Shown in pieces: positions 1 through 64,000 of a stretch of DNA of 64,000 bases. The position numbers were made by a program, and so were the translations under genes. Each line of letters starts with the position of its first letter. The stretch's first letter is position 1. The stretch is from Niallia alba (lineage in GTDB: Bacteria > Bacillota > Bacilli > Bacillales > Cytobacillaceae): assembly GCF_012933555.1 (NCBI RefSeq), contig NZ_JABBPK010000001.1, positions 1,590,001-1,654,000 on the forward strand. The letters run 5' to 3'. The notes below the pieces were generated by a model. That model had not been told where the DNA came from, searched no databases, and saw nothing but the letters and a program-made list of their open reading frames with translations.

Positions 1-116
1 GACGGAAATCCCCATGCACGACTTCCAGATTCACAGGCATAAAGCACCTTTATGGCAAATTCTTTTTCTGCTTGTTCGATGACTTTTCTGATATGGTTTT
101 CCAATGGCTTACACAT
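1..116 (-). CDS. Nucleotidyltransferase, RlaP/YcgL family (N-terminal part only)
   Basis: The gene is cut by the window edge; only 38 N-terminal residues are visible. They contain the stretch ACESGSRAWGF, typical of the DNA-polymerase-beta superfamily nucleotidyltransferases of the RlaP/YcgL group, where the GS pair begins the nucleotide-binding motif. Members transfer nucleotides to an unidentified substrate, and some are linked to RNA repair. The ATG at 116-114 was chosen because an in-frame upstream ATG is followed at once by a stop. The ribosome site is poor. The catalytic Asp residues lie outside the window, so the assignment rests on one motif. Confidence 0.6.
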   Translation of the reverse strand, partial: MCKPLENHIRKVIEQAEKEFAIKVLYACESGSRAWGFP

Positions 117-177
117 CCTAGTTATTTTAGTCCATTTTACAAAAAAAGTTAACGATTTACCATCTTAATCTATAAAA

Positions 178-193
178 ATGATAGCGTTTTCTT
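178..193. promoter_or_regulatory. Putative CcpA cre box
   Basis: The sequence ATGATAGCGTTTTCTT matches the Bacillus cre consensus WTGNAANCGNWNNCWW at all but one constrained position. It lies about 90 bp upstream of the sugar isomerase-like gene, suggesting carbon catabolite control. This is a sequence match only. Confidence 0.45.
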
Positions 194-281
194 GTACAAT
201 GATAAGAGGAACTTATTTTGACTTACTTCATAATGTAGAAGTGGTTGATTTCAAAGGAATTAATTAAAAGGAGGAAATATA

Positions 282-1046
282 GTGAAAAATATACCAATTG
301 CCATTCAAATGTATACGTTAAGAGAGGAATGTGAACAGGAATTCCGTGGAACTCTCCAGAAGGTTGCAAGCCTTGGTTTTCAAGGAGTAGAGCTTGCAGG
401 GTATGGCGGGATTTCTGTAGCCGCATTAAAGGAATTACTGGATGAACTAAATCTTCAAGTAGCGGCTAGTCATGTACCTTTAGCAGACTTAGAGAGCAAT
501 CTAACCCAAGTCATTCAAGACCAGTTAGTTTTAGGGAGTAAGTTTTTAGTATGTCCCTATCTTTTACCAGACAAAAGAACGGAGGCGGATTATGAGTCAC
601 TAATTGCTTTCTTAAATATGGCGGGAGCGGAGTGTCAAAAAGAAGGGATATCGCTGTGTTATCATAATCATGATTTTGAATTAGATAGATTGTATGATGG
701 AAGAACAGCATTAGATACGATAATGGAAGAAACAGATTCTAAGCTGGTTTTTGCAGAGCTAGATGTATACTGGCTTTCAAAGCGAGAGTATGATCCTGCA
801 CAATGGATTGATACATATAAAAACAGAACAAAGCTTGTCCATTTAAAAGACATGACAACAGATGAAGAACGATTCTTTGCAGAAGTTGGTACTGGGAGTA
901 TCGATTTTCAAGCAATTCTTGAAAAGGGAGAGGAAGCGGATATACAGTGGTGGATTATTGAACAGGATGCCACAAGAAGAACACCATTTGAAAGCATTGA
1001 AATTAGCTTAAATAATTTAAGAAAAATATTAGGGGAACAAAAGTAG
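282..1046 (+). CDS. Sugar phosphate isomerase/epimerase (xylose isomerase-like TIM barrel)
   Basis: The 254-residue cytosolic protein is of the AP-endonuclease-2/xylose-isomerase-like TIM-barrel family. Recognisable points are the N-terminal QMYTLR strand (about 9-14), YHNHDFE (127-133), a metal-ligand-type ELDVYW strand near 158 and LVHLKDM near 185. Members isomerise or epimerise sugars or inositol derivatives with a divalent metal; the substrate cannot be read here. Translation starts at GTG 282 behind a strong AAAAGGAGG site. The gene stands alone with a cre-like box upstream and a terminator downstream, so catabolic use of a sugar is a reasonable inference. Confidence 0.8.
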   Translation: MKNIPIAIQMYTLREECEQEFRGTLQKVASLGFQGVELAGYGGISVAALKELLDELNLQVAASHVPLADLESNLTQVIQDQLVLGSKFLVCPYLLPDKRTEADYESLIAFLNMAGAECQKEGISLCYHNHDFELDRLYDGRTALDTIMEETDSKLVFAELDVYWLSKREYDPAQWIDTYKNRTKLVHLKDMTTDEERFFAEVGTGSIDFQAILEKGEEADIQWWIIEQDATRRTPFESIEISLNNLRKILGEQK

Positions 1047-1098
1047 TGAAAAGCTATATTTGATGAGACATTTTTTTCAATAGGATAAAGAAAACTAT

Positions 1099-1128
1099 AA
1101 TCAGTGGGGATGGGAATCCCCACTGATT
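1099..1128. terminator. Bidirectional terminator between convergent genes
   Basis: A perfect 12-bp inverted repeat (AATCAGTGGGGA and its complement, loop 6) sits between two converging genes, so it can serve both. The T-tracts are weak. Confidence 0.7.
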
Positions 1129-1144
1129 ATCATTGGTTACTTAA

Positions 1145-1975
1145 TTATTCTCTCAGCAATGGCATAGAACAGCAACGAAAGGATCCACCTGACTTGATGA
1201 TTTCTGAAAAATCCACCTCAATCACGTCATAGCCTCTTTTTTGAAGCTCTTTATTGACTCCTTCGTTCACAGGTAAGCTAATAACCTTTTTATTACCGAT
1301 GGATAATACGTTTGTACCTAATGTCTCTTGCTCTTTTGCATTTACATGGATTAAATCATAGCGATCTCGCAGCATTCTTTCTTTCTCTTTATGAAACTCG
1401 CCTGGGAATATTAATCCTTCTGTAGGGGAAAGTACGTTGAAAACACAATCCAAATGAAGATACGAGTCTGTAAATGGAACAGCGATGACATCATAAGAAG
1501 GAAGTAATGTTTGTAAATGCCGGATAGCAAATTTATTTGTGCGTTGGCTGAGGCCAATATAAATCGTTTTACCGTCAATGATAACATCTCCGCCTTCAAT
1601 CATATTTCCTTTAATATCCGTATAAGTAATCTCCTGTTCCTTCAAATAGTCGATTAAAATTTTCTCTTCTCCACGTCTTACATCTCGGGCCATTTCTGCT
1701 ACAAAGATTTGATTTCCTAAAGTAAAACCAATATCCCTTGTAAATACTTGTTCATGATATTTTTCCACAGGAGGAAGAAGGATTGTTTCAACCCCGTTTT
1801 CTTGCAGCTTTTCAATAAACATTTCATGTTGTTTTTCGGCCACTTTTCGATCGATATTTTTCTTTGCATGTTTTTTTTGAATATCGTTTATAGGAACTTT
1901 AATAGCCATATATTCGGGAGAAACTAAGACGACTGCTTTTAATGGATCATATTCATTCGAGCAATGTACTTTCAT
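1145..1975 (-). CDS. Dimethylarginine dimethylaminohydrolase/amidinotransferase family protein (YkgA-like)
   Basis: The 276-residue protein has the pentein fold of the DDAH/arginine deiminase/amidinotransferase superfamily. Expected residues are present: FTRDIGF (78-84), EGGDV (127-131), the catalytic His in SYLHLD (His174), and the nucleophile Cys near the C-terminus (GGSFRCC, Cys268 or 269). DDAH hydrolyses methylated arginine to citrulline and methylamine; arginine deiminase-like activity is an alternative. The length fits B. subtilis YkgA. The gene is monocistronic and converges on the sugar isomerase gene. The family is secure, the substrate is not. Confidence 0.85.
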   Translation of the reverse strand: MKVHCSNEYDPLKAVVLVSPEYMAIKVPINDIQKKHAKKNIDRKVAEKQHEMFIEKLQENGVETILLPPVEKYHEQVFTRDIGFTLGNQIFVAEMARDVRRGEEKILIDYLKEQEITYTDIKGNMIEGGDVIIDGKTIYIGLSQRTNKFAIRHLQTLLPSYDVIAVPFTDSYLHLDCVFNVLSPTEGLIFPGEFHKEKERMLRDRYDLIHVNAKEQETLGTNVLSIGNKKVISLPVNEGVNKELQKRGYDVIEVDFSEIIKSGGSFRCCSMPLLRE

Positions 1976-2241
1976 GACAAAATCCTTTCCATTGGAGTAT
2001 TGAGAATAGTTTTTCCTTGTTTTTATTTTTTTATGAAGGGAACATGGGAAATCAATTTTATTTCATTTAACGCCCGAGCTCGAGCTGTGGAAAATTAAAA
2101 AAGTCTTTTAAGTTTAAAAGTCAAAGGGGAATGAGGAAAACACCCACTGATGGAAGTTTTCTTTATTGTGAATGAAAGCTGAAATTATTAGAAAAGCAGT
2201 AAAAAAGGAGCAATCGAGTAAACGAAACCTACTATTAAAAA

Positions 2242-2327
2242 GGCTGTTTTCGCAAAAGTTTGTTGCTCCAATTTTCCTACTAATTCTTTTTTCTATTGAA
2301 AAAGCAACAATCCTTTGGAAAACAGCC
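2242..2327. repeat. Long imperfect palindrome, MITE-like
   Basis: The left arm starts GGCTGTTTTCGCAAAAG and the right arm ends with the near complement CCTTTGGAAAACAGCC. The arms match over roughly 27 bases with few mismatches around an AT-rich centre. The form suits a small non-autonomous transposable element or a long RNA hairpin. A link to other Bacillaceae repeats is recalled, not tested. Confidence 0.5.
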
Positions 2328-2368
2328 ATTAAAAATAAGAGGTTGGCAGGAGAATTATGATAACAAAA

Positions 2369-2394
2369 AGCCAGTGAAATATTCTTCACTGGCT
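2369..2394. terminator. Terminator stem, distal copy (left flank of inserted element)
   Basis: This 26-nt stem-loop (arms GCCAGTGAA / TTCACTGGC) is identical to 2648-2673. Read on the minus strand it is followed by CTTTTTG, so it keeps the T-tract that the swrC-proximal copy has lost and probably ends swrC transcripts. Confidence 0.75.
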
Positions 2395-2647
2395 CAGTTT
2401 GTCGACAAAAAGATTTTTAGAAACTTAAATGGAATTTTCATGCGTTGCTTGGAGTGGAAGGGGTGAGACTCCTGTGGGATTAGCGAGACAGCTGAGACCC
2501 TGCAGGCCAAAGGCCGAAGCGGCTCAGCGCGAGCCCCACGGAAAGCGACCCCCTGAAGCGGAAAGCAACATCCCTATTCAAAGAGACTAATAAATATACT
2601 ATAGACAAACCTCTATATCTAAAATTCAGGGATTTGTCTACGGTCTG
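2395..2647 (+). mobile_element. Terminator-embedded repeat element, copy 1 (253 bp)
   Basis: The element is bounded by imperfect terminal inverted repeats (left CAGTTTGTCGACAAA, right end complement CAGACCGTAGACAAA) and by two identical 26-bp copies of a terminator stem. A GC-richer core at about 2451-2568 has the pattern of intergenic repeats common in Bacillaceae. A second copy lies at 30827-31059. It has no coding capacity. The strand given is arbitrary and set to match copy 2. Mobility is inferred from the flanking duplication. Confidence 0.7.
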
Positions 2648-2673
2648 AGCCAGTGAAATATTCTTCACTGGCT
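2648..2673. terminator. Terminator stem, swrC-proximal copy (right flank of inserted element)
   Basis: This is an exact duplicate of 2369-2394, 18 bp past the stop codon of the RND pump. On the minus strand the stem is followed by CAGACC instead of a T-run, so it should be a poor terminator for the pump transcript. Confidence 0.7.
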
Positions 2674-2690
2674 TTTAGTAAAAGTTAATA

Positions 2691-5600
2691 TTAGCTTTCG
2701 TCAATATCTTTACGATTTTTCTTAAATACTTTAGAAAGAACTTCGTAAACAATTGGGACAATAACAAGTGTTAATAGAGTAGAACTGATTAAACCGCCAA
2801 TAACCGTAATACCTAGGTCTTTAGAGATTAATCCGCTACCGCCAGAACCAACTGCTAATGGAACTAATGCTCCGATTGTTGCAATAGCTGTCATTAGAAT
2901 TGGGCGAAGACGTGTTGATCCAGCTTCAAGAATGGCGTCGCGCATATTCATTCCATCGCGTTCCATATGGATGATTCGGTCTACTAATACAATTGCGTTC
3001 GTAACAACGATACCAATTAACATGAGTAATCCCATCATAACCGAAACGGATATCGTTTGACCTGAAAGATATAATCCGACAAAGGAACCAATCACAGCAA
3101 ACGGTAAACTGAACAGGATCGAGAATGGAGCAACCCCTTCACGGAATGTTACAACAAGAATAAAGTATACTATAGCAACAGCAGCAATCATGGCAACACC
3201 TAATTGTGTAAATGTTTCATTCATATCTGCTGCTACACCAGCAACTCCCATTGTAACTCCTTTTGGTAAGTCAATTTTATCAATTTCCTTATCGACTTCG
3301 TTCGTTACTTTGGAAACATCATCACCGAGAATTTTTCCTGATACTGTTGCATAATACTCACCCTTACTACGAGAAAGAGTATTTAAAGTTGTTCCTTCTT
3401 CAACTTCTACTAGTTCAGAAAGTGGCATCGTATTTCCTAGAGCAGTTGGAATTTCCATATCTAGCATTTCGTCAATTGATTTAGGTTGTGCTGATTTTTC
3501 TTGTTGGACAATAACATCAAGTGCTTCGCCATCTTTTTCGATTGTTGTTAATACATCTTTAGTATTGTCTGGGCTTAGCATCATGAGAAGCTGTCCTGCA
3601 GTTAACCCATACTGCAATAATTCATCTTGATTAACTTTAAATGTATATTCTACATAAGCATCTTCAGCAGTTGTAGTAACATCTTCTAATCCATCATTTT
3701 CTTTTAAAATGTCTTCTACTTTTTTCACAGACTCATTAAGTTTATCTAAATCTTCACTGTAGAATGTATAGCTAACTTCATTTGTTGACATCCCCATGGA
3801 TGTGAAGTCTTGTGTTTTCCATTCGCCAGATTGATCGATATTTGTAATATAGTCCTCAATTTCATCGCGGACTTCAGGGAAGTTTTTCATATCTTCATCA
3901 AAGATTAGGTACATAAGTGCACCGCCAGATCCCATACCCATCATCGCACTTTGTGCATCTGCTGTCTCATTGATAGATAATTGAACAATATCAATATCTT
4001 TGCGTTCAAGCATTTTTTCTTCTACTTCTGTAACGTTCTTTAATGTCTCATCCTTTAATTCACCAGTTTCTGGTGTATAGGTGATATACATTGTTTTTTC
4101 TTCTTCACTTCCTAAGAAGCTAAAGCCAATTAACGGAGTAAGAGCAACACTTCCGGCTAATAAAACAACAGCGATAAGGGAAGTGATGATTTTATGGTTA
4201 AGAGCTTTTTCAAGAATGCCTTTATACCAATTTGCCAATTTACCTGCATCTTTATGATTACTTTCTGTTTTCTCACCATATAATTTTTTCTTAAATAAGA
4301 AATGAGAAAGAGCAGGTACAATTGTAATCGCAACAAGTAGTGATGCTCCAAGTGAAAATGCCATTGTTAATGCGAAAGGACGGAATAGCTCTCCCACCAT
4401 TCCCCCAACGAACATTAATGGAGCGAATACAGCAACTGTTACTAAAGTTGAAGAAAGGATTGGTTTAAACATTTCAATCGTCGCTTCTCTAATTAGCGCA
4501 CGGCCGGTTAATTTTTCTTCTTTCAGGTGCAAGCGTCGGTAAATATTCTCAACAACAACAATAGAGTCATCGATAACCCGGCCAATCGCAACAGTGATAG
4601 CACCAAGTGTCATGATATTTAACGTAATATCCATCCAGTTTAATAGCATTAATGCCATGAAAATAGAAACTGGGATAGAAATAATGGAAATTATCGTTGA
4701 TTTAAAATCACGTAAGAATAGTAAAATAATTAATACGGCAATTAAACAACCAAACACCGCTTTTTCAATCATCGTAAATACAGATTCTTCAATTGGAGCC
4801 CCTTGGTCTAGGGAAACATCAATTACTAATCCATCGATATTCTTTTGCTCATCTTTAATTAAATCTTTTACACTGTTAACAACATCAACAGTGTTTGCTT
4901 GTTGACCTTTGACAATTTGGATGGCAATAGCATCTTCACCATTTGTACGAGAAACAGATTCAACTTTCCCAACCACTTCGATTGTGGCAATATCACTAAG
5001 TTTAACAAATGGGGATGGATTTTGTTCAGAAGGAGTGACAGGGATAAGCATATCTTTAAGTTCTTTTTCTGTCATAAACTTACCATCAATTGCAACTGCC
5101 TGTTCGCCTTCTTCAAACTCATAAAGTCCTAAAGAAACAGCTAAATTACTTGCTTGGATCATATCTTTAACAGTGTCTTCTGTTAAATCTAATTGTTCCA
5201 TTTTTTCCTTATCATATGTTAAATCTACTTCTTCGATATGTTGTCCGGTAATCGTTGCAGATGCAACACCATCAATCTTTTCAATCTTCGGAAGGATGAT
5301 TTCTTCAACAGTTGATGTTAATTCAGTAATATCTTCTTCTGTACTGCTGACACTTAACGCTACAACTGGCATCATATTCATACTGATTGCTGTGATTGTA
5401 GGTTCCTGTGCGCCGTCAGGCAAGGTGATATTATCTAGAGCGGATTGTAAAGCACGTTTTGCTTCATCCATATCTGTACCATATTCATATTCTAATTGAA
5501 CATTTGCCATGTTCGAATAAGAATTCGAATAAACAGCTTTCACATCTTCTAGATTTTCCACAAGTTTTTCTATCGGCATGGATACTTCTTCCATCACCTT

Positions 5601-5774
5601 TTCCGGTGTTGCTCCCGGATAAACATCCATTACCGTTAAGTATGGAATCGAAATGTTCGGTATGGTCTCCATATTCATTCTTGTACCAGAATAGATACCT
5701 GATACAGTAATAATAATGGTTAGTAACCAAACCGCTAGCTTGTTACCTAACACAAAATTTACTAAACCTTTCAT
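2691..5774 (-). CDS. swrC: RND-family efflux pump, SwrC (YerP)-like
   Basis: The 1027-residue inner-membrane protein is of the AcrB/HAE1 RND superfamily. There is a TM helix at 12-30, a first extracytoplasmic loop, a TM cluster including GRVIDDSIVVVENIYR (proton-relay Asp pair), a second loop, and a C-terminal TM cluster. Length and organisation fit B. subtilis SwrC, which exports surfactin and other amphiphiles and is needed for swarming. The start ATG has an AAGGGAAGGTG site. It diverges from a TetR gene, as in yerO-swrC, across a shared operator. Its 3' end runs into the terminator-embedded element. The substrate in this organism is unknown. Confidence 0.9.
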   Translation of the reverse strand: MKGLVNFVLGNKLAVWLLTIIITVSGIYSGTRMNMETIPNISIPYLTVMDVYPGATPEKVMEEVSMPIEKLVENLEDVKAVYSNSYSNMANVQLEYEYGTDMDEAKRALQSALDNITLPDGAQEPTITAISMNMMPVVALSVSSTEEDITELTSTVEEIILPKIEKIDGVASATITGQHIEEVDLTYDKEKMEQLDLTEDTVKDMIQASNLAVSLGLYEFEEGEQAVAIDGKFMTEKELKDMLIPVTPSEQNPSPFVKLSDIATIEVVGKVESVSRTNGEDAIAIQIVKGQQANTVDVVNSVKDLIKDEQKNIDGLVIDVSLDQGAPIEESVFTMIEKAVFGCLIAVLIILLFLRDFKSTIISIISIPVSIFMALMLLNWMDITLNIMTLGAITVAIGRVIDDSIVVVENIYRRLHLKEEKLTGRALIREATIEMFKPILSSTLVTVAVFAPLMFVGGMVGELFRPFALTMAFSLGASLLVAITIVPALSHFLFKKKLYGEKTESNHKDAGKLANWYKGILEKALNHKIITSLIAVVLLAGSVALTPLIGFSFLGSEEEKTMYITYTPETGELKDETLKNVTEVEEKMLERKDIDIVQLSINETADAQSAMMGMGSGGALMYLIFDEDMKNFPEVRDEIEDYITNIDQSGEWKTQDFTSMGMSTNEVSYTFYSEDLDKLNESVKKVEDILKENDGLEDVTTTAEDAYVEYTFKVNQDELLQYGLTAGQLLMMLSPDNTKDVLTTIEKDGEALDVIVQQEKSAQPKSIDEMLDMEIPTALGNTMPLSELVEVEEGTTLNTLSRSKGEYYATVSGKILGDDVSKVTNEVDKEIDKIDLPKGVTMGVAGVAADMNETFTQLGVAMIAAVAIVYFILVVTFREGVAPFSILFSLPFAVIGSFVGLYLSGQTISVSVMMGLLMLIGIVVTNAIVLVDRIIHMERDGMNMRDAILEAGSTRLRPILMTAIATIGALVPLAVGSGGSGLISKDLGITVIGGLISSTLLTLVIVPIVYEVLSKVFKKNRKDIDES

Positions 5775-5791
5775 ATTACACCTTCCCTTTA

Positions 5792-5820
5792 TTGACTAAT
5801 CTTACTCATTTACCTATAAT
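5792..5820 (+). promoter_or_regulatory. Sigma-A promoter of the TetR regulator
   Basis: TTGACT (5792-5797), 17-bp spacer, TATAAT (5815-5820), a near-perfect vegetative promoter reading toward the TetR gene. The operator palindrome begins 3 bp downstream, fitting autoregulation. Confidence 0.75.
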
Positions 5821-5845
5821 AAATGACTAAGTAGTCATATGTCAA
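5816..5845 (-). promoter_or_regulatory. Promoter of the RND pump gene
   Basis: On the minus strand TTGACA (5845-5840) and TATTAT (5821-5816) are 18 bp apart. The TetR-type palindrome lies entirely in the spacer, where bound repressor would block polymerase. Confidence 0.65.
5823..5838. promoter_or_regulatory. TetR-family operator palindrome
   Basis: ATGACT-4 bp-AGTCAT is a perfect dyad between the -35 and -10 of the pump promoter and just downstream of the regulator's -10. One site can therefore control both divergent genes. The binding protein is inferred to be the adjacent TetR regulator. Confidence 0.7.
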
Positions 5846-5871
5846 TCAATAGTGCATAGGAGTGTATGAAC

Positions 5872-6723
5872 ATGGCAAAAAAACAACTGATTATGGAAAA
5901 ATCAATAGAATTATTTGCAAAACAGGGATTTGCGGCTACTTCCGTTCAACAAATCACGGATCATTGTGGCATTTCAAAAGGTGCCTTCTACTTATCCTTT
6001 AAGTCCAAGGATGAGCTGATTATGGCATTGGTTGATTATTTTATGGAACAGTTCATTGCAAAACTTGACTATGCAGTCAATCATGTGGATGATATCCTTT
6101 ATCATTTTTATTATGAGATCTTTTATACCTTTAAAGAAAATTCCAGTTTTGCAACTCTATTCATTAAAGAGCAAGCGCTTTCGTTTAATGAAGAATTTAT
6201 TAAGAAATTTACTTACTATGATCATTTGCTGGAAAAAACAATTGAGCACATGATTGAAAAAGTGTACGATTCATCAAAACAATCAATTAAATATGATTTA
6301 GTATTTAGTATTAAAGGATTTCTTAATGCTTATACTCATATTGTATTAAGTCATAATGAATGGATTGATTTTGATTTACATATGCTTGCAAAATCGCTGG
6401 TGGAGAAAACAGATATTCTTGCTACACATACAAAGTCACCATATTTCACTGAAAATATATATCAGTTGTTACATCAGTCTGTTACGCAAGAAAATATTGC
6501 AGGAGAGGAAATAATAAAGCTAGTAAAAGGGAAAATAGAAGAAGTTGATGATCGCTATGTGAAAGAATCTCTTCTTTTGCTTACAGAGCAGTTGGAAGAG
6601 GAAACACTAAATCCAGTTCTATTAAAAGGCTTAATTGAAAATATTCGGCATCATCGCGATTGTGTTTGGCTATCATATTTATTATTCCATTATTTTAAGA
6701 TCGATACTGCTCAAGAAAGCTGA
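5872..6723 (+). CDS. yerO: TetR/AcrR-family repressor, YerO-like
   Basis: The 283-residue protein has an N-terminal TetR helix-turn-helix (about residues 15-50, with SVQQITDHCGISKGAFYLSF) and a long alpha-helical ligand domain. It diverges from the RND pump, the arrangement of B. subtilis yerO-swrC, so it is taken as the pump's repressor. ATG 5872 is preferred over the in-frame ATG 5866: the AGGAGT ribosome site (5858-5863) is 8 nt from 5872 but only 2 nt from 5866. A palindrome between the promoters is the likely operator. The inducer is not predictable. Confidence 0.85.
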   Translation: MAKKQLIMEKSIELFAKQGFAATSVQQITDHCGISKGAFYLSFKSKDELIMALVDYFMEQFIAKLDYAVNHVDDILYHFYYEIFYTFKENSSFATLFIKEQALSFNEEFIKKFTYYDHLLEKTIEHMIEKVYDSSKQSIKYDLVFSIKGFLNAYTHIVLSHNEWIDFDLHMLAKSLVEKTDILATHTKSPYFTENIYQLLHQSVTQENIAGEEIIKLVKGKIEEVDDRYVKESLLLLTEQLEEETLNPVLLKGLIENIRHHRDCVWLSYLLFHYFKIDTAQES

Positions 6724-6742
6724 TATAAAAGGTATATTTAAG

Positions 6743-6774
6743 GATGAGTTCTTCACAGAGACTCGTCTTTTTTT
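6743..6774 (+). terminator. Rho-independent terminator after the TetR gene
   Basis: GATGAGT pairs with ACTCGTC (one G-U pair), followed by seven Ts. Confidence 0.75.
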
Positions 6775-6931
6775 ATGCAGTTTAAATCACAATTTTAAAA
6801 AAAGAATAATAATCACTTGAATAAGGTGTAAAAATACACTAAAATGATAATATAACATTATGATGATGTTTTTAAGGAAGAAAGTGGTATTTTTCTGTTG
6901 AAAGTGAAAAAAAACGCATAAAGGAGAAAAA

Positions 6932-8080
6932 ATGAAAATATTACAAGCAATAGTTATTACGGGATGTATCGGGTTTATTGGGTTTATCTTAACGGTCCTC
7001 ACATCCTTATTTACAGCAAGTACGTTTTATTTATGGCTTATACCGATAGTAACTTTATTTTTTATTATGACAGTAAATCTACCAATCTTTGAAGTATGGC
7101 AGAAAAGAACAGCAAAAAAAGCGAATCTATTTATCCTTATCATTAGTATAAGTATTGTGATTGGTCATATCCTTTTTGTGAAATATGATAGAAGTCTAGA
7201 GGTTGTCAGTAGTCAAGATGCAGATTTAACGGAATACATACCATATTCTGAAGGTACAAAAGTAGTTCAATTAAATGAAGAATCCACCTTAAAAATAGAA
7301 GGGAATCTTCCGAAGTTAGATGGCTCAACGGCTCTCTATCCAGTATATGCTGGGTTTGCTCAAGCCGTATATCCAGAAAAAGATTATTCTATAGAAGAAA
7401 GCGAAGTAGTATCTAGCCAAACAGGTGAGGCATTTGAGAGATTGTTAAATAAAGAGGCAGACATCATATTTATACCGAAGCCTTCAGAGCAACAATATAA
7501 ATTGGCAGAAAGTCATGGTGTTCAATTAAAATTAACGCCAATTGGAAGAGAAGCGTTTATCTTTTTTGTTCATGCGAAGAATCCAATAGAGACACTTAGC
7601 GTGGAACAAATACAGGATATCTATTCTGGGAAAATAACAAACTGGAAGGAAGTCGGTGGAAACCGGAAAAAAATAAGAGCCTTTCAAAGGCCAGCAGAAA
7701 GTGGAAGTCAAACAGCATTGATAAGGGTAATGGGTGGAAAGCCATTAATGGATCCGCCCACAAAAGATGTTGTAAGTGCAATGGAAGGGATTATTAATGA
7801 AACTGCAGATTATCAGAATAAGAGTGATGCCATTGGTTTTTCTTTCCGTCATTTTTCAGAAGAGATGGTTCGTAATGGCAAAATAAAAAATATTTCGGTT
7901 GAAGGAATTCCACCTACAATAGAAACAATTAAAGATGGAAGCTATCCCTTCATTAATGAATTTTATGCAATTACGCTGGAGGATAATGATTCTCCCCAAG
8001 TTGATAGATTTTTAAAATGGATGTTGTCAGAGCAGGGGCAAAGGATAGTCTCGGAAACTGGATATGTGGCAGTTGAATAG
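6932..8080 (+). CDS. Membrane-anchored PstS-like phosphate-binding domain protein
   Basis: The 382-residue protein begins with three hydrophobic helices (about residues 5-25, 30-52, 63-85) and no lipobox. A periplasmic-binding-protein domain of the PstS type follows: LDGSTALYPVYAGFAQAVYP near 129-148, then VEQIQDIYSGKITNWKEVGG and QRPAESGSQTALIRVM. PstS proteins bind phosphate for the PstCAB importer, usually as lipoproteins. Here the domain is tied to the membrane and no pst genes are adjacent, so sensing or alternative phosphate capture is possible. The ATG start follows AAAGGAGAAAAA. The family is firm, the role inferred. Confidence 0.8.
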   Translation: MKILQAIVITGCIGFIGFILTVLTSLFTASTFYLWLIPIVTLFFIMTVNLPIFEVWQKRTAKKANLFILIISISIVIGHILFVKYDRSLEVVSSQDADLTEYIPYSEGTKVVQLNEESTLKIEGNLPKLDGSTALYPVYAGFAQAVYPEKDYSIEESEVVSSQTGEAFERLLNKEADIIFIPKPSEQQYKLAESHGVQLKLTPIGREAFIFFVHAKNPIETLSVEQIQDIYSGKITNWKEVGGNRKKIRAFQRPAESGSQTALIRVMGGKPLMDPPTKDVVSAMEGIINETADYQNKSDAIGFSFRHFSEEMVRNGKIKNISVEGIPPTIETIKDGSYPFINEFYAITLEDNDSPQVDRFLKWMLSEQGQRIVSETGYVAVE

Positions 8081-8117
8081 ATAATAAGCTTAAGATTTTC
8101 GTTTTTTGAATGATAGG

Positions 8118-8164
8118 TCACTGTCTGAATTTTTCACTGACCGAGTTATCTATTCAGACAGTGA
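8118..8164. repeat. 13-bp perfect inverted repeat with 21-nt loop
   Basis: TCACTGTCTGAAT (8118-8130) is complementary to 8152-8164. It lies shortly after the PstS-like gene and may end its transcript, but no T-run follows. Confidence 0.55.
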
Positions 8165-8202
8165 AATAGCAATAGGAGAAGGATATTCCTTGCTCTTAAA
8201 GA

Positions 8203-9270
8203 GATAAATCAGCCAAATGGGAATGGATATCAGCCAAAAACAGTGATAAATCAGCCAACGGAGCATAGATATCAGCCAAAATAAAGATAAATCAGCCAAC
8301 GTGGCAAAGATATCAGCCAAAATAAAGATAAATCAGCCAACGTGGCATAGATATCAGCCAAAATAAAGATAAATCAGCCAACGTGGCAAAGATATCAGCC
8401 AAAATAAAGATAAATCAGCCAACGTGGCAAAGATATCAGCCAAAATAAAGATAAATCAGCCAACCGAGCATAGATATCAGCCAAAACAAAAATAAATCAG
8501 CCAATGGGGCAAAGATATCAGCCAAAATAAAGATAAATCAGCCAACGTGGCAAAGATATCAGCCAAAATAAAGATAAATCAGCCAACGTGGCATAGATAT
8601 CAGCCAAAATAAAGATAAATCAGCCAACCGAGCATAGATATCAGCCAAAACAAAGATAAATCAGCCAACGGAGCATAGATATCAGCCAAAATAAAGATAA
8701 ATCAGCCAACGGAGCATAGATATCAGCCAAAATAAAGATAAATCAGCCAATGGGGCATAGATATCAGCCAAAATAAAGATAAATCAGCCAACGTGGCATA
8801 GATATCAGCCAAAACAAAGATAAATCAGCCAACTGAGCATAAATATCAGCCAAAACAAAGATAAATCAGCCAACCGGGCATAGATATCAGCCAAAACAAA
8901 GATAAATCAGCCAACCGGGCATAGATATCAGCCAAAACAAAAATAAATCAGCCAACCGAGCATAGATATCAGCCAAAACAAAGATAAATCAGCCAACGGA
9001 GCATAGATATCAGCCAAAATAAAGATAAATCAGCCAACGGAGCATAGATATCAGCCAAAATAAAGATAAATCAGCCAACGTGGCATAGATATCAGCCAAA
9101 ATAAAGATAAATCAGCCAACGGAGCATAGATATCAGCCAAAACAAAGATAAATCAGCCAACGTGGCATGGATATCAGCCAAAACAAAGATAAATCAGCCA
9201 ACGGAGCATAGATATCAGCCAAAATAAAGATAAATCAGCCAACGTGGCAAAGATATCAGCCAAAACAAAA
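8203..9270. repeat. Tandem array of about 26 units of 41 bp
   Basis: After a first unit of 42 bp, units repeat every 41 bp. Each reads GATAAATCAGCCAA, a 9-bp semi-variable block (mostly CGTGGCAWA, CGGAGCATA, CCGAGCATA, TGGGGCAWA or CCGGGCATA), then GATATCAGCCAAAA and YAAA. The 9-mer ATCAGCCAA occurs twice per unit, 21 and 20 bp apart, giving about 52 copies at two-helical-turn spacing in one orientation. Variation is confined to the block and one C/T position. It is not a CRISPR: spacers are not unique and there are no cas genes. Confidence 0.95.
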
Positions 9271-9497
9271 CGTATCCAATCCCCATGATGTCTTTCTAAA
9301 GTCGTAAACAAAAAACGATTAATTAGTTATTGTATCCCCTTCTATCTATTAGATTTAATCCCTATCTAAGTCTTCCTTTTTATGTATATTTTATAAGTCT
9401 GAATGCCTGTATGTTTCTAGCTGGAAATTCTGTTACCGTGAACAATTAAAAGGATCATTGACACTCTTAATCTACTATATTTATAATCGCACATAGA

Positions 9498-9513
9498 AAG
9501 AAAGCGTTTACTT
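9498..9513. promoter_or_regulatory. Putative CcpA cre box upstream of pullulanase
   Basis: AAGAAAGCGTTTACTT matches the cre consensus with one mismatch. It lies about 110 bp before the pullulanase start, where CcpA repression of a starch-degrading enzyme would be expected. Confidence 0.6.
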
Positions 9514-9624
9514 TTGTTAGTGGCTTATTTTATAGGTAAATATTTTATTACGCAAGCAACCATTGTAGGAATATAAATTTTAAAATGAACAGGTTGCTTA
9601 TATTTTTGAATAGGAGGAAAGGGA

Positions 9625-12600
9625 ATGAACCAATGGTTAAGGAAATTGCTCATTATTCTAACTGTATTTGTTCTTGTGTTGACCACAAGAGGATTTGCGT
9701 TCGATCAACCGAGTGTAAAAGCAGAGAACGCAGATGGAAAAGACATACCTGAACACACATTAAGAATACACTATCAAAACAAGGATAATAACTATCAAGA
9801 TCTAGGATTATGGCTGTGGGAAGATGTAGAATCTCCAACTGCTAATTGGCCACAAGGAGCTGTGGCTTTTGAAAAAGAACAACAAGATGAGTATGGTACA
9901 TATATTGATATTCCATTGAAAGAAGATGCTAGGAAGGTTAGATTTCTAGTAGTAAACAGAACAAATGGAGAGAAAGAGGGCGGAGATAAGGCAGTTACCA
10001 TAAGCAATCCGTCGTTGAATGAAATATGGATAAAGGAAGGAGCGGATACGGTCCATCTATTTGAGCCAGTAGCTTTACCTGAGAACACAATCAGAATTCA
10101 TTATCAAAGAGAAGATCAAAACTATGAAAAGTTAGGGCTGTGGCTGTGGGAAGATGTAGAGTCTCCTTCTGCAAATTGGCCGCTTGATGCCGTAGCATTA
10201 GAAAAAAGTGATCGCTATGGTGCTTATGTCGATGTAAAAGTGAAAGAAGATGCAAAGAAGATTGGCTTTCTTATTGTAAACCGTGAAAATGGAGAAAAAA
10301 TTGGCGGGGATAAAGGGTTCGCATTATTGGAGGAATACGATCATTTATGGATTAAGAATGAAGATGATCAAGTTTATATTTCACCATACTGGGAATCGCC
10401 AACTGATTTAGTATCTGGCGAATTATTGTCTGACACAACAATCCAATTAACTTTTTCCAGTACAAAAGGTCTTGCAGAAGAAGAGTTAGTAAAAGGATTA
10501 ACTATTGTTGACAAAAATCAAGAAGCAATTGATTTTAATGAAGTGAAAATTGCCAATGAAACAACAGTGGAAATAAAAGGTGTTTTTGATGCGGAACAAG
10601 GACCTTTTACGATCTCTTATCAAGGAAGATCAGTAACAGTTAAATCTGGATGGAAAATGTTAGATGAAAATTATTTCTATGAGGGCGACGATTTAGGGGC
10701 TACTTATCATAATGGGGACGCAACGTTAAAATTATGGGCGCCAAAGGCAACAAAAGTTACTGCAATTTTTTATGATAAAAATGATGCTGCTAAGAAAATT
10801 GGTAGTTTAGATTTAGTACAAGGTGACAAAGGTGTTTGGAGTGTGGAAGCAGAGGCAAAAGAGCTGGGGGTCAACAATGTAAGAGGATATTACTACCAAT
10901 ATGAAGTAACAAATGACGGGAAAATATCAAAAGTTTTAGATCCTTATGCTAAATCAATGGCTGCTTTTACTGTGAACACAGAGGGAAAAGTTGGCAGCGA
11001 TGGTGATACAGTTGGTAAGGCAGCAATTGTGGATCTAAGTCAAACAAATCCAGCGAACTTTAATGGTGCGAACATTGCTGGATATGAAAAACGTGAAGAT
11101 GCCATTATATGGGAAGCTCATATTCGTGACTTTACTTCCGACCCGACAATTCAAACGGAATTAAATGGTCGCTGGGGAACTTATAAAGCATTTATGGATA
11201 AGCTGGACTATATTAAGTCATTAGGTGTTACACATATTCAGCTTTTACCAGTTAATGCTTGGTATTGGGGCGATGAAACAAAAATGGGAGAAAGAGAATT
11301 AGAGTATTCAGCAGCAGGAAATGAATATAATTGGGGCTATGATCCTCATAACTATTTCTCTCCAGATGGTGCTTATTCGGAGAATCCAAAAGATCCTGAG
11401 CTTCGTATTAAAGAATTAAAGGAACTTATTAATGCTATTCACGATGCTGGAATGGGAGTAGTATTAGATGTTGTATATACACATATGTCCAATGCAAGTC
11501 TTTTAAATGATATTGTTCCAGACTATTATTTTTTCCAAGATAGCAATGGTAAATTTGTCGGCGGGTTTGGAAATAACTTAGCAACAAATCATAAAATGGC
11601 TGAAAAATTAATGGTTGATTCAGTTAAATATTGGTTCCGTGAATTTAAAATTGATGGAATGAGATGGGATATGATGGGGGATGCAACATATGAAGCTGTC
11701 CAAAAGGCTTATGATGAAGCTGTAGCCATCAATCCAGATGCACTCTTTATTGGAGAAGGCTGGAGAACATTCTCTGGACATTTAGCAGATCCGTCTTTAG
11801 CAGGAAAAGGTGCGGATCAAGACTGGATGAATAAGACTGATGATGTTGGCGTATTCTCTGATGAAATAAGAAATGAACTGAAATCTGGATTTGGATCAGA
11901 AGGAGAGCCGCGCTTTATTACTGGTGGAGCTCGTGATATTCAAACGATATTTAATAATATAAAAGCACAACCATCTAATACACCGGCAGATGATCCAGGA
12001 GACATGGTGCAATATATTGAAGCACATGATAATTTGCCGTTATACGATATTATTGCAAAAGCATTGAAAAAAGATCCAGCAGTTCCGGAAAATGATTTGG
12101 AAATTCATAAACGTATTCGTCTTGGTAATTCGTTAATTCTCACTTCACAAGGAACAGCATTTTTACATGCTGGACAAGAATATGGCAGAACAAAGCAATG
12201 GTTAGGGGAAGGCGTTCCAGAGCAAAAATACGATGCCTTTACAGATGAGAATGGCAAGGTGTTTGGTTATTTTGTTCATGATTCATACGATTCATCTGAT
12301 GCAATTAATATGTTTGATTGGTCAAAAGCAACCAATAAAGAAGAATACGCTGTTAATAATGAAACGATGGAGTTTACAAAGGGATTGATTGAATTAAGAA
12401 AATCATCCAATGCATTTCGATTAGGCGAAAAAAGCCTAGTGGATTCCAATGTAACCATGGTTGAAGCAAAAGAAATAGAGGAAGAGGACCTTGTGATCGC
12501 CTATAAAAATGAATCAACAGATAATACAGGCAGTTACTATGTATTTATGAATGGCGATACAAAATCAAGAGAGTTATCCTTAAGTGAAGATTTAACAGAC

Positions 12601-13038
12601 TTTAAAGTAGTAGTTGATAACAATGAAGCTGGAAAGGACGCTGTTACAGAGAAAAGTGGTTTTACATTAGCAGCAGACAAAATCACACTTGATCCACTAA
12701 CTACTGTTGTTATTAAAACAGAGAAAGAGGATACAGCAGGAGATCCAGATGTGGACACACCTAATCCAACTACACCTGAAAATCCAGATGATTCCATCGA
12801 TCCAGATACTCCAGAACAAGAGACTCCGGCTGATACAGATGAAAAGCCTGATGGTTCTGATAAAGAAGTTGATGGTAGTACAGACGATAAGGTGGAAAAT
12901 GGTGGCGAAAAATCCGAAAATTCATTGCCAAACACAGCTACAAATAATGGAACATATCTTTTAGCTGGTATCATTATTTTAATGGTTGGAGTTAGTCTTT
13001 TAGTTATTATTCGCAGGAAAAAACATGCTGGACAATAA
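9625..13038 (+). CDS. pulA: Type I pullulanase, cell-wall anchored
   Basis: The 1137-residue extracellular alpha-1,6-glucan debranching enzyme has, in order: signal peptide (1 to about 33), two CBM41/PUD starch-binding repeats (about 45-145 and 150-250, each with GLWLWEDVESP), a linker domain, CBM48 (about 350-470) and a GH13 barrel. The type I signature YNWGYDP is at 568-574. The nucleophile Asp682 is in DGMRWD, the acid/base Glu711 in IGEGW, and Asp802 in EAHDN. A Pro/Asp/Glu-rich spacer leads to LPNTA (1101-1105), a TM helix and a basic tail: a sortase signal ending in A, not G. Start at ATG behind GGAGGAAAGG; cre box upstream. Confidence 0.95.
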   Translation: MNQWLRKLLIILTVFVLVLTTRGFAFDQPSVKAENADGKDIPEHTLRIHYQNKDNNYQDLGLWLWEDVESPTANWPQGAVAFEKEQQDEYGTYIDIPLKEDARKVRFLVVNRTNGEKEGGDKAVTISNPSLNEIWIKEGADTVHLFEPVALPENTIRIHYQREDQNYEKLGLWLWEDVESPSANWPLDAVALEKSDRYGAYVDVKVKEDAKKIGFLIVNRENGEKIGGDKGFALLEEYDHLWIKNEDDQVYISPYWESPTDLVSGELLSDTTIQLTFSSTKGLAEEELVKGLTIVDKNQEAIDFNEVKIANETTVEIKGVFDAEQGPFTISYQGRSVTVKSGWKMLDENYFYEGDDLGATYHNGDATLKLWAPKATKVTAIFYDKNDAAKKIGSLDLVQGDKGVWSVEAEAKELGVNNVRGYYYQYEVTNDGKISKVLDPYAKSMAAFTVNTEGKVGSDGDTVGKAAIVDLSQTNPANFNGANIAGYEKREDAIIWEAHIRDFTSDPTIQTELNGRWGTYKAFMDKLDYIKSLGVTHIQLLPVNAWYWGDETKMGERELEYSAAGNEYNWGYDPHNYFSPDGAYSENPKDPELRIKELKELINAIHDAGMGVVLDVVYTHMSNASLLNDIVPDYYFFQDSNGKFVGGFGNNLATNHKMAEKLMVDSVKYWFREFKIDGMRWDMMGDATYEAVQKAYDEAVAINPDALFIGEGWRTFSGHLADPSLAGKGADQDWMNKTDDVGVFSDEIRNELKSGFGSEGEPRFITGGARDIQTIFNNIKAQPSNTPADDPGDMVQYIEAHDNLPLYDIIAKALKKDPAVPENDLEIHKRIRLGNSLILTSQGTAFLHAGQEYGRTKQWLGEGVPEQKYDAFTDENGKVFGYFVHDSYDSSDAINMFDWSKATNKEEYAVNNETMEFTKGLIELRKSSNAFRLGEKSLVDSNVTMVEAKEIEEEDLVIAYKNESTDNTGSYYVFMNGDTKSRELSLSEDLTDFKVVVDNNEAGKDAVTEKSGFTLAADKITLDPLTTVVIKTEKEDTAGDPDVDTPNPTTPENPDDSIDPDTPEQETPADTDEKPDGSDKEVDGSTDDKVENGGEKSENSLPNTATNNGTYLLAGIIILMVGVSLLVIIRRKKHAGQ

Positions 13039-13048
13039 GGTTAAAATT

Positions 13049-13091
13049 AAGCAGAAATTAGCTTTTGTAAAAAGCTGATTTCTGCTTTTTT
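13049..13091 (+). terminator. Rho-independent terminator after pullulanase
   Basis: Long arms beginning AAGCAGAAAT pair with ATTTCTGCTT, with an inner AGCTTTT/AAAAGCT stem, followed by Ts. Confidence 0.85.
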
Positions 13092-13225
13092 GGTATTGAT
13101 CGTCAGTTAGGTCTTTATTTGAATGAAGTTCATTATATGCAAAGAAAAAATGAAAAAAATTACTAAAAGCAGGATAAGAAAGAAATTTTGTGTACAACTT
13201 ATTATTCTGAAGGAGGTGAAAGAAT

Positions 13226-13825
13226 ATGAAAAAAATAATGGCAATGGTTAGTTTATTTTTATGTTTAGTAACACTTCCAACGATGGTATTCGCTGATACA
13301 TATACCGTTAAAAGCGGAGATTCCATGTGGAAAATAGCGGTGAAATATCAAATCGGCTTACGAGAAATTATTGCTGCAAACCCGCACATTTCAAACCCTA
13401 GTTTAATTTATCCTAATCAAAAATTAACGATTCCTAATATCGATTCTATTAAAACAGTAGAACGTGAAGTCATTAGACTTTGCAATGTGGAGCGGCAAAA
13501 AAATGGCCTTCCTGCATTGACAGAAAACTGGGAATTATCGCGCGTAGCAAGAGATAAATCAATGGATATGGCGCAAAAAAAATATTTTAGTCATACAAGT
13601 CCAACATACGGATCACCATTTGATATGATGAAAGCATATGGAATTAGTTATAAATCTGCTGGAGAAAATATTGCCCAAGGACAAACAAGTGCCCAAGCGG
13701 TTGTTCAGGCTTGGATGAACTCCAGTGGTCACCGCGCCAATATACTAAGCAAAAGCTTTACACAAATTGGCGTAGGTTATTACCAAAGCGGAAACTATTG
13801 GACACAAATGTTTATATCAAAATAA
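13226..13825 (+). CDS. Secreted LysM-CAP (SCP/PR1) domain protein, YkwD-like
   Basis: The 199-residue exported protein has a signal peptide to about residue 23 (VFA), one LysM peptidoglycan-binding domain (about 25-70, YTVKSGDSMWKIAVKYQ) and a C-terminal CAP domain (about 77-199) with SHTSP, GENIAQGQ, SGHRANIL and YWTQMF motifs. In Bacillaceae such proteins sit in the cell wall or spore coat/cortex; their biochemical activity is not settled. A very strong AAGGAGGTGAAAG ribosome site precedes the ATG. The gene is monocistronic with its own terminator. Confidence 0.88.
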   Translation: MKKIMAMVSLFLCLVTLPTMVFADTYTVKSGDSMWKIAVKYQIGLREIIAANPHISNPSLIYPNQKLTIPNIDSIKTVEREVIRLCNVERQKNGLPALTENWELSRVARDKSMDMAQKKYFSHTSPTYGSPFDMMKAYGISYKSAGENIAQGQTSAQAVVQAWMNSSGHRANILSKSFTQIGVGYYQSGNYWTQMFISK

Positions 13826-13833
13826 ACTGCAAA

Positions 13834-13876
13834 AGGACTGCCACTTAAGTGTTATTAGTAGTAGTCCTTTTTTTAG
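13834..13876 (+). terminator. Terminator after the LysM-CAP gene
   Basis: AAGGACT pairs with AGTCCTT around a long loop, followed by a T-run. Confidence 0.7.
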
Positions 13877-14050
13877 TGATTATTTTCGTTCCAACCCACC
13901 TTTTAACAAAAGGGAATAGCGTTGAACTTGTAAAGATAACAAATATTTTAAGTCTACCATTTAATTTCTAATACTCTAGAAAAAATAAAATTGAATTCGT
14001 CTATCCAATAAGCTACACTTTTTATTGATAAATAAAAGTAGGTGTTTTAA

Positions 14051-15973
14051 ATGAACGATAGACAAAAAGTTCTACTTCAAACTTTACTTTCAAATGAAGG
14101 GGAAACTTGGAATATAATGGAGCTTTCCGAACGATTAGCCTGTTCAGAAAAAACCGTGCGTAATGATTTAGGTAAGATAGAACAACTATTAAATAAATTC
14201 CCCAGTGCAAAACTAAAACGTCAGCCGGGAATAGGCATAACTCTTGAAATTAACAGAGAAGACAGGTCTGGTCTTCTACAACAATTATTTTTCAATAACC
14301 AGAAAGCAATGGAAGAGCGGATAGTTGAGATTGCTTATTTATTACTTGTTTCACAGAATCCAATTACTTTACAAAGTTTAGCAGAACGCTATTATGCACC
14401 AAAGACCACGATAAAAAAAGAAATGGAAATTATTGAAAAATGGTTGGCCGATTATGGATTAGAACTGATTTCCAAGCCTCGATTGGGAAATATCCTTCTT
14501 GGCACAGAATTTCAGAGAAGAAGTGCTTTAGCCCATCTATCGCAGCTATTGTCTTCTGTTTTTGTTGAAAAAAATTATGTTCTTGATTTGTTTTTACCAT
14601 ATGAAATTACTTCCGTTAAACAAGCTTTACAAAAAATGCAAAATTACTTTGAAATTCAATTTATGGATGAAACATTCGATAGTTTAGTTGTTCATGCACT
14701 TATTATTGTGAAGCGAACACGACAAAAATCACCTATTACGGTAATAGAGAAAGATAAAGCCTATGTTAAAGATTATAAAGAATACGAATGGGCAGGCATG
14801 TTCTTTAAGCAATTGGAAAATTCTTTTTCTATGAAATTTCCAGAGAATGAATGCATCTATTTTACTTGGCATTTAATTAGTGGCAAAAGGGTAGGGGACT
14901 TAGAAGAGCATGCTTTTTTTCAAGATGCTCAATTGCTTGGTATTATTCATAACCTAACGGAAAGGTTAAGTGAATTAACTGCTTATTCTTTTGAAAAGGA
15001 TTCCATTCTTACGGAAGGGCTGGCTGTTCACATGTATTCTGTTATCAGCCGCATGAAATATGGTTTTCCGGTTAGTAACCCTCTTTTAGCAGACATAAAG
15101 AAAATGTATCCCTATATGTTTAATATGGTGATTTTTGCTTTAGAAGAAATTAAAAACACGTATGATTTAGATGTACCTGAAGACGAAGCAGCATTCCTAG
15201 TACTTCATTTTCAAGCCTCGATTGAGCGATTAGAAGGTAATAGCGGAAAAATGAAAAATTCGCTTATCGTTTGCCATCTTGGAGTGGGGATTTCCCACTT
15301 GTTGGAAGCGAAAATTAAACAACATTATGCAGATATTCATATATTGGCTTGTATTGGCAAGAAATCTATCGATGAATTTTTAAAAAATAATAATATTGAC
15401 TTTATTATTTCTACTGTCTCTCTTAAAGAGCTTCCTGTTCCCTATGTAGTTATTTCTCCCTTACTAGAAGAAAAAGATAAGGATAAACTGAACCAATTTC
15501 TCCAACAAGTCGAAGCGAATCAAGAAAGCAACCGTAAAGATAGTAAACAACTGTCAAAACTAGTTCGTGGTGACTTAGTACAGTTGGAAATTGATAAAGG
15601 TCATCCATATGAAGTAATTGAAATGTTAGGGAATCTATTGTTCCAAAAAGGGCTGATTGAGAAGGAATTTATTCATAGTGCGCTTAATAGAGAAAGAAAG
15701 TCAGCTACAGCAATAGGGGGGAATATCGCTATTCCTCATGGTGATCCAGAAATGGTCATTCAGTCTTCGATCGCAGTCGCAATTTTAAAAGAACCAATTC
15801 AATGGGGAAATGAATATGTTGCTGTCATATTTCTGTTAGCTATCTCAAAACAAGATCAAAACCTAAATCGAGCAGTGATTGGGCAACTCGCATCCTACAG
15901 TGAAAATCTTGAGTTTTCAAACAGAATAGCGAAACTAACAGACGTCAAAAGTGTCCTTGACTATATTCAATAA
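14051..15973 (+). CDS. manR: PRD-containing PTS regulator (BglG/ManR/LicR type)
   Basis: The 640-residue activator has HTH_11/Mga-type helix-turn-helix segments (about 5-60 and 90-150), two PTS regulation domains (about 185-400), an EIIB-like domain with VCHLGVGIS near 412 and a C-terminal EIIA-Fru domain with IPHGDPE near 560. Phosphorylation of the PRD, EIIB and EIIA histidines/cysteine sets activity according to sugar and PTS flux. Size and order match B. subtilis ManR (and LicR/MtlR). It lies directly upstream of an EIIBCA gene and probably activates it. The sugar specificity (mannose or fructose-like) is inferred from this pairing. Confidence 0.82.
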   Translation: MNDRQKVLLQTLLSNEGETWNIMELSERLACSEKTVRNDLGKIEQLLNKFPSAKLKRQPGIGITLEINREDRSGLLQQLFFNNQKAMEERIVEIAYLLLVSQNPITLQSLAERYYAPKTTIKKEMEIIEKWLADYGLELISKPRLGNILLGTEFQRRSALAHLSQLLSSVFVEKNYVLDLFLPYEITSVKQALQKMQNYFEIQFMDETFDSLVVHALIIVKRTRQKSPITVIEKDKAYVKDYKEYEWAGMFFKQLENSFSMKFPENECIYFTWHLISGKRVGDLEEHAFFQDAQLLGIIHNLTERLSELTAYSFEKDSILTEGLAVHMYSVISRMKYGFPVSNPLLADIKKMYPYMFNMVIFALEEIKNTYDLDVPEDEAAFLVLHFQASIERLEGNSGKMKNSLIVCHLGVGISHLLEAKIKQHYADIHILACIGKKSIDEFLKNNNIDFIISTVSLKELPVPYVVISPLLEEKDKDKLNQFLQQVEANQESNRKDSKQLSKLVRGDLVQLEIDKGHPYEVIEMLGNLLFQKGLIEKEFIHSALNRERKSATAIGGNIAIPHGDPEMVIQSSIAVAILKEPIQWGNEYVAVIFLLAISKQDQNLNRAVIGQLASYSENLEFSNRIAKLTDVKSVLDYIQ

Positions 15974-15998
15974 AAGATTCTTATAAATAATTATTTTT

Positions 15999-16014
15999 TA
16001 CCACAAGTCTGGTA
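15999..16014. promoter_or_regulatory. Candidate activator site upstream of the PTS gene
   Basis: TACCA-6 bp-TGGTA dyad, 92 bp before the EIIBCA start. Its place fits a PRD-regulator binding site, but no consensus was tested. Confidence 0.3.
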
Positions 16015-16058
16015 AAAATTAAGATTATTAGAATAGGAACATAGGTTTATGATCAAAA

Positions 16059-16072
16059 TGTAAGCAATTACA
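16059..16072. promoter_or_regulatory. Putative cre-like palindrome upstream of the PTS gene
   Basis: TGTAAGCAATTACA resembles a cre box with CA in place of the central CG. It lies about 35 bp before the EIIBCA start, a position suited to CcpA repression. Confidence 0.4.
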
Positions 16073-16105
16073 TAAGGCGTATGAAAAGTTTTAGGAGGGA
16101 ATATC

Positions 16106-18034
16106 ATGAAGATTTTAGCGATTACGGCTTGTCCAGTTGGTATTGCTCACACATATATGGCAGCAGAAAATCTCCAAAAGGCTGGGGAAGAATTGGGTGT
16201 AGATATTAAAGTAGAAACCCAAGGCTCTATTGGTGTGGAAAATGCTTTAACAGAACAAGATATAAAAGAAGCGGATGGCATTATTATTGCAGCAGATAAA
16301 GAAGTTCCAAAAGAGCGCTTTATTGGTAAAAAAGTCATTATTGCTGGTGTTAAAGAAGGGATTCGCAATCCACATGAATTAATTAAAAGACTTCAAAATG
16401 GAGATGTACCAGTATATCGAGCAGAATTAAAATCAGCTGATGAAATAAAAGGAGAACGAAAATCAAAAGAAAATCCCATTTATAAGCATTTAATGAATGG
16501 TGTATCTTATATGGTTCCATTTATTGTTGTCGGCGGTTTGCTGATCGCACTTGCCCTTACACTTGGCGGGGAACAAACACCAGGGGGAATAGTCATACCA
16601 GAAGATTCGATTTGGAAACAGATTGAAAGTCTTGGTGGCACAGCCTTTATGTTTATGGTACCAATTTTAGCTGGATTTATTGCCGTAAGTATAGCAGACC
16701 GTCCAGGACTTGTACCTGGGATGATCGGTGGTTATATTGCTGCGAACGGTAGTTTTTACGGCAGTGAAGCTGGTGCAGGGTTTATTGGAGGAATTATTGC
16801 CGGTTTCTTAGCGGGTTATATTGCATTAGGTATTAAAAAGATTAAAGTCCCAAAAGCAATACAACCAGTCATGCCAATTATTTTTATCCCAATTGTATCA
16901 TCTGTTATTGTTGGACTATTATTCATTTTTGTTATAGGAGCTCCTGTAGCACAAGTTTTTGAAGGATTAACTAGTATGCTAGCAGGCATGCAAGGAGCAA
17001 GTTCCATTTTATTAGCACTTATTCTTGGAGCGATGATTGCCGTAGATATGGGTGGTCCATTTAATAAAGTTGCATTCTTGTTTGGGTCAGCAATGATTGC
17101 AGAAGGTAACTATGAGATTATGGGACCAATTGCAGTTGCAATCGGTATACCACCAATTGGAATGGGACTTGCGACATTTATAAACAAGAAGAAGTACCTT
17201 CCAAATGAAAGGGAGGCAGGGAAAGCGTCATTTACCATGGGACTGTTTGGTATTACAGAAGGAGCAATTCCATTTGCTGCTCAAGATCCATTACGTGTAA
17301 TTCCTAGTATTATGGCTGGTTCAATGGTTGGTTCTGTTATTGCCATGATTGGAAATGTAGGTAATAAAGTAGCACATGGTGGTCCAATTGTAGCCATATT
17401 AGGTGCAGTAGATAATGTAGTTATGTTTTTTATTGCGGCAATCGTTGGGGTATTAGTTACTGCCTTCATGGTCAATGCATTGAAAAAAGAAGTGGCTGTT
17501 GATGTTCCGGTGAAAAAGGGAACGGATAAAAGAGAAGTTGCAGCAACAAAAGAAGAGACAGACGAAGCGGTTGAAATAACGAAATTAACAGACATTGTAA
17601 GCGAAGAATTAATTTCTACAGATTTACTAGGAGAAACACAAGATGAGGTAATAGATGAGCTCATTCAAAAGTTTGAAAAAGCTGGTATATTATACTCCAA
17701 GGAAGAATATAAAAAAGCTATTTTAGAGCGAGAGGCACAAAGTTCTACCGGTTTAGGAATGAACATCGCGCTTCCACATGGAAAGTCGAATGCAGTTAAA
17801 CGTCCTGCGGTTGCTTTTGGAATAAAGCGAAGTGGTGTGGACTGGAATAGTTTAGATGGGACAGACGCTAAATTAATCTTTATGATTGCTGTACCAGAAC
17901 AAAGTGCAGGCGACGCTCATTTGAAAATATTGCAAATGTTATCACGTAAATTAATGGATGAGAACTTTAGAGAAAAATTACTTAAAGTTAATTCCAAATC
18001 AGAAGCGATTATTTTGTTAGATGAAATACAATAA
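16106..18034 (+). CDS. manP: PTS fructose/mannose-family transporter EIIBCA (ManP-like)
   Basis: The 642-residue phosphotransferase permease is ordered EIIB (1-100, phosphorylated Cys9 in ITACPVGIAHT), EIIC-Fru membrane domain (about 130-460, with DMGGPFNKVAF and GITEGAIPFAAQDP), a charged linker and EIIA-Fru (about 490-642, active His in ALPHGKS). It imports a hexose with phosphorylation from HPr. The BCA order and ManR-like neighbour match B. subtilis ManP (mannose), but no manA isomerase follows, so another fructose-family sugar is possible. ATG behind AGGAGGGAA; transcription ends at 18040-18090. Confidence 0.85.
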   Translation: MKILAITACPVGIAHTYMAAENLQKAGEELGVDIKVETQGSIGVENALTEQDIKEADGIIIAADKEVPKERFIGKKVIIAGVKEGIRNPHELIKRLQNGDVPVYRAELKSADEIKGERKSKENPIYKHLMNGVSYMVPFIVVGGLLIALALTLGGEQTPGGIVIPEDSIWKQIESLGGTAFMFMVPILAGFIAVSIADRPGLVPGMIGGYIAANGSFYGSEAGAGFIGGIIAGFLAGYIALGIKKIKVPKAIQPVMPIIFIPIVSSVIVGLLFIFVIGAPVAQVFEGLTSMLAGMQGASSILLALILGAMIAVDMGGPFNKVAFLFGSAMIAEGNYEIMGPIAVAIGIPPIGMGLATFINKKKYLPNEREAGKASFTMGLFGITEGAIPFAAQDPLRVIPSIMAGSMVGSVIAMIGNVGNKVAHGGPIVAILGAVDNVVMFFIAAIVGVLVTAFMVNALKKEVAVDVPVKKGTDKREVAATKEETDEAVEITKLTDIVSEELISTDLLGETQDEVIDELIQKFEKAGILYSKEEYKKAILEREAQSSTGLGMNIALPHGKSNAVKRPAVAFGIKRSGVDWNSLDGTDAKLIFMIAVPEQSAGDAHLKILQMLSRKLMDENFREKLLKVNSKSEAIILLDEIQ

Positions 18035-18039
18035 TGAAT

Positions 18040-18090
18040 AAAAAGTGCCAAACACCTTAGGATTTATTTAGAGGTGTTTGGTACTTTTTA
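18040..18090 (+). terminator. Terminator after the PTS gene
   Basis: AAAAAGTGCCAAACACCT pairs with AGGTGTTTGGTACTTTTT (one mismatch) around a 14-nt loop. Confidence 0.85.
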
Positions 18091-18167
18091 ATTAGAAGTA
18101 AAAAATATTTACTGACAACACGAATCTTTGTATGAGAAAATATTTTTAAAATAAGGAGGCAATGTCC

Positions 18168-19181
18168 ATGTATAGTTTTAATAATGATTACAGTGAAGGA
18201 GCGCATCCTAGAATTTTACAAGCATTAGTAGAATCCAATTTACAACAAGAAATAGGATATGGGCAAGATTCCTTTACAAACAAAGCAGCAGAAGTTTTGA
18301 AAGCTAAAATGAATAGTGATGAGGTAGATGTTCATCTCTTAGTTGGAGGAACGCAAACAAATCTGATTGCCATATCTGCCTTTTTAAGACCACATGAAGC
18401 GGCAATTGCCGCAAGTACTGGGCATATTTTTGTTCATGAAACAGGAGCCATTGAAGCAACAGGTCATAAAGTTATTACTGTTGATGCAAAACATGGTAAG
18501 CTGACACCAAGTTTAGTGCAAAGTGTACTTGATGAGCATACGGATGAACATATGGTAAAGCCAAAGTTAGTATACATATCTAATTCGACTGAAATTGGAA
18601 CGATTTATTCAAAGAGTGAGCTTGAACAATTAAGTCAATTTTGTCAAATAAACAATTTGATTTTCTATATGGATGGAGCGCGACTAGGGTCTGCTCTTTG
18701 TGCAAAAGACAATGATCTGGTGTTAAGTGATTTTCCTAAATTACTAGATGCTTTTTACATTGGTGGTACGAAAAATGGAGCATTAATGGGAGAAGCTTTA
18801 GTGATAAAGAATGATTCCTTGAAGGCGGATTTTCGTTATCATATTAAGCAAAAAGGAGCAATGCTAGCAAAAGGAAGATTGTTGGGAATCCAATTTTATG
18901 AGCTATTTAAGGATGATCTCTTCTTCGAATTAGCTGAATACGCTAATAAGATGGCAGAAAGACTAAATAGAGCATTGGCAGAGAAAGGCTATCGCTTTTT
19001 AACACCATCTTCTACTAATCAGGTATTTCCGATTTTTTCTAACGAAAAGATTACAATGCTACAGAAGAATTATCAATTCAACATTTGGGAAAAAATTGAT
19101 AAAGATCATTCTGCAATTCGACTTGTCACTTCATGGGCAACGAAAGAAGCAGAAGTTGAAGCCTTTATAAAGGAAATATAA
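18168..19181 (+). CDS. ltaE: Low-specificity L-threonine aldolase
   Basis: The 337-residue PLP enzyme cleaves L-threonine/allo-threonine to glycine and acetaldehyde. The N-terminus MYSFNNDYSEGAHP is family-typical; the PLP lysine is in YIGGTKNGALMGEA and the Asp-binding strand in FYMDGARLGSAL. ATG 18168 is preferred because the AAGGAGG site is only 2 nt from an in-frame ATG at 18162 but 8 nt from 18168, and family members begin with MYSF. It is monocistronic between two terminators. Confidence 0.92.
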   Translation: MYSFNNDYSEGAHPRILQALVESNLQQEIGYGQDSFTNKAAEVLKAKMNSDEVDVHLLVGGTQTNLIAISAFLRPHEAAIAASTGHIFVHETGAIEATGHKVITVDAKHGKLTPSLVQSVLDEHTDEHMVKPKLVYISNSTEIGTIYSKSELEQLSQFCQINNLIFYMDGARLGSALCAKDNDLVLSDFPKLLDAFYIGGTKNGALMGEALVIKNDSLKADFRYHIKQKGAMLAKGRLLGIQFYELFKDDLFFELAEYANKMAERLNRALAEKGYRFLTPSSTNQVFPIFSNEKITMLQKNYQFNIWEKIDKDHSAIRLVTSWATKEAEVEAFIKEI

Positions 19182-19182
19182 T

Positions 19183-19229
19183 AAAATAGTCCTGTTTGGC
19201 TATTCTTAGTCTTACAGGGCTATTTTTTT
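19183..19229. terminator. Terminator after threonine aldolase
   Basis: AAAATAGTCCTGT pairs with ACAGGGCTATTTT, followed by Ts. It lies between convergent genes and could also serve the minus-strand gene at 19249. Confidence 0.8.
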
Positions 19230-19248
19230 AAAATGTTTATTTGTTTTT

Positions 19249-19605
19249 TCAGTGTACTTTTGGGAATTTAACGGGAGTATTTAAAGATAGTTTGTCTTTG
19301 TATGAGCGATAAGCAACAAGTATTTGATCTTTTGTGGTTGCATCTACCTGCAATATAAAATCTCCGTTCGTTTCTAAATAGTACCGAACGCCATTTTCTT
19401 GCAAATGGCTGAAATAATAATAATTTCCTAATAAATATTTGCTCTCTGTTTTCGTTTCTTTATGTGTTTTTATATATTCTGCTAGTTCCCATACAGATAT
19501 AAAAGTGTCCCCGCTTAAGGCAACAAAACCTCTTCGTACCGAATCAGCAGCTTGGGCAATTGAATCTTTTACTTTAGTGACCATCGTATCCAAATAACTA
19601 TTCAT
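19249..19605 (-). CDS. Hypothetical protein, 118 aa
   Basis: Not recognised. It is a soluble, mixed alpha/beta small protein with an amphipathic N-terminal helix (MNSYLDTMVTKVKDSIAQAA) and a C-terminal half rich in Tyr and beta-prone residues. ATG 19605 was chosen because a GGAGGAAGA site lies just upstream; an in-frame ATG at 19617 would overlap that site. It precedes no operon partner except possibly the short gene at 19657-19854, about 50 bp upstream on the same strand. Confidence 0.6.
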   Translation of the reverse strand: MNSYLDTMVTKVKDSIAQAADSVRRGFVALSGDTFISVWELAEYIKTHKETKTESKYLLGNYYYFSHLQENGVRYYLETNGDFILQVDATTKDQILVAYRSYKDKLSLNTPVKFPKVH

Positions 19606-19656
19606 TTCTTCCTCCATAAAATTAATAAGGTATACGGCTTGATACTTTGTCCAGTA

Positions 19657-19854
19657 TTATTTATCTTTAAAAGTTTGATCGAACTTTGCTAATTCAGGAT
19701 CTTTTTTTAATTGCTTTACATGAAATGCAGTTGTTTCTGAATCTGTATCTCTGCTTATCCCTAATTGATCTCCATCAGCGTCAGCAATAACTCCTTCTCG
19801 TGGTCCATCCATATTTGGATCTACGTTAACATGAACTTGATCTCTTGACATCAT
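19657..19854 (-). CDS. Small acidic hypothetical protein, 65 aa
   Basis: It encodes MMSRDQVHVNVDPNMDGPRE followed by an acidic region (ADADGDQLG) and a charged C-terminus. No known domain is recognised. The start at 19854 (or the adjacent ATG 19851) follows a clear AGGAGGTGTC site. The longer open frame upstream would need a hydrophobic N-terminus with no ribosome site. It could be co-transcribed with the 118-aa gene downstream. Confidence 0.6.
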   Translation of the reverse strand: MMSRDQVHVNVDPNMDGPREGVIADADGDQLGISRDTDSETTAFHVKQLKKDPELAKFDQTFKDK

Positions 19855-20090
19855 GACACCTCCTACTATTAGGATGGATAAAATGAAGAAAAAAATCCTA
19901 GGTTCGTTGTTTATAAAATATTTAGCGAGTGGTAAAAAATAACAAATCATTGTAAGTGTTCTTTGCCAATTATTAAATCAATTTTAAACGTATAGTTTAA
20001 AGAGCTTTCACCATACTAATCTTGTTGTTTAAACCATTAATGGAAAGCTAAGATAACTTCCATTTAGCAAAATATAAGTAAAAGAGGATT

Positions 20091-20825
20091 ATGATGAAAA
20101 AAATCGCCATTATGTTTTTCCTACTATTTATTATTTTCCCACCCATCGGATCGGCTCAACGAAAGATACCTATCTTGGTTTATCATTCCATTGATGAATT
20201 CCATGGCCAAGGTTCAAAAGAATTGTATGTCACTCCTACTAATTTTGAGAAACAAATGATCTATTTGCGTGATCATGGATTTAGTTTGTTAACATTAGAA
20301 AAATGGCAGGATATTTATACAAAGGAAAAGCCTATTTTCATTACTTTGGATGACGGCTATAAAAATAATTTAAAGGTGTATGACATTTTCCAAAAGATAA
20401 AAAATAATCATTTTATCCCATCTGCAACGATGTTTGTTATAACAGATTTTATCGGAAATGCAAATAGGTTATCTAATACAGAGTTAAAAAGATTAGCCGA
20501 TTCTGGTTTAATATCGGTTCAATCTCATACTGCCACACATCCTGATTTAACGAAAACGACAGATTATAAACAGGAACTAAAAGATTCGAAAGAAACAATC
20601 GAAAAAATAACAGGAAAGGAAGTTATTGCTCTTTCTTATCCATATGGAAATATTGATTCTAAAACAATTGATGAAGTAAAGAAGTACTATTCTTTTGGAT
20701 TAACGACAACTCCGGAATTATATTTAGAAAAGGGAATAAAGAATGAACACTATTTATTGCCTAGAGTTTATATTAAGCATTCTACTACGTTAGAGGAGTT
20801 TGCAGACATAGTGGAGGGGAAATGA
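20091..20825 (+). CDS. Secreted polysaccharide deacetylase (NodB domain)
   Basis: The 244-residue exported protein has a signal peptide to about residue 22 (GSA-QRK), then a carbohydrate-esterase-4/NodB domain. ILVYHSI (28-34) opens the fold, TLDDGY (85-90) carries the catalytic and metal Asp, and SHTATHP (145-151) supplies the metal His pair; SYPYG follows. Such enzymes remove acetyl groups from peptidoglycan or GlcNAc polymers at the cell surface; the PgaB/IcaB-like YHSI start may favour an exopolysaccharide. It is monocistronic, with start ATGATG behind AAGAGGATT. Confidence 0.85.
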   Translation: MMKKIAIMFFLLFIIFPPIGSAQRKIPILVYHSIDEFHGQGSKELYVTPTNFEKQMIYLRDHGFSLLTLEKWQDIYTKEKPIFITLDDGYKNNLKVYDIFQKIKNNHFIPSATMFVITDFIGNANRLSNTELKRLADSGLISVQSHTATHPDLTKTTDYKQELKDSKETIEKITGKEVIALSYPYGNIDSKTIDEVKKYYSFGLTTTPELYLEKGIKNEHYLLPRVYIKHSTTLEEFADIVEGK

Positions 20826-20915
20826 CTGACGGGTATTATGGAACTAAATGAGTAAGAAAGGTGCTGAAAACAAATCGATTTTTGGCGCTTTTTGTCATTT
20901 TATTTCCCGGGAAAC

Positions 20916-20958
20916 ATGGAGACTGACTCTACTATTGTTACATAGAGTCAGTCTCCAT
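20916..20958. terminator. Bidirectional terminator between deacetylase and acetate symporter genes
   Basis: A 16-bp perfect inverted repeat (ATGGAGACTGACTCTA and complement, 11-nt loop) lies between convergent genes and is placed to end both. Confidence 0.75.
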
Positions 20959-20961
20959 TTC

Positions 20962-22488
20962 TTACTTCATTCCTGTATTCGCTTTTACAATCACTTCTGC
21001 ATATTTTTTCTCGTCTCGTTTAGTGGAAAGAATAGTCCCAATAAATGCTCCAAGGAAACCTGCAGGAATAGAAACGATAGCTGGATTTGTTAACGGGAAT
21101 ATAGCAGTTCCTGTTAAAATAGCGACACCAGGATCTGGATTTAGTACACTTGGGCTAATTGCTACTAATACTAACGCAGTAACTAATCCAGTTATTACAC
21201 CAGTAATAGCACCAGCTGTATTGAATTTTTTCCAGTAGATTGTAAAAATAATAACTGGTAAATTGGCACTGGCTGCTACACAAAATGCAAGGGATACAAG
21301 AAAGGCTACATTCATTTTTTGGGCAAATAGTGCAAGGATAATAGAAAGAATGGCTACAGCAACAGAAGCATAGCGTGCAGCTTTCATTTGTTGTTTTTCT
21401 GTTACCTTGCCTTTTTTTATAATTTGTCCGTAAATATCATGGGCAAAAGCAGAAGCGCCTGATAAAACAAGTCCTGCAACAACAGCTAAAATGGTCGCAA
21501 ATGCCACAGCAGAAACAAAACTCATGAGGAAGTCACCACCAAGCGCATGTGCCAATAATGGAGCCGCCATATTCCCAGCTGTATTAGCTTCCATAATATC
21601 AGCAGCGCCAACAAAAGCAGCAGCTCCAAAGCCTAGAAAGATGGTTAAGATATAGAAAATACCAATCACCCAAGTTGCCGTTACAACAGAGCTTCTAGCT
21701 GTTTTTGCATCCTTTACGGTAAAGAAACGCATTAAAATATGAGGAAGACCTGCAGTTCCCAAAACAAGTGCCGCCATCATGGAGATAGTATCAAGAGAAT
21801 TTGTATACTTCACGCCAGGATTAATATATTTTTCTCCTAATGGTGTAAGTGTTTTGATTTCGTCAAACATTGTAAGGATGTTAAAGTTGAATTTTGCAAG
21901 GACAAGGAAGGAGATGACAACTGTTCCAAGCATTAAGAGGACGGCTTTAATGATTTGTACCCAGCTTGTAGCAGTCATACCGCCGAATAATACATAAATG
22001 GTCATCATTACCCCTACAATTAAGACAGCCAGCCAATAATCGATACCTAATAATAGCTGTATAAGCGCACCGGCTCCAACTAATTGGGCGATCATGTAAA
22101 AGATTACGATGGTAATCGTACTTAGTGCAGCCACCCCTCTCACTTTTTTCTGATCAAAGCGGGCATTTATCATATCGGCAATGGTATATTTGCCTAAATT
22201 TCTTAGTGGCTCGGCAACAATATAAAGAACAACTAAATATGCTACTAAGTATCCGATGGAATAGAAGAATCCATCAAAACCAGTTAATGCAATGGCTCCT
22301 GCAATGCCAAGAAATGAGGCAGCAGATAAATAATCACCAGCAATGGCCAACCCATTTTGCCAGCCGGTTAAGCCACCACCAGCTGTGTAAAATTCACTTG
22401 TTGTGTTGGTTCTTTTTGCTGCCCAATATGTAATGATAAGGGTAATAACGACAATAATGACGAATAACATTAAGGCGATTGGATTCAT
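20962..22488 (-). CDS. ywcA: Sodium:solute symporter, acetate permease type (YwcA/ActP-like)
   Basis: The 508-residue membrane protein of the SSS family has about 13 TM helices. Family landmarks include EFYTAGGGLTGWQNGLAIAGDYLSAASFLG (30-60 region) and GTAGLPHILMRFFTV. ActP-type members take up acetate and short carboxylates with Na+. The 4-bp ATGA overlap with the upstream DUF485 gene reproduces the ywcB-ywcA (yjcH-actP) pair. A cre-like site precedes the pair, so carbon regulation is likely. Confidence 0.88.
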   Translation of the reverse strand: MNPIALMLFVIIVVITLIITYWAAKRTNTTSEFYTAGGGLTGWQNGLAIAGDYLSAASFLGIAGAIALTGFDGFFYSIGYLVAYLVVLYIVAEPLRNLGKYTIADMINARFDQKKVRGVAALSTITIVIFYMIAQLVGAGALIQLLLGIDYWLAVLIVGVMMTIYVLFGGMTATSWVQIIKAVLLMLGTVVISFLVLAKFNFNILTMFDEIKTLTPLGEKYINPGVKYTNSLDTISMMAALVLGTAGLPHILMRFFTVKDAKTARSSVVTATWVIGIFYILTIFLGFGAAAFVGAADIMEANTAGNMAAPLLAHALGGDFLMSFVSAVAFATILAVVAGLVLSGASAFAHDIYGQIIKKGKVTEKQQMKAARYASVAVAILSIILALFAQKMNVAFLVSLAFCVAASANLPVIIFTIYWKKFNTAGAITGVITGLVTALVLVAISPSVLNPDPGVAILTGTAIFPLTNPAIVSIPAGFLGAFIGTILSTKRDEKKYAEVIVKANTGMK

Positions 22489-22835
22489 TCATTTTTAGCT
22501 CCTTCCAGCTTATTTTCTTCCACAATCTCAGCAGCTAAATGATCAAATTTTATTGCTTTTCGGACATAAATCATACATAGCACCCAAGTCATAATAAATT
22601 GTGCAAACGCATATACCCATGTCCATGTGATGGATCCAATTGCAGGTTTATTTAAGATAGTCGTGTAAGAAGTTAAAATAGGCAACATAAAATAAAAGAG
22701 TAAGAAGAAGACTGTTAGAGGTATTAGAAATCTTTTCTTTTGGGACATTAATTGTTTAAATTTAGAGCTATTGGCAATTTGTACGAAATCGTAAGGCTCC
22801 GATTGCTTTTTTGCATCTTTGGCCAAATTACTCAT
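22485..22835 (-). CDS. ywcB: DUF485 membrane protein (YwcB/YjcH-like)
   Basis: The 116-residue protein has two TM helices (about 36-58 and 72-95). The N-terminal FVQIANSSKFKQLMSQKKRF is the DUF485 signature. It is the partner of the acetate symporter, with which it overlaps by 4 bp; its exact role in transport or assembly is not established. The start has GGGGGAAAGTG upstream. Confidence 0.88.
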   Translation of the reverse strand: MSNLAKDAKKQSEPYDFVQIANSSKFKQLMSQKKRFLIPLTVFFLLFYFMLPILTSYTTILNKPAIGSITWTWVYAFAQFIMTWVLCMIYVRKAIKFDHLAAEIVEENKLEGAKNE

Positions 22836-23277
22836 TCACTTTCCCCCTTGAATACATATTATTTTCCAATATAACAATAGTGTAAAAACTTCAAAGGAGA
22901 TTAGCAATGGTTCTTTATTCTTAAATGTAAGCGTTTTATCTGAGTGAAATTACTTATTTTTGGAAAAAAAAGTAAAGTGGGAATTGCTGTAAATAGCCAT
23001 TTAAATTTGCTTCTATTTTCTATTTCTATTATCTAGTATTCTTATAAGAAATAGTGTAGAATTACTAGAAAAGTTTTAAATAATCTTAAGAGTTGAAATT
23101 TTATGTATTTCAGAATATTTGTTTTCATGTTACATTTACTTATAATTAGTAAAGAATTGTGGATTTTAGAGTTGTAAAAGCCACAAAAAAGATTTTTCTA
23201 TACATAATTACAAATGCGTTTTTCTGAAAAATCTAAAATTAAAAAGAGAAAAGAAATTTAAGGAGGTAGGGATTCAA
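22836..23277. other. Divergent promoter region
   Basis: AT-rich intergenic DNA between the acetate symporter pair (minus) and the MetE-like gene (plus). Apart from a cre-like site at 22926-22939 no clear structure is seen. No S-box/SAM riboswitch could be recognised before the methionine synthase-like gene, although its B. subtilis counterparts have one. Confidence 0.5.
22926..22939. promoter_or_regulatory. Putative cre box upstream of ywcBA
   Basis: TGTAAGCGTTTTAT retains the core AAGCGTT of cre boxes but misses the terminal C. It is about 90 bp upstream of the DUF485 start. Confidence 0.4.
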
Positions 23278-24381
23278 ATGACAAAAACAATTATTAAAGC
23301 ACCATTCAGAGCAGACCATGTAGGAAGTTTACTTCGTCCTCAATCAATTCATGATGCTAGAAAGAAGTTTGCTGAAGGAGCTATTACAGCTGAGGAACTA
23401 CGTACAGTTGAAACGGAAGAAATCAAACGAATTGTAGACAAGCAAATTGAAGTTGGTCTTCAGGCAGTTACAGATGGCGAGTTCCGCCGCCGCTTCTGGC
23501 ATACTGATTTCATGGAGCATTTAAATGGAGTAGAAGGCTATGTACCTGACCATGGTTACAAATTTAAAGGGGTTGAAACAGAAGCGTATGATGTACGTGT
23601 TATAGGAAAAGTATCTTTTGATCCTGATCACCCACATTTAAAAGATTTTAAGGAATTCTATGAGATTGTTGGAGACCGTGCAGTCGCAAAAATGACCATT
23701 CCAAGTCCAAATCAATTTTTCAATGCAGGCATCCGCAATGAAGAAATTTATCCAGAAATTGATGATTTTGCGAAAGATATTATCCAAGCCTATCGGGATG
23801 CGGTGCAAGCATTTTATGAGGCTGGTTGTCGTTATTTACAATTTGATGATGTATACATCGCAGGGCTTTGTGCACCAGAACTACCATTTGCAAAAAGTGA
23901 GCTAGAAAGACAAGAATTAATCGATTTAGCCTTAAGTGTAGTTAATGGAGTTCTAGAAGGAAAACCAGAAGACCTAATAGTGACAACCCACCTTTGCCGT
24001 GGAAACTATCAATCTGCTTGGGCATTTGAAGGTCCATACGATAAAATTGCCCCTAGCTTTTTTGCAAAGGAAAAAGTAGATGGTTTCTTTTTAGAGTATG
24101 ATGATGAGCGCTCTGGTGGTTTCAAACCGCTTGAGTTTGTTCCAAATGGTGGAGCACAAGTAGTTTTAGGTGTATTTACTTCGAAAACTGGAGAATTAGA
24201 GGATAAAGAGGCGATCAAAACACGTGTAGAGGAAGCATCTAAATATGTTTCTCTTGAACAGCTTTGCATTAGTCCACAATGTGGATTTGCTTCTACTCAC
24301 CATGGAAATAAATTAACAGAAGAAGAGCAATGGAATAAATTGAAATACATTGTTGATGTGGCAAAAGAGATTTGGGAATAA
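23278..24381 (+). CDS. Cobalamin-independent methionine synthase C-domain protein (YxjG/YxjH-like)
   Basis: The 367-residue protein corresponds to the catalytic half of MetE. Zinc/substrate residues are seen in THLCRGNY and in ISPQCGF near the C-terminus; RADHVGSLLRP opens the domain. Full MetE is about 750 residues, so this is the short YxjG/YxjH form, thought to transfer methyl groups to homocysteine from an alternative donor. A strong AAGGAGGTAGG site precedes ATG. It is monocistronic with a terminator. Confidence 0.85.
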   Translation: MTKTIIKAPFRADHVGSLLRPQSIHDARKKFAEGAITAEELRTVETEEIKRIVDKQIEVGLQAVTDGEFRRRFWHTDFMEHLNGVEGYVPDHGYKFKGVETEAYDVRVIGKVSFDPDHPHLKDFKEFYEIVGDRAVAKMTIPSPNQFFNAGIRNEEIYPEIDDFAKDIIQAYRDAVQAFYEAGCRYLQFDDVYIAGLCAPELPFAKSELERQELIDLALSVVNGVLEGKPEDLIVTTHLCRGNYQSAWAFEGPYDKIAPSFFAKEKVDGFFLEYDDERSGGFKPLEFVPNGGAQVVLGVFTSKTGELEDKEAIKTRVEEASKYVSLEQLCISPQCGFASTHHGNKLTEEEQWNKLKYIVDVAKEIWE

Positions 24382-24402
24382 GATAGTTTCAAATTAGTAG
24401 AG

Positions 24403-24438
24403 AAAGAGGCACATTCTTGTATGAGTATGTGCCTCTTT
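24403..24438. terminator. Terminator between MetE-like gene and histidine kinase gene
   Basis: Perfect 12-bp arms (AAAGAGGCACAT and complement) with a 12-nt loop; T/A tracts on both sides suit the convergent genes. Confidence 0.85.
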
Positions 24439-24455
24439 TATGAAGAATAACCTAA

Positions 24456-25493
24456 TTAAGCTAATAATCTTACAATAAATGTACTTCCTTTTCCTTTCTC
24501 ACTCTCCGCATAAATCCTCCCATCACACAGTTCCACAATTCTTTTTACAAGTGCCAACCCTAATCCATTCCCTGATTGGGAATGAGAGGTGTCGCCTTGA
24601 TAAAATTTATCAAAAAGATGTTTTTTGGTATGCTCATCCATCCCAGGACCATTATCTCGAATCAAGAAACAAATTTCTTCCTTTGTGTTAGTAAGAGTTA
24701 TATCTATTTTTCCTCCTGAATCTGAAAACTTGATGGCATTGTCTAAAAGATTTAGCCAGATTTGCTGGGTCAAGTCTTCATTTCCGTTAAAGATAACTTC
24801 ATCAAGCTCAACATTTAGGAGTATTTCCTTTGCAGACCATTTTGGTTCCATTAACACAATTGTTTTTCGGATTTGCTCATCTAGTCGAAAGGGCGCTTTT
24901 TCAGTAATAATCTCAAGATTTTCATACTTTGAAAGGATAAGTACATTTGTAGAAAGAGCGGCTAATCGCTCAGATTCGGTAATGATAATGTCAAGGTATT
25001 CTTGTCTTTCTACTTCGGTTAAGTTATTTTCTTTAAGTAATTTCGCAAACCCTCGTAATGAAACAATAGGTGTTTTGAATTCATGGGAAAAATTATTTAC
25101 AAAGTCACTCCGAAGTGTTTCAATTCCTGACAGCTCTTGGGTCATTTTATTAAAGCTATGAGATAATTCTTCTAATTCTCCAATGCCTTTTATGTTAACT
25201 TGTACAGAAAAATCGCCTCCAGCAACTTTATGAGTAGCATCAATCACCGTGCGGATTGGGTTTAACGCTTTTTTACTGAGAAAGGCAGTAAGAGATGTAC
25301 CAAGTAAGATACAAAAGCCTAAAAAAGTAATGAGTGGAAACACTGGAAGTTGGCTATGATTCGAAATAATACCTAAATGCTGCAAAGCGAAAGTAATGAC
25401 AGCCGCCACTAATACTGTAGCCACCATAACGCCAAACACAAACATCACTAACGTAATTGCAAGACTTAATCGTTTTGTAAAAAAATCTCTCAT
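24456..25493 (-). CDS. Sensor histidine kinase
   Basis: The 345-residue membrane kinase has two TM helices (about 11-38 and 51-72), a very short extracytoplasmic loop, a HAMP linker (about 73-125), HisKA with phospho-acceptor His137 in NNFSHEFKTP, and HATPase_c (LLDNAIKFS, RDNGPGMD, GNGLGLALV). The short loop is typical of intramembrane-sensing kinases that respond to cell-envelope stress, but the signal is not predictable. The start overlaps the regulator's stop by 4 bp, so the pair is translationally coupled. Confidence 0.9.
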   Translation of the reverse strand: MRDFFTKRLSLAITLVMFVFGVMVATVLVAAVITFALQHLGIISNHSQLPVFPLITFLGFCILLGTSLTAFLSKKALNPIRTVIDATHKVAGGDFSVQVNIKGIGELEELSHSFNKMTQELSGIETLRSDFVNNFSHEFKTPIVSLRGFAKLLKENNLTEVERQEYLDIIITESERLAALSTNVLILSKYENLEIITEKAPFRLDEQIRKTIVLMEPKWSAKEILLNVELDEVIFNGNEDLTQQIWLNLLDNAIKFSDSGGKIDITLTNTKEEICFLIRDNGPGMDEHTKKHLFDKFYQGDTSHSQSGNGLGLALVKRIVELCDGRIYAESEKGKGSTFIVRLLA

Positions 25494-26164
25494 CCCTTTT
25501 TCACTGCCTTATAGCCTAGTCCTCTTACTGTCACGATTTCAAACTCTGGAAAATCTTTGAATCGATCTCTTAACCGATTGATATGAACATTAAGTGTTCG
25601 GTCATCTGTTTCTGATTCCATTCCCCAAATTTCATCCATAAGTTGAATACGAGTAAAGATCATATTAGGATAGGATAATAATTTGAACAATAAGTAAAAC
25701 TCTTTTGGAGGCAATGTAATAATTATGTCCTCGCGGGATACAGTTAGTGCATCATAATCAAGAATCGTTTTTCCGACAGTAAGTTTATGCTCATTAGCGA
25801 TTTTAGCTCTTCGTAAAAGGGCTTTAATACGAAGCACCATTTCTTCTTCATCTACAGGTTTAGTCATATAGTCATCCGTACCGACAAGGAATCCTTTTCT
25901 TTTATCTACCGATTCTTGCTTAGCGGTAACCATCAAGATCGGAAGGTTCTCCCATGTTTGTCTAAGCTGCCGTGTTAATTCATATCCATCCATTTTCGGC
26001 ATCATTAAATCAAGCACAACTAAATCAACGTGTTCCTTTTCCATTACTTGAAGAGCCTCCATGCCATCAGCTGCATCATATATTTGAAATCCATGCTGCT
26101 TTAATACGGCACACATTAATTTTCGTGTATTTTTATCATCTTCTACCACTAATATTTTAAACAT
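25490..26164 (-). CDS. OmpR-family response regulator
   Basis: The 224-residue protein has a receiver domain (phospho-acceptor Asp52 in LVVLDLMMPKMDG, conserved Thr/Lys in MVTAKQ and TKPVDEEE) and a winged-helix DNA-binding domain (about 125-222, with NVHINRLRDRF and TVRGLGYKA). It is the partner of the overlapping histidine kinase. A 10-bp inverted repeat upstream could be its own binding site. GGAGGCATTGG precedes the ATG. Confidence 0.92.
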   Translation of the reverse strand: MFKILVVEDDKNTRKLMCAVLKQHGFQIYDAADGMEALQVMEKEHVDLVVLDLMMPKMDGYELTRQLRQTWENLPILMVTAKQESVDKRKGFLVGTDDYMTKPVDEEEMVLRIKALLRRAKIANEHKLTVGKTILDYDALTVSREDIIITLPPKEFYLLFKLLSYPNMIFTRIQLMDEIWGMESETDDRTLNVHINRLRDRFKDFPEFEIVTVRGLGYKAVKKG

Positions 26165-26210
26165 CCAATGCCTCCATATGTATAATTTGTACCTATTCTA
26201 TTAGAAGAAT

Positions 26211-26252
26211 GTAAACTGAAAATTACTTTACGGAAGTTTATATTCAGTTTAC
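26211..26252. promoter_or_regulatory. Inverted repeat upstream of the two-component operon
   Basis: GTAAACTGAA (26211-26220) is complementary to TTCAGTTTAC (26243-26252). It lies 47 bp before the response regulator start. Autoregulation by the OmpR-type regulator is a guess. Confidence 0.4.
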
Positions 26253-26372
26253 TTTACATCGTTATACTTAGGAACATAATAATGAACACATTACAAAAAA
26301 TATTATATTAAAGAATACTAATAAATTTTAAATAAAATAAAGCATGATAGAAAAAAGAGGGGAGATAGTTTA

Positions 26373-26597
26373 GTGGGTTACACCATTTTATTTAGTTATT
26401 ATGAGATAGTAGGAGAGGAAGCACGTTTAATAGATGAATACAGACTTCCTTCTAGTCAACAAAAAGAAAGTTTAGAAACATTGTTAAGACAACAAAATTA
26501 TGAATTCATAGGGAACGTTGATTTGTGGGGAATACGTACAAACAAATTTATGAGTATTGCTGAGATTATTAATAATGGAAGGGAAAACATAAGCTAG
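26373..26597 (+). CDS. Hypothetical protein, 74 aa
   Basis: Not recognised. It is a small soluble protein that starts at GTG behind GGGGAGATAG. The sequence has a beta-rich start (YTILFSYYEIVG), a central charged helix (QQKESLETLLRQQ) and LWGIRTNK. It precedes the next unknown gene by about 70 bp on the same strand and may be co-expressed with it. Confidence 0.5.
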   Translation: MGYTILFSYYEIVGEEARLIDEYRLPSSQQKESLETLLRQQNYEFIGNVDLWGIRTNKFMSIAEIINNGRENIS

Positions 26598-26668
26598 ATA
26601 TCCCACTCTAAACAAGCTATAGACCATATATAGGGAATGATGAAAACGATAAGCATACTTAGGGGGAA

Positions 26669-27322
26669 TTGAATGCAGTCATCTCCATGGATACGAGGAG
26701 GTCCGTTCCTAGAGGTAAGTTAAATGCGAAAAAAGAAATAATCCAAGACATTCTTTTTCGTTTGTCTAAGGTTAGAACTAGTATTGAGATTTATGATAAT
26801 AATGTGGAAGAGCGAATAGAGGAGTTCTGTATAGGCTATCTCTTTGATGAAAGTCAATATATCCATTCTTTCACTTTGCGCTTATTCGTTTCATTTGCGA
26901 GGAAAAGAAAGGCATTCCTTTATATAGAGCAGGTCTCTTCTAATTCTATTTTAGTGAATTTTCTATTCTACGGTTCCAGTTTTGATGCTTTAGAATGGAA
27001 TCAAGTGGGAATACAAAAAGAAGAAATAATGGAGTTTATGGATTTCTTGATAGAGTTATATTCTGTTTTTGTCTTTAAAATTGGTGGAATAGCATTAGAA
27101 GAAGATATCCTTGGATTATTTGGTTGTGAAGAAACTTATCCTAGCGAATGCTATCGCTATGAAAAGGTAATATGTGACTATTTTGTCAAAGAACCATACC
27201 CGTTTATCGCTATTATTTGGAATGAAAAATATAAGGACTTAAACGATATTTCTATTGAGCATGAAAGAATTAATAAGGAAGGGATTCTTATTAAAACTGG
27301 TAGTTTAGATGAATATAGATAA
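26669..27322 (+). CDS. Hypothetical protein, 217 aa
   Basis: Not recognised. It is a soluble, acidic protein with beta-strand-rich middle (YIHSFTLRLFVSF, FLYIEQVSSNSILVNFLF) and a C-terminal NDISIEHERINKEG region. The general look is that of a standalone cytosolic alpha/beta protein; an immunity-type protein is possible but unsupported. The start is TTG 26669 behind AGGGGGAA; a later in-frame ATG at 26687 is an alternative. It ends in a clear terminator. Confidence 0.6.
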   Translation: MNAVISMDTRRSVPRGKLNAKKEIIQDILFRLSKVRTSIEIYDNNVEERIEEFCIGYLFDESQYIHSFTLRLFVSFARKRKAFLYIEQVSSNSILVNFLFYGSSFDALEWNQVGIQKEEIMEFMDFLIELYSVFVFKIGGIALEEDILGLFGCEETYPSECYRYEKVICDYFVKEPYPFIAIIWNEKYKDLNDISIEHERINKEGILIKTGSLDEYR

Positions 27323-27338
27323 TACGATTTTTTTAGAA

Positions 27339-27360
27339 TAGCTGCCGATGATGGCAGCTA
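27339..27360 (+). terminator. Terminator after the 217-aa hypothetical gene
   Basis: TAGCTGCC-GATGAT-GGCAGCTA hairpin followed by TAATTTTT. Confidence 0.8.
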
Positions 27361-27437
27361 TAATTTTTGTGTCCTCTAAGATTTAGATTCGTAGTTTGTT
27401 ATGCTTACTGAAGGATTATAGAAAATTCCTTGAAACA

Positions 27438-28124
27438 TTATAGAATAGAAGTTTGTTCCACCTGAAAGATCGGTAATGTTGCTAAGACTGATGTTAATTC
27501 GATAAGATCATTAATCACAATATCCGCTTGCTTAAGTTCGATTTCTTGAGCAAAATCAAAATTACAACCGATGGAAACTAGTCCATTTTCTTTCGCGGCA
27601 TTTATGTCAGAAAGGCGGTCCCCCACTACAGCAGCATTAGTAATCTTGTACTTCTGTATGATGGTACGAACAAGGTCTGATTTATTCAGTGATTCAATTT
27701 GTTGAATACTGCATGTCTCAGTCACCCAGTTATCTAATTTATAAAATTCTACAATAGCTTGTAAATATGTAGGTAAACCATTACTAGCTATGTAGATGGC
27801 CATATTATTTTCTTTCAAGATGGAGAAGACTTCTTTTACATTTGGATATAAGTCACCTTTCCCACTTTTAATATTCGCTACTAATCTTTCAAGAAAATAA
27901 GCATCTATTTGCTTTCTTATAGCGATGGTATGATTAGGCAATAATGTCTCCCAGACGACAGGTAATGGAACACCCATAATTTCACGGTATTTATCAATAG
28001 GGGTTTCTCCATTCCATTGATCGAGTGAACGCAAGTGATTAAAAGTATCATCGAGAGATATTTCTAAAATTTTATCTGTTTGAAAAAGTGTGCCATCCAT
28101 ATCGAATATTAGCGCTTGAGACAA
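27438..28124 (-). CDS. HAD-superfamily hydrolase (phosphatase)
   Basis: The 228-residue cytosolic protein has HAD motif I FDMDGTLF (7-14), a helical cap, motif II IYIASNG, motif III lysine near LNKSDLV and motif IV VGDRLSDI. It resembles PGP/beta-phosphoglucomutase-like phosphatases; the substrate is unknown. The start is TTG behind GGGGAGAAAA. A TGTACT-5-AGTACA palindrome lies between this gene and the divergent membrane protein gene. Confidence 0.85.
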   Translation of the reverse strand: MSQALIFDMDGTLFQTDKILEISLDDTFNHLRSLDQWNGETPIDKYREIMGVPLPVVWETLLPNHTIAIRKQIDAYFLERLVANIKSGKGDLYPNVKEVFSILKENNMAIYIASNGLPTYLQAIVEFYKLDNWVTETCSIQQIESLNKSDLVRTIIQKYKITNAAVVGDRLSDINAAKENGLVSIGCNFDFAQEIELKQADIVINDLIELTSVLATLPIFQVEQTSIL

Positions 28125-28431
28125 TCGTTTTCTCCCCTTTTATAAGTACTTATAGGTTATATGTATATTTTAGCATGAAATATTAAAAAGTGGTTTTGAG
28201 GTCTTCAACTAGCTCATGTTTTATGTATGAATTTTGGAAAAATAAGAAATCCAATAAAAGTTTTATTTTTTTTAATTTATTAAAGGAACACCATTCCTAT
28301 CAATTATTTTCTTCCTTTCTTTTTAGTTCTATTGTACTAAAAAAGTACAGATGTGGATGAATTTTATAATTTTGTAAAAAATAACACCTATATCTCCATT
28401 GTAATTAAATGAAGAGAAAAGGTGAAAAACT
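28125..28431. other. Divergent promoter region
   Basis: AT-rich spacer between the HAD gene and the duplicated membrane protein gene. The only structure noticed is the palindrome at 28333-28349. Confidence 0.5.
28333..28349. promoter_or_regulatory. Operator-like palindrome
   Basis: TGTACT-AAAAA-AGTACA is a perfect dyad between divergent genes. The regulator is unknown. Confidence 0.4.
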
Positions 28432-29220
28432 ATGGATAATTATTCGAATGAAAACACAGCAAGAAGGTATAGAGCCCATGTAAGTATTCTCGGTACGACA
28501 CAAGTTCACCTGAGAAATCCTTATATTATTGGGTGGTGGAGTGCAGCATTTCCTGGATTTGGACATCTTCTCTTATCAAAATATTTGCGTGGTTTTGTCT
28601 TATTCATTTGGGAAGTTGTAGTAAATGTAAACAGTAATATAAATTTAGCGATGATTTATTCTTTTCAAGGGGAGATTGACAAAGCAAAAGAGATTTTAGA
28701 TACAAGATGGTTATTGATTTATATCCCTGTCTATATATTTGCTATTTGGGATAGTTATCGCACAACGGTAGATTTGAATAAAATATATGTATTAGCAGAA
28801 AGAGAGGAGCATCGATTTAATTCTTTTAGTATTGGTGCAATGGAAATTAATTATTTAGATAAAAGAAGTCCTCTTATGGCAATTATTTGGTCCCTTTTTG
28901 CTCCAGGATTAGGTCAACTATACATCCACCGAATTACAACCGCATTTTTTGTTATTATTTGGACAGTTGTATTTTTTTATTTGTCTCATGGCCTTGAAGC
29001 TATCTCTCTTTTGTTTTTAGGAGAGATAAAGCAAGCAACAGAAGTTATTAATCCTGAGTGGCTTTTATTTTTTCCGTCCATTTATGGATTTGCTATTTTT
29101 GATTCTTATATAAACACAGTGGAAAACAATAAACTGTATGATAAAGAACAGCGCTTTTATTTTAAAGAAAATTACCAATCCTCTTCTTTCCAAGTGTTAA
29201 AAGGGCAGAAGATGAAATGA
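28432..29220 (+). CDS. Membrane protein with two homologous halves
   Basis: The 262-residue protein is built from an internal duplication. Residues about 27-125 and 142-240 align: WSAAFPGFGHLL with WSLFAPGLGQLY, a second helix (FVLFIWEVVV / FFVIIWTVVF), a charged GEIDKAKEIL / GEIKQATEVI segment followed by WLL, and a third helix ending FAIWDSYRTTVDLNK / FAIFDSYINTVENNK. Each half thus has about three TM helices with a GxGxL turn like TM2-type proteins. Function is unknown. Its stop overlaps the next start by 4 bp, so the two products probably work together. Confidence 0.75.
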   Translation: MDNYSNENTARRYRAHVSILGTTQVHLRNPYIIGWWSAAFPGFGHLLLSKYLRGFVLFIWEVVVNVNSNINLAMIYSFQGEIDKAKEILDTRWLLIYIPVYIFAIWDSYRTTVDLNKIYVLAEREEHRFNSFSIGAMEINYLDKRSPLMAIIWSLFAPGLGQLYIHRITTAFFVIIWTVVFFYLSHGLEAISLLFLGEIKQATEVINPEWLLFFPSIYGFAIFDSYINTVENNKLYDKEQRFYFKENYQSSSFQVLKGQKMK

Positions 29221-29690
29221 TGATGCAAATATTTTCGACATTTGAACATTCTGTTTTTATTGAAATGGCTATTAGTACGCTTGAGAAAAAAGGAGTAAAA
29301 AGGGAAAATATATTTGTTATTCCACTAGATAATCAAACGGAAGAACGCAAGGTTTTTGATAATTTGCATCGTTCTGATGGGACCTCTTTCGTTGATATTG
29401 GTGTTGCATTAGCAACAGCCTTTTCCGTCATTGGAGCAAGTATAGGTTTTGAGCTTGCATGGGGCCCTATTTATTGGGGATTAATAGGCGCAGCAATTGG
29501 ATTTTTAATTGGATTTGGTATTCGCCTTTTTACAGAAATCATTCTAAAAAAGCGGCGGAGATTATTAAAGGGATTTCATTCAGAAATTATTGTCATAGTT
29601 AATTGTGAAGAGTCTGAAGCGGAAATGATTGAAAATATATTATTTAGTCATTATGCTTTAGGGGTAGCGAAGGTAAAGGTACAAAAGTAG
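29217..29690 (+). CDS. Small membrane protein, stress-protein-like (157 aa)
   Basis: It has an N-terminal soluble part (IFSTFEHSVFIEMAISTLEKKG, about 1-50), two closely spaced TM helices rich in Gly (about 57-80 and 82-105; ASIGFELAWGPIYWGLIGAAIGFLIGFG), a basic segment KKRRR and a C-terminal beta-alpha-beta part (EIIVIVNCEESEAEMIENIL). The shape recalls proteins that place ferredoxin-like modules around a glycine-rich membrane hairpin; function is not known. Translation is coupled to the duplicated membrane protein upstream. Confidence 0.65.
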   Translation: MMMQIFSTFEHSVFIEMAISTLEKKGVKRENIFVIPLDNQTEERKVFDNLHRSDGTSFVDIGVALATAFSVIGASIGFELAWGPIYWGLIGAAIGFLIGFGIRLFTEIILKKRRRLLKGFHSEIIVIVNCEESEAEMIENILFSHYALGVAKVKVQK

Positions 29691-29724
29691 AGTACTATCA
29701 AATTGATAATGCTCTACTTTTTTT
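29683..29724 (+). terminator. Terminator after the membrane protein pair
   Basis: AAAAGTAGAG pairs with CTCTACTTTT; inner ATCAAATTGAT is also self-complementary; T-run follows. Confidence 0.8.
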
Positions 29725-29847
29725 ATGGATTAGTTTTTTTATCAGGCAGGGCGAAGCTAGGTTTTTGATATTTATCCCACTCTTAACGAGCAGTAAGATC
29801 CTCACTAATAGAAACTTCTTTATAGAATCCTTCTCTTGCAGTTCGAC

Positions 29848-30396
29848 CTATGAATATATTAATTTGTTTTTCAGCTGAGCAGCAGCAAAAAGTGCTTTCT
29901 TATCTTCCAATATATCTTTAGGCTTATTGCCAACACCTATAATGTAACCACCAAACTCAATCCCCATGAAATCAAAAATATGCTGAAATTGCTGAATCAT
30001 AGGCAAGCCTTTTACATGGGGATTATCTCCCCCTACAGCAATAACGTAAGCTGTCTTTTTAGCCATTTGAGCTTTAAAATCAGGATAGTCAGAATCTCTT
30101 AATGAATGAGACCATCGATCAACAAAATTCTTCATTAATCCAGACATGCTGTACCAGTAGATAGGGGTGGAGAAGATTAAAATCTTATGTGGGAGAATTT
30201 GATCAATTATTGTATGATAATCATCCTCTCTTTTTTTGAATCCGCCTGAATCGTGACGCATGTCTATGATAGGGAAAACAGTATAATCTCTAAGTAGAAT
30301 TTTCGCAACCGATAATCCTTCGATTACTTGATCAGTTAGGATAGCTGTATTTCCATTGGGGCGAGTTCCTCCGTCAATGACTGCAATTGTTTTCAT
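29848..30396 (-). CDS. NADPH-dependent FMN reductase/flavodoxin-like oxidoreductase
   Basis: The 182-residue flavoprotein fold starts MKTIAVIDGGTRPNGNTAIL, where GGTRPNGNT binds the FMN phosphate, and contains FSTPIYWYSMSGLMKNFVDRW, typical of the NAD(P)H:quinone/FMN reductase family, and VIAVGGDNP. It probably reduces quinones or flavin in the cytosol. ATG 30396 is preferred to 30405 because the GAAAGGA site touches the earlier ATG but is well spaced from this one. Confidence 0.82.
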   Translation of the reverse strand: MKTIAVIDGGTRPNGNTAILTDQVIEGLSVAKILLRDYTVFPIIDMRHDSGGFKKREDDYHTIIDQILPHKILIFSTPIYWYSMSGLMKNFVDRWSHSLRDSDYPDFKAQMAKKTAYVIAVGGDNPHVKGLPMIQQFQHIFDFMGIEFGGYIIGVGNKPKDILEDKKALFAAAQLKNKLIYS

Positions 30397-30573
30397 AAAT
30401 TTCATCCTTTCTTTTCGTTTCTTTTTTATTTATATTATAATGGGAGTAACTGAGAATAAAGATGATTATTTAGATAGGTCTAATCGAAAAAACTGATAAT
30501 AGAAACCTTTTTCCTAAATTCCTTTTATAGTTATCTTTGTAGATTCGAAAAAATAAGAAAAGTGGTGCGGAAA

Positions 30574-30798
30574 ATGGACAAGAATAACGAAGTGGTCTCT
30601 TTTAATGCAAATAAAAAATGGTTAGCTATTCCTAAAGAAACGCGCAATGAATTAGAAAGAAATGTCTGGTGTAGTTCCTGTAGCGATGTTGTTCAAATAC
30701 AGAATTATCAAATTAAAGAAACAGATTTTGGCATTGTTTTACAAGGAACGTGTAAACAATGCAGTAAACCAGTAGCAAGAGCTGTTGAAATGAATTAA
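30574..30798 (+). CDS. Small zinc-ribbon protein, 74 aa
   Basis: It carries two CxxC pairs (CSSCSD and CKQC) about 30 residues apart, a zinc-ribbon knuckle arrangement, after a short N-terminal region with LAIPKETRNELERNVW. The target is unknown. ATG 30574 is used; an in-frame GTG at 30562 is possible. The gene's own terminator has been split by the inserted element that starts 28 bp after the stop codon. Confidence 0.65.
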   Translation: MDKNNEVVSFNANKKWLAIPKETRNELERNVWCSSCSDVVQIQNYQIKETDFGIVLQGTCKQCSKPVARAVEMN

Positions 30799-30800
30799 AA

Positions 30801-30826
30801 AGCACCTATCAAAATAGATAAGTGCT
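30801..30826 (+). terminator. Terminator stem, gene-proximal copy (left flank of inserted element)
   Basis: A 26-nt stem-loop (AGCACCTATC and near complement) sits directly after the zinc-ribbon gene. It is followed by CAGTTTG, not a T-run. It differs from 31060-31085 at one base. Confidence 0.75.
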
Positions 30827-31059
30827 CAGTTTGTCGACAAAATGATTTTTAAACAGTTAAATGGAATTTTTATGCGTTGTTTGTAGTGGAAGAGGTGAGA
30901 CTCCTGTGGGATTAGCGATACAGTCTGAGACCCTGCAGGCTTAAAAGCCGAAGCGGCTCAGCGCGAGCCCCACGGAAAGCAACATCCCCATTCAAAGGGA
31001 CTAATAAATATACTATATACAAACTTTTATTTTAAAATTCAGGAGTTTTTCTACAGTTT
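30827..31059 (+). mobile_element. Terminator-embedded repeat element, copy 2 (233 bp)
   Basis: It has the same start (CAGTTTGTCGACAAAA), same GC-rich core and same AT-rich tail as 2395-2647, but is about 20 bp shorter. The missing 20 bp lie between two GGAAAGC direct repeats in copy 1, suggesting slippage. It is flanked by 26-bp copies of a different terminator stem. There is no coding capacity. Confidence 0.7.
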
Positions 31060-31085
31060 AGCACCTATCAAAATAGATAGGTGCT
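31060..31085 (+). terminator. Terminator stem, distal copy (right flank of inserted element)
   Basis: A fully paired 26-nt stem-loop followed by TTTTTT. It keeps the T-run that the gene-proximal copy lacks and probably ends the extended zinc-ribbon transcript. Confidence 0.8.
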
Positions 31086-31169
31086 TTTTTCTTAAACTAA
31101 AAATAGAGGAAGAATGTAAAATCTCATAACTGGTTAAAATAACATGAACATTTAAAGGAGGGAATCTAG

Positions 31170-31286
31170 ATGGAAGATACAAGTCAGTTTGTTGAAAAAC
31201 TAAAGGATGATCAAAAAAAGCAAGAAAAAAACAAAAAACATGGTAAAGGGCATCCAGAAGCAAAATTACCGAATAAACAACATTAA
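31170..31286 (+). CDS. DUF4023 small protein, 38 aa
   Basis: The encoded peptide starts MEDTSQFVEKLKDDQKKQEK and ends GKGHPEAKLPNKQH, which I recognise as the DUF4023 pattern of Bacillaceae. It is small, strongly charged and of unknown function. An AAAGGAGGGAATCTAG ribosome site precedes the ATG. A hairpin at 31303-31330 ends it. Confidence 0.8.
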   Translation: MEDTSQFVEKLKDDQKKQEKNKKHGKGHPEAKLPNKQH

Positions 31287-31302
31287 AAAGACATGATAAG
31301 AA

Positions 31303-31336
31303 CTGCATCCTATAGATTGTGAGGGTGCAGATTTTG
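31303..31336 (+). terminator. Terminator after the DUF4023 gene
   Basis: CTGCATCC pairs with GGGTGCAG (one G-U), followed by ATTTTGTTT. Confidence 0.65.
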
Positions 31337-31451
31337 TTTAAATAGGAAAATTCCTCTTTCTTATCTAAGTGAAAAATCCTTTTTGTTATCACCTACTGGT
31401 AGAAATCTGCATACTTTAGCAAAGGATGAAGAGAAGAAAGGGGAAGATGCA

Positions 31452-31499
31452 ATGAAAATTGAAAAGGTCATGACATACTATGGGTATGAGATAGCATGA
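31452..31499 (+). CDS. Possible 15-codon ORF or gene remnant
   Basis: ATG follows GAAAGGGGAAG and encodes MKIEKVMTYYGYEIA before a stop. It could be the start of a decayed gene or chance; nothing extends it in other frames. Confidence 0.2.
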   Translation: MKIEKVMTYYGYEIA

Positions 31500-32018
31500 A
31501 TTCTATAATTTTTTTAATACAATGAGGTTGATAAATCTCATTATATTTCTACCCTCCACCCATAAATTTATAATCACAGTGAGAAGTACTTGGGGAGCAA
31601 CAAAATTTGCAAAAATTTTATTACTTAACTTTTCACTGTTTTTTCTAAGTTTTGTATAACTAAATATCGTTTGCAAAGAAGTAACACTAACTATTAGAAG
31701 AAAAACTAAAATAGAAACCCAATGTTATTACGAACGAGGAAATTTAGATGCTTTAAAGAGAAGAAACTCGAAAACAGATAAAATAATTCCGTTTTTGAGT
31801 TTCTTTTCAACATAAGATAATACAACTCCATGTCATTATGTAGGATTTAAGTAGTAATGTACTATATAATTATCCAAGAAGTTTTTGAAAATGTATTTTC
31901 CAATGAAGTAAACAACATTGAAAATATAGCGTCAAAAATAAATGAGTGAAAGAAAATCTAAATATTTTTGCTGAAATATAGAAGTTTTCAGTATGTAATA
32001 ATCACACTCATATATGAT
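31500..32018. other. Gene-poor AT-rich stretch
   Basis: No credible gene on either strand. The only structure is a terminator-like hairpin at 31763-31803 that belongs to no visible gene, which suggests a decayed gene lies here. Confidence 0.5.
31763..31807 (+). terminator. Orphan terminator-like hairpin
   Basis: GAAACTCGAAAAC pairs with GTTTTTGAGTTTC (one mismatch) and is followed by TTTTC. No gene precedes it. Confidence 0.55.
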
Positions 32019-32291
32019 TTATTTACTATTAAAAGTTACCCAAACTTTATAAATAAATGAATCCTCTACCTTTAATCCTGGACAAATATTGAAACTTTTT
32101 TCTGTATGAACAACATAATCAGGATTGGAAGCTAGGAAAAATGAAAGAGCATATGCTATTTTATAATCTGGTGTTATATACCCATTTATTGTTCTACCAT
32201 GTATTTCGTTTGCTATAGAATCAGCCCATACCTCTGATTCTCTTAAAGTTTCAAAAATAATAGTTTCTTTTTTCCATTCTATCTCCATCAT
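32019..32291 (-). CDS. Hypothetical protein, 90 aa
   Basis: Not recognised. It is a soluble protein, KKETIIFETLRESEVWADS at the start and VWVTFNSK at the end. GAGGTTGTAAATG lies upstream of the ATGATG start. It lies 42 bp downstream of the secreted protein gene on the same strand and may be in its operon. Confidence 0.55.
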   Translation of the reverse strand: MMEIEWKKETIIFETLRESEVWADSIANEIHGRTINGYITPDYKIAYALSFFLASNPDYVVHTEKSFNICPGLKVEDSFIYKVWVTFNSK

Positions 32292-32333
32292 TTACAACCT
32301 CATTTCTTTATTTCTTATGTTTCGGTTTATTCT

Positions 32334-32906
32334 TTAGGGCATTTTGCAAGTTACATATCGATAACCATATCTTTCCGGATTTGTACCCGTTATATGCCAA
32401 GTAAGATTAACTATATCACCTTTTTTGAGTGGATAACTTTGACCCTTAATTTGATAATTTTTCATGCTTCCATGAAAATTATATGATGCTCCTTCGGAAT
32501 GAGGTTCATATGGTGTGTTTATAGCTTTACCGTTTACTGCTGCAGAGGGCATTTTAACTACTACAATTGGACCCAAAAATGATTTAGCTGAAGAAGTTAA
32601 ATGAAACCCCCACATTAAAGATCTATAACTACCTGTGAGATTTTTAACTTGCATTGTTACAGTGGCAACATTATGTGAATGAGTTCTATTACAACTAGGT
32701 GGTCCTAAAGAAATTGCAGCATCAGGGCTACTCAGATTGTTAGGTCCATCTTCAACTTCTAAATCACTAATAATTTCATTTGATTCTTCTTTAATTATCT
32801 CATTCTCAGAAAAACCACCACCCTGGTACTCTTCTGCATTTCCTATACCAGTATTAGTGAATAGAAGTAACAAAACTGTTAATATTCCGGATTTTATTAT
32901 TTTCAC
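32334..32906 (-). CDS. Secreted hypothetical protein, 190 aa
   Basis: A cleavable signal peptide (about 1-24, GIGNA-EE) is followed by an acidic low-complexity part (about 30-65) and a beta-rich domain with CNRTHSHNVATVTMQVKN and RYGYRYVTC. The two Cys residues (one at the domain start, one near the C-terminus) could form a disulfide. The domain is not recognised; an exported carbohydrate-binding or toxin-like role cannot be told apart. GGAGGTAATATA ribosome site. Confidence 0.65.
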   Translation of the reverse strand: MKIIKSGILTVLLLLFTNTGIGNAEEYQGGGFSENEIIKEESNEIISDLEVEDGPNNLSSPDAAISLGPPSCNRTHSHNVATVTMQVKNLTGSYRSLMWGFHLTSSAKSFLGPIVVVKMPSAAVNGKAINTPYEPHSEGASYNFHGSMKNYQIKGQSYPLKKGDIVNLTWHITGTNPERYGYRYVTCKMP

Positions 32907-33264
32907 TATATTACCTCCCGCATGATTTTTTGGTATTTTTATTCCATTTTAAGGATAACATACTCATTTTTCTGAGTATACAGAAAATTTAGATTATGTT
33001 CATTTGATATTAAATTTAACTTATTATGATATAAGAATAAAATATACTATGTCGCTATCTTGTCTAATTTCTAAGTCAAAAGGTTTCTTAGTCTATTCAT
33101 ACATTCTCAATAGGAAAAGAAACATTCTTTATTAATTAATAATAATACCATTACATCCTTTAAGTAGTAAGTTTGTTATTATAGTAGTTACATTTTGATA
33201 ATCACTAAATAGGGATATATGAAAGCTTTGCTTTTCATATATCCCTATTTAAAAAGATAGTTGA
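32907..33264. other. AT-rich intergenic stretch
   Basis: It holds the upstream region of the secreted protein gene and, at its right end, the SpoVAF terminator. Nothing else is recognised. Confidence 0.5.
33207..33250 (-). terminator. Terminator after spoVAF-like gene
   Basis: Perfect 18-bp arms (AAATAGGGATATATGAAA and complement) around a short loop, 15 bp past the stop codon on the minus strand. Confidence 0.8.
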
Positions 33265-34728
33265 TTATCGATCAGGATCATTTGGATTTAAAATACGAGG
33301 TCGTCGGTTTTTTAATGGAATAGGTGTTCTTACAACAATATCTCGGATGGCACGGAAATTGAATGGAATGAACGGCCATAGGTATGGAACCCCAAAAGAT
33401 TTCATTCTTGCAAGAAAGATAATAAATAGGGCAACACCAATTATATATCCAGGAACTTTAAAGAGAGCAGTAGCAATTAGTAAAAATATCCGAACAAGTC
33501 TGTTTGCTAAACTGAGTTCATAACTTGGTGTAGCAAAGGATCCAATCGCAGCAATAGAAAAATACAAAATAACTTCATTAGAAAAAAGACCAACTTCTAC
33601 TGCTACTTGTCCAATCATTAAGGCCGCAACAAGTCCTAGTGCGGTTGCCAACGAAGTAGGAGTGTGAATAGCAGCCATTCGCAGCATATCCAAACCTACT
33701 TCTATTAATAGAAACTGAATGATTAATGGAATTTGTCCTAATTCACTAGGTCCAAAAAAAGATAAGGAGCTAGGCAATAGGCTTGGTTCAATACTTACTA
33801 AATACCAAAACGGCAATAAAAAAATGGATGCAAATACACCTAAGTAGCGAACAAAACGTAAATAGGCACCTACCAGAGGGTTGTTACGATATTCTTCGGC
33901 GTGCTGCAAATGATGCCAAAAGGTTACCGGTGTAATCATGGCCGATGGGGAGCCATCAACGAAAATACAAACGTGTCCCTCAAAAAGATGGACAGCTGTT
34001 GTATCAGGTCGCTCTGTGTATCTTACTCTAGGATAAGGATTCCAATTGTTTCCTGAAATAAATTCCTCAATCGTTTTTTCCGCCATCGGTAATCCATCTG
34101 TATCAATTTTTGACATGGATTCTTTTAATTGCTTGACCATATCAGGATCAGCTATATCACCAATGTAACAAATAACGATATCGGTCTTCGAACGACGTCC
34201 AATTTGCATAAACTCCATCCGCAGGGTTCGGTCTCTAATTCTTCTTCGTGTAAGGGCTGTATTAAACACAATTGTTTCTACAAACCCATCTCGTGAACCA
34301 CGAACAACTCTTTCCGTATCTGGTTCTTCTGGTCCTCTAACTGGATAGGTACGTGCATCAATTAGCAGTATTTCATCAATTCCATCAACTACAAGAGCGG
34401 TTGGACCAGACAGGACATTATCAACAACATTATTTAAATCATCAACCGTACTAATTTCGATATATGGTATGTAGGTACGTAGTAATTGTTGTAAAACATC
34501 TTTTCTTAATTCCTCTTTTTTTACTTTTGCTAGAAACTTCATGAGCAAATGTAATATATCGTCTTTTACCAATCCATCAACAAGAAACATCGCCATTCGA
34601 ATGCCAGCATATTCAACATCTAAATGAATGATGTCAAAGTTTTTGCCAACACCTAATTCTTCCTTTAAATAGTCAACATTTTTTTCTAATCGACTAGATA
34701 CTTTTCTTTTACTACTTGTAGTGTCCAT
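33265..34728 (-). CDS. spoVAF: SpoVAF/GerA-family spore membrane protein
   Basis: The 487-residue protein of the GerA-A-subunit family has a soluble N-terminal half (about 1-265) and five to six TM helices in the C-terminal half. Segments such as HHLQHAEEYRNNPLVGAYLR, MAAIHTPTSLATALGLVAAL, GSFATPSYELSLANRLVR and the end PIPLKNRRP..NPNDPDR resemble SpoVAF more than nutrient receptors. SpoVAF lies in the spore inner membrane and helps germination. It is usually the last gene of the spoVA operon; here it stands alone. GAGGTGAAAAT ribosome site. Confidence 0.85.
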   Translation of the reverse strand: MDTTSSKRKVSSRLEKNVDYLKEELGVGKNFDIIHLDVEYAGIRMAMFLVDGLVKDDILHLLMKFLAKVKKEELRKDVLQQLLRTYIPYIEISTVDDLNNVVDNVLSGPTALVVDGIDEILLIDARTYPVRGPEEPDTERVVRGSRDGFVETIVFNTALTRRRIRDRTLRMEFMQIGRRSKTDIVICYIGDIADPDMVKQLKESMSKIDTDGLPMAEKTIEEFISGNNWNPYPRVRYTERPDTTAVHLFEGHVCIFVDGSPSAMITPVTFWHHLQHAEEYRNNPLVGAYLRFVRYLGVFASIFLLPFWYLVSIEPSLLPSSLSFFGPSELGQIPLIIQFLLIEVGLDMLRMAAIHTPTSLATALGLVAALMIGQVAVEVGLFSNEVILYFSIAAIGSFATPSYELSLANRLVRIFLLIATALFKVPGYIIGVALFIIFLARMKSFGVPYLWPFIPFNFRAIRDIVVRTPIPLKNRRPRILNPNDPDR

Positions 34729-35061
34729 ATTTTCACCTCATGCTCAACCAAAAGTGGAACAGTTTTCCTTTTTATAGATTACTTTCATAATAGACACAGA
34801 AGGGAGAAATCATACTTATATGGGAGTGGAAAGTGATAATTCTTCGAAAGAAAGTGAAAAAGGTTGGAGTATTTTTTAAATGATGAGGAGGATTCCCTTT
34901 TTTATTTTTCCAGAGATTGCAAGAAAATTTCGATTAACTAGTAGTATTTATAGATGGAATAAAAATATTTTTTTAGCATAAAGGGGGAAGGTTGAATATA
35001 TATGAGTAGATACTAAGAATGTAAGTGAACATATCGTTCCATAGTAAGGAAGATTGGGGGA
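34729..35061. other. Divergent intergenic region
   Basis: Promoter region of the spoVAF-like gene on one side and the interrupted repetitive gene on the other. A sigma-G type promoter is expected but was not identified with confidence. Confidence 0.4.
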
Positions 35062-35715
35062 ATGGTACATATGGAAGACTCGCTAATGATAGATAAAGAG
35101 GATTTACTTATAATAGGATCCTACTTACTCGTTACCGGGACATTCTTGTCAGCGGTCGGAGAATCATCAATAGATGCAGATGATAGAGTGAATATACGAA
35201 GAATACGTGATGGGAATTTTATTCAAGCAATAGCTAATTCCTTTCATGGGGTTGGAAGAACATTACGATATGAAAAGGAAGAAGAGCTAGTCAGTCGCCT
35301 AGAGATAATCGGAGCTTATGTGCAGGTTTGAGGAAACTCTCTAAATTACGCTGCAGCAAATGCCAGCATACCTAATCCTACTCCGCTTAATCCTGAGGTT
35401 GTAAAGTTAGATGCATTAGGAAGTGTTGTTCAATCAATAGGTGCTGCAATTGAAGTCGCTGGTGTTGTGTTTGAGGAAAATGGAAGTTTATATGAAAACA
35501 AAGCTTTTGGAAATCTCCTAATTTCTATCGGTACACTAATTGATGCCATTGCTATTATAACCCCTGAAGAGAAAGAAAAACAAAGAAGAATATTACTTGC
35601 AACAGGGGGATGGATTGAGTTTACTGGTTCTGTTATAGAGGCATATGCGGTAATTCAAAATATTAATGAAAAAAAAGCTACTAAAAATAAATACAATTAT
35701 AGAAAAGGTGATTAA
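35062..35715 (+). pseudogene. Repetitive protein gene interrupted by an in-frame TGA (possible DUF6944-like)
   Basis: One reading frame runs from ATG 35062 to TAA 35713-35715 and is broken only by TGA at 35329-35331. Before it lie 89 codons ending GAYVQV; after it the frame continues at once with GNSLNYAAANASIPNPTPLN and stays open for 127 codons. Both parts share a repeated pattern of short hydrophobic helices (LLIIGSYLLVTGTFLSAVG, LGSVVQSIGAAIEVAGVVF, LISIGTLIDAIAII, GGWIEFTGSVIEAYAVIQ). It resembles repetitive proteins I know as DUF6944, a weak recollection. Either a nonsense mutation or stop read-through; the GTG at 35467 could restart the second part. Confidence 0.6.
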
Positions 35716-35728
35716 TTCAGGAGGAACA

Positions 35729-35782
35729 ATGGAGAACAAAAACATTGATAGATGGAAAGATGCAAAATTTACAAGTTTATGA
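35729..35782 (+). CDS. Possible 17-codon ORF after the interrupted gene
   Basis: ATG follows a strong CAGGAGGAACA site and encodes MENKNIDRWKDAKFTSL before TGA. The good ribosome site argues for translation or for a truncated gene; no relative is recognised. Confidence 0.3.
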   Translation: MENKNIDRWKDAKFTSL

Positions 35783-35800
35783 TAATATGTATGAAAGCGG

Positions 35801-35829
35801 TTAACATATAAAAAATTTAAGTATACAAT
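35801..35829 (+). promoter_or_regulatory. Promoter of the LacI regulator with overlapping operator
   Basis: TTAACA (35801-35806), 17 bp, TACAAT (35824-35829). The operator TGAAAGCGGTTAACA (35792-35806) overlaps the -35, so the repressor probably controls itself. Confidence 0.6.
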
Positions 35830-35855
35830 AATTTATGATTTTTCGGGTGGTTATC

Positions 35856-36839
35856 ATGAAAGTTAAATTAGAAGATGTAGCACAGTTAGCAGGTGTTTCA
35901 CCGACAACGGTTTCACGTGTGCTGAATAATCGGGGATACATAAGTGAAAAAACGAGAGAAAAAGTGGAACAAGCAATTAAAGACTTAAATTATTATCCTA
36001 ATGATATTGCACGTTCCCTTTTTAAAAAACGGACTAATTTTATTGGTCTTATTTTGCCGACAATTAATAATCCTTTTTTTAGTGAACTAGCTTTATATAT
36101 AGAGAATATATGCTCCAATCATGAGTTTAAAGTTATTTTATGTAATAGTTTAGGACAAGTGGCAAAAGAAACATCTTATGCAGAGATGCTTATCAGGCAT
36201 CAAGTAGATGGTATTATTGTTTGTTCTTATAATCGTGGAATTGAGATATATAAGAACTCCAAGCTTCCTATAGTCGCAATTGACCATTACTTATCACCAA
36301 CAATTCCAGTAATAGGTTCTGATAACTATGAAGGTGGAAGACTGGCTGTTCAACATTTACTTAATCAAGGTTGTAAAGAAATCATTCATATAAATGGACC
36401 AAGTGAGTTAGAGACACCAACTCAAAATAGAAGAAAAGCCTATGAAGACCAAGTAGCTCACCCCATAACCTATGAACTAAATAGCGTTTTCGATGAGGAA
36501 GCGACTGCAGAAACAATTAAAAAGATTTTCAAAGAGCACCCTGAAACGGATGGGATTTTTGCTAGTGATGATTTGATAGCATCGACTTGTTTGAAAGTAG
36601 CAAATGAACTGGGGATTCAGGTCCCAAATCAATTAAAAGTTGTAGGATATGATGGTACACTAAGTGTAAGAAGCTTATTGCCCCATTTAACAACAATTAA
36701 ACAGCCAATAGAGGAAATTGCACAATCAGCTGTATTAAGATTAATGGACATTATAAATGAAGTAAACAAGGATGAAAGAATGGAAATAATATTACCTGTT
36801 CAATTGTTGGAAAATGGAACGGCAGAATTAAATGGATAG
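35856..36839 (+). CDS. LacI-family repressor of the fructan operon
   Basis: The 327-residue protein has an N-terminal LacI helix-turn-helix (residues 4-23, LEDVAQLAGVSPTTVSRVLN, with hinge helix YPNDIARSL) and a periplasmic-binding-protein-like sugar domain. ATG 35856 follows GGGTGG and starts the domain at the usual distance; an ATG at 35835 lacks a ribosome site. It lies before the ABC/GH32 operon, whose leader carries five AAGCGGTT-core operators; a sixth overlaps its own promoter. The inducer is likely a fructo-oligosaccharide, sucrose or a phosphorylated derivative (inference). Confidence 0.85.
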   Translation: MKVKLEDVAQLAGVSPTTVSRVLNNRGYISEKTREKVEQAIKDLNYYPNDIARSLFKKRTNFIGLILPTINNPFFSELALYIENICSNHEFKVILCNSLGQVAKETSYAEMLIRHQVDGIIVCSYNRGIEIYKNSKLPIVAIDHYLSPTIPVIGSDNYEGGRLAVQHLLNQGCKEIIHINGPSELETPTQNRRKAYEDQVAHPITYELNSVFDEEATAETIKKIFKEHPETDGIFASDDLIASTCLKVANELGIQVPNQLKVVGYDGTLSVRSLLPHLTTIKQPIEEIAQSAVLRLMDIINEVNKDERMEIILPVQLLENGTAELNG

Positions 36840-36921
36840 AGTTGGAATTCCAGACCTTTTGTATAATAAAATATCATAAACGAAGGAGCACCAAACTTAG
36901 ATCCTTTCTTTAATAAAATAT

Positions 36922-36951
36922 AATCTAAAAATTAGATTGTATTTTTTTTTA
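36922..36951 (+). terminator. Terminator after the LacI gene
   Basis: AATCTA-AAAAT-TAGATT followed by GTA and nine Ts. Confidence 0.7.
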
Positions 36952-36962
36952 AAAATAAGTAA

Positions 36963-37094
36963 GTCAAGCGGTTGACACATAATATGAAAGCGGTTAAAAT
37001 CAAAGATATCAAGCGGTTGACATAAAAGGATATGAAAGCGGTTGATATACATAATTTGAGAAGGGAGAATTAGGAATGTGTCAAGCGGTTGACA
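36963..37094. promoter_or_regulatory. Array of five LacI-type operators
   Basis: Cores AAGCGGTT occur in five sites: 36964-36975, 36985-36996, 37009-37020, 37033-37044 and 37081-37092. They alternate between TCAAGCGGTTGA (first, third, fifth) and TGAAAGCGGTTRA (second, fourth). Starts are 21, 24, 24 and 48 bp apart. The fifth, TGTCAAGCGGTTGACA, is a perfect dyad around a central CG, as LacI-family proteins need. The likely binder is the adjacent repressor. Confidence 0.8.
36972..37000 (+). promoter_or_regulatory. Promoter of the fructan ABC/GH32 operon
   Basis: TTGACA (36972-36977), 17-bp spacer, TAAAAT (36995-37000). The first operator covers the -35 and the second covers the spacer and part of the -10. 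Confidence 0.6.
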
Positions 37095-37136
37095 TTTATA
37101 TGGTTTAACATTTTCTATAGAAGGGGGCGAAATAAA

Positions 37137-38120
37137 ATGTCGATTTCAGTACCTGAAAAGAATAATAAGAAAACTTCAACTGTAGTAGAAGGCAGAATAG
37201 TTCCTATTGAAAAGAAGGAGAACTTTATTCAATATTTTAAAAAAAATTATGTGTTGTATTTATTTTTAGTACCTGCCATTATTTTAACAATTGTATTTAA
37301 ATATATCCCAATGTATGGGGCGATAATCGCTTTTAAAGATTTTAGCCCAATGAAGGGAATTATGGGAAGTGATTGGGTAGGTTTAACACACTTTAAGGAT
37401 TTTTTAACTTCTCCCAATTTTAAAGACATTTTTATGAATACGCTTAAATTAAGTTTTTATGGTTTGATACTTGGCTTCCCTGTACCTATTATTCTAGCAC
37501 TTAGTCTAAACCAAGTACGGAGAGCAGCTATCAAAAAAAACATCCAATTAATACTGTATGCACCAAATTTTATATCTGTTGTTGTCATTACAGGAATGTT
37601 ATTTATCTTTATGTCACCTACAGGTCCAATAAATTCACTATTATCTATATTTAACGATAAACCCGTGTCTTTCATGACAGATCCTGAATATTTTAGATCT
37701 ATTTATATTTTATCAGGAATATGGCAAGCTGCAGGATGGTCGTCCATTATTTATGTAGCAGCACTTGCAAATGTTGATCCTCAATTACATGATGCTGCAA
37801 CAATCGATGGAGCAACACTTTTACAGAGGATAAGACATATTGATCTTCCTACACTTAAACCTATAATGGCTGTGTTGTTTATTTTAGGGGCAGGAGGAAT
37901 CATGGCGATAGGATTTGAAAAGGCTTACTTGATGCAAACCTCAATGAATCTACCTACTTCAGAGATATTACCAACTTATGTGTACAAAGTAGGCTTGCAG
38001 GCTGGAGATTATGCATATTCAACTGCGGTAGGCTTGTTTAATTCTGTTATTAATGTAGTTTTACTAGTATTCGTTAACTTTGTAGTGAAGAAGTTAAATG
38101 AAGGCGAAGGGTTGTATTAG
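37137..38120 (+). CDS. Carbohydrate ABC transporter permease, LplB type
   Basis: The 327-residue protein has six TM helices; the first follows a cytosolic N-terminus (about 1-35). The EAA-like loop AATIDGATLLQRIRHIDLPTLKP marks the ATPase-contact site. It belongs to the LplB/YteP group of oligosaccharide importers, partnered by the next gene and the lipoprotein. ATG 37137 has AAGGGGGCGAAATAAA upstream; an earlier TTG would fall inside an operator. No ATPase gene is present, so a shared MsmX-type ATPase is expected. Confidence 0.88.
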   Translation: MSISVPEKNNKKTSTVVEGRIVPIEKKENFIQYFKKNYVLYLFLVPAIILTIVFKYIPMYGAIIAFKDFSPMKGIMGSDWVGLTHFKDFLTSPNFKDIFMNTLKLSFYGLILGFPVPIILALSLNQVRRAAIKKNIQLILYAPNFISVVVITGMLFIFMSPTGPINSLLSIFNDKPVSFMTDPEYFRSIYILSGIWQAAGWSSIIYVAALANVDPQLHDAATIDGATLLQRIRHIDLPTLKPIMAVLFILGAGGIMAIGFEKAYLMQTSMNLPTSEILPTYVYKVGLQAGDYAYSTAVGLFNSVINVVLLVFVNFVVKKLNEGEGLY

Positions 38121-38140
38121 GAAAAAGGGGGGGATAACCA

Positions 38141-39019
38141 GTGGAAAATCATTCAAAAACAGATAAAACGCTACTTTTTAGTAACAAAATAATTTTAGTA
38201 TTACTTGTGTTAATCGTATTATTACCATTACTTTATATTTTATTGGCTTCCTTTTTAGATCCAAATGTTTTACTTAGTAAAGGTTTTTCCTTAAATCCGT
38301 CTGATTGGAGTCTCGAAGGATATAAACGGATTCTTCAAGATGAATTGATGATAAAAGGATTTATCAATTCAGTTTTATATTCGGTAGGATTTACGATCGT
38401 CACGATTATTATCACAATATTTGCGGCATATCCACTCTCTCTTGATGGATTCAAAGGGAAGAATGTAATCATGATTTTCTTTCTCATCACCATGTTTTTT
38501 AATGGTGGACTGATTCCTACCTATTTAGTAGTAAAAGATTTAGGAATGCTAAATACGATTTGGTCCATTATTTTGCCAGGAGCAATTAGTGTTTGGAATA
38601 TTATATTAGCACGAACCTTTTTTAAAGGTCTACCAAAAGAACTATTTGAGGCAGCTAAAATTGACGGTGCTTCTGAATTAAAAATATTTTTAAAAATAGT
38701 ATTGCCATTGTCTAAACCTATTATTTTTGTCATTGCTCTATATGCCTTTGTTGGACAATGGAATTCCTACTTTGATGCAATGATTTACTTAGAGGATCAA
38801 GAATTACATCCATTGCAGCTAGTTTTACGATCTATTCTGATTCAAAACCAAGTTCAGCCTGGAATGATTAGTGATCAGTTAGCAATGGCTGAGTTAAGTA
38901 AATTAGCAGAAAAAATAAAATATGCGTCTATTGTCATTTCAAGTTTACCACTTCTAATTATGTATCCATTCTTCCAAAAATACTTTGAAAAAGGTGTTAT
39001 GGTAGGATCTTTAAAATAA
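38141..39019 (+). CDS. Carbohydrate ABC transporter permease, LplC/YtcP type
   Basis: The 292-residue second permease has six TM helices, with the EAA loop LFEAAKIDGASELKIFLKIVLP. It starts at GTG 38141 behind AAAGGGGGGGATAA, 20 bp after the first permease. The C-terminal end FFQKYFEKGVMVGSLK is typical of the family. It forms a heterodimer with the LplB-type subunit. Confidence 0.88.
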   Translation: MENHSKTDKTLLFSNKIILVLLVLIVLLPLLYILLASFLDPNVLLSKGFSLNPSDWSLEGYKRILQDELMIKGFINSVLYSVGFTIVTIIITIFAAYPLSLDGFKGKNVIMIFFLITMFFNGGLIPTYLVVKDLGMLNTIWSIILPGAISVWNIILARTFFKGLPKELFEAAKIDGASELKIFLKIVLPLSKPIIFVIALYAFVGQWNSYFDAMIYLEDQELHPLQLVLRSILIQNQVQPGMISDQLAMAELSKLAEKIKYASIVISSLPLLIMYPFFQKYFEKGVMVGSLK

Positions 39020-39050
39020 TTTAAAACAAAAGCATATGGAGGGTTAATTT

Positions 39051-40667
39051 ATGGGGAAAATTAATAAGCTTCTTTCCACTTTTATTGTTACAGGTCTTGT
39101 TTTAACAGGTTGTAGTGGCGAAAAGACAAGTAAAAGTGCTTCCACGGAAGATTTAAAACTAACAGATGTTACCTTTCCTTTGGAAGAGAAAGTCACACTT
39201 CGTTTTATGACACAAAGCTCTGCTTTGGCACCAACCGACCCGAATGAAAAGCTAATTTATCAAAGATTAGAGGAACAGACAGGTGTCCATATAGATTGGA
39301 AAAACTATACGAAAGACCAATTTGTGGAGAAGCGGAATTTAGCGTTGGCAAGTGGGGAGCTGCCAGATGCCATTTTAGATGCTGCTTTCAGTGATTATGA
39401 TTTATTGAAATATGCGAAGGATGGAACCATCATACCAGTTGAAGATTTAATTGATCAGTATATGCCCAATTTTAAAAAGGTGCTGGAAGAAGCTCCAGAA
39501 TATAAATCGATGATTACAGCTCCAGATGGACATATATACAGTTTTCCTTGGATTGAAGAGCTTGGCAGTGGAAAGAGCCGCATTCAAGTAGTTGACTGCC
39601 TTCCTTGGATAAATGTAGAATGGCTCAATAATTTAGGGCTGGAAATGCCAACAACAACAGAAGAACTAAAAGAGGTACTTCTTGCTTTTAAAACACAAGA
39701 TCCAAATTGTAATGGCGAAGCAGATGAAATACCACTATCCTTTATTGTAAATCAAGGAGGAGAAGACCCAGCCTTTTTATTTGCTTCATTTGGTTTAGGG
39801 GATAACTGGGACCATACAGTTGTTTCAAACGATGGGGAAGTTATCTTTACTGCAGCAGAAGAAGGGTATAAAGAAGCATTAAAATTCTTTAATGAGCTAA
39901 ATGAATTAGGTTTAATTGATGTAGAAGCATATGAACAAGATTGGAATAAGTATGTAGCAAAAGGAAAAGATTCTAAATATGGTCTTTACTTTACTTGGGA
40001 TAAAGGAAATATTACTGGCATGAACGATACTTATGATGTGATGCCGCCATTAGAAGGACCTTCTGGGGAAAGAAATGTGGCGCAAACAAATGGCTTTGGT
40101 CTTGATAGAGGAAGAATGGTTATCACAAGTTCGAATAAGAATTTAGAATTAACAGCCAAATGGATTGATCAACTGTATGAGCCGCTGCAATCTGTTCAAA
40201 ATAACTGGGGAACATATGGTGACACAAAACAGCAAAATATTTTTGAATTTGATGAGAAAGCTGGTATGTTAAAGCATCTTCCTTTAGAAGGCGCGGCACC
40301 AGTCGAAATAAGAGAAAAAACAAATATCGCAGGACCGCTGGCGATACTAGATGAGTATTACGGCGTATATACGACAAAACCAGAAGATGCTGCTTGGAGA
40401 TTAGATATTTTAGAAAAAAATATGGTTCCTCATATTAAAGCTGAGAACTTTTATCCACCTGTATTTTTCTCACTAGAGGAAGCAGATGAAAAGGCAAAAA
40501 TTGAAACAGATTTAATTGCTTATGTAAATAGAAAAAGAGCGGAATGGATGAGTAATGGAAAAATTGAGGAAGAATGGAAGGATTATTTGAAAGAATTAGA
40601 GAGGCTAGGTCTAAGCACTTGGTTGCAAATTAAGCAAGATGGCTATGACAGAACAGTAAAACAGTAA
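39051..40667 (+). CDS. Extracellular solute-binding lipoprotein, LplA type
   Basis: The 538-residue lipoprotein has a signal peptide with lipobox LTGC (Cys21), and a large two-lobe binding domain (about 50-530) with TFPLEEKVTLRFMTQ and PNCNGEADEIPLSF. The length suits LplA-like proteins, which bind larger oligosaccharides than MalE-type ones. It lies in the permease operon and should deliver the oligosaccharide; fructo-oligosaccharides are the likely ligand from the GH32 neighbours. ATG behind GGAGGGTTAATTT. Confidence 0.88.
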   Translation: MGKINKLLSTFIVTGLVLTGCSGEKTSKSASTEDLKLTDVTFPLEEKVTLRFMTQSSALAPTDPNEKLIYQRLEEQTGVHIDWKNYTKDQFVEKRNLALASGELPDAILDAAFSDYDLLKYAKDGTIIPVEDLIDQYMPNFKKVLEEAPEYKSMITAPDGHIYSFPWIEELGSGKSRIQVVDCLPWINVEWLNNLGLEMPTTTEELKEVLLAFKTQDPNCNGEADEIPLSFIVNQGGEDPAFLFASFGLGDNWDHTVVSNDGEVIFTAAEEGYKEALKFFNELNELGLIDVEAYEQDWNKYVAKGKDSKYGLYFTWDKGNITGMNDTYDVMPPLEGPSGERNVAQTNGFGLDRGRMVITSSNKNLELTAKWIDQLYEPLQSVQNNWGTYGDTKQQNIFEFDEKAGMLKHLPLEGAAPVEIREKTNIAGPLAILDEYYGVYTTKPEDAAWRLDILEKNMVPHIKAENFYPPVFFSLEEADEKAKIETDLIAYVNRKRAEWMSNGKIEEEWKDYLKELERLGLSTWLQIKQDGYDRTVKQ

Positions 40668-40686
40668 ATTAATTGGAGGCATGACA

Positions 40687-42144
40687 TTGAAGATTACTAA
40701 ACTCGAAAAATACAGACCAGCCTTGCATTTTTCTCCCAAAAAAAATTGGATGAATGATCCGAATGGATTAGTGTTTTTCAAAGGAGAATATCATTTATTT
40801 TATCAGCATAATCCGCATGGTAGCACATGGGGGCCCATGCATTGGGGGCATGCAGTCAGCAAAGATTTAATTGTATGGGATGAATTAGAGATAGCTTTAC
40901 ATCCTGATGAGAATGGAACCATTTTTTCGGGCAGCATAGTTGTAGATTGGAATAATACAACAGGCTTTTTTAACGAAGAACCCGGGTTGGTGGCTATTTT
41001 TACCCATCACTCGGAGCCAGATCACGGCAAGGAGGCTGTTCAGACACAGAGTTTGGCATATAGCATAGATAAGGGAAGATCATGGATTAAATATGACGGT
41101 AATCCCGTACTTGCTCACCCTACCAATCCTGATTTTAGAGACCCTAAAGTTTTTTGGCACAAAGATACCCAAAAGTGGATGATGGCTTTAGCTACAGGAC
41201 AAACAATCTCTTTCTATTCCTCTCCAAATTTGAAGGATTGGCAGTTTGAAAGTGAATTTGGAGAGAATTGCGGCTGTCACAAAGGGGTATGGGAATGTCC
41301 AGACTTATTTGAGTTACCAATAGACAATACAAATGATAAAAAATGGGTGCTTATTGTCAGTATTGGCGATAATCCTCAATATGATGAAGGATCTCGCACG
41401 CAGTATTTTGTTGGCTCATTTGATGGAAAGGAATTTACGCCAGAACATGAAGATATAAAATGGCTGGACTATGGGAAGGACAACTATGCTGGAGTAAGCT
41501 TTTCTGATATTCCTGAAGCAGATGGAAGACGAATTTATTTAGGCTGGATGAGTAATTGGCGTTATGCTAATCAAGTTCCGACAGAAGGATGGAGAAGTCA
41601 GATGACTCTTCCTAGAGAGCTGGAACTGCGTGAGAAGATGGGAGAGTATTATCTCGTCCAGCATTTAGTAAGAGAATTAGATACCTATTTTGATAGAAAA
41701 GAAGAAAGAACAGACACAATCATTACAGACAAAGAAAGCACTGTTTTTGAAGTAGATCATGAATACACAGAGATAATCCTATCCTTCAAGAATATAAATG
41801 CAAATAAGTATGGATTAAGGATAGAACATACAGATTCACAGCATACAACTATTACTATTGATGCGAAAGAAAATATACTGAGTCTGTCTCGTGAAAAATC
41901 TGGGGTGGTTGATTTTTCCGATATTTTTCCTAAACTGCAGCGAGTTTGTCTTGAGGATTCTCATTCACTTGAGTTACGAATAATTGTAGATTCTGCCTCC
42001 TTAGAATTATTTATCAATGGCGGAGAGCAAGCATTAACAAGTTTAATTTTCCCTGATAAAGTAAGCAAACGAATATGTTTGTTTGCAGAAGAAGGGAAAG
42101 TAAATCTAGTATATGGCAAGGTATCTGTTCCTTCTAAAAGTTGA
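40687..42144 (+). CDS. Intracellular GH32 beta-fructosidase (levanase/sucrose hydrolase type)
   Basis: The 485-residue enzyme has no signal peptide and so acts in the cytosol on imported oligosaccharides. GH32 motifs: NWMNDPNG near residue 20 (nucleophile Asp), DFRDPKVFW (transition-state Asp) and WECPDLF (acid/base Glu). A C-terminal beta-sandwich with SLELFINGGEQA completes the family fold. It releases fructose from the non-reducing end. The GGAGG site touches ATG 40681 but is 7 nt from TTG 40687, which is taken as start; either is possible. Confidence 0.9.
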   Translation: MKITKLEKYRPALHFSPKKNWMNDPNGLVFFKGEYHLFYQHNPHGSTWGPMHWGHAVSKDLIVWDELEIALHPDENGTIFSGSIVVDWNNTTGFFNEEPGLVAIFTHHSEPDHGKEAVQTQSLAYSIDKGRSWIKYDGNPVLAHPTNPDFRDPKVFWHKDTQKWMMALATGQTISFYSSPNLKDWQFESEFGENCGCHKGVWECPDLFELPIDNTNDKKWVLIVSIGDNPQYDEGSRTQYFVGSFDGKEFTPEHEDIKWLDYGKDNYAGVSFSDIPEADGRRIYLGWMSNWRYANQVPTEGWRSQMTLPRELELREKMGEYYLVQHLVRELDTYFDRKEERTDTIITDKESTVFEVDHEYTEIILSFKNINANKYGLRIEHTDSQHTTITIDAKENILSLSREKSGVVDFSDIFPKLQRVCLEDSHSLELRIIVDSASLELFINGGEQALTSLIFPDKVSKRICLFAEEGKVNLVYGKVSVPSKS

Positions 42145-42156
42145 TATATAATGGAA

Positions 42157-42189
42157 AGCCAGAGGATTGGATAAATCTATCCTCTGGCT
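42157..42189 (+). terminator. Hairpin between GH32 and fructokinase genes
   Basis: AGCCAGAGGA pairs with TCCTCTGGCT, followed by ATTTTA. The T-run is imperfect, so it may attenuate instead of ending the operon. Confidence 0.7.
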
Positions 42190-42238
42190 ATTTTATACGA
42201 AACTCAATGGAAAAAAGTTAGAAAAGTGGTGTAGAGAT

Positions 42239-43207
42239 ATGATCGATGTAGCAGCATTAGGAGAAATTTTAATTGATTTTACTCCCCAAGGAGAAAATGA
42301 GCAGGGGTTTCCGATTCTTGTTGCAAATCCAGGTGGAGCCCCGGGAAATGTTCTAGTGGCTTTATCCTGTTTAGGGCTGAGAACAGAATTTATGGGGAGC
42401 GTAGGAAATGATTATTTTGGGGAATTACTCGTTGCTACCTTACAGAATAAAGGGGTGCAAACAAATGGAATTGTTTATTCCCCAATAAAAACGACACTAG
42501 CATTTGTGCATATTGATCATCAGGGGGATCGTTCATTTGATTTTTATAGACAGCCTGGTGCGGACATGATGTTATCTAAGGACGATGTGGACTTTTCATT
42601 AATAGCAGATGCTAAAATATTCCATGTAGGATCAATATCCATGACAAATGAGCCAGCAAGAGAAGCAACTTTAGTAGCATTAAATTATGCGAAAGAACAA
42701 CATAAGATTATTTCATTTGATCCAAATCTTCGTCCCTTACTATGGCAAAGCTTAGAGGAGGCAAAAGAGCAAATCGAAGCAGTCTTGCATTTTGCGGATA
42801 TAGTCAAAGTTTCGGAAGAAGAATTAGCATTTTTAACGAATACAACAGATATTTTTTCAGGAGCAAAGCAGTTATTTAAAGAGTTTGATTTACGGCTGCT
42901 TTTTGTAACAGTGGGAGATAAGGGAAGCTATGCATATGGAGAGGATGGCTTAGTATTTGTCCCAGGAGCAGCTGTAAAAGCAATTGATACAACTGGATGC
43001 GGAGATGCATTTCTTGCTGGCGTGCTATATGAATTATTAAAGAGGGATTTATTGAATTTTAAAATACGCGAAGATATATTAAAGCAAATATTGAATTTCG
43101 GAAATGCGATGGGAGCATATGTGGCAACAAATAAAGGTGGAATTCCAGCCATGCCTACTCTTCACCAAATCGAAGACTTTATAGTAGTTAATAAAAAGGG
43201 AGGATAA
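42239..43207 (+). CDS. Fructokinase, PfkB family
   Basis: The 322-residue kinase has N-terminal ALGEILIDF, a glycine-rich NPGGAPGNV (sugar site), and C-terminal DTTGCGDAF with catalytic Asp in the anion hole motif. It phosphorylates fructose freed by the GH32 enzymes to fructose-6-phosphate. ATG 42239 is chosen: an upstream TTG lies in the terminator hairpin. The position between two GH32 genes fits its role. Confidence 0.88.
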   Translation: MIDVAALGEILIDFTPQGENEQGFPILVANPGGAPGNVLVALSCLGLRTEFMGSVGNDYFGELLVATLQNKGVQTNGIVYSPIKTTLAFVHIDHQGDRSFDFYRQPGADMMLSKDDVDFSLIADAKIFHVGSISMTNEPAREATLVALNYAKEQHKIISFDPNLRPLLWQSLEEAKEQIEAVLHFADIVKVSEEELAFLTNTTDIFSGAKQLFKEFDLRLLFVTVGDKGSYAYGEDGLVFVPGAAVKAIDTTGCGDAFLAGVLYELLKRDLLNFKIREDILKQILNFGNAMGAYVATNKGGIPAMPTLHQIEDFIVVNKKGG

Positions 43208-43242
43208 ATGGTGCTAAAAAGGAGGAGAGGAGGAGAAGCAAA

Positions 43243-45102
43243 TTGAGACAAAGAATCTTGACAGCTGTTTTGTCTGTTGCATGGTTATTAACTGGCTGTA
43301 GTATCCATCAAATGGGAAAGGAAGAGAAAAATTTGGATGCCTTGAGACCGGATAATATGGAAGCTGCCACTTCTGATTATTATACAGAATTGTATCGACC
43401 TCAATATCACTTTTCAACCCCTTCAGGAAATTTAGCTGACCCTAATGGACTCATCTATTTTGAGGGAGAGTATCATCTGTTTCATCAAAAAAATGGTAAT
43501 TGGGCACACGCAGTGAGCAGGGATTTATTACATTGGGAGCATTTGCCGATTGCGTTAGAACATGATAACCTAGGGCAAGCATTATCTGGAAGCACTGTGG
43601 TGGATTGGAATGATTCCACAGGATTTTTTGATGGGAAAGCCGGGTTAGTTGCCATCTATACAAATACAGAGGGTGGAGAATCTCAAAGTATTGCTTATAG
43701 CAAAGATAATGGAAGAACATGGGAAAGATATAAAGGAAATCCGGTTATTCCAAACCCTGGAATAAAGGATTTTCGTGATCCAAAAGTATTTTGGCATGAG
43801 AGTACTAAAAAATGGGTAATGGTTGTTTCGACAAATCAAAGTGTGACGTTTTATCGTTCTGATAATTTGATTGACTGGGAGTTTCAGAGTCAATTTGGGG
43901 ATAAGGAGGGATCTCATGCAGCTGTATGGGAATGTCCTGATTTATTCGAATTGCCTGTAGATGGTGATGAGAATAATAAGAAATGGGTATTGCAAGTTAG
44001 TGTTGGAGATAATGAAGAAACAAATGGATCAACTGCTCAATATTTTATTGGAGAGTTTGACGGAACACAATTTATTAATGATAATGCGCCAGAAACTATT
44101 TTGACAACAGATTTTGGGCAAGACTTTTATGCAGCTCAGTCCTTTTCTGATATCCCGGAAAAAGATGGCCGCCGAATATGGTTAGGCTGGATGGCGAATT
44201 GGAGATATCCTTATCAATCGCCGACGGAACCATGGAAGGGATCTATGTCAATTCCACGTGAACTGCATTTGAAAACAGTTAAGGATGGAAGTATTAAGTT
44301 ATTTCAAGAACCGGTTAGGGAGTTAGAAAGTTTACGTGTTAATCATATTGCTATTGATCCTATGAAGGTTAATGGGGAGCAGTCAATTCCTGATTTTTCT
44401 GGTACCACTTATGAATTTGAAGCTGTGCTGGAATGGGAAAACGTAGAGGAATTCGGTATTCGCGTTCGACAATCAGAGGACGAAAATACGGTTATAGGTG
44501 TAAATACGTTAGGTAAAAAACTATTCTTAGATAGATCTCGTGCTGGATTAGAAACGTTATTGGATCGAAATGGGAATCCATTTCAATTTGGTAATAACCA
44601 TACAACTACTTACCCTGTTGAGGAGAAACGAATAAAGATAAGAGGATTTGTTGATGAATCATCTGTTGAGGTGTTTATAAACGACGGGGAATATGTCTTT
44701 ACGAAATTAATCTATTCCCAGCCTACGAGCAACGGAATAGAGTTATATACAAAAGGTGGTAGTATGAAGGTTGTTTCACTAGACTTTTATCCTTTATATT
44801 CAACCTGGAGAGAACGCCCAAAGGAAAATGAAGTCGAACGTATAGTAGTAAGTTCGGAATATTTAACTATTAAAGAAGGGGAAATCAAAACTATTAAAGC
44901 GATTTTAAAGCCAGATTGGATTAAGAGCAGTTCTCCTTTTAGTTGGGACAGCGCTGTACAAGACATAATCGAAATCACGGAGTCTGATGACGAGGAGAAG
45001 GGTATTTCCATTAAAGCATTAAAGCCAGGAGTAACAAGCATACAGGTTAAGCATCCAGAAACGAAAATTGCAAAGGAAATTAGAATAAGGGTAGTAAAAT
45101 AA
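43243..45102 (+). CDS. Surface GH32 beta-fructosidase lipoprotein with C-terminal Ig-like domain
   Basis: The 619-residue lipoprotein (lipobox LTGC, Cys19) is held outside the membrane. GH32 five-blade catalytic domain from about 50: the usual WMNDPNG appears as GNLADPNG, keeping the nucleophile Asp; RDPKVFW and WECPDLFELP are intact. A beta-sandwich domain (about 350-520) and a bacterial Ig-like repeat (about 535-619, KALKPGVTSIQV) follow. It would cut levan or inulin at the surface for the ABC importer. It starts at TTG 43243 behind GGAGGAGAAG. It is close in sequence to the intracellular GH32 upstream. Confidence 0.88.
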   Translation: MRQRILTAVLSVAWLLTGCSIHQMGKEEKNLDALRPDNMEAATSDYYTELYRPQYHFSTPSGNLADPNGLIYFEGEYHLFHQKNGNWAHAVSRDLLHWEHLPIALEHDNLGQALSGSTVVDWNDSTGFFDGKAGLVAIYTNTEGGESQSIAYSKDNGRTWERYKGNPVIPNPGIKDFRDPKVFWHESTKKWVMVVSTNQSVTFYRSDNLIDWEFQSQFGDKEGSHAAVWECPDLFELPVDGDENNKKWVLQVSVGDNEETNGSTAQYFIGEFDGTQFINDNAPETILTTDFGQDFYAAQSFSDIPEKDGRRIWLGWMANWRYPYQSPTEPWKGSMSIPRELHLKTVKDGSIKLFQEPVRELESLRVNHIAIDPMKVNGEQSIPDFSGTTYEFEAVLEWENVEEFGIRVRQSEDENTVIGVNTLGKKLFLDRSRAGLETLLDRNGNPFQFGNNHTTTYPVEEKRIKIRGFVDESSVEVFINDGEYVFTKLIYSQPTSNGIELYTKGGSMKVVSLDFYPLYSTWRERPKENEVERIVVSSEYLTIKEGEIKTIKAILKPDWIKSSSPFSWDSAVQDIIEITESDDEEKGISIKALKPGVTSIQVKHPETKIAKEIRIRVVK

Positions 45103-45123
45103 AAGTATTATACAGTATGTAAG

Positions 45124-45156
45124 AGCACTTTTCGCAAAAAAGGAAAAGTGCTTTTA
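45124..45156 (+). terminator. Terminator after the GH32 lipoprotein gene
   Basis: AGCACTTTTC pairs with GAAAAGTGCT; TTTTA follows. Confidence 0.85.
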
Positions 45157-45330
45157 TATGGATTCTAAATAGAGTGTATGGAGCATTTTGTTTACAAATA
45201 AGATTCTTACACGTAAGAAAAAATGTCATCACTCCTGGGGGAGACCATACAGTAGATTGGAAAAAGAAAGCTGGCAATTAGTGAAAAAGGATGTTCGGTT
45301 CTCTGTCTGAAGAAAGAATGCCCAAATCCA

Positions 45331-46899
45331 TTAATCAAAGTGTGTAATTGTCATATTCTTAAAGATTGCTGTTCCTCCATCTGCATACAACGTGATGCCT
45401 TGATCAACCGCATGAGGAAATATTAAATTCGATTGCACAACCTTCCCATCATCTACAAAAAACTCGATACTACTTTTATCAACCAGGATCTTTAAATGTA
45501 CTTGTTTTTGTTCAGCAGGAAAGGGGGCTGTACTTTCTGAATGTGAATTCTGCTGATCTGGATGTTCGGTAAAAGAACGATCTACATACGAGTAGTTTTC
45601 TTTTATAAATATTCCTACATTCACATATCGCGTTTGATCAGAAGATTCTCTAAGTCTTAAACCGACATTATCTAACTCTGTCCATGAGATGTCTGTCTCT
45701 AGTTGATAAATTTCTCCTGTCATCTCTAGTTGCTTTTGGCCGTTTACTTCTATTTCCTTTAGATGATCTTTTGTCTTGGCCAGGTTGTTGTATGCTTCGA
45801 TTGGTTGGGAAGCTAAATAATAGGAATTTTCCCCATTATTTTTTAATTGAATTTGTCGAACAACAGAATCCATTCCGTTAAAGTCTTCTTGTAATGTAGG
45901 GGTATTGTCGGCATAATTCCAATTATTCATCCACGCAAAAGCATATCTTTTCTTGTAATCTTCACTATTGCTTCCATCTTCAAATGTTACCCCAGCATAC
46001 CAATCTAAACCATAATCAAGCCATTGGGGTTCTGGATGATCAGCTGTAAAATGGTTTCCATCAAATTGACCAATCCAATAAGCATAAGTAGCGGGCTGAT
46101 TCTTTGTTTTTCCATTTGCGCTCGCAGCAAGCACCCATTTGAAGCTTCCATCATTTGTTTGCATATAGTAAAGGTCCGGACATTCCACAATTCCTATATC
46201 ATTTGTGAAGAAATCGCTGAGGTATGTCCAATCTTTCATATTAGAGGATTCATAAAAACCAATCTTTGTTCCTTCTGCCATTAACATTATCCATTTATGA
46301 TACTCTTTTGACCAAATGATTTTGGGATCACGAAAATCATCGGTTCCAGGATTTGTCATAACAGGCGTATCGCTGTATGAAGTGAATGTACTGCCATTAT
46401 CGAGGCTGTACCACAAGAACTGTTCTTGTTTTTGCTGATTGGCTGATGGCTGAGTGACGATTGCGATAAGTGCGCCATATCCAAATCCAGCTGTATTCTC
46501 TTTATCAACAACGACAGAACCTGACCAAGGGTCTCCATTTTGATTTGTGTATTTTGGAATGGCAATTCCTTTATCCTTCCAGTGCACTAAATCTTTTGAA
46601 ACAGCATGTCTCCATTCTGTGCCATTACCGTCAGGATAATCACCATTGTAAAGATAATAGTAATGATAGAAGCCATCTAAATAGATTGGTTTTTGCGGAT
46701 CATTTTTCCACTTGTCAGGTGTAGTGAAATGGTATTTGGCACGATAGGATTGACCATCAGAAACAACGGTCTTTTCTTGCTGGTCTACTGTTTCAGTAAA
46801 AACCTTAGTGATTTGATGCCAAAATAAGAGGATGCCGACAAGTATAATAAGGCATAAGAGAAATAGGACTTTCTGTGTGTGCTTTGCTGGTTTCTTCAA
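45331..46899 (-). CDS. levB: Membrane-anchored GH32 endolevanase, LevB-like
   Basis: The 522-residue protein has a single N-terminal TM helix (about 9-30) without lipobox or clear signal cleavage site, then a GH32 domain. The first motif reads KWKNDPQKP (nucleophile Asp), with DFRDPKIIW and VECPDLYY (acid/base Glu). The WKNDPQKPIYLDGFYHYYYLYN stretch is characteristic of LevB (YveB), an endolevanase. In B. subtilis levB follows sacB; here the same order occurs but with about 535 bp of repeats in between. It starts at TTG 46899 behind GCGGTGATATTAC. Confidence 0.88.
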   Translation of the reverse strand: MKKPAKHTQKVLFLLCLIILVGILLFWHQITKVFTETVDQQEKTVVSDGQSYRAKYHFTTPDKWKNDPQKPIYLDGFYHYYYLYNGDYPDGNGTEWRHAVSKDLVHWKDKGIAIPKYTNQNGDPWSGSVVVDKENTAGFGYGALIAIVTQPSANQQKQEQFLWYSLDNGSTFTSYSDTPVMTNPGTDDFRDPKIIWSKEYHKWIMLMAEGTKIGFYESSNMKDWTYLSDFFTNDIGIVECPDLYYMQTNDGSFKWVLAASANGKTKNQPATYAYWIGQFDGNHFTADHPEPQWLDYGLDWYAGVTFEDGSNSEDYKKRYAFAWMNNWNYADNTPTLQEDFNGMDSVVRQIQLKNNGENSYYLASQPIEAYNNLAKTKDHLKEIEVNGQKQLEMTGEIYQLETDISWTELDNVGLRLRESSDQTRYVNVGIFIKENYSYVDRSFTEHPDQQNSHSESTAPFPAEQKQVHLKILVDKSSIEFFVDDGKVVQSNLIFPHAVDQGITLYADGGTAIFKNMTITHFD

Positions 46900-47030
46900 G
46901 TAATATCACCGCGCTTATCCTGTATTTCTTGCTATTGGTAAAAGAGGGTGGGACAAAGCAAAATAAATAATGGATAAAGACGAACAATCTCTAATTTAGT
47001 GGTGTATCCAATTCGTTCCATTGCGTTACA

Positions 47031-47122
47031 GACACTCCTTTTCCGCGGGGAGCAACCTAAGCCTCCTCGGCAAGCCTGTGGGGTCTTAGGCTTTGCTCTA
47101 TTTCCCGCAGGAGTTGAGTGTC
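47031..47122 (-). repeat. Bacillaceae-type hairpin repeat A
   Basis: Outer arms GACACTC/GAGTGTC enclose GAGCAA...TTGCTC and CCTAAG...CTTAGG nested stems. The complementary strand begins with GGAGTGGAAG at 47131-47122, the same start as the core of the terminator-embedded elements. It faces repeat B head to head. Confidence 0.75.
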
Positions 47123-47192
47123 TTCCACTCCATTTCACTCCGTTTTTAAAGAGTATTTCGTTCCAACTTTTTTTTCAAAAGAACTAAATGGA

Positions 47193-47303
47193 GCAGACTG
47201 AATACACGGAGACTCCTATGGGAGCTGCGAGAAAGTCCAAGACCCCGCAGGAACGAGGAGGCTTGGCGCTCGCCCCATGGAAAGCGAAGTGTATTCAGTC
47301 TGC
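47193..47303 (+). repeat. Bacillaceae-type hairpin repeat B
   Basis: Perfect 15-bp outer arms (GCAGACTGAATACAC and complement) enclose a GC-rich core with GGAGACTCCTATGGGA, AAGACCCCGCAGG and CCCCATGGAAAGCG, the same layout as the cores at 2451-2568 and about 30890-30990. Confidence 0.8.
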
Positions 47304-47344
47304 GGGTGATTACCACATACCTTTTTTCTTCAATAAATAAAAAT

Positions 47345-47394
47345 CCCAAACAATTATACGAATCCTTTTTAGTATGAATGTATAATTGTTCGGG
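47345..47394 (-). terminator. Terminator after sacB
   Basis: On the minus strand CCCGAACAATTATAC pairs with GTATAATTGTTTGGG (one G-U), followed by ATTTTTATTTATT. It would uncouple sacB from levB. Confidence 0.8.
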
Positions 47395-47434
47395 TTATAT
47401 TAAATTGAAATACTTTTATCCCAACCTCGTTTGT

Positions 47435-48901
47435 TTATTTATTTATAGTGATTTGACCTTGTTCTAAAATGCTATTTTTTACTACAGAAGTTTTATTGCC
47501 TTTAATATTTAATAAAAAGCTTGGAGCAAAAGTGGATTGATGATCTTCAAATAATCCTCTGTTTGTCATATAGCTTGTGACAACTACATTGTCACTGTTC
47601 TTTTGTGGAATCGCAAAATGAGCGTAGTTCCATGTAATATCATTTGGATCTAGATTTTGATGTAAGACAATACCTGTTTTGTTTAAAGGTTTATATGGTC
47701 CAGTAATAGAATTAGCTACATATCCTAATAGGTAAATATCTTTGTCGTTAATGCCATCAATAGTCATTTTTGAACCTCTGGAACTTGTAAATAGATACCA
47801 TTTTCCGTCTTTTTCGAAGATATTCGCACGTTCAATTTCATCTGTAACAGTGTTGGAAGCAATTAACGGCTTCATTTCTTTTTTTAGTGTGTAATCATCA
47901 TTAATCTCAATGATTCCTAATGCACCATTTGCTAGTGTTGCTAAATTCTTTTTCGGGCTTTGTAATAACTGCTCTTTTTCTGTTCTGAAAAATTTAGTGC
48001 TGCCCCCATAATAGATTTTATTAAATAATGATTCTTCTCCTTGATAGCCATAATCTGTTCCTGTATTAGCTTCAAATACAAGATATTTATGGCCATTGTC
48101 TTCAACGTAGTGAGGATCTCTTAATGTATGGTTATCTGCATAATTCCCACCCGAAAAAGCTTGATCAACTGTTTGGTATACAGATCCATCTCCACCATCA
48201 TAGATGGATTTATGATCTTCCACACCATCGATTTTTAATGTATTTGCATCTAGTTTAGATACATTAACTTGGGCAGTGGTTAATGTTTGTTTTCCAAAAA
48301 ATCCATGATCAGGATCCCAGCCTTGACGATTCGTATAGAATAAGCGAATTTTGCCATCAGAAGTGAAAGTGGCTGAACCAGACCATTCTTCTGCTTGATT
48401 GTTTAAAATAACATCATTGGTAGCATATTTATCGCTGTCTTTAAATACTCTTCCTGCATTTTTCCATGCATCAATGGAATTATCACCAATTTTTTTATAG
48501 AACATGTAAATAAATGTATCCCATCCTCTATCAGGATCTCCAGCTAATCCAAATACAATTTGATAGCCATTATATTCTGCAACTGTGCCATCTGCATTTT
48601 GTAACGGCCATGTATCCCAGACATCTAAATCAATTAAATTACCTTTTTCATCATAGCCCTTTGCTGAAGGGATGTTTTTAATTGTTGATTCATCAAAAGC
48701 TGGCACTTTAAATTTAGAATCGTTTTGTTGTTCCGTCATTTTTTCCATATCAAATCGAGTGATATGTGAAATACCATAAGATTCTTTGTGGTCTGACTTT
48801 TCCTTTTGTTTTGCAAAAGCTAGTGATCCACTACCTCCCAATAAGATAGCAGCACTCAATGATACGACTGTTGCTTGTTTAGCAAGCTTGTTCAATTTCA
48901 T
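47435..48901 (-). CDS. sacB: Levansucrase
   Basis: The 488-residue secreted GH68 enzyme transfers fructose from sucrose to a growing levan chain. Signal peptide 1-30 (LAFA-KQKEK). Catalytic residues: nucleophile Asp96 in VWDTWP, transition-state Asp262 in TLRDPHY, acid/base Glu357 in DEIERAN; WSGSA is also kept. Close to B. subtilis SacB in length and motifs. ATG behind CTAGGAGGTAAACC. No SacY-type antiterminator site could be recognised in the leader, so regulation may differ from B. subtilis; the upstream palindromes and the nearby YesM/YesN pair are candidates. Confidence 0.95.
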   Translation of the reverse strand: MKLNKLAKQATVVSLSAAILLGGSGSLAFAKQKEKSDHKESYGISHITRFDMEKMTEQQNDSKFKVPAFDESTIKNIPSAKGYDEKGNLIDLDVWDTWPLQNADGTVAEYNGYQIVFGLAGDPDRGWDTFIYMFYKKIGDNSIDAWKNAGRVFKDSDKYATNDVILNNQAEEWSGSATFTSDGKIRLFYTNRQGWDPDHGFFGKQTLTTAQVNVSKLDANTLKIDGVEDHKSIYDGGDGSVYQTVDQAFSGGNYADNHTLRDPHYVEDNGHKYLVFEANTGTDYGYQGEESLFNKIYYGGSTKFFRTEKEQLLQSPKKNLATLANGALGIIEINDDYTLKKEMKPLIASNTVTDEIERANIFEKDGKWYLFTSSRGSKMTIDGINDKDIYLLGYVANSITGPYKPLNKTGIVLHQNLDPNDITWNYAHFAIPQKNSDNVVVTSYMTNRGLFEDHQSTFAPSFLLNIKGNKTSVVKNSILEQGQITINK

Positions 48902-49139
48902 GGTTTACCTCCTAGAATGTGAAAAGATAAGGACAGGGTAAAGCTGCTGATTTATAAAAACAAAGCAGCAAATACACCGTGTTTCTAATAAAATTATAGG
49001 TTAATCTAGTTTCTGCGCATATGGCATAGATTGATAGAAATCTAGTCTTATATTGATATAAGATAAATCGAATATACTAGGGGATGTAATAGAAGAACGG
49101 GACCTTCTTACTTATTTCAGATAGAGAGAATGAATGTTT
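48902..49139 (-). promoter_or_regulatory. sacB leader/promoter region with two palindromes
   Basis: Upstream of sacB lie a CTAG(A)TTTCT/AGAAACTAG inverted repeat (49006-49045) and a perfect TCTTATA-TTGA-TATAAGA dyad (49046-49063). A weak GCTGC/GCAGC hairpin lies nearer the gene. They may be regulator sites; the IS200-type element begins just beyond. Confidence 0.4.
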
Positions 49140-49885
49140 GCAAAAATCAAAACCACCAGTGTGAACTGGTGGTTTGCTCTGCGGCTGAAAGCCTCTCTTA
49201 CCGGCCTTGGCCTTAAAGGCCCACTGAAAGGGTTTCCCTTTTGCACCACATTCTCTCACCAATTCTAAAGAATTCCGTTATTTCTTCTTATTTTTTTCTC
49301 CTGTAAACGGATCAAACTCTTCGAACAATGTTAACTGGTCAGCTCGGTAGTCTTCTACCAGCTGATTTCGAATGTATTCTTGTATTTGCTTTTTGTTTCG
49401 GCCTACGGTATCAACATAGAAGCCACGACACCAAAATTTACGATTTCCATATCGGTACTTTAAATTGGCATGTCTATCGAAAATCATGAGACTACTTTTT
49501 CCTTTCAAGTAACCCATGAACTGAGACACACTTAATTTTGGTGGGATACTTACTAACATATGAATGTGGTCAGGACAAGCATTGGCTTCATGAATGACAA
49601 CACCCTTTCGTTCACACAAATCCCGGATAATTTGTCCAATACTCTTTTTGTATTTCCCATAAATAATTTGTCTTCTGTACTTTGGTGCAAATACGATGTG
49701 ATACTTACAATTCCATGTCGTGTGTGCTAAACTATTCATGTCCTTCAAGGGGCATACCTCCTTCTATGGCGAGTTAAAGTGGTCGGGAAACCAACTTTAT
49801 CCTACCATTTGAAGGGGGGTTTTTTAATACCACGCTTGAAGCTCTTTAGAACCCCCGGCATAGCCAGGGGTTTTCGAAACCACAC
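49140..49885 (-). mobile_element. IS200/IS605-family insertion sequence
   Basis: It comprises a Y1 transposase gene with subterminal hairpins: AAACCACCAGT/ACTGGTGGTTT at 49150-49175 near one end and CCCC-GGC/GCC-GGGG at about 49852-49870 near the other. There is no terminal inverted repeat or target duplication, as expected for this family. An AAAG-TGGT/ACCA-CTTT hairpin (49776-49798) lies before the transposase start and may limit its translation. The exact ends are estimated. It lies between the sacB promoter and the ABC lipoprotein's terminator. Confidence 0.75.
49278..49748 (-). CDS. tnpA: IS200/IS605-family transposase TnpA
   Basis: The 156-residue HUH single-strand transposase has the metal-binding HxH in CPDHIHML (His61, His63) and nucleophile Tyr125 in IQEYIRNQL; it begins AHTTWNCKYHIVFAPKYRRQ, the family start. 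It is intact, so the element may be active. No TnpB/IscB accessory gene is present. It starts at TTG 49748 behind GGAGGTATG. Confidence 0.92.
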   Translation of the reverse strand: MKDMNSLAHTTWNCKYHIVFAPKYRRQIIYGKYKKSIGQIIRDLCERKGVVIHEANACPDHIHMLVSIPPKLSVSQFMGYLKGKSSLMIFDRHANLKYRYGNRKFWCRGFYVDTVGRNKKQIQEYIRNQLVEDYRADQLTLFEEFDPFTGEKNKKK

Positions 49886-49920
49886 AAACAAAAAATCGCT
49901 CCCTGCAAAAGGGAGCGATT
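49884..49920 (-). terminator. Terminator after the ABC lipoprotein gene
   Basis: AATCGCTCCC pairs with GGGAGCGATT and is followed on the minus strand by TTTTTGTTTG. The IS element ends right next to it. Confidence 0.85.
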
Positions 49921-49932
49921 AGAAGGCGGGAA

Positions 49933-51219
49933 TTAGTGGGAAGACGAAGCGGCAGCCCTTTCCCAAGATTTTTGAAATTCTTGCAGCAATTGTTCTCGAT
50001 TTAGCTGATTACCTACGTATAATTGCATAGCTAATCCAAACTCTTCTCGTGCACTACCAGGAAAGGAAAACCAATTGGCTCTAAGGGTGTTTCCTGTTTG
50101 ATAGTAGTTCATAATTTCCGTTGCAAGCGGTCCTAGATGGTGTGCCTCTATATGGTCAAAAGCTGGAATGAATTTAAATTGTTCTGTCATAAAGGACTTT
50201 CCTTGCTCTGAAAATACCATCCAGTTTAGAAAAATTTTGGCTGCTTTTTTCTTTTCAGCAGATGATTGCTTGTTAACTACCCAATAATTAGAAACGTTAA
50301 CAACGATTGCGTCAGCTGGTTCCTCGTTAATAGGAATTGGCAGAAATCCAATGTTCATGTTCGGAGACTGCTGATCAATCATTGGCTGAATCCAATTGCC
50401 TTGTTGGATCATCGCAGCTTTTCCCGAAGCGAAGAGATCAACTTCTGTATTATAGTCCGTTGTTAGGGGATTTTGGTTTCCATATTTGATGGTAGTATCA
50501 AGTAAAGAAATAATATCTAAGAATTTTTGATTGTTCGTAATTTTTGTGGTTCCTTTGTTTAGTTGGGCAATAAATGCTTCAGGATCATCTTGTTGTGCAA
50601 ATGCAATATTTAAGAGATGATCACCAAGCTTCCACTCTTCATAATATCCAGTTGCAAAGGGCGTAATACCAGATTCTTCTAATGTTTGTGCTGCAGCCTG
50701 TAACTCAGATAACGTTCTAGGAAGCGTATGAATTCCTGCCTTATGGAATAAATCTTTGTTATATATGAATCCATATCCTTCTATATTAAGGGGCATTCCA
50801 TACACTTTGCCATCCATTGTTACAGGTTTCAAGGTGTCTTTGTATGCATGTGAAATCCATGGTTGATCAGATAGATCTTCTAAATAGTCACTCCATATCT
50901 TCACATTGTCATACCCTGTATTTGTAAAAATATCAGGACCATTCCCTGCTGCAATTTGAGCTTTCAAATCAGCAAGATCATCAGCAGCACCACCTACAGT
51001 GTGAACCTGAATATCTATATTTGGATGTTCGCGTTCATATGCCATCACCATTTCTTCAAATTGGGTAGAAATTTCTACTTTTGGATTTCGGATAGTTAGT
51101 GTGATGCGTTCATCGGCTGTTTTTCTTTCGCTTGAGTCTTCTTCTGATTTTGGCTGACAAGCTGAAAGTGCAACAATCAACAATCCTGCAATAAGCCATG
51201 TGAATGTCCACTTTGTCAT
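49933..51219 (-). CDS. Extracellular sugar-binding lipoprotein
   Basis: The 428-residue family-1 solute-binding protein has signal peptide and lipobox LSAC (Cys21). The lobes include YEREHPNIDIQVHTVGG and GNGPDIFTN, usual for sugar importers (MsmE/YesO type). It is the third gene of a kinase-regulator-lipoprotein set; no permease genes follow. It may feed another importer or act as an external sensor for the adjacent kinase. Start ATG with AGGAGTGAAATT. Confidence 0.85.
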   Translation of the reverse strand: MTKWTFTWLIAGLLIVALSACQPKSEEDSSERKTADERITLTIRNPKVEISTQFEEMVMAYEREHPNIDIQVHTVGGAADDLADLKAQIAAGNGPDIFTNTGYDNVKIWSDYLEDLSDQPWISHAYKDTLKPVTMDGKVYGMPLNIEGYGFIYNKDLFHKAGIHTLPRTLSELQAAAQTLEESGITPFATGYYEEWKLGDHLLNIAFAQQDDPEAFIAQLNKGTTKITNNQKFLDIISLLDTTIKYGNQNPLTTDYNTEVDLFASGKAAMIQQGNWIQPMIDQQSPNMNIGFLPIPINEEPADAIVVNVSNYWVVNKQSSAEKKKAAKIFLNWMVFSEQGKSFMTEQFKFIPAFDHIEAHHLGPLATEIMNYYQTGNTLRANWFSFPGSAREEFGLAMQLYVGNQLNREQLLQEFQKSWERAAASSSH

Positions 51220-51266
51220 AATTTCACTCCTGCTATTTCACTCTCATTTATTATTGATGGTGGTAT

Positions 51267-52424
51267 CTACTTTGCGTCCAACGTTTTCTGACAGTTTCTG
51301 TACTCAAATGGCGTTAAGCCAACCATTTTTTTAAATAATTTTGAAAAGTACTTTTCATCTTGATAACCGAGTAATAAAGCAATTGCATAAATGTTTTCAT
51401 CTTTTTCCCGAAGCAAGTATTTAGCTCTCTCGATTCTCAGTTTCATAATATATTTGGATAAAGGCATGCCTGTTTGCTGTTTGAATTTTCTAGAGATATG
51501 CTCGCGACTTAAGAAAAATCGATTAGAAAGTTTTTCTAAACTTAATTCTTCCATATAATAAGTATCAACATAAGAAACAATATCCTGCATTCGCTTGGCA
51601 TCGTCTATATCATTTAAACGGTGAATCGTCCGGTAATTTTGTTCTTCCACTGCTTTTTGCATCGATTGATAAGACTCATGGATTTTTCCCAACGATAGAA
51701 GTGACGCTCCATTTACGATTCGGATAGGGATATCGAATTGCTGAATAATCCATTCTTCAACAGACAGCCATTGTTGGCTAGTAGTAATTACTAAGCAAAG
51801 GCTATGATCATGTTGAAGGGCAAAAGCATTTCCTATTCCTTCTTCTATAAGTTGATTGGCAAGTAATTGGATATATGGCTCAGAATGGTGCATCTGATAA
51901 AAAGAAATAAGCGTTAGTTCATACTCGACTGTATCGGGAAGACTAGAAGCAAGCTCTATTAAGTCAAATTCTTCTCCCATACAAGCTTGTGTAGCCAATT
52001 GATTCAAACGCAGTCTTTTTGCGTCTTCTAAAACACCTGCATCTTTATTTTCGGTTATCCATGTTTGTACTGCTTCTGATAAAGTATTGTTTAAAGATTC
52101 AGCTTCAATCGGTTTTAATAAATAATCAAAGCTGCTGCACTGGATTGCTTTTCGCATATAGGTATAATCGTCAAATCCTGTAATCAGAATAACCTTACCA
52201 GAATAAGAAATGGAATCTAGCCACTCAATTATTTCTATGCCATCCATTTTCGGCATCTTCACATCTGTAAAGATAATTTCCGGTTTTTGTTTTTTGATGA
52301 TTTTTATTGCGTCTTCTCCATTGCTAGCTTCTAAGATGGTCGTGATTCCGTTTTTTTTCCATTCACCAATATAGCGAATAACATATCGTACATTAATTTC
52401 GTCGTCTATAATAAGAACTTTCAA
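51267..52424 (-). CDS. AraC-type response regulator, YesN-like
   Basis: The 385-residue protein has an N-terminal receiver (phospho-acceptor Asp54 in IIFTDVKMPKMDG), a linker (about 120-275), and a C-terminal AraC DNA-binding domain (about 280-385; LSNRFFLSREHISRKFKQQTG, then AIALLLGYQDEKYFSKLFKK). Such regulators activate sugar-use genes in Bacillaceae. TTG 52424 is taken as start behind GAGGAGC; an ATG at 52469 lacks a ribosome site and would abut the kinase's stop. Targets may include sacB/levB or the lipoprotein gene. Confidence 0.82.
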   Translation of the reverse strand: MKVLIIDDEINVRYVIRYIGEWKKNGITTILEASNGEDAIKIIKKQKPEIIFTDVKMPKMDGIEIIEWLDSISYSGKVILITGFDDYTYMRKAIQCSSFDYLLKPIEAESLNNTLSEAVQTWITENKDAGVLEDAKRLRLNQLATQACMGEEFDLIELASSLPDTVEYELTLISFYQMHHSEPYIQLLANQLIEEGIGNAFALQHDHSLCLVITTSQQWLSVEEWIIQQFDIPIRIVNGASLLSLGKIHESYQSMQKAVEEQNYRTIHRLNDIDDAKRMQDIVSYVDTYYMEELSLEKLSNRFFLSREHISRKFKQQTGMPLSKYIMKLRIERAKYLLREKDENIYAIALLLGYQDEKYFSKLFKKMVGLTPFEYRNCQKTLDAK

Positions 52425-52473
52425 ATTGAATGGGCTCCTCGAAAAGAATGGTTTGCAATGATGAACCATCTAT

Positions 52474-54225
52474 TTAATTTTGCATCGGGATATATAGCTT
52501 TACGATAAAGCCATGCCCCTCGTTGGTATCTATCTCTAAACCTGCTTTTGATTCGTAGTTTAGAAGAAGACGGTCATGTATATTTTTTAAACCAATATGC
52601 TCGTGAGAAAATTCGCCAGCATAAGGAGCACGATAGATATTACTCCTTAAAGTCTCCAGCTCTTCTGCTGATAAACTTGAGTAGTCATTTTCAACGATTA
52701 GATATAAAAAATCTTCTTTATTTTCGCCTGTTATATATAATGTAGAATTAAAATAGCCTTGTTCATAGCAATGTTTAAAGTAGTTCTCTACAAGTGGCTG
52801 GAGTATCATACTAGGGATTTTTATCCCCTGAATTTCTTCACTTATATGAATAGAGTAGTTTAGCTTACTGCCAAAACGTTCCCGTTGCAGCGTTAAGTAT
52901 GCTTTTATATAATCCAGTTCTTCACGAACTAGAACCCACTGATCTGCTCGGATAGAGTATCTCATCATTTTTGATAAGGATGTCACAAGTTGATAGATTT
53001 TAGGAGAGCTATTTTGCAGCGCAACTGCTCCTATGGATTGAAGAGCATTAAATAGAAAGTGTGGATTCACTTGAGATTTAAGTGCTCGTAATTGATTTTT
53101 TCTATTCTCAATCTCCAATTTGTATTCCCGATCAATATGGAGATTTATACGCTCCAACATTTCTTTCATATGCTTTTCTAGATGACCAATTTCGTCTTCG
53201 CGGTTGTCGGTAAAAGGAATATTTAAATTTCCTCCTTTAATAGAAAGCACCTTTTGGCTGAGCACTTTAATAGGACGTGATATATAATAGGCAAGGATGC
53301 TGATCATTAATAGTCCTAGTACCCCCACCCCTATCCCAACCAGTATGTTGGTGTAAGCGGTTTGTCTAGCATCATAAAATAATCTATCACTAGGTGTCAC
53401 CTTTACGATTTTCCACTGATGAAGTGGTTTTGATAATGTTTTAGATAAGATAATATCATTGCTTTTATCCTGGCTGGCATGAAGGAATTTCTCATCTGCT
53501 GTTTTTCCTATTAGGGAATGAACATTTGTATACATTACAATATCATGTTCATTAAGAAGATAAATGGAATCACCTTTCTCCTGTAATAGATTCCTGCAAA
53601 TCTGTGCATACTTGTCTAGATCCATATCAATTGTAATAACCCCAAGAAATTCTTTGGATAGAGGATCCAATATTTTATGATGGATAGTCATAACCTCTGT
53701 TTTGTCTGATTCAGGTATAATCGCGGCATTATTATAGTTTCCAATCGTATGGGGAGGCTCTATTAAAAAACGTGAATTTGAATGAATCAGCTCTTGCATG
53801 GAGTCTAGCATCATAAAATCATTTTGCGGTTTTCTTGCGCTGATCATCCCATTATAAATAGTGAATGATTCTTTATTCTTATCCAAATAAAAACGAATTT
53901 GGCGGATTTCGGAACGCATCAGGAAAAAAGTTTCAATATTTTCTTCCATAGCAATTGGATTAAAATAAATGGAATCTTCATAGCCATTAGTGAAAATCCG
54001 AAAAAAGTCTGGATTTCTATATAAAATATAGGGAAGGTTAATCATATCGTTAAAATATTGTTCTAATTCTTTGGATAATTTATCTAATTGTTCTTTGCTG
54101 TTTTGCAGTTCATGCTGTTCGACACTATCCTTTGTATATCCATAAATAATTAAAACCGTTAAAAAATAGGGCAGGATAATGAAAGCAAGAAGCATAAAAA
54201 ATAAACGGCTTTGAATGCTTTTCAT
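52474..54225 (-). CDS. Sensor histidine kinase, YesM-like
   Basis: The 583-residue membrane kinase has TM1 (about 8-30), a large extracytoplasmic dCache-like sensor (about 31-290), TM2 (about 293-314), HAMP (about 315-367), a His_kinase domain with His389 in QVNPHFLFNAL, and an HATPase domain. The class pairs with YesN-type regulators and often senses carbohydrates. ATG 54225 behind GAAAGGAACTT is preferred to upstream ATGs without a ribosome site. A cre-like box lies about 200 bp upstream. Confidence 0.87.
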   Translation of the reverse strand: MKSIQSRLFFMLLAFIILPYFLTVLIIYGYTKDSVEQHELQNSKEQLDKLSKELEQYFNDMINLPYILYRNPDFFRIFTNGYEDSIYFNPIAMEENIETFFLMRSEIRQIRFYLDKNKESFTIYNGMISARKPQNDFMMLDSMQELIHSNSRFLIEPPHTIGNYNNAAIIPESDKTEVMTIHHKILDPLSKEFLGVITIDMDLDKYAQICRNLLQEKGDSIYLLNEHDIVMYTNVHSLIGKTADEKFLHASQDKSNDIILSKTLSKPLHQWKIVKVTPSDRLFYDARQTAYTNILVGIGVGVLGLLMISILAYYISRPIKVLSQKVLSIKGGNLNIPFTDNREDEIGHLEKHMKEMLERINLHIDREYKLEIENRKNQLRALKSQVNPHFLFNALQSIGAVALQNSSPKIYQLVTSLSKMMRYSIRADQWVLVREELDYIKAYLTLQRERFGSKLNYSIHISEEIQGIKIPSMILQPLVENYFKHCYEQGYFNSTLYITGENKEDFLYLIVENDYSSLSAEELETLRSNIYRAPYAGEFSHEHIGLKNIHDRLLLNYESKAGLEIDTNEGHGFIVKLYIPMQN

Positions 54226-54420
54226 ATTAAGAAGTTCCTTTCTTTCCATTAATATCATTATCTAGCCTTAAAAAAATTTAGTAGTACTCAATAAACCATT
54301 TCTTTAAATCTAAATCTTTTTTTACAAATAAGTCAATATACATAGATGGAAAGAAAGCTAGGAGATATTTTTGGCGTTTTATCCATTAAACCGCTGAATG
54401 GCATCGCTTACTAATGGTAG

Positions 54421-54434
54421 TGGAAACGATAACA
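54421..54434. promoter_or_regulatory. Putative cre box upstream of the kinase operon
   Basis: TGGAAACGATAACA fits TGWAANCGNTNWCA with one mismatch. Confidence 0.55.
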
Positions 54435-54637
54435 AAAAGAACAAAATTGAATCGATGGCACTAGGGACTATATCTTCATTACGAAATTTAGGTAATTATC
54501 ATTAAATATTGTCATACTATCTATTATTTCGTTACATTCAAGTCAAAATAAGGAAAATTAAATGTTCATTTATGAGATTGGATAACTAAGGAGCATCTTC
54601 CGTTTGCATTTTGGGATGTTAATTGCTGATTTAATGT

Positions 54638-54677
54638 AAAAAGAGTGTCACAGCTGATATGCTTTGACACCCTTTTT
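54638..54677 (-). terminator. Terminator after the LysR gene
   Basis: AAAAAGRGTGTC-type arms pair across a 15-nt loop (one mismatch); Ts follow on the minus strand. Confidence 0.75.
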
Positions 54678-54683
54678 GGCTGT

Positions 54684-55595
54684 TTACTTTTTAAACTCAT
54701 TCAATCTTTCGTATGTCTCTAAGAGAAATTGGTAAAATAGTGATTCTGTTGGAAGTAGTTTGCGATGACTTGGATAAATAACCCCAACGGTTCTCGTCAG
54801 ATTAACATCTGAAAGGGGAATGACGCAAGTAGAACGTGGTGTGTTATCCACCAATGTCATTTCTGGCATCAAGGCTACTCCTAACCCGGCAGATACTAAT
54901 CCTTTCAGTGCATCTATGTCTTTTCCTTCAAATGCAATCTGTGGAGAAAATCCTGCATCATGACATGCTTTAACCACTTGGTCCCTGAATACGAATCCTT
55001 CTGGTAAGACACAGAAGGGATCATTCTTTAAATCTTTTAGCTGTAACTCTTTTTGATTGCTCAATGGATGATGAAGAGGAAGTAGGGCAACAATATTTTC
55101 TGTAAATAATGTAGCACCGTTAATTTTATCCTCCTTTTCTCGGTTTGGCATTGGCGCAATCATTGCCAAATTAAATTCTCCATTAATAACTCCATCGATA
55201 AGGTCATAATACAGGGCGTTGCTCATATGGAATTTTGCTTCTGGATATCGGTTGCGAAATGAATAAATGATAGAAGGTAACGTATGAGCAGCCATACTGA
55301 TAGGGAATGCAATTCTGACTGTCCCTTTTTCAGGATCAAGTGATTCCTCTACTTCTCTTTTCGCATCCTCCATCATACTCCATACTTGTTTCATCCGCTC
55401 AAAAAAAACTTTTCCGAGAGGTGTTAATTTTACGCTTCTTCCTTCGCGTATAAAAAGCTCTACTCCTAATTCTGCTTCTAAATTGAAAATTTGTCGACTT
55501 ACAGAGGATTGTGCCACATGCAAAGCGTCAGCAGCTTCAGTAATATGTTCCCTTTTCGCCGCTTCCAAAAAATACTGGATTTGTCTTATTTCCAT
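54684..55595 (-). CDS. LysR-family regulator, GltC-like
   Basis: The 303-residue protein has an N-terminal winged HTH (MEIRQIQYFLEAAKREHITEAADALHVAQSSVSRQI, about 1-60) and a LysR substrate-binding domain. The start resembles GltC, the glutamate synthase activator of B. subtilis. It diverges from glutamate dehydrogenase, so it probably controls gdhA in response to 2-oxoglutarate/glutamate (inference). A 9-bp palindrome lies 14 bp upstream of its start. Confidence 0.85.
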   Translation of the reverse strand: MEIRQIQYFLEAAKREHITEAADALHVAQSSVSRQIFNLEAELGVELFIREGRSVKLTPLGKVFFERMKQVWSMMEDAKREVEESLDPEKGTVRIAFPISMAAHTLPSIIYSFRNRYPEAKFHMSNALYYDLIDGVINGEFNLAMIAPMPNREKEDKINGATLFTENIVALLPLHHPLSNQKELQLKDLKNDPFCVLPEGFVFRDQVVKACHDAGFSPQIAFEGKDIDALKGLVSAGLGVALMPEMTLVDNTPRSTCVIPLSDVNLTRTVGVIYPSHRKLLPTESLFYQFLLETYERLNEFKK

Positions 55596-55608
55596 TATCC
55601 ACTCTCCT

Positions 55609-55631
55609 ATTCATGCGCGAAACGCATGAAT
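55609..55631. promoter_or_regulatory. LysR-type binding palindrome
   Basis: ATTCATGCG-CGAAA-CGCATGAAT, a perfect 9-bp dyad in the LysR-gdhA intergenic region, close to the regulator's start codon. Autoregulation and activation of gdhA from this site are inferred. Confidence 0.65.
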
Positions 55632-55733
55632 TCAATCCGAAATTAGTATTGTACCTATTAATTATAAAATTATAAAATAAAAACAACTTTTAGAAAAGAG
55701 AATATTCTAACATTAAAATAATATAGGGGCTGA

Positions 55734-57122
<1,389 letters not shown>

Positions 57123-57130
57123 CAAGTTTA

Positions 57131-57163
57131 GGAGAATTAGCATTTTGCTGATTCTCTTTTTTT
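57131..57163 (+). terminator. Terminator after gdhA
   Basis: GGAGAATTAGC pairs with GCTGATTCTC (one mismatch), followed by seven Ts. Confidence 0.85.
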
Positions 57164-57394
57164 AGCCGCTAAATAACTATAATTACTGGGTCAAAACTTT
57201 TAATAGTAGTTACAATATTTCTAGTAGAATAGTAACATGTAAAAAACAATAAATTAGCACTTATTTCGGATTTCGAAAGATGAAATTGTATTATGCATTT
57301 TTTCGCGTTATACTTAGTTATAAGATTAATATTCAGAATATACAGAATAATACTTAGGCTATAAGTTGATATAATAATAGAGGAGGAAGAATGA

Positions 57395-58606
57395 ATGCTA
57401 AGCAATTGGAATCTTCAATTAGAGGAAATGTACGATAAAATGGTGGAATGGCGTAGATATATACATCAGCATCCCGAACTTACAAATCAAGAATATGAGA
57501 CTTCCAAGCTCATTGCATCCATCTTATCGGATTATGGAATTGAGAGGAAAATCAATGTTGGTGGCTTGGGAGTAATCGGGTTTATAAAGGGAGCACAGAC
57601 AGGGAAAACCATTGCACTAAGAGCCGATTTTGATGCACTACCCATTCAGGATGAAAAAGATGTTTCCTATAAATCAAAAGTTGACGGAGTCATGCATGCA
57701 TGTGGACATGATGGACACACAGCAACTTTACTGGCTGTTGGTAAGGTTCTGCAACAAAATAGAAATCAGCTAGCCGGAAACGTAGTACTAATCTTTCAAC
57801 ATGCAGAAGAAGGAGGAGGAGGAGCAAGAAAAATGATTGCGGACAATTGTTTGGAAGGGGTGGATGCTATATTTGCTAATCACTTGTGGAGCCTAATCCC
57901 TGTTGGAACGATTTCCTATACAAAAGGATATACCACAGCAGCAGGAGACGGATTCGAGATTAAAATTAAGGGAAAAGGCGGTCATGGCTCCTCTCCGCAT
58001 GATACGGTTGACTCGATTGCTGTTGCCGGACAGCTGATTAACCAGCTTCAATATATCGTTAGCAGAAGAGTTCATCCCCAGAAAACAGCAGTTGTCTCCA
58101 TTGGTTCCATTCATGCCGGAGATGCTGCCAATGTCATAGCTGATTCTGCTATTTTAAAAGGAACAGTGAGAACATATGAAAAAGAGGTACAGCAATTAGT
58201 AGAGGAAGAAATGAAGGATGCTATCAGAGGAATCTGTTTAAGCTCAAAGGCTGATTATGAATTTAACTATTTTCATGGAGTAGCAGGGGTGTATAATCAT
58301 CCGAATGAAACAAAGATATTTGCCAGTACAATGAAATCTGCATTACCAGAAATACATGTAGAAGAAGTTCCAGCGCTGTTAGTCAGTGAGGATTTTGCTA
58401 ATTATTTGGAAGAAAAGCCAGGCATGCTTTTCTTTACAGGAGCCGGAAATGAATCATTAGGTGCTATCTATCCGCATCATCATCCTAAATTTGACTTTGA
58501 TGAAAGAGCTATGCTTCATGCTGGAAAAGCAATGCTGGCGATTGTTGATTATTATCTTGTAGAAAGTGATTTGGAAGTAATAGAGCAATGTAATGTTGTA
58601 AAGTAA
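57395..58606 (+). CDS. M20-family amidohydrolase (N-acyl-amino-acid deacylase type)
   Basis: The 403-residue metallopeptidase-like enzyme begins WRRYIHQHPELTNQEYETS. Metal ligands are visible in MHACGHDGHTATL and in HAEEGGGGA; the dimerisation insert has GKGGHGSSPHDTVDSI. Members cleave N-acetyl or other acyl amino acids, or indole conjugates; the substrate is unknown. ATG behind GAGGAGGAAGA. It is monocistronic. Confidence 0.9.
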   Translation: MLSNWNLQLEEMYDKMVEWRRYIHQHPELTNQEYETSKLIASILSDYGIERKINVGGLGVIGFIKGAQTGKTIALRADFDALPIQDEKDVSYKSKVDGVMHACGHDGHTATLLAVGKVLQQNRNQLAGNVVLIFQHAEEGGGGARKMIADNCLEGVDAIFANHLWSLIPVGTISYTKGYTTAAGDGFEIKIKGKGGHGSSPHDTVDSIAVAGQLINQLQYIVSRRVHPQKTAVVSIGSIHAGDAANVIADSAILKGTVRTYEKEVQQLVEEEMKDAIRGICLSSKADYEFNYFHGVAGVYNHPNETKIFASTMKSALPEIHVEEVPALLVSEDFANYLEEKPGMLFFTGAGNESLGAIYPHHHPKFDFDERAMLHAGKAMLAIVDYYLVESDLEVIEQCNVVK

Positions 58607-59141
58607 TTCAGTTAATACAAAAAAGAACGGTATGTAGAATTTGACAAAAATCCTGATACTTTCTAGGAACGCCAAAGCTGGATAAAATATTTGTGAAAAT
58701 GATACTTGCTGCCAATTTAGTTGCGCAGCTAAAGGATCAATTGTTAGCACATGGAAAGTCATAACCAATCGTTGAAAAGAGAAAAGTAATAAATGATGAA
58801 CTACAGGAAATCTGGGAAGAGACTTGCCGGTTATTACTCTTTATTCTGATTACAATTTTGCAGAGTATTTGATAGTAGCTTATGGACAGGTAAAGATATT
58901 GGGTACTAAGTGATAGATTATCATTTGTGGGATTTGGAGTAAGGGGAATATTTAAATAGAGTATTATTATAAAGAAGCTTTCAAAAAGTCAGGAAATTGA
59001 CTGTTCGGAAGCTTCTTTATATTTTTTCTTCTATTGAATTTTCCTGTGAAATTATTTCCGTATAAACAATCTTACATTATAACTAGAATTGACTAGAAAA
59101 TTGGTTGTTCAAATATCTTATGAAATAATAATAACAAAATA
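58607..59141. other. Intergenic stretch with gene debris
   Basis: A short open frame at about 58665-58763 reads FLGTPKLDKIFVKMILAANL onward but is closed by stops on both sides and has no start; it looks like a remnant. A strong hairpin lies at 58971-59018. No intact gene is present. Confidence 0.45.
58971..59018. terminator. Strong two-level hairpin
   Basis: AAAGAAGCTT (58971-58980) pairs with AAGCTTCTTT (59009-59018), with an inner AGTCA/TGACT stem; T-rich sequence follows on the plus strand. Confidence 0.7.
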
Positions 59142-59432
59142 TTATATCTCATTAAAGTATCTTAGTTTAAAGTGCTCAGTTTTAGATAATTGATATATTA
59201 ACTCTTTATCAAATTCATTTTTAATAGGCTTATTAATATAAATGTAATCTAATCTTTTTAGAGGGGAATTTAGAAGATCCATTAGTTCGATGCTTTGATC
59301 AAAATTGTCTATATAAACTCCGGAAATTACATGATGCTTTTCCAATTGGTGAATAATATTATTTACTTGTTCAACAGCTTGTTGTGTATTTTCTCCTTTA
59401 TTTGAGTTATAGTAAATAACTATATTAGCCAA
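59142..59432 (-). CDS. Small protein next to restriction-modification genes, 96 aa
   Basis: Not firmly recognised. MANIVIYYNSNKGENTQQAV, a helix ending in LEKHHVISGVYIDN and LKRLDYIYINKP recall the N-terminal fold of serine recombinases, but the catalytic Ser-Arg pattern is not visible, and the protein ends where the DNA-binding part would begin. It starts at TTG 59432 behind a good GAGGTGG site and diverges from the methyltransferase. A regulatory or defence-linked role is possible. Confidence 0.55.
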   Translation of the reverse strand: MANIVIYYNSNKGENTQQAVEQVNNIIHQLEKHHVISGVYIDNFDQSIELMDLLNSPLKRLDYIYINKPIKNEFDKELIYQLSKTEHFKLRYFNEI

Positions 59433-59560
59433 TTATACCACCTCGACTTAGAGGGAATTGTTAAAAAATAACTTTAATATTATAACATATAATTCAACAA
59501 AAAGAATTAAAACTTTGATATAATTACCATTACATGAACAGGTGTTTGGAGGTGGGGAAT

Positions 59561-60553
59561 GTGTTATACAGATTTATTGACTTGTTCGCTGGAATCGGGG
59601 GGATAAGGACTGCTTTTGAACCATATGGGCAATGTGTATTTTCTTGTGAGTGGGATATTAAAGCGCAAGAAACTTATGAGGCTAATTTTGGTGAAAAACC
59701 GGTTGGAGATATTAGAACGGTAAATGAAAAACAAGTCCCTGACCATGATATACTTTTAGCTGGATTTCCTTGCCAACCATTTTCAATTGCGGGTGTTAGT
59801 AAAAAGAAGAGTCTTGGTAGAGAACATGGATTCCTTGATGAGACCCAAGGAACTTTATTTTTTGATATAGCAAGAATTATAAAAGAAAAGAAACCACAGG
59901 CATTTTTACTAGAGAATGTTAAAAATCTTAGAAGTCATGATAAAGGAAAAACTTTTAAAGTGATAAAAAAAGTTTTGGAGGAAGAGCTTGGTTACACGGT
60001 TTATGCTGATGTACTTAATGCTAAAGGACTTGTTCCACAAAATAGAGAACGTATATATATAGTAGGTTTTAAAAAGCCACTTAAATTTGAGTTTCCTATA
60101 ATCCCTAGTGTGGGTCCGTCTCTTTACTCTATACTTGAAGAAAATGTTGAAGAAAAATATACTTTGTCAGACAAGTTATGGGCATATCTACAGGCCTATA
60201 AAGAAAAACATGCAAAAAAAGGAAATGGTTTTGGATACGGTCTTGCTAATCTACATTCATATAGTAGAACACTTAGCGCAAGATATTATAAAGATGGAAG
60301 TGAAATTTTAATTCCACAAGAAGATGGGAAAAATCCAAGAAGATTAACTCCTAGAGAATGTGCTCGCTTACAGGGGTTTCCAGAAACGTTTAAAATTGTA
60401 GTAAGTAATACGGCAGCTTATAAACAATTTGGTAATAGTGTTGCCGTTCCAGTTGTTCGATTAATTGCTGAAAAAATGGTACAAGCTATTGAACGGGACG
60501 AACTAATCCAAGATTTTGTACATGAGGAGCGAGTTGAATATGCAACCACATAG
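59561..60553 (+). CDS. C5-cytosine DNA methyltransferase (type II modification enzyme)
   Basis: The 330-residue enzyme methylates cytosine at C5 with SAM. Conserved motifs: [12 protein letters not shown] (9-19), [13 protein letters not shown] with catalytic Cys71, VI ENV (118-120), [32 protein letters not shown] and [13 protein letters not shown] 59561 is chosen: GGAGGTG lies 6 nt upstream, and the start matches the family; an ATG at 59534 has no ribosome site. It overlaps the endonuclease gene by 14 bp. The target may be CCWGG-like because of the partner (inference). Confidence 0.9.
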
Positions 60554-61718
60554 TAGGGGGCAATTAGAAAAAGCGATCGAGGCGGCCAAGCAATATGGTC
60601 GCTTTTATTGTAAATTTATTACTGCAAATGATGTTGGTTTAACAAATGCACATCAAGAAGGACTGCATATTGCAAAAGGAGCTTGGAAAATATTTTTTGA
60701 AAAGGAGGGGATAAAAGGAGAAAATAATTCTAAAATGGTAAATATACATATAGATGGTTACTATCCATTTGAAAGTAGAATAATTTATTATGGGAAAGGT
60801 ACGAGAAATGAATATCGTATTACAAGGTTTTGGACAAATTCTCCATTCGAAAAAGAACAACAAGTAGGAAATTTAATTGTTTTTATCCCCTTAGATCATG
60901 AAAATTTCAAGGTATATATTTTTAATACTGAAGAAGTAATTGAAACCTTTGAAGATAAATTTTCACTTACTCTGATTAATAACAATGCAGTATATATAGA
61001 GGGAGAAAAAAGAGATGTTGATCTTTCGAATAAGATAGAAATGTTGATTAATGAGAAAGCATCCAAATATGAAAGTTTTCCTGAAACAATACATCTTGCA
61101 GAAATAGCAAGAGAAATATACAACGAAGTATATAAAATTAAGAAATTCAATCCTGATAAAATGCTACTTAAATGGATTGAAACAGAGTACAGTTTATTTC
61201 GTGCAATAGAAAGAAATATTTATAAAGACGTTCTGATAAAACCATTTAATGAGTTAGATTTACTTTTAGAATTTGCTAGTAGTGCACTAAATCGAAGAAA
61301 GAGTAGAGCTGGAAAATCATTAGAGCACCATATTGATTTTATTCTGAGAAAAATGAATATTCCTTTTAGTCATCCTGGTAAAACAGAAGGTAAAAAGCAA
61401 CCTGACTTTATTCTTCCCTCAAGTAATGAGTATGCAGATAACCTATATGCTTCAAACAATTTGATTTTTTTAGGAGCTAAAACGACTTGTAAAGACAGAT
61501 GGAGACAGATTCTTAACGAGGCGAATCGAATTCCAGCTAAACATTTATTGACCTTACAACAAGGAATTACTGTTAATCAATTAGAAGAAATGCATGATGA
61601 GAAGGTGATTCTTGTTGTTCCAAAACCTTATCATAAAGCATATCCAGAGTCACACCGAGACAGGCTTTGGTCAGTGGAGAAATTTATACTTTATGCAAAA
61701 GGAATGTATGATTATTAA
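60540..61718 (+). CDS. Type II restriction endonuclease, EcoRII C-terminal domain
   Basis: The 392-residue protein ends in an EcoRII-C catalytic domain (about 215-390) of the PD-(D/E)xK class: [30 protein letters not shown] and [15 protein letters not shown] supply the active-site Asp and Lys. The N-terminal part (about 1-170) differs from the catalytic domain and, by analogy with EcoRII, may bind an effector site. ATG 60540 follows AGGAGC and overlaps the methyltransferase stop, so the two are co-expressed with methylase first. Confidence 0.85.
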
Positions 61719-61800
61719 TGAGACCCAAAACTGGGGTCTTTACTTATCGTTTATAAAAGAGTACAAATTCGTGGTGCATAGTGACGTACCGAATATTCTT

Positions 61801-61845
61801 GTTTCATCAATTCAAGTGTACAGTTTTCTCTTGAATTGATGAAAC
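61801..61845 (+). terminator. Perfect 16-bp hairpin after the endonuclease gene
   Basis: GTTTCATCAATTCAAG pairs with 61830-61845; pairing extends imperfectly to about 61792-61856. There is no T-run, so its role may be RNA stability instead of termination. Confidence 0.55.
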
Positions 61846-61966
61846 TGAGTATTGCGGATCAAATTCCTCAAAGAAGGAATTAAAAAAAATATTAAATTGA
61901 AATTAAAGAGTGAGTTGAAAGATAAAGAAAAAAATTTAGATTTAATTTAAAGTATTGAAATATCAT

Positions 61967-62017
61967 AGAGCTAGACATCACAGAAGGACATTTGTTCATT
62001 ATGTGATGCCTAGCTCT
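61967..62017 (+). terminator. Terminator downstream of the restriction-modification operon
   Basis: AGAGCTAG and CATCACA pair with TGTGATG and CTAGCTCT around a central loop; TTGTTTT follows. Confidence 0.75.
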
Positions 62018-62248
62018 TGTTTTATATGTGATTTTTGAGGAAGTGTTTGTGAATATTAGATTATTTATTAAGATATATTGTCCTAACTAGGAAGATAATT
62101 ACCAATAAAATATGGTACTATAAGCTTAAGTCGAAATGAACCGAAAAGTGTCAAATATTGTTCTTTCGTAAAACCAGTTTATACAAACTAATGAAAATTT
62201 CTTTTTAAATGTAAATGTAATTTTTAATAATAGAAAGAAGGCTAAACC

Positions 62249-64000
62249 ATGAAAGACAAACTAATACATATGCGGGATAAGTTAAATGATATTAGTAAGA
62301 GAAATAGATCGATAAGATTATTAAAGATTTATAACAAGTGGAGTTTTGATTTAACGGAATTGGACAAGTTGTCGATGCTATCCAAAGATAAAGAGAGTGA
62401 AAAAATCGTTGAGAAGATTATTAGTCAATCTAAAGGGGAGATAACGTTATTAAAGCCCACTTTAGATAATGAACATTCTATGATTATCTCGAAAAAATTG
62501 ACTGATTTATCACGAAATATGAAAGCAATTGAAGAGGAATCAGGTATTCATGATTTTTATTTAGGTTATCCCTTTTTAACGGGAACACTCGCTGATGGAA
62601 CTTTTTTTCAAGCTCCATTGTTTTTGTATCCTATCCGTATTGAAAAAAATAATCTGCATGCACAAAAATGGATTCTTCGTATTGAAGAAGGAAGTCCACA
62701 AATTAATCGTACCTTATTTTTGGCATTCAAAAAATTAAATAATATTGATTTCTCAGAGGAATTCTTTGAAGCAGCATCTGTGATAGCAGGTAAGCAGGAT
62801 GTGGATGAGTGGAGATCCTTTTTACAAGATCATGAAATGAAGGTATCGTTTGCAAAACAAGGATTAACAAGACTAAAAGAATATAGACGTGAAGATATTC
62901 CGGAAAAACAAGGGATAAGCATTGTTGAATATGCGGTCATGGGAAATTTCCCGCAAGGTGGATCTGCTTTAGTGAAAGATTATGATTCTCTAATTCATAT
63001 TTCAGAAGAAGAAGATTTATCTTTAGTCAGTGAACTAATCGATCCTAAAGAATTGGACTTTGAAGAAGGATCGAATTTAGAAACCGAATATACACAGGAG
63101 AAAATCGAGGTTTTGAATCTTCTCGACACAGATGGTTCTCAAGAAGAGATTTTAAAAGAAGCTAGATATAAAAAAGGGATTGTGGTGCATGGTCCTCCTG
63201 GAACAGGTAAATCGCAAGTGATTGTTAATTTAATCACAGATGCTATAAGTCAGGATAAAAGGGTGCTTGTCGTTTGTCAGAAAAGAGCAGCTCTTGATGT
63301 GGTTTATCAGCGGTTAGATGGTCTATCTTTAACTAATCATATAGCTTTAGTACATGATGAGAAAAATGACCGCAAATCATTATATAGCAAAATAGGATCT
63401 GTATTAGAACAAAACAAAGTAATGTATGAACAAGCAAGTCATGAATTGCATTCAACTTCCAAACGATTGGAAACGCATGAAAAACTGTTAAACGATATTG
63501 CAAAAGGATTATATGAATATCAAGATTTTGGTTATCGTCTTTATGATTTATATGGAAAAGCAGCGTCCATCGGTGAATTTAATCAAATCCTTGATTTAAA
63601 GCCAATGTTAAGTGAGTTTCATAAGGATACTTTAGAGGATATATACGGAAATATATACACGTATGCAGAATGGCAAGAACGGTTTGGAGATGAGAATTAT
63701 GCATTAAAGAACCGTAAATCATTTGCTGCTTTTTCGATGAAAGAGAAAGTAGAACTAGATGAATTGTTGAATGATCTAATCAAAAAAGCAAAGCAATCTT
63801 CTGAGTATCTGCATTCATTGGATTATAAGAAAATCACGCCAGCATACACTTGGTTGATTGAAAACAAACTAGACAAAATATACCCGGATTTAGAGGATAA
63901 TAATAAGAAAACATTACAAGGATTAAGAATTTGGTGGTGGACATCTTTCTCAGGAAAAACCATTATCGAAGAGCTTTTAGAAGGAGAGAAATTCAAAGGA
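62249..64000 (+). CDS. DUF4011/AAA helicase-like protein (C-terminus beyond window)
   Basis: The frame is open from ATG 62249 to the window end (584 codons) and continues. The N-terminus MKDKLIHMRDKLNDISKRNR with LLKIYNKWSFDL is DUF4011-like; a Walker A GPPGTGKS is at 315-322, with KRVLVVCQKRAALDVVYQRL following as in superfamily 1 UPF1-like helicases. Between Walker A and the visible end is a helical insertion (about 385-580). Such proteins are common beside restriction systems, and some (Hhe type) carry Vsr/DUF3320 ends; those would lie beyond the window. GAAAGAAGG ribosome site. Confidence 0.75.
   Translation, partial: MKDKLIHMRDKLNDISKRNRSIRLLKIYNKWSFDLTELDKLSMLSKDKESEKIVEKIISQSKGEITLLKPTLDNEHSMIISKKLTDLSRNMKAIEEESGIHDFYLGYPFLTGTLADGTFFQAPLFLYPIRIEKNNLHAQKWILRIEEGSPQINRTLFLAFKKLNNIDFSEEFFEAASVIAGKQDVDEWRSFLQDHEMKVSFAKQGLTRLKEYRREDIPEKQGISIVEYAVMGNFPQGGSALVKDYDSLIHISEEEDLSLVSELIDPKELDFEEGSNLETEYTQEKIEVLNLLDTDGSQEEILKEARYKKGIVVHGPPGTGKSQVIVNLITDAISQDKRVLVVCQKRAALDVVYQRLDGLSLTNHIALVHDEKNDRKSLYSKIGSVLEQNKVMYEQASHELHSTSKRLETHEKLLNDIAKGLYEYQDFGYRLYDLYGKAASIGEFNQILDLKPMLSEFHKDTLEDIYGNIYTYAEWQERFGDENYALKNRKSFAAFSMKEKVELDELLNDLIKKAKQSSEYLHSLDYKKITPAYTWLIENKLDKIYPDLEDNNKKTLQGLRIWWWTSFSGKTIIEELLEGEKFKG

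Follow-up and report, generated by a model that had tools for sequence, protein, structure and literature searches.

The element studied here lies in a 64,000-nucleotide stretch of the Niallia alba genome (contig NZ_JABBPK010000001.1, positions 1,590,001 to 1,654,000 of the forward strand), to which we refer as the window. It sits behind a gene for an RND efflux permease, between two copies of that gene's terminator hairpin. The features of the locus are as follows (window coordinates):

2369 to 2394, no strand: far copy of the terminator hairpin, duplicated target, 26 bp (sequence AGCCAGTGAAATATTCTTCACTGGCT, direct-repeat check, terminator-like site 2395-2368 on the minus strand)
2395 to 2647, plus strand: element of 253 bp, putative non-autonomous MITE of the IS1182 family (sequence, related copies in its own genome and in the genus, empty site L078/L372)
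2395 to 2409, plus strand: left terminal inverted repeat CAGTTTGTCGACAAA (sequence, exact matches to CAGNNTGTNGACAAA across the genus)
2444 to 2569, no strand: internal cargo, an abundant palindromic repeat GTTGCTT..AAGCAAC (boundaries set by eye; the middle, 2466-2548, also matches elsewhere)
2633 to 2647, minus strand: right terminal inverted repeat CAGACCGTAGACAAA (sequence, partner-end search)
2648 to 2673, no strand: near copy of the terminator hairpin, duplicated target, 26 bp (sequence AGCCAGTGAAATATTCTTCACTGGCT, direct-repeat check, terminator scan)
2691 to 5774, minus strand: RND efflux permease gene (swrC-like), whose terminator was the target of the element (ORF, RND permease family matches)

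The first-pass annotation had described a 253-bp element with imperfect inverted ends between identical 26-bp hairpin copies, and both the sequence and a direct-repeat check agree with this description. Specifically, AGCCAGTGAAATATTCTTCACTGGCT at 2369-2394 occurs identically again at 2648-2673, with exactly 253 bp in between (2395-2647), and a chance repeat is excluded, since a score of at least 8 was reached in 0 of 2353 control flank pairs. The element starts with CAGTTTGTCGACAAA and finishes with TTTGTCTACGGTCTG (reverse complement CAGACCGTAGACAAA), its inverted ends being imperfect and of the CAG..GACAAA type. Open reading frames inside it or just past its edge are short (62 aa at most), and no transposase gene is found among them. 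The gene at 2691-5774 matched RND efflux permease models with scores that in every case stayed under the curated cut-off; the name swrC comes from the earlier sequence-only reading, and the model support is for an RND efflux permease only. The Rfam names returned for the region (microRNA and tsr24) were taken as chance, all matches lying below gathering scores. A second palindromic stretch was seen beside the element, at about 2237-2332.

The two hairpin copies differ in what follows them. On the minus strand, the near copy (2648-2673) is followed by CAGACCGT, which holds no T-run, whereas the far copy is followed by the T-run of TTTTGTTATC, just as had been claimed from the first reading. A terminator scan of 2000-2900 returned the far copy as the sole terminator-like site, against an average of 0.7 in shuffles, such that the scan alone is weak evidence. 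Because the first hairpin met by the RND-gene transcript has no U-tract, we predict that this transcript should read through the element and end just below position 2369. The stretch 2360-2680, taken as minus-strand RNA, folds strongly (-119.1 kcal/mol, z -6.67), and its minimum-energy fold pairs the near hairpin copy with the far copy. According to this folding model, such pairing could compete with the terminator hairpin and weaken termination at the far copy.

A related genome, G004, which is 99% identical over a 727-base query, carries a single hairpin and no element at the corresponding locus (...GATAACAAAAAGCCAGTGAAATATTCTTCACTGGCTTTTAGTAAAAG..., L078 and L372). The window copy is thus an insertion relative to an empty site, with the target exactly duplicated, as is expected of a MITE. 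By eye, G004 (L078) also has an extra repeat with CGCAGCCGGAATACAC ends at about window position 2262, where the window has none. To extend the comparison, empty sites were predicted for 13 copies in the window's own genome that show a duplication, and were searched in five relatives. For 10 of the 13, the window copy included, at least one relative has a continuous site with a single hairpin recognisable by eye, the kind of empty site that the first-pass annotation had proposed to look for; nine of these ten rest on more distant relatives (72-87% alignment identity), in which the hairpins have partly drifted. The other three comprise one copy for which a relative lacks a hairpin at the site (L400), one that gave no continuous match (744715), and one (1989255) for which two relatives hold an element of a different end type in an apparently orthologous terminator. 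Among the sites met in this search, no relative carried two hairpins without the element. The third case (G000 C1:1989255 against G001 C2:279411 and G002 C1:643878) reflects either repeated insertion into the same hairpin or one subtype replacing another.

These comparisons bear on the reading that the hairpins are part of the element, as terminators at its ends, or that they arose by a later tandem duplication without insertion. It is true that both copies abut the element ends exactly. However, relatives have the hairpin without the element, and the hairpin sequence varies among loci and agrees within each locus. Together, the empty sites and the locus-to-locus differences refute hairpins as part of the element, and we give this reading virtually no credence.

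Duplicated hairpins are not peculiar to the window. Exact matches to CAGNNTGTNGACAAA number 148 in 11 of 13 genomes of the genus, and all 148 were retrieved together with flanking sequence (126 stretches). In 74 of the 148, a perfect stem of 6 pairs or more terminates no further than 3 nt from the edge of the element, compared with 21 of 1956 control positions, and when mismatches are allowed, stems abut the ends in 91 of 148, compared with 44 of 1462 controls. Partner ends were sought for all 148 matches, which gave 127 pairs and left 2 matches without a partner. With all partners allowed, a direct repeat of score at least 10 flanks 43 of the 127 pairs, many of the poorer partner ends probably being chance matches. 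When the partner end has at most 1 mismatch, flanks are duplicated in 36 of 54 of these well-bounded elements, compared with 0 of 2353 control flank pairs, so that the comparison of genomic copies with their flanks, proposed at the first pass, comes out in favour of hairpin duplication. By genome, and for good partners, the counts are 12/15 (G000), 5/9 (G001), 12/15 (G002), 4/9 (G005), 3/5 (G008) and 0/1 (G009). The remaining 18 of the 54 fall below the duplication threshold, and several of them have decayed hairpin copies by eye.

The element is short, has no transposase gene, bears terminal inverted repeats and is present in many dispersed copies, which are the properties of a MITE. Its likely mobiliser belongs to the IS1182 family. 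Within the genus, window-type ends lie on both sides of IS1182-transposase fragments in G001 C1, G001 C6 and G005 C78, and one window-type end lies beside such fragments in G005 C31 and G008 C1. An intact 450-aa transposase, P0001 (G006), matches NF033551 with 488 bits (cut-off 270) and has the DDE domain PF13751; the fragments in G005 C31 and G008 C1 are 46-52% identical to it, and that in G005 C78 32%. The P0001 element measures 1576 bp, has ends resembling those of the window element, CAGCTTGTAGAGAAA/TTTCTCGACAGCCTG, and is flanked on both sides by a duplicated 29-bp hairpin, AGGGAATGATTCATAAAGAATCATTCCCT (L090). In the genome of the window itself, a single IS1182 match has ends of this type (L038), and its transposase frame is split in two. 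No intact transposase with window-type ends was found in the genus among the 42 IS1182 loci whose ends were examined.

Judged by family membership, a transposase over the family cut-off is absent from the 253-bp element and present in the related full-length element as P0001. Because it has no transposase of its own, we file the 253-bp element as an IS1182 derivative. Its ends are common to IS1182-transposase-encoding elements, namely the genus remnants and full-length loci with CAGACTGTAGACAAA ends, and its target is palindromic, as for some members of the family. Another transposase as mobiliser was rejected, given that the remnants are IS1182. On these features, which are read from sequence, we classify the element as a non-autonomous MITE of the IS1182 family. 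No solved structure was matched by the transposase sequence, and no argument is based on the transposase tree, which gave implausibly long branches for some genus rows.

Several further repeats and IS1182 copies were noted. The core 14-mer of the cargo repeat (GAGACTCCTGTGGGATTAGCGAGACAG...) occurs at up to 1 mismatch in 135 places of its own genome, and its reversed control in 0. The cargo core is found with other ends as well; the three cases viewed (L028-L030) are bounded by inverted ATACAC/GTGTAT-type sequence. Five loci (L031, L032, L091, L094 and L106, the first two from the same genome as the window) hold IS1182-family elements whose ends, GAGGCTGGGACA..TGTCCCAGCCTC, resemble a terminator; A- and T-runs adjoin some of these elements, and the flanks viewed contained no target duplication. 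These GAGGCTGGGACA-ended elements possibly use a replacement mode; an empty-site search for them gave one collinear flank pair, from a distant relative (L407/L414), with no clear hairpin between the flanks. Finally, five IS1182-like copies in the genome of the window (L033-L037) have identical transposase match scores, TCAATTTCATAA-like ends and no obvious hairpin target, and are apparently recent.

We also looked beyond the genus. A scan with an IS1182 alignment, using one genome per species, found at least 533 relatives, of which the best 80 were kept. Their boundaries were set by scoring inverted ends and flanking repeat jointly while ignoring hairpins, which biases this sample towards repeats but not towards hairpins. 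Of these 80 loci (the best 80 of at least 533), 48 are flanked by a direct repeat that scores at least 9 and measures 16-36 bp, and all 48 repeats are perfect with the exception of L306. The 48 duplicated loci come from Neobacillus, Cytobacillus, Metabacillus, Lysinibacillus, Paenibacillus and Cohnella, among others, and also include Enterococcus mundtii, Exiguobacterium, a Selenomonadales bin and three proteobacterial records (L306, L309, L312). The ends of several of these 48 are precisely of the window type, CAGACTGTAGACAAA; many Bacillota contain full-length IS1182 elements with ends of this kind. As such, hairpin duplication is general rather than a property of one locus. Among the 32 of 80 loci for which no duplication reached a score of 9, some are truncated at a contig end, others have unresolved ends, and two Dechloromonas copies have hairpins with unmatched flanks. 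In the latter (D. denitrificans, L319 and L320), the hairpin in the left flank of one copy is almost the same as that in the right flank of the other, suggesting that the two IS copies have recombined. In Paenibacillus apiarius, three IS1182-family copies (L303, L304, L305) lie inside small hairpins of which only the 6-bp loop is apparently duplicated (one instance reads AACTGC-ACTTTT, IS, ACTTTT-GCAGTT; L303 has an imperfect stem).

Most of the duplicated blocks are hairpins over their full length. Among their outer 6 positions, on average 4.6 are paired in the 43 genus elements and 5.56 in the 48 IS loci, compared with 1.2-1.9 at any shift of 1-5 bp and 1.6 in shuffled sequence. At least 5 of the outer 6 are paired in 32 of 43 genus blocks and 44 of 48 IS loci, which leaves 11 of the 43 genus blocks with fewer than 5, and 33 of 43 and 37 of 48, respectively, have A..T as their outermost pair. 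For the analysis of length, 90 of the 91 blocks were used, one of less than 15 bp being left out, and 3 of the 90 contain no G:C pair, leaving 87. The duplication measures 15-44 bp in these 90 blocks, and its length follows the G:C-to-G:C span of the hairpin (rho 0.75). The 24-28 bp given in the first-pass annotation is therefore not a fixed length. In 74 of 87 blocks, 1-3 A:T pairs lie between the outermost G:C pair and the edge of the block. Pairing could continue past the edge by one or more Watson-Crick pairs in 65 of 90, with a G:C pair among them in only 9 of 90; consequently, the longest stem that could form often extends beyond the point of cutting.

Could the duplication instead be roughly fixed and long, combined with a mere preference for dyad-centred sequence, hairpin length being irrelevant? 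In IS1202, the duplication is said to be about 24-29 bp. The commonest lengths in our data, 20-28 bp, account for 67 of the 90, and a dyad-binding preference would centre the duplication too. Against this stand the spread of lengths, their correlation with hairpin span, and the edges placed 1-3 A:T pairs outside the G:C stem, none of which suggests a duplication confined to the IS1202 range, and the transposase remnants, which are of the IS1182 family. We regard a fixed-length mechanism as very improbable. Since the duplication tracks hairpin length, a fixed stagger on linear duplex is hard to reconcile with the data, and a mechanism that recognises hairpins is well supported.

Most of the targets look like terminators, given that a T-run or A-run adjoins 38 of 43 genus blocks and 43 of 48 IS loci (background 0.174). 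At least 5 T in 8 bases are found in 1 of 182 near-copy tails, compared with 121 of 182 far-copy tails; a few of the far tails are truncated, as fewer than 8 flank bases were stored for 2 of the 43 genus blocks, which also affects the one-sided T and A counts. Thus, whichever strand is considered, the T-run stays with the far copy after insertion, and no orientation bias of the IS relative to the T-run is visible (32 of 48 on each side). The frequency of these runs is also what one would see if transcription termination were recognised, through a paused polymerase or the transcript, with terminators rather than DNA structure as the true target. However, 5 of 43 and 5 of 48 blocks have no such run at the threshold, and in such genomes a strong dyad will probably often be a terminator in any case. 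In addition, one published TnSha1 insertion lies in a coding region, and some others lie in intergenic hairpins (PMC4923244). We therefore consider recognition of termination unlikely, though less so than a fixed-length duplication. The claim that the mechanism recognises terminator hairpins survives as far as the hairpin is concerned, because duplication length tracks it; the recognised feature is probably the hairpin and not termination as such.

The first reading had also called the hairpin-sized duplication unusual for known insertion sequences, a view that needs correcting: the likely mobiliser is of the IS1182 type, a family whose targeting of hairpins has been described in print (PMC4923244, PMC5678879). 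IS1272 and TnSha1, IS1182-family elements of staphylococci, insert into hairpins, several of which are mapped terminators (Furi et al. 2016, PMC4923244; Wan et al. 2017, PMC5678879). Both papers credit Siguier et al. with palindromic targets for some IS1182 members. In these insertions, the hairpin is partly deleted or replaced, and no target duplication arises. The window element thus resembles IS1272 and TnSha1 in transposase family, hairpin targets, absence of a sequence consensus and variable target size, but differs in that the hairpin is lost without duplication there and duplicated entire here. An IS1272-type stem-loop replacement does not fit the window, where a whole hairpin stands on both sides, as it does in most bounded copies. 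The scheme drawn for IS1272 in PMC5678879 proposes pathway a (3' feet) to explain replacement, and shows pathway b, whole-hairpin duplication, as hypothetical, and pathway c (loop) as one that would duplicate the loop. The 5'-feet joining that we propose for the window element is pathway b of that scheme, and the 6-bp loop duplications of P. apiarius resemble the loop-duplication pathway.

Within the IS1182 family, the kinship of the window element rests on the NF033551 match of P0001, a member of the likely mobiliser group, and on the duplicated flanks of the family loci described above, while the window element differs in being only a non-autonomous derivative that carries an unrelated palindromic repeat. 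Duplication lengths in this family are reportedly wide-ranging in ISfinder (0-60). With bacterial MITEs, it shares short length, lack of a transposase, inverted ends common with an IS, many copies and target duplications. In bacterial MITEs in general, the target duplication is short and of fixed length, unlike that of the window element, whose target is a hairpin and whose duplication is hairpin-sized and variable. Group IIC introns also use terminator hairpins as targets; they are retroelements that act by reverse splicing and leave no target duplication. Such an intron does not account for the window element, in which the duplication is present and for which no Rfam intron match was found in 1900-3000 at E up to 1. 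The SMR-A small mobile repeats of Haloquadratum are likewise small, have inverted ends and insert within palindromes, but they are archaeal, their palindromes are those of IS605-type elements and PATEs, and they make no target duplication (PMC3119063).

Altogether, we think it very probable that the element is a MITE moved in trans by an IS1182-family DDE transposase, and that the hairpin guided its insertion and was duplicated whole, with termination predicted to be kept at the far copy. In the proposed mechanism, the transposase would mobilise the MITE into the intrinsic terminator behind the RND-efflux gene, guided by a hairpin-forming dyad and not by sequence. On each strand, one of the element's two 3' ends would be joined at the hairpin's 5' foot, which usually lies 1-3 A:T pairs beyond the G:C stem, and gap repair would then copy the whole hairpin, giving a target duplication of one hairpin of any length. 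The outcomes of insertion, from which both the substrate and the strand-transfer positions are deduced, point to an extruded cruciform or paired hairpins as the likeliest geometry, in which the two 5' feet would be neighbours at the junction whatever the stem length. Neighbouring feet and a fixed active-site spacing would make duplications of 15-44 bp possible. With the stem alone duplicated, a T-run would remain on the outer side only of each copy, and the element would join the 3' untranslated region, with termination at the far copy.

More tentatively, and with somewhat less than an even chance of being right in full, a widespread branch of IS1182-type DDE transposases, together with its MITEs, may pick its target by DNA shape. 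The transposase would read the four-way junction of an extruded hairpin and transfer to the 5' feet, with exactly one hairpin copied whatever its length; other branches would use the 3' feet (replacement, as in IS1272) or the loop (6 bp, as three P. apiarius copies suggest), such that one family would employ all three pathways of the hypothetical scheme already published. Terminators would then serve as safe harbours, with termination moved to the far copy.

A literature search turned up no published case of an IS1182 element duplicating a whole hairpin, nor of a MITE duplicating a terminator, although ISfinder entries may already list such repeats. As far as this search goes, the novelty lies in the MITE, in the consistent duplication of whole hairpins with its length rule and A:T foot, and in the T-run that stays with the far copy. 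A duplication length set by the secondary structure of the target is not explained by a usual DDE transposase with a fixed stagger, and dozens of separate insertions form a natural record of transposase cut positions relative to the hairpin. This makes it testable whether DNA hairpins or cruciforms of terminators live long enough in cells to be used. For annotators, hairpin-sized repeats can serve to locate such elements and their true ends. The practical rule suggested by our results is that an insertion of this kind does not harm the gene, keeps a T-run next to one of the hairpin copies and extends the 3' untranslated region by the element.
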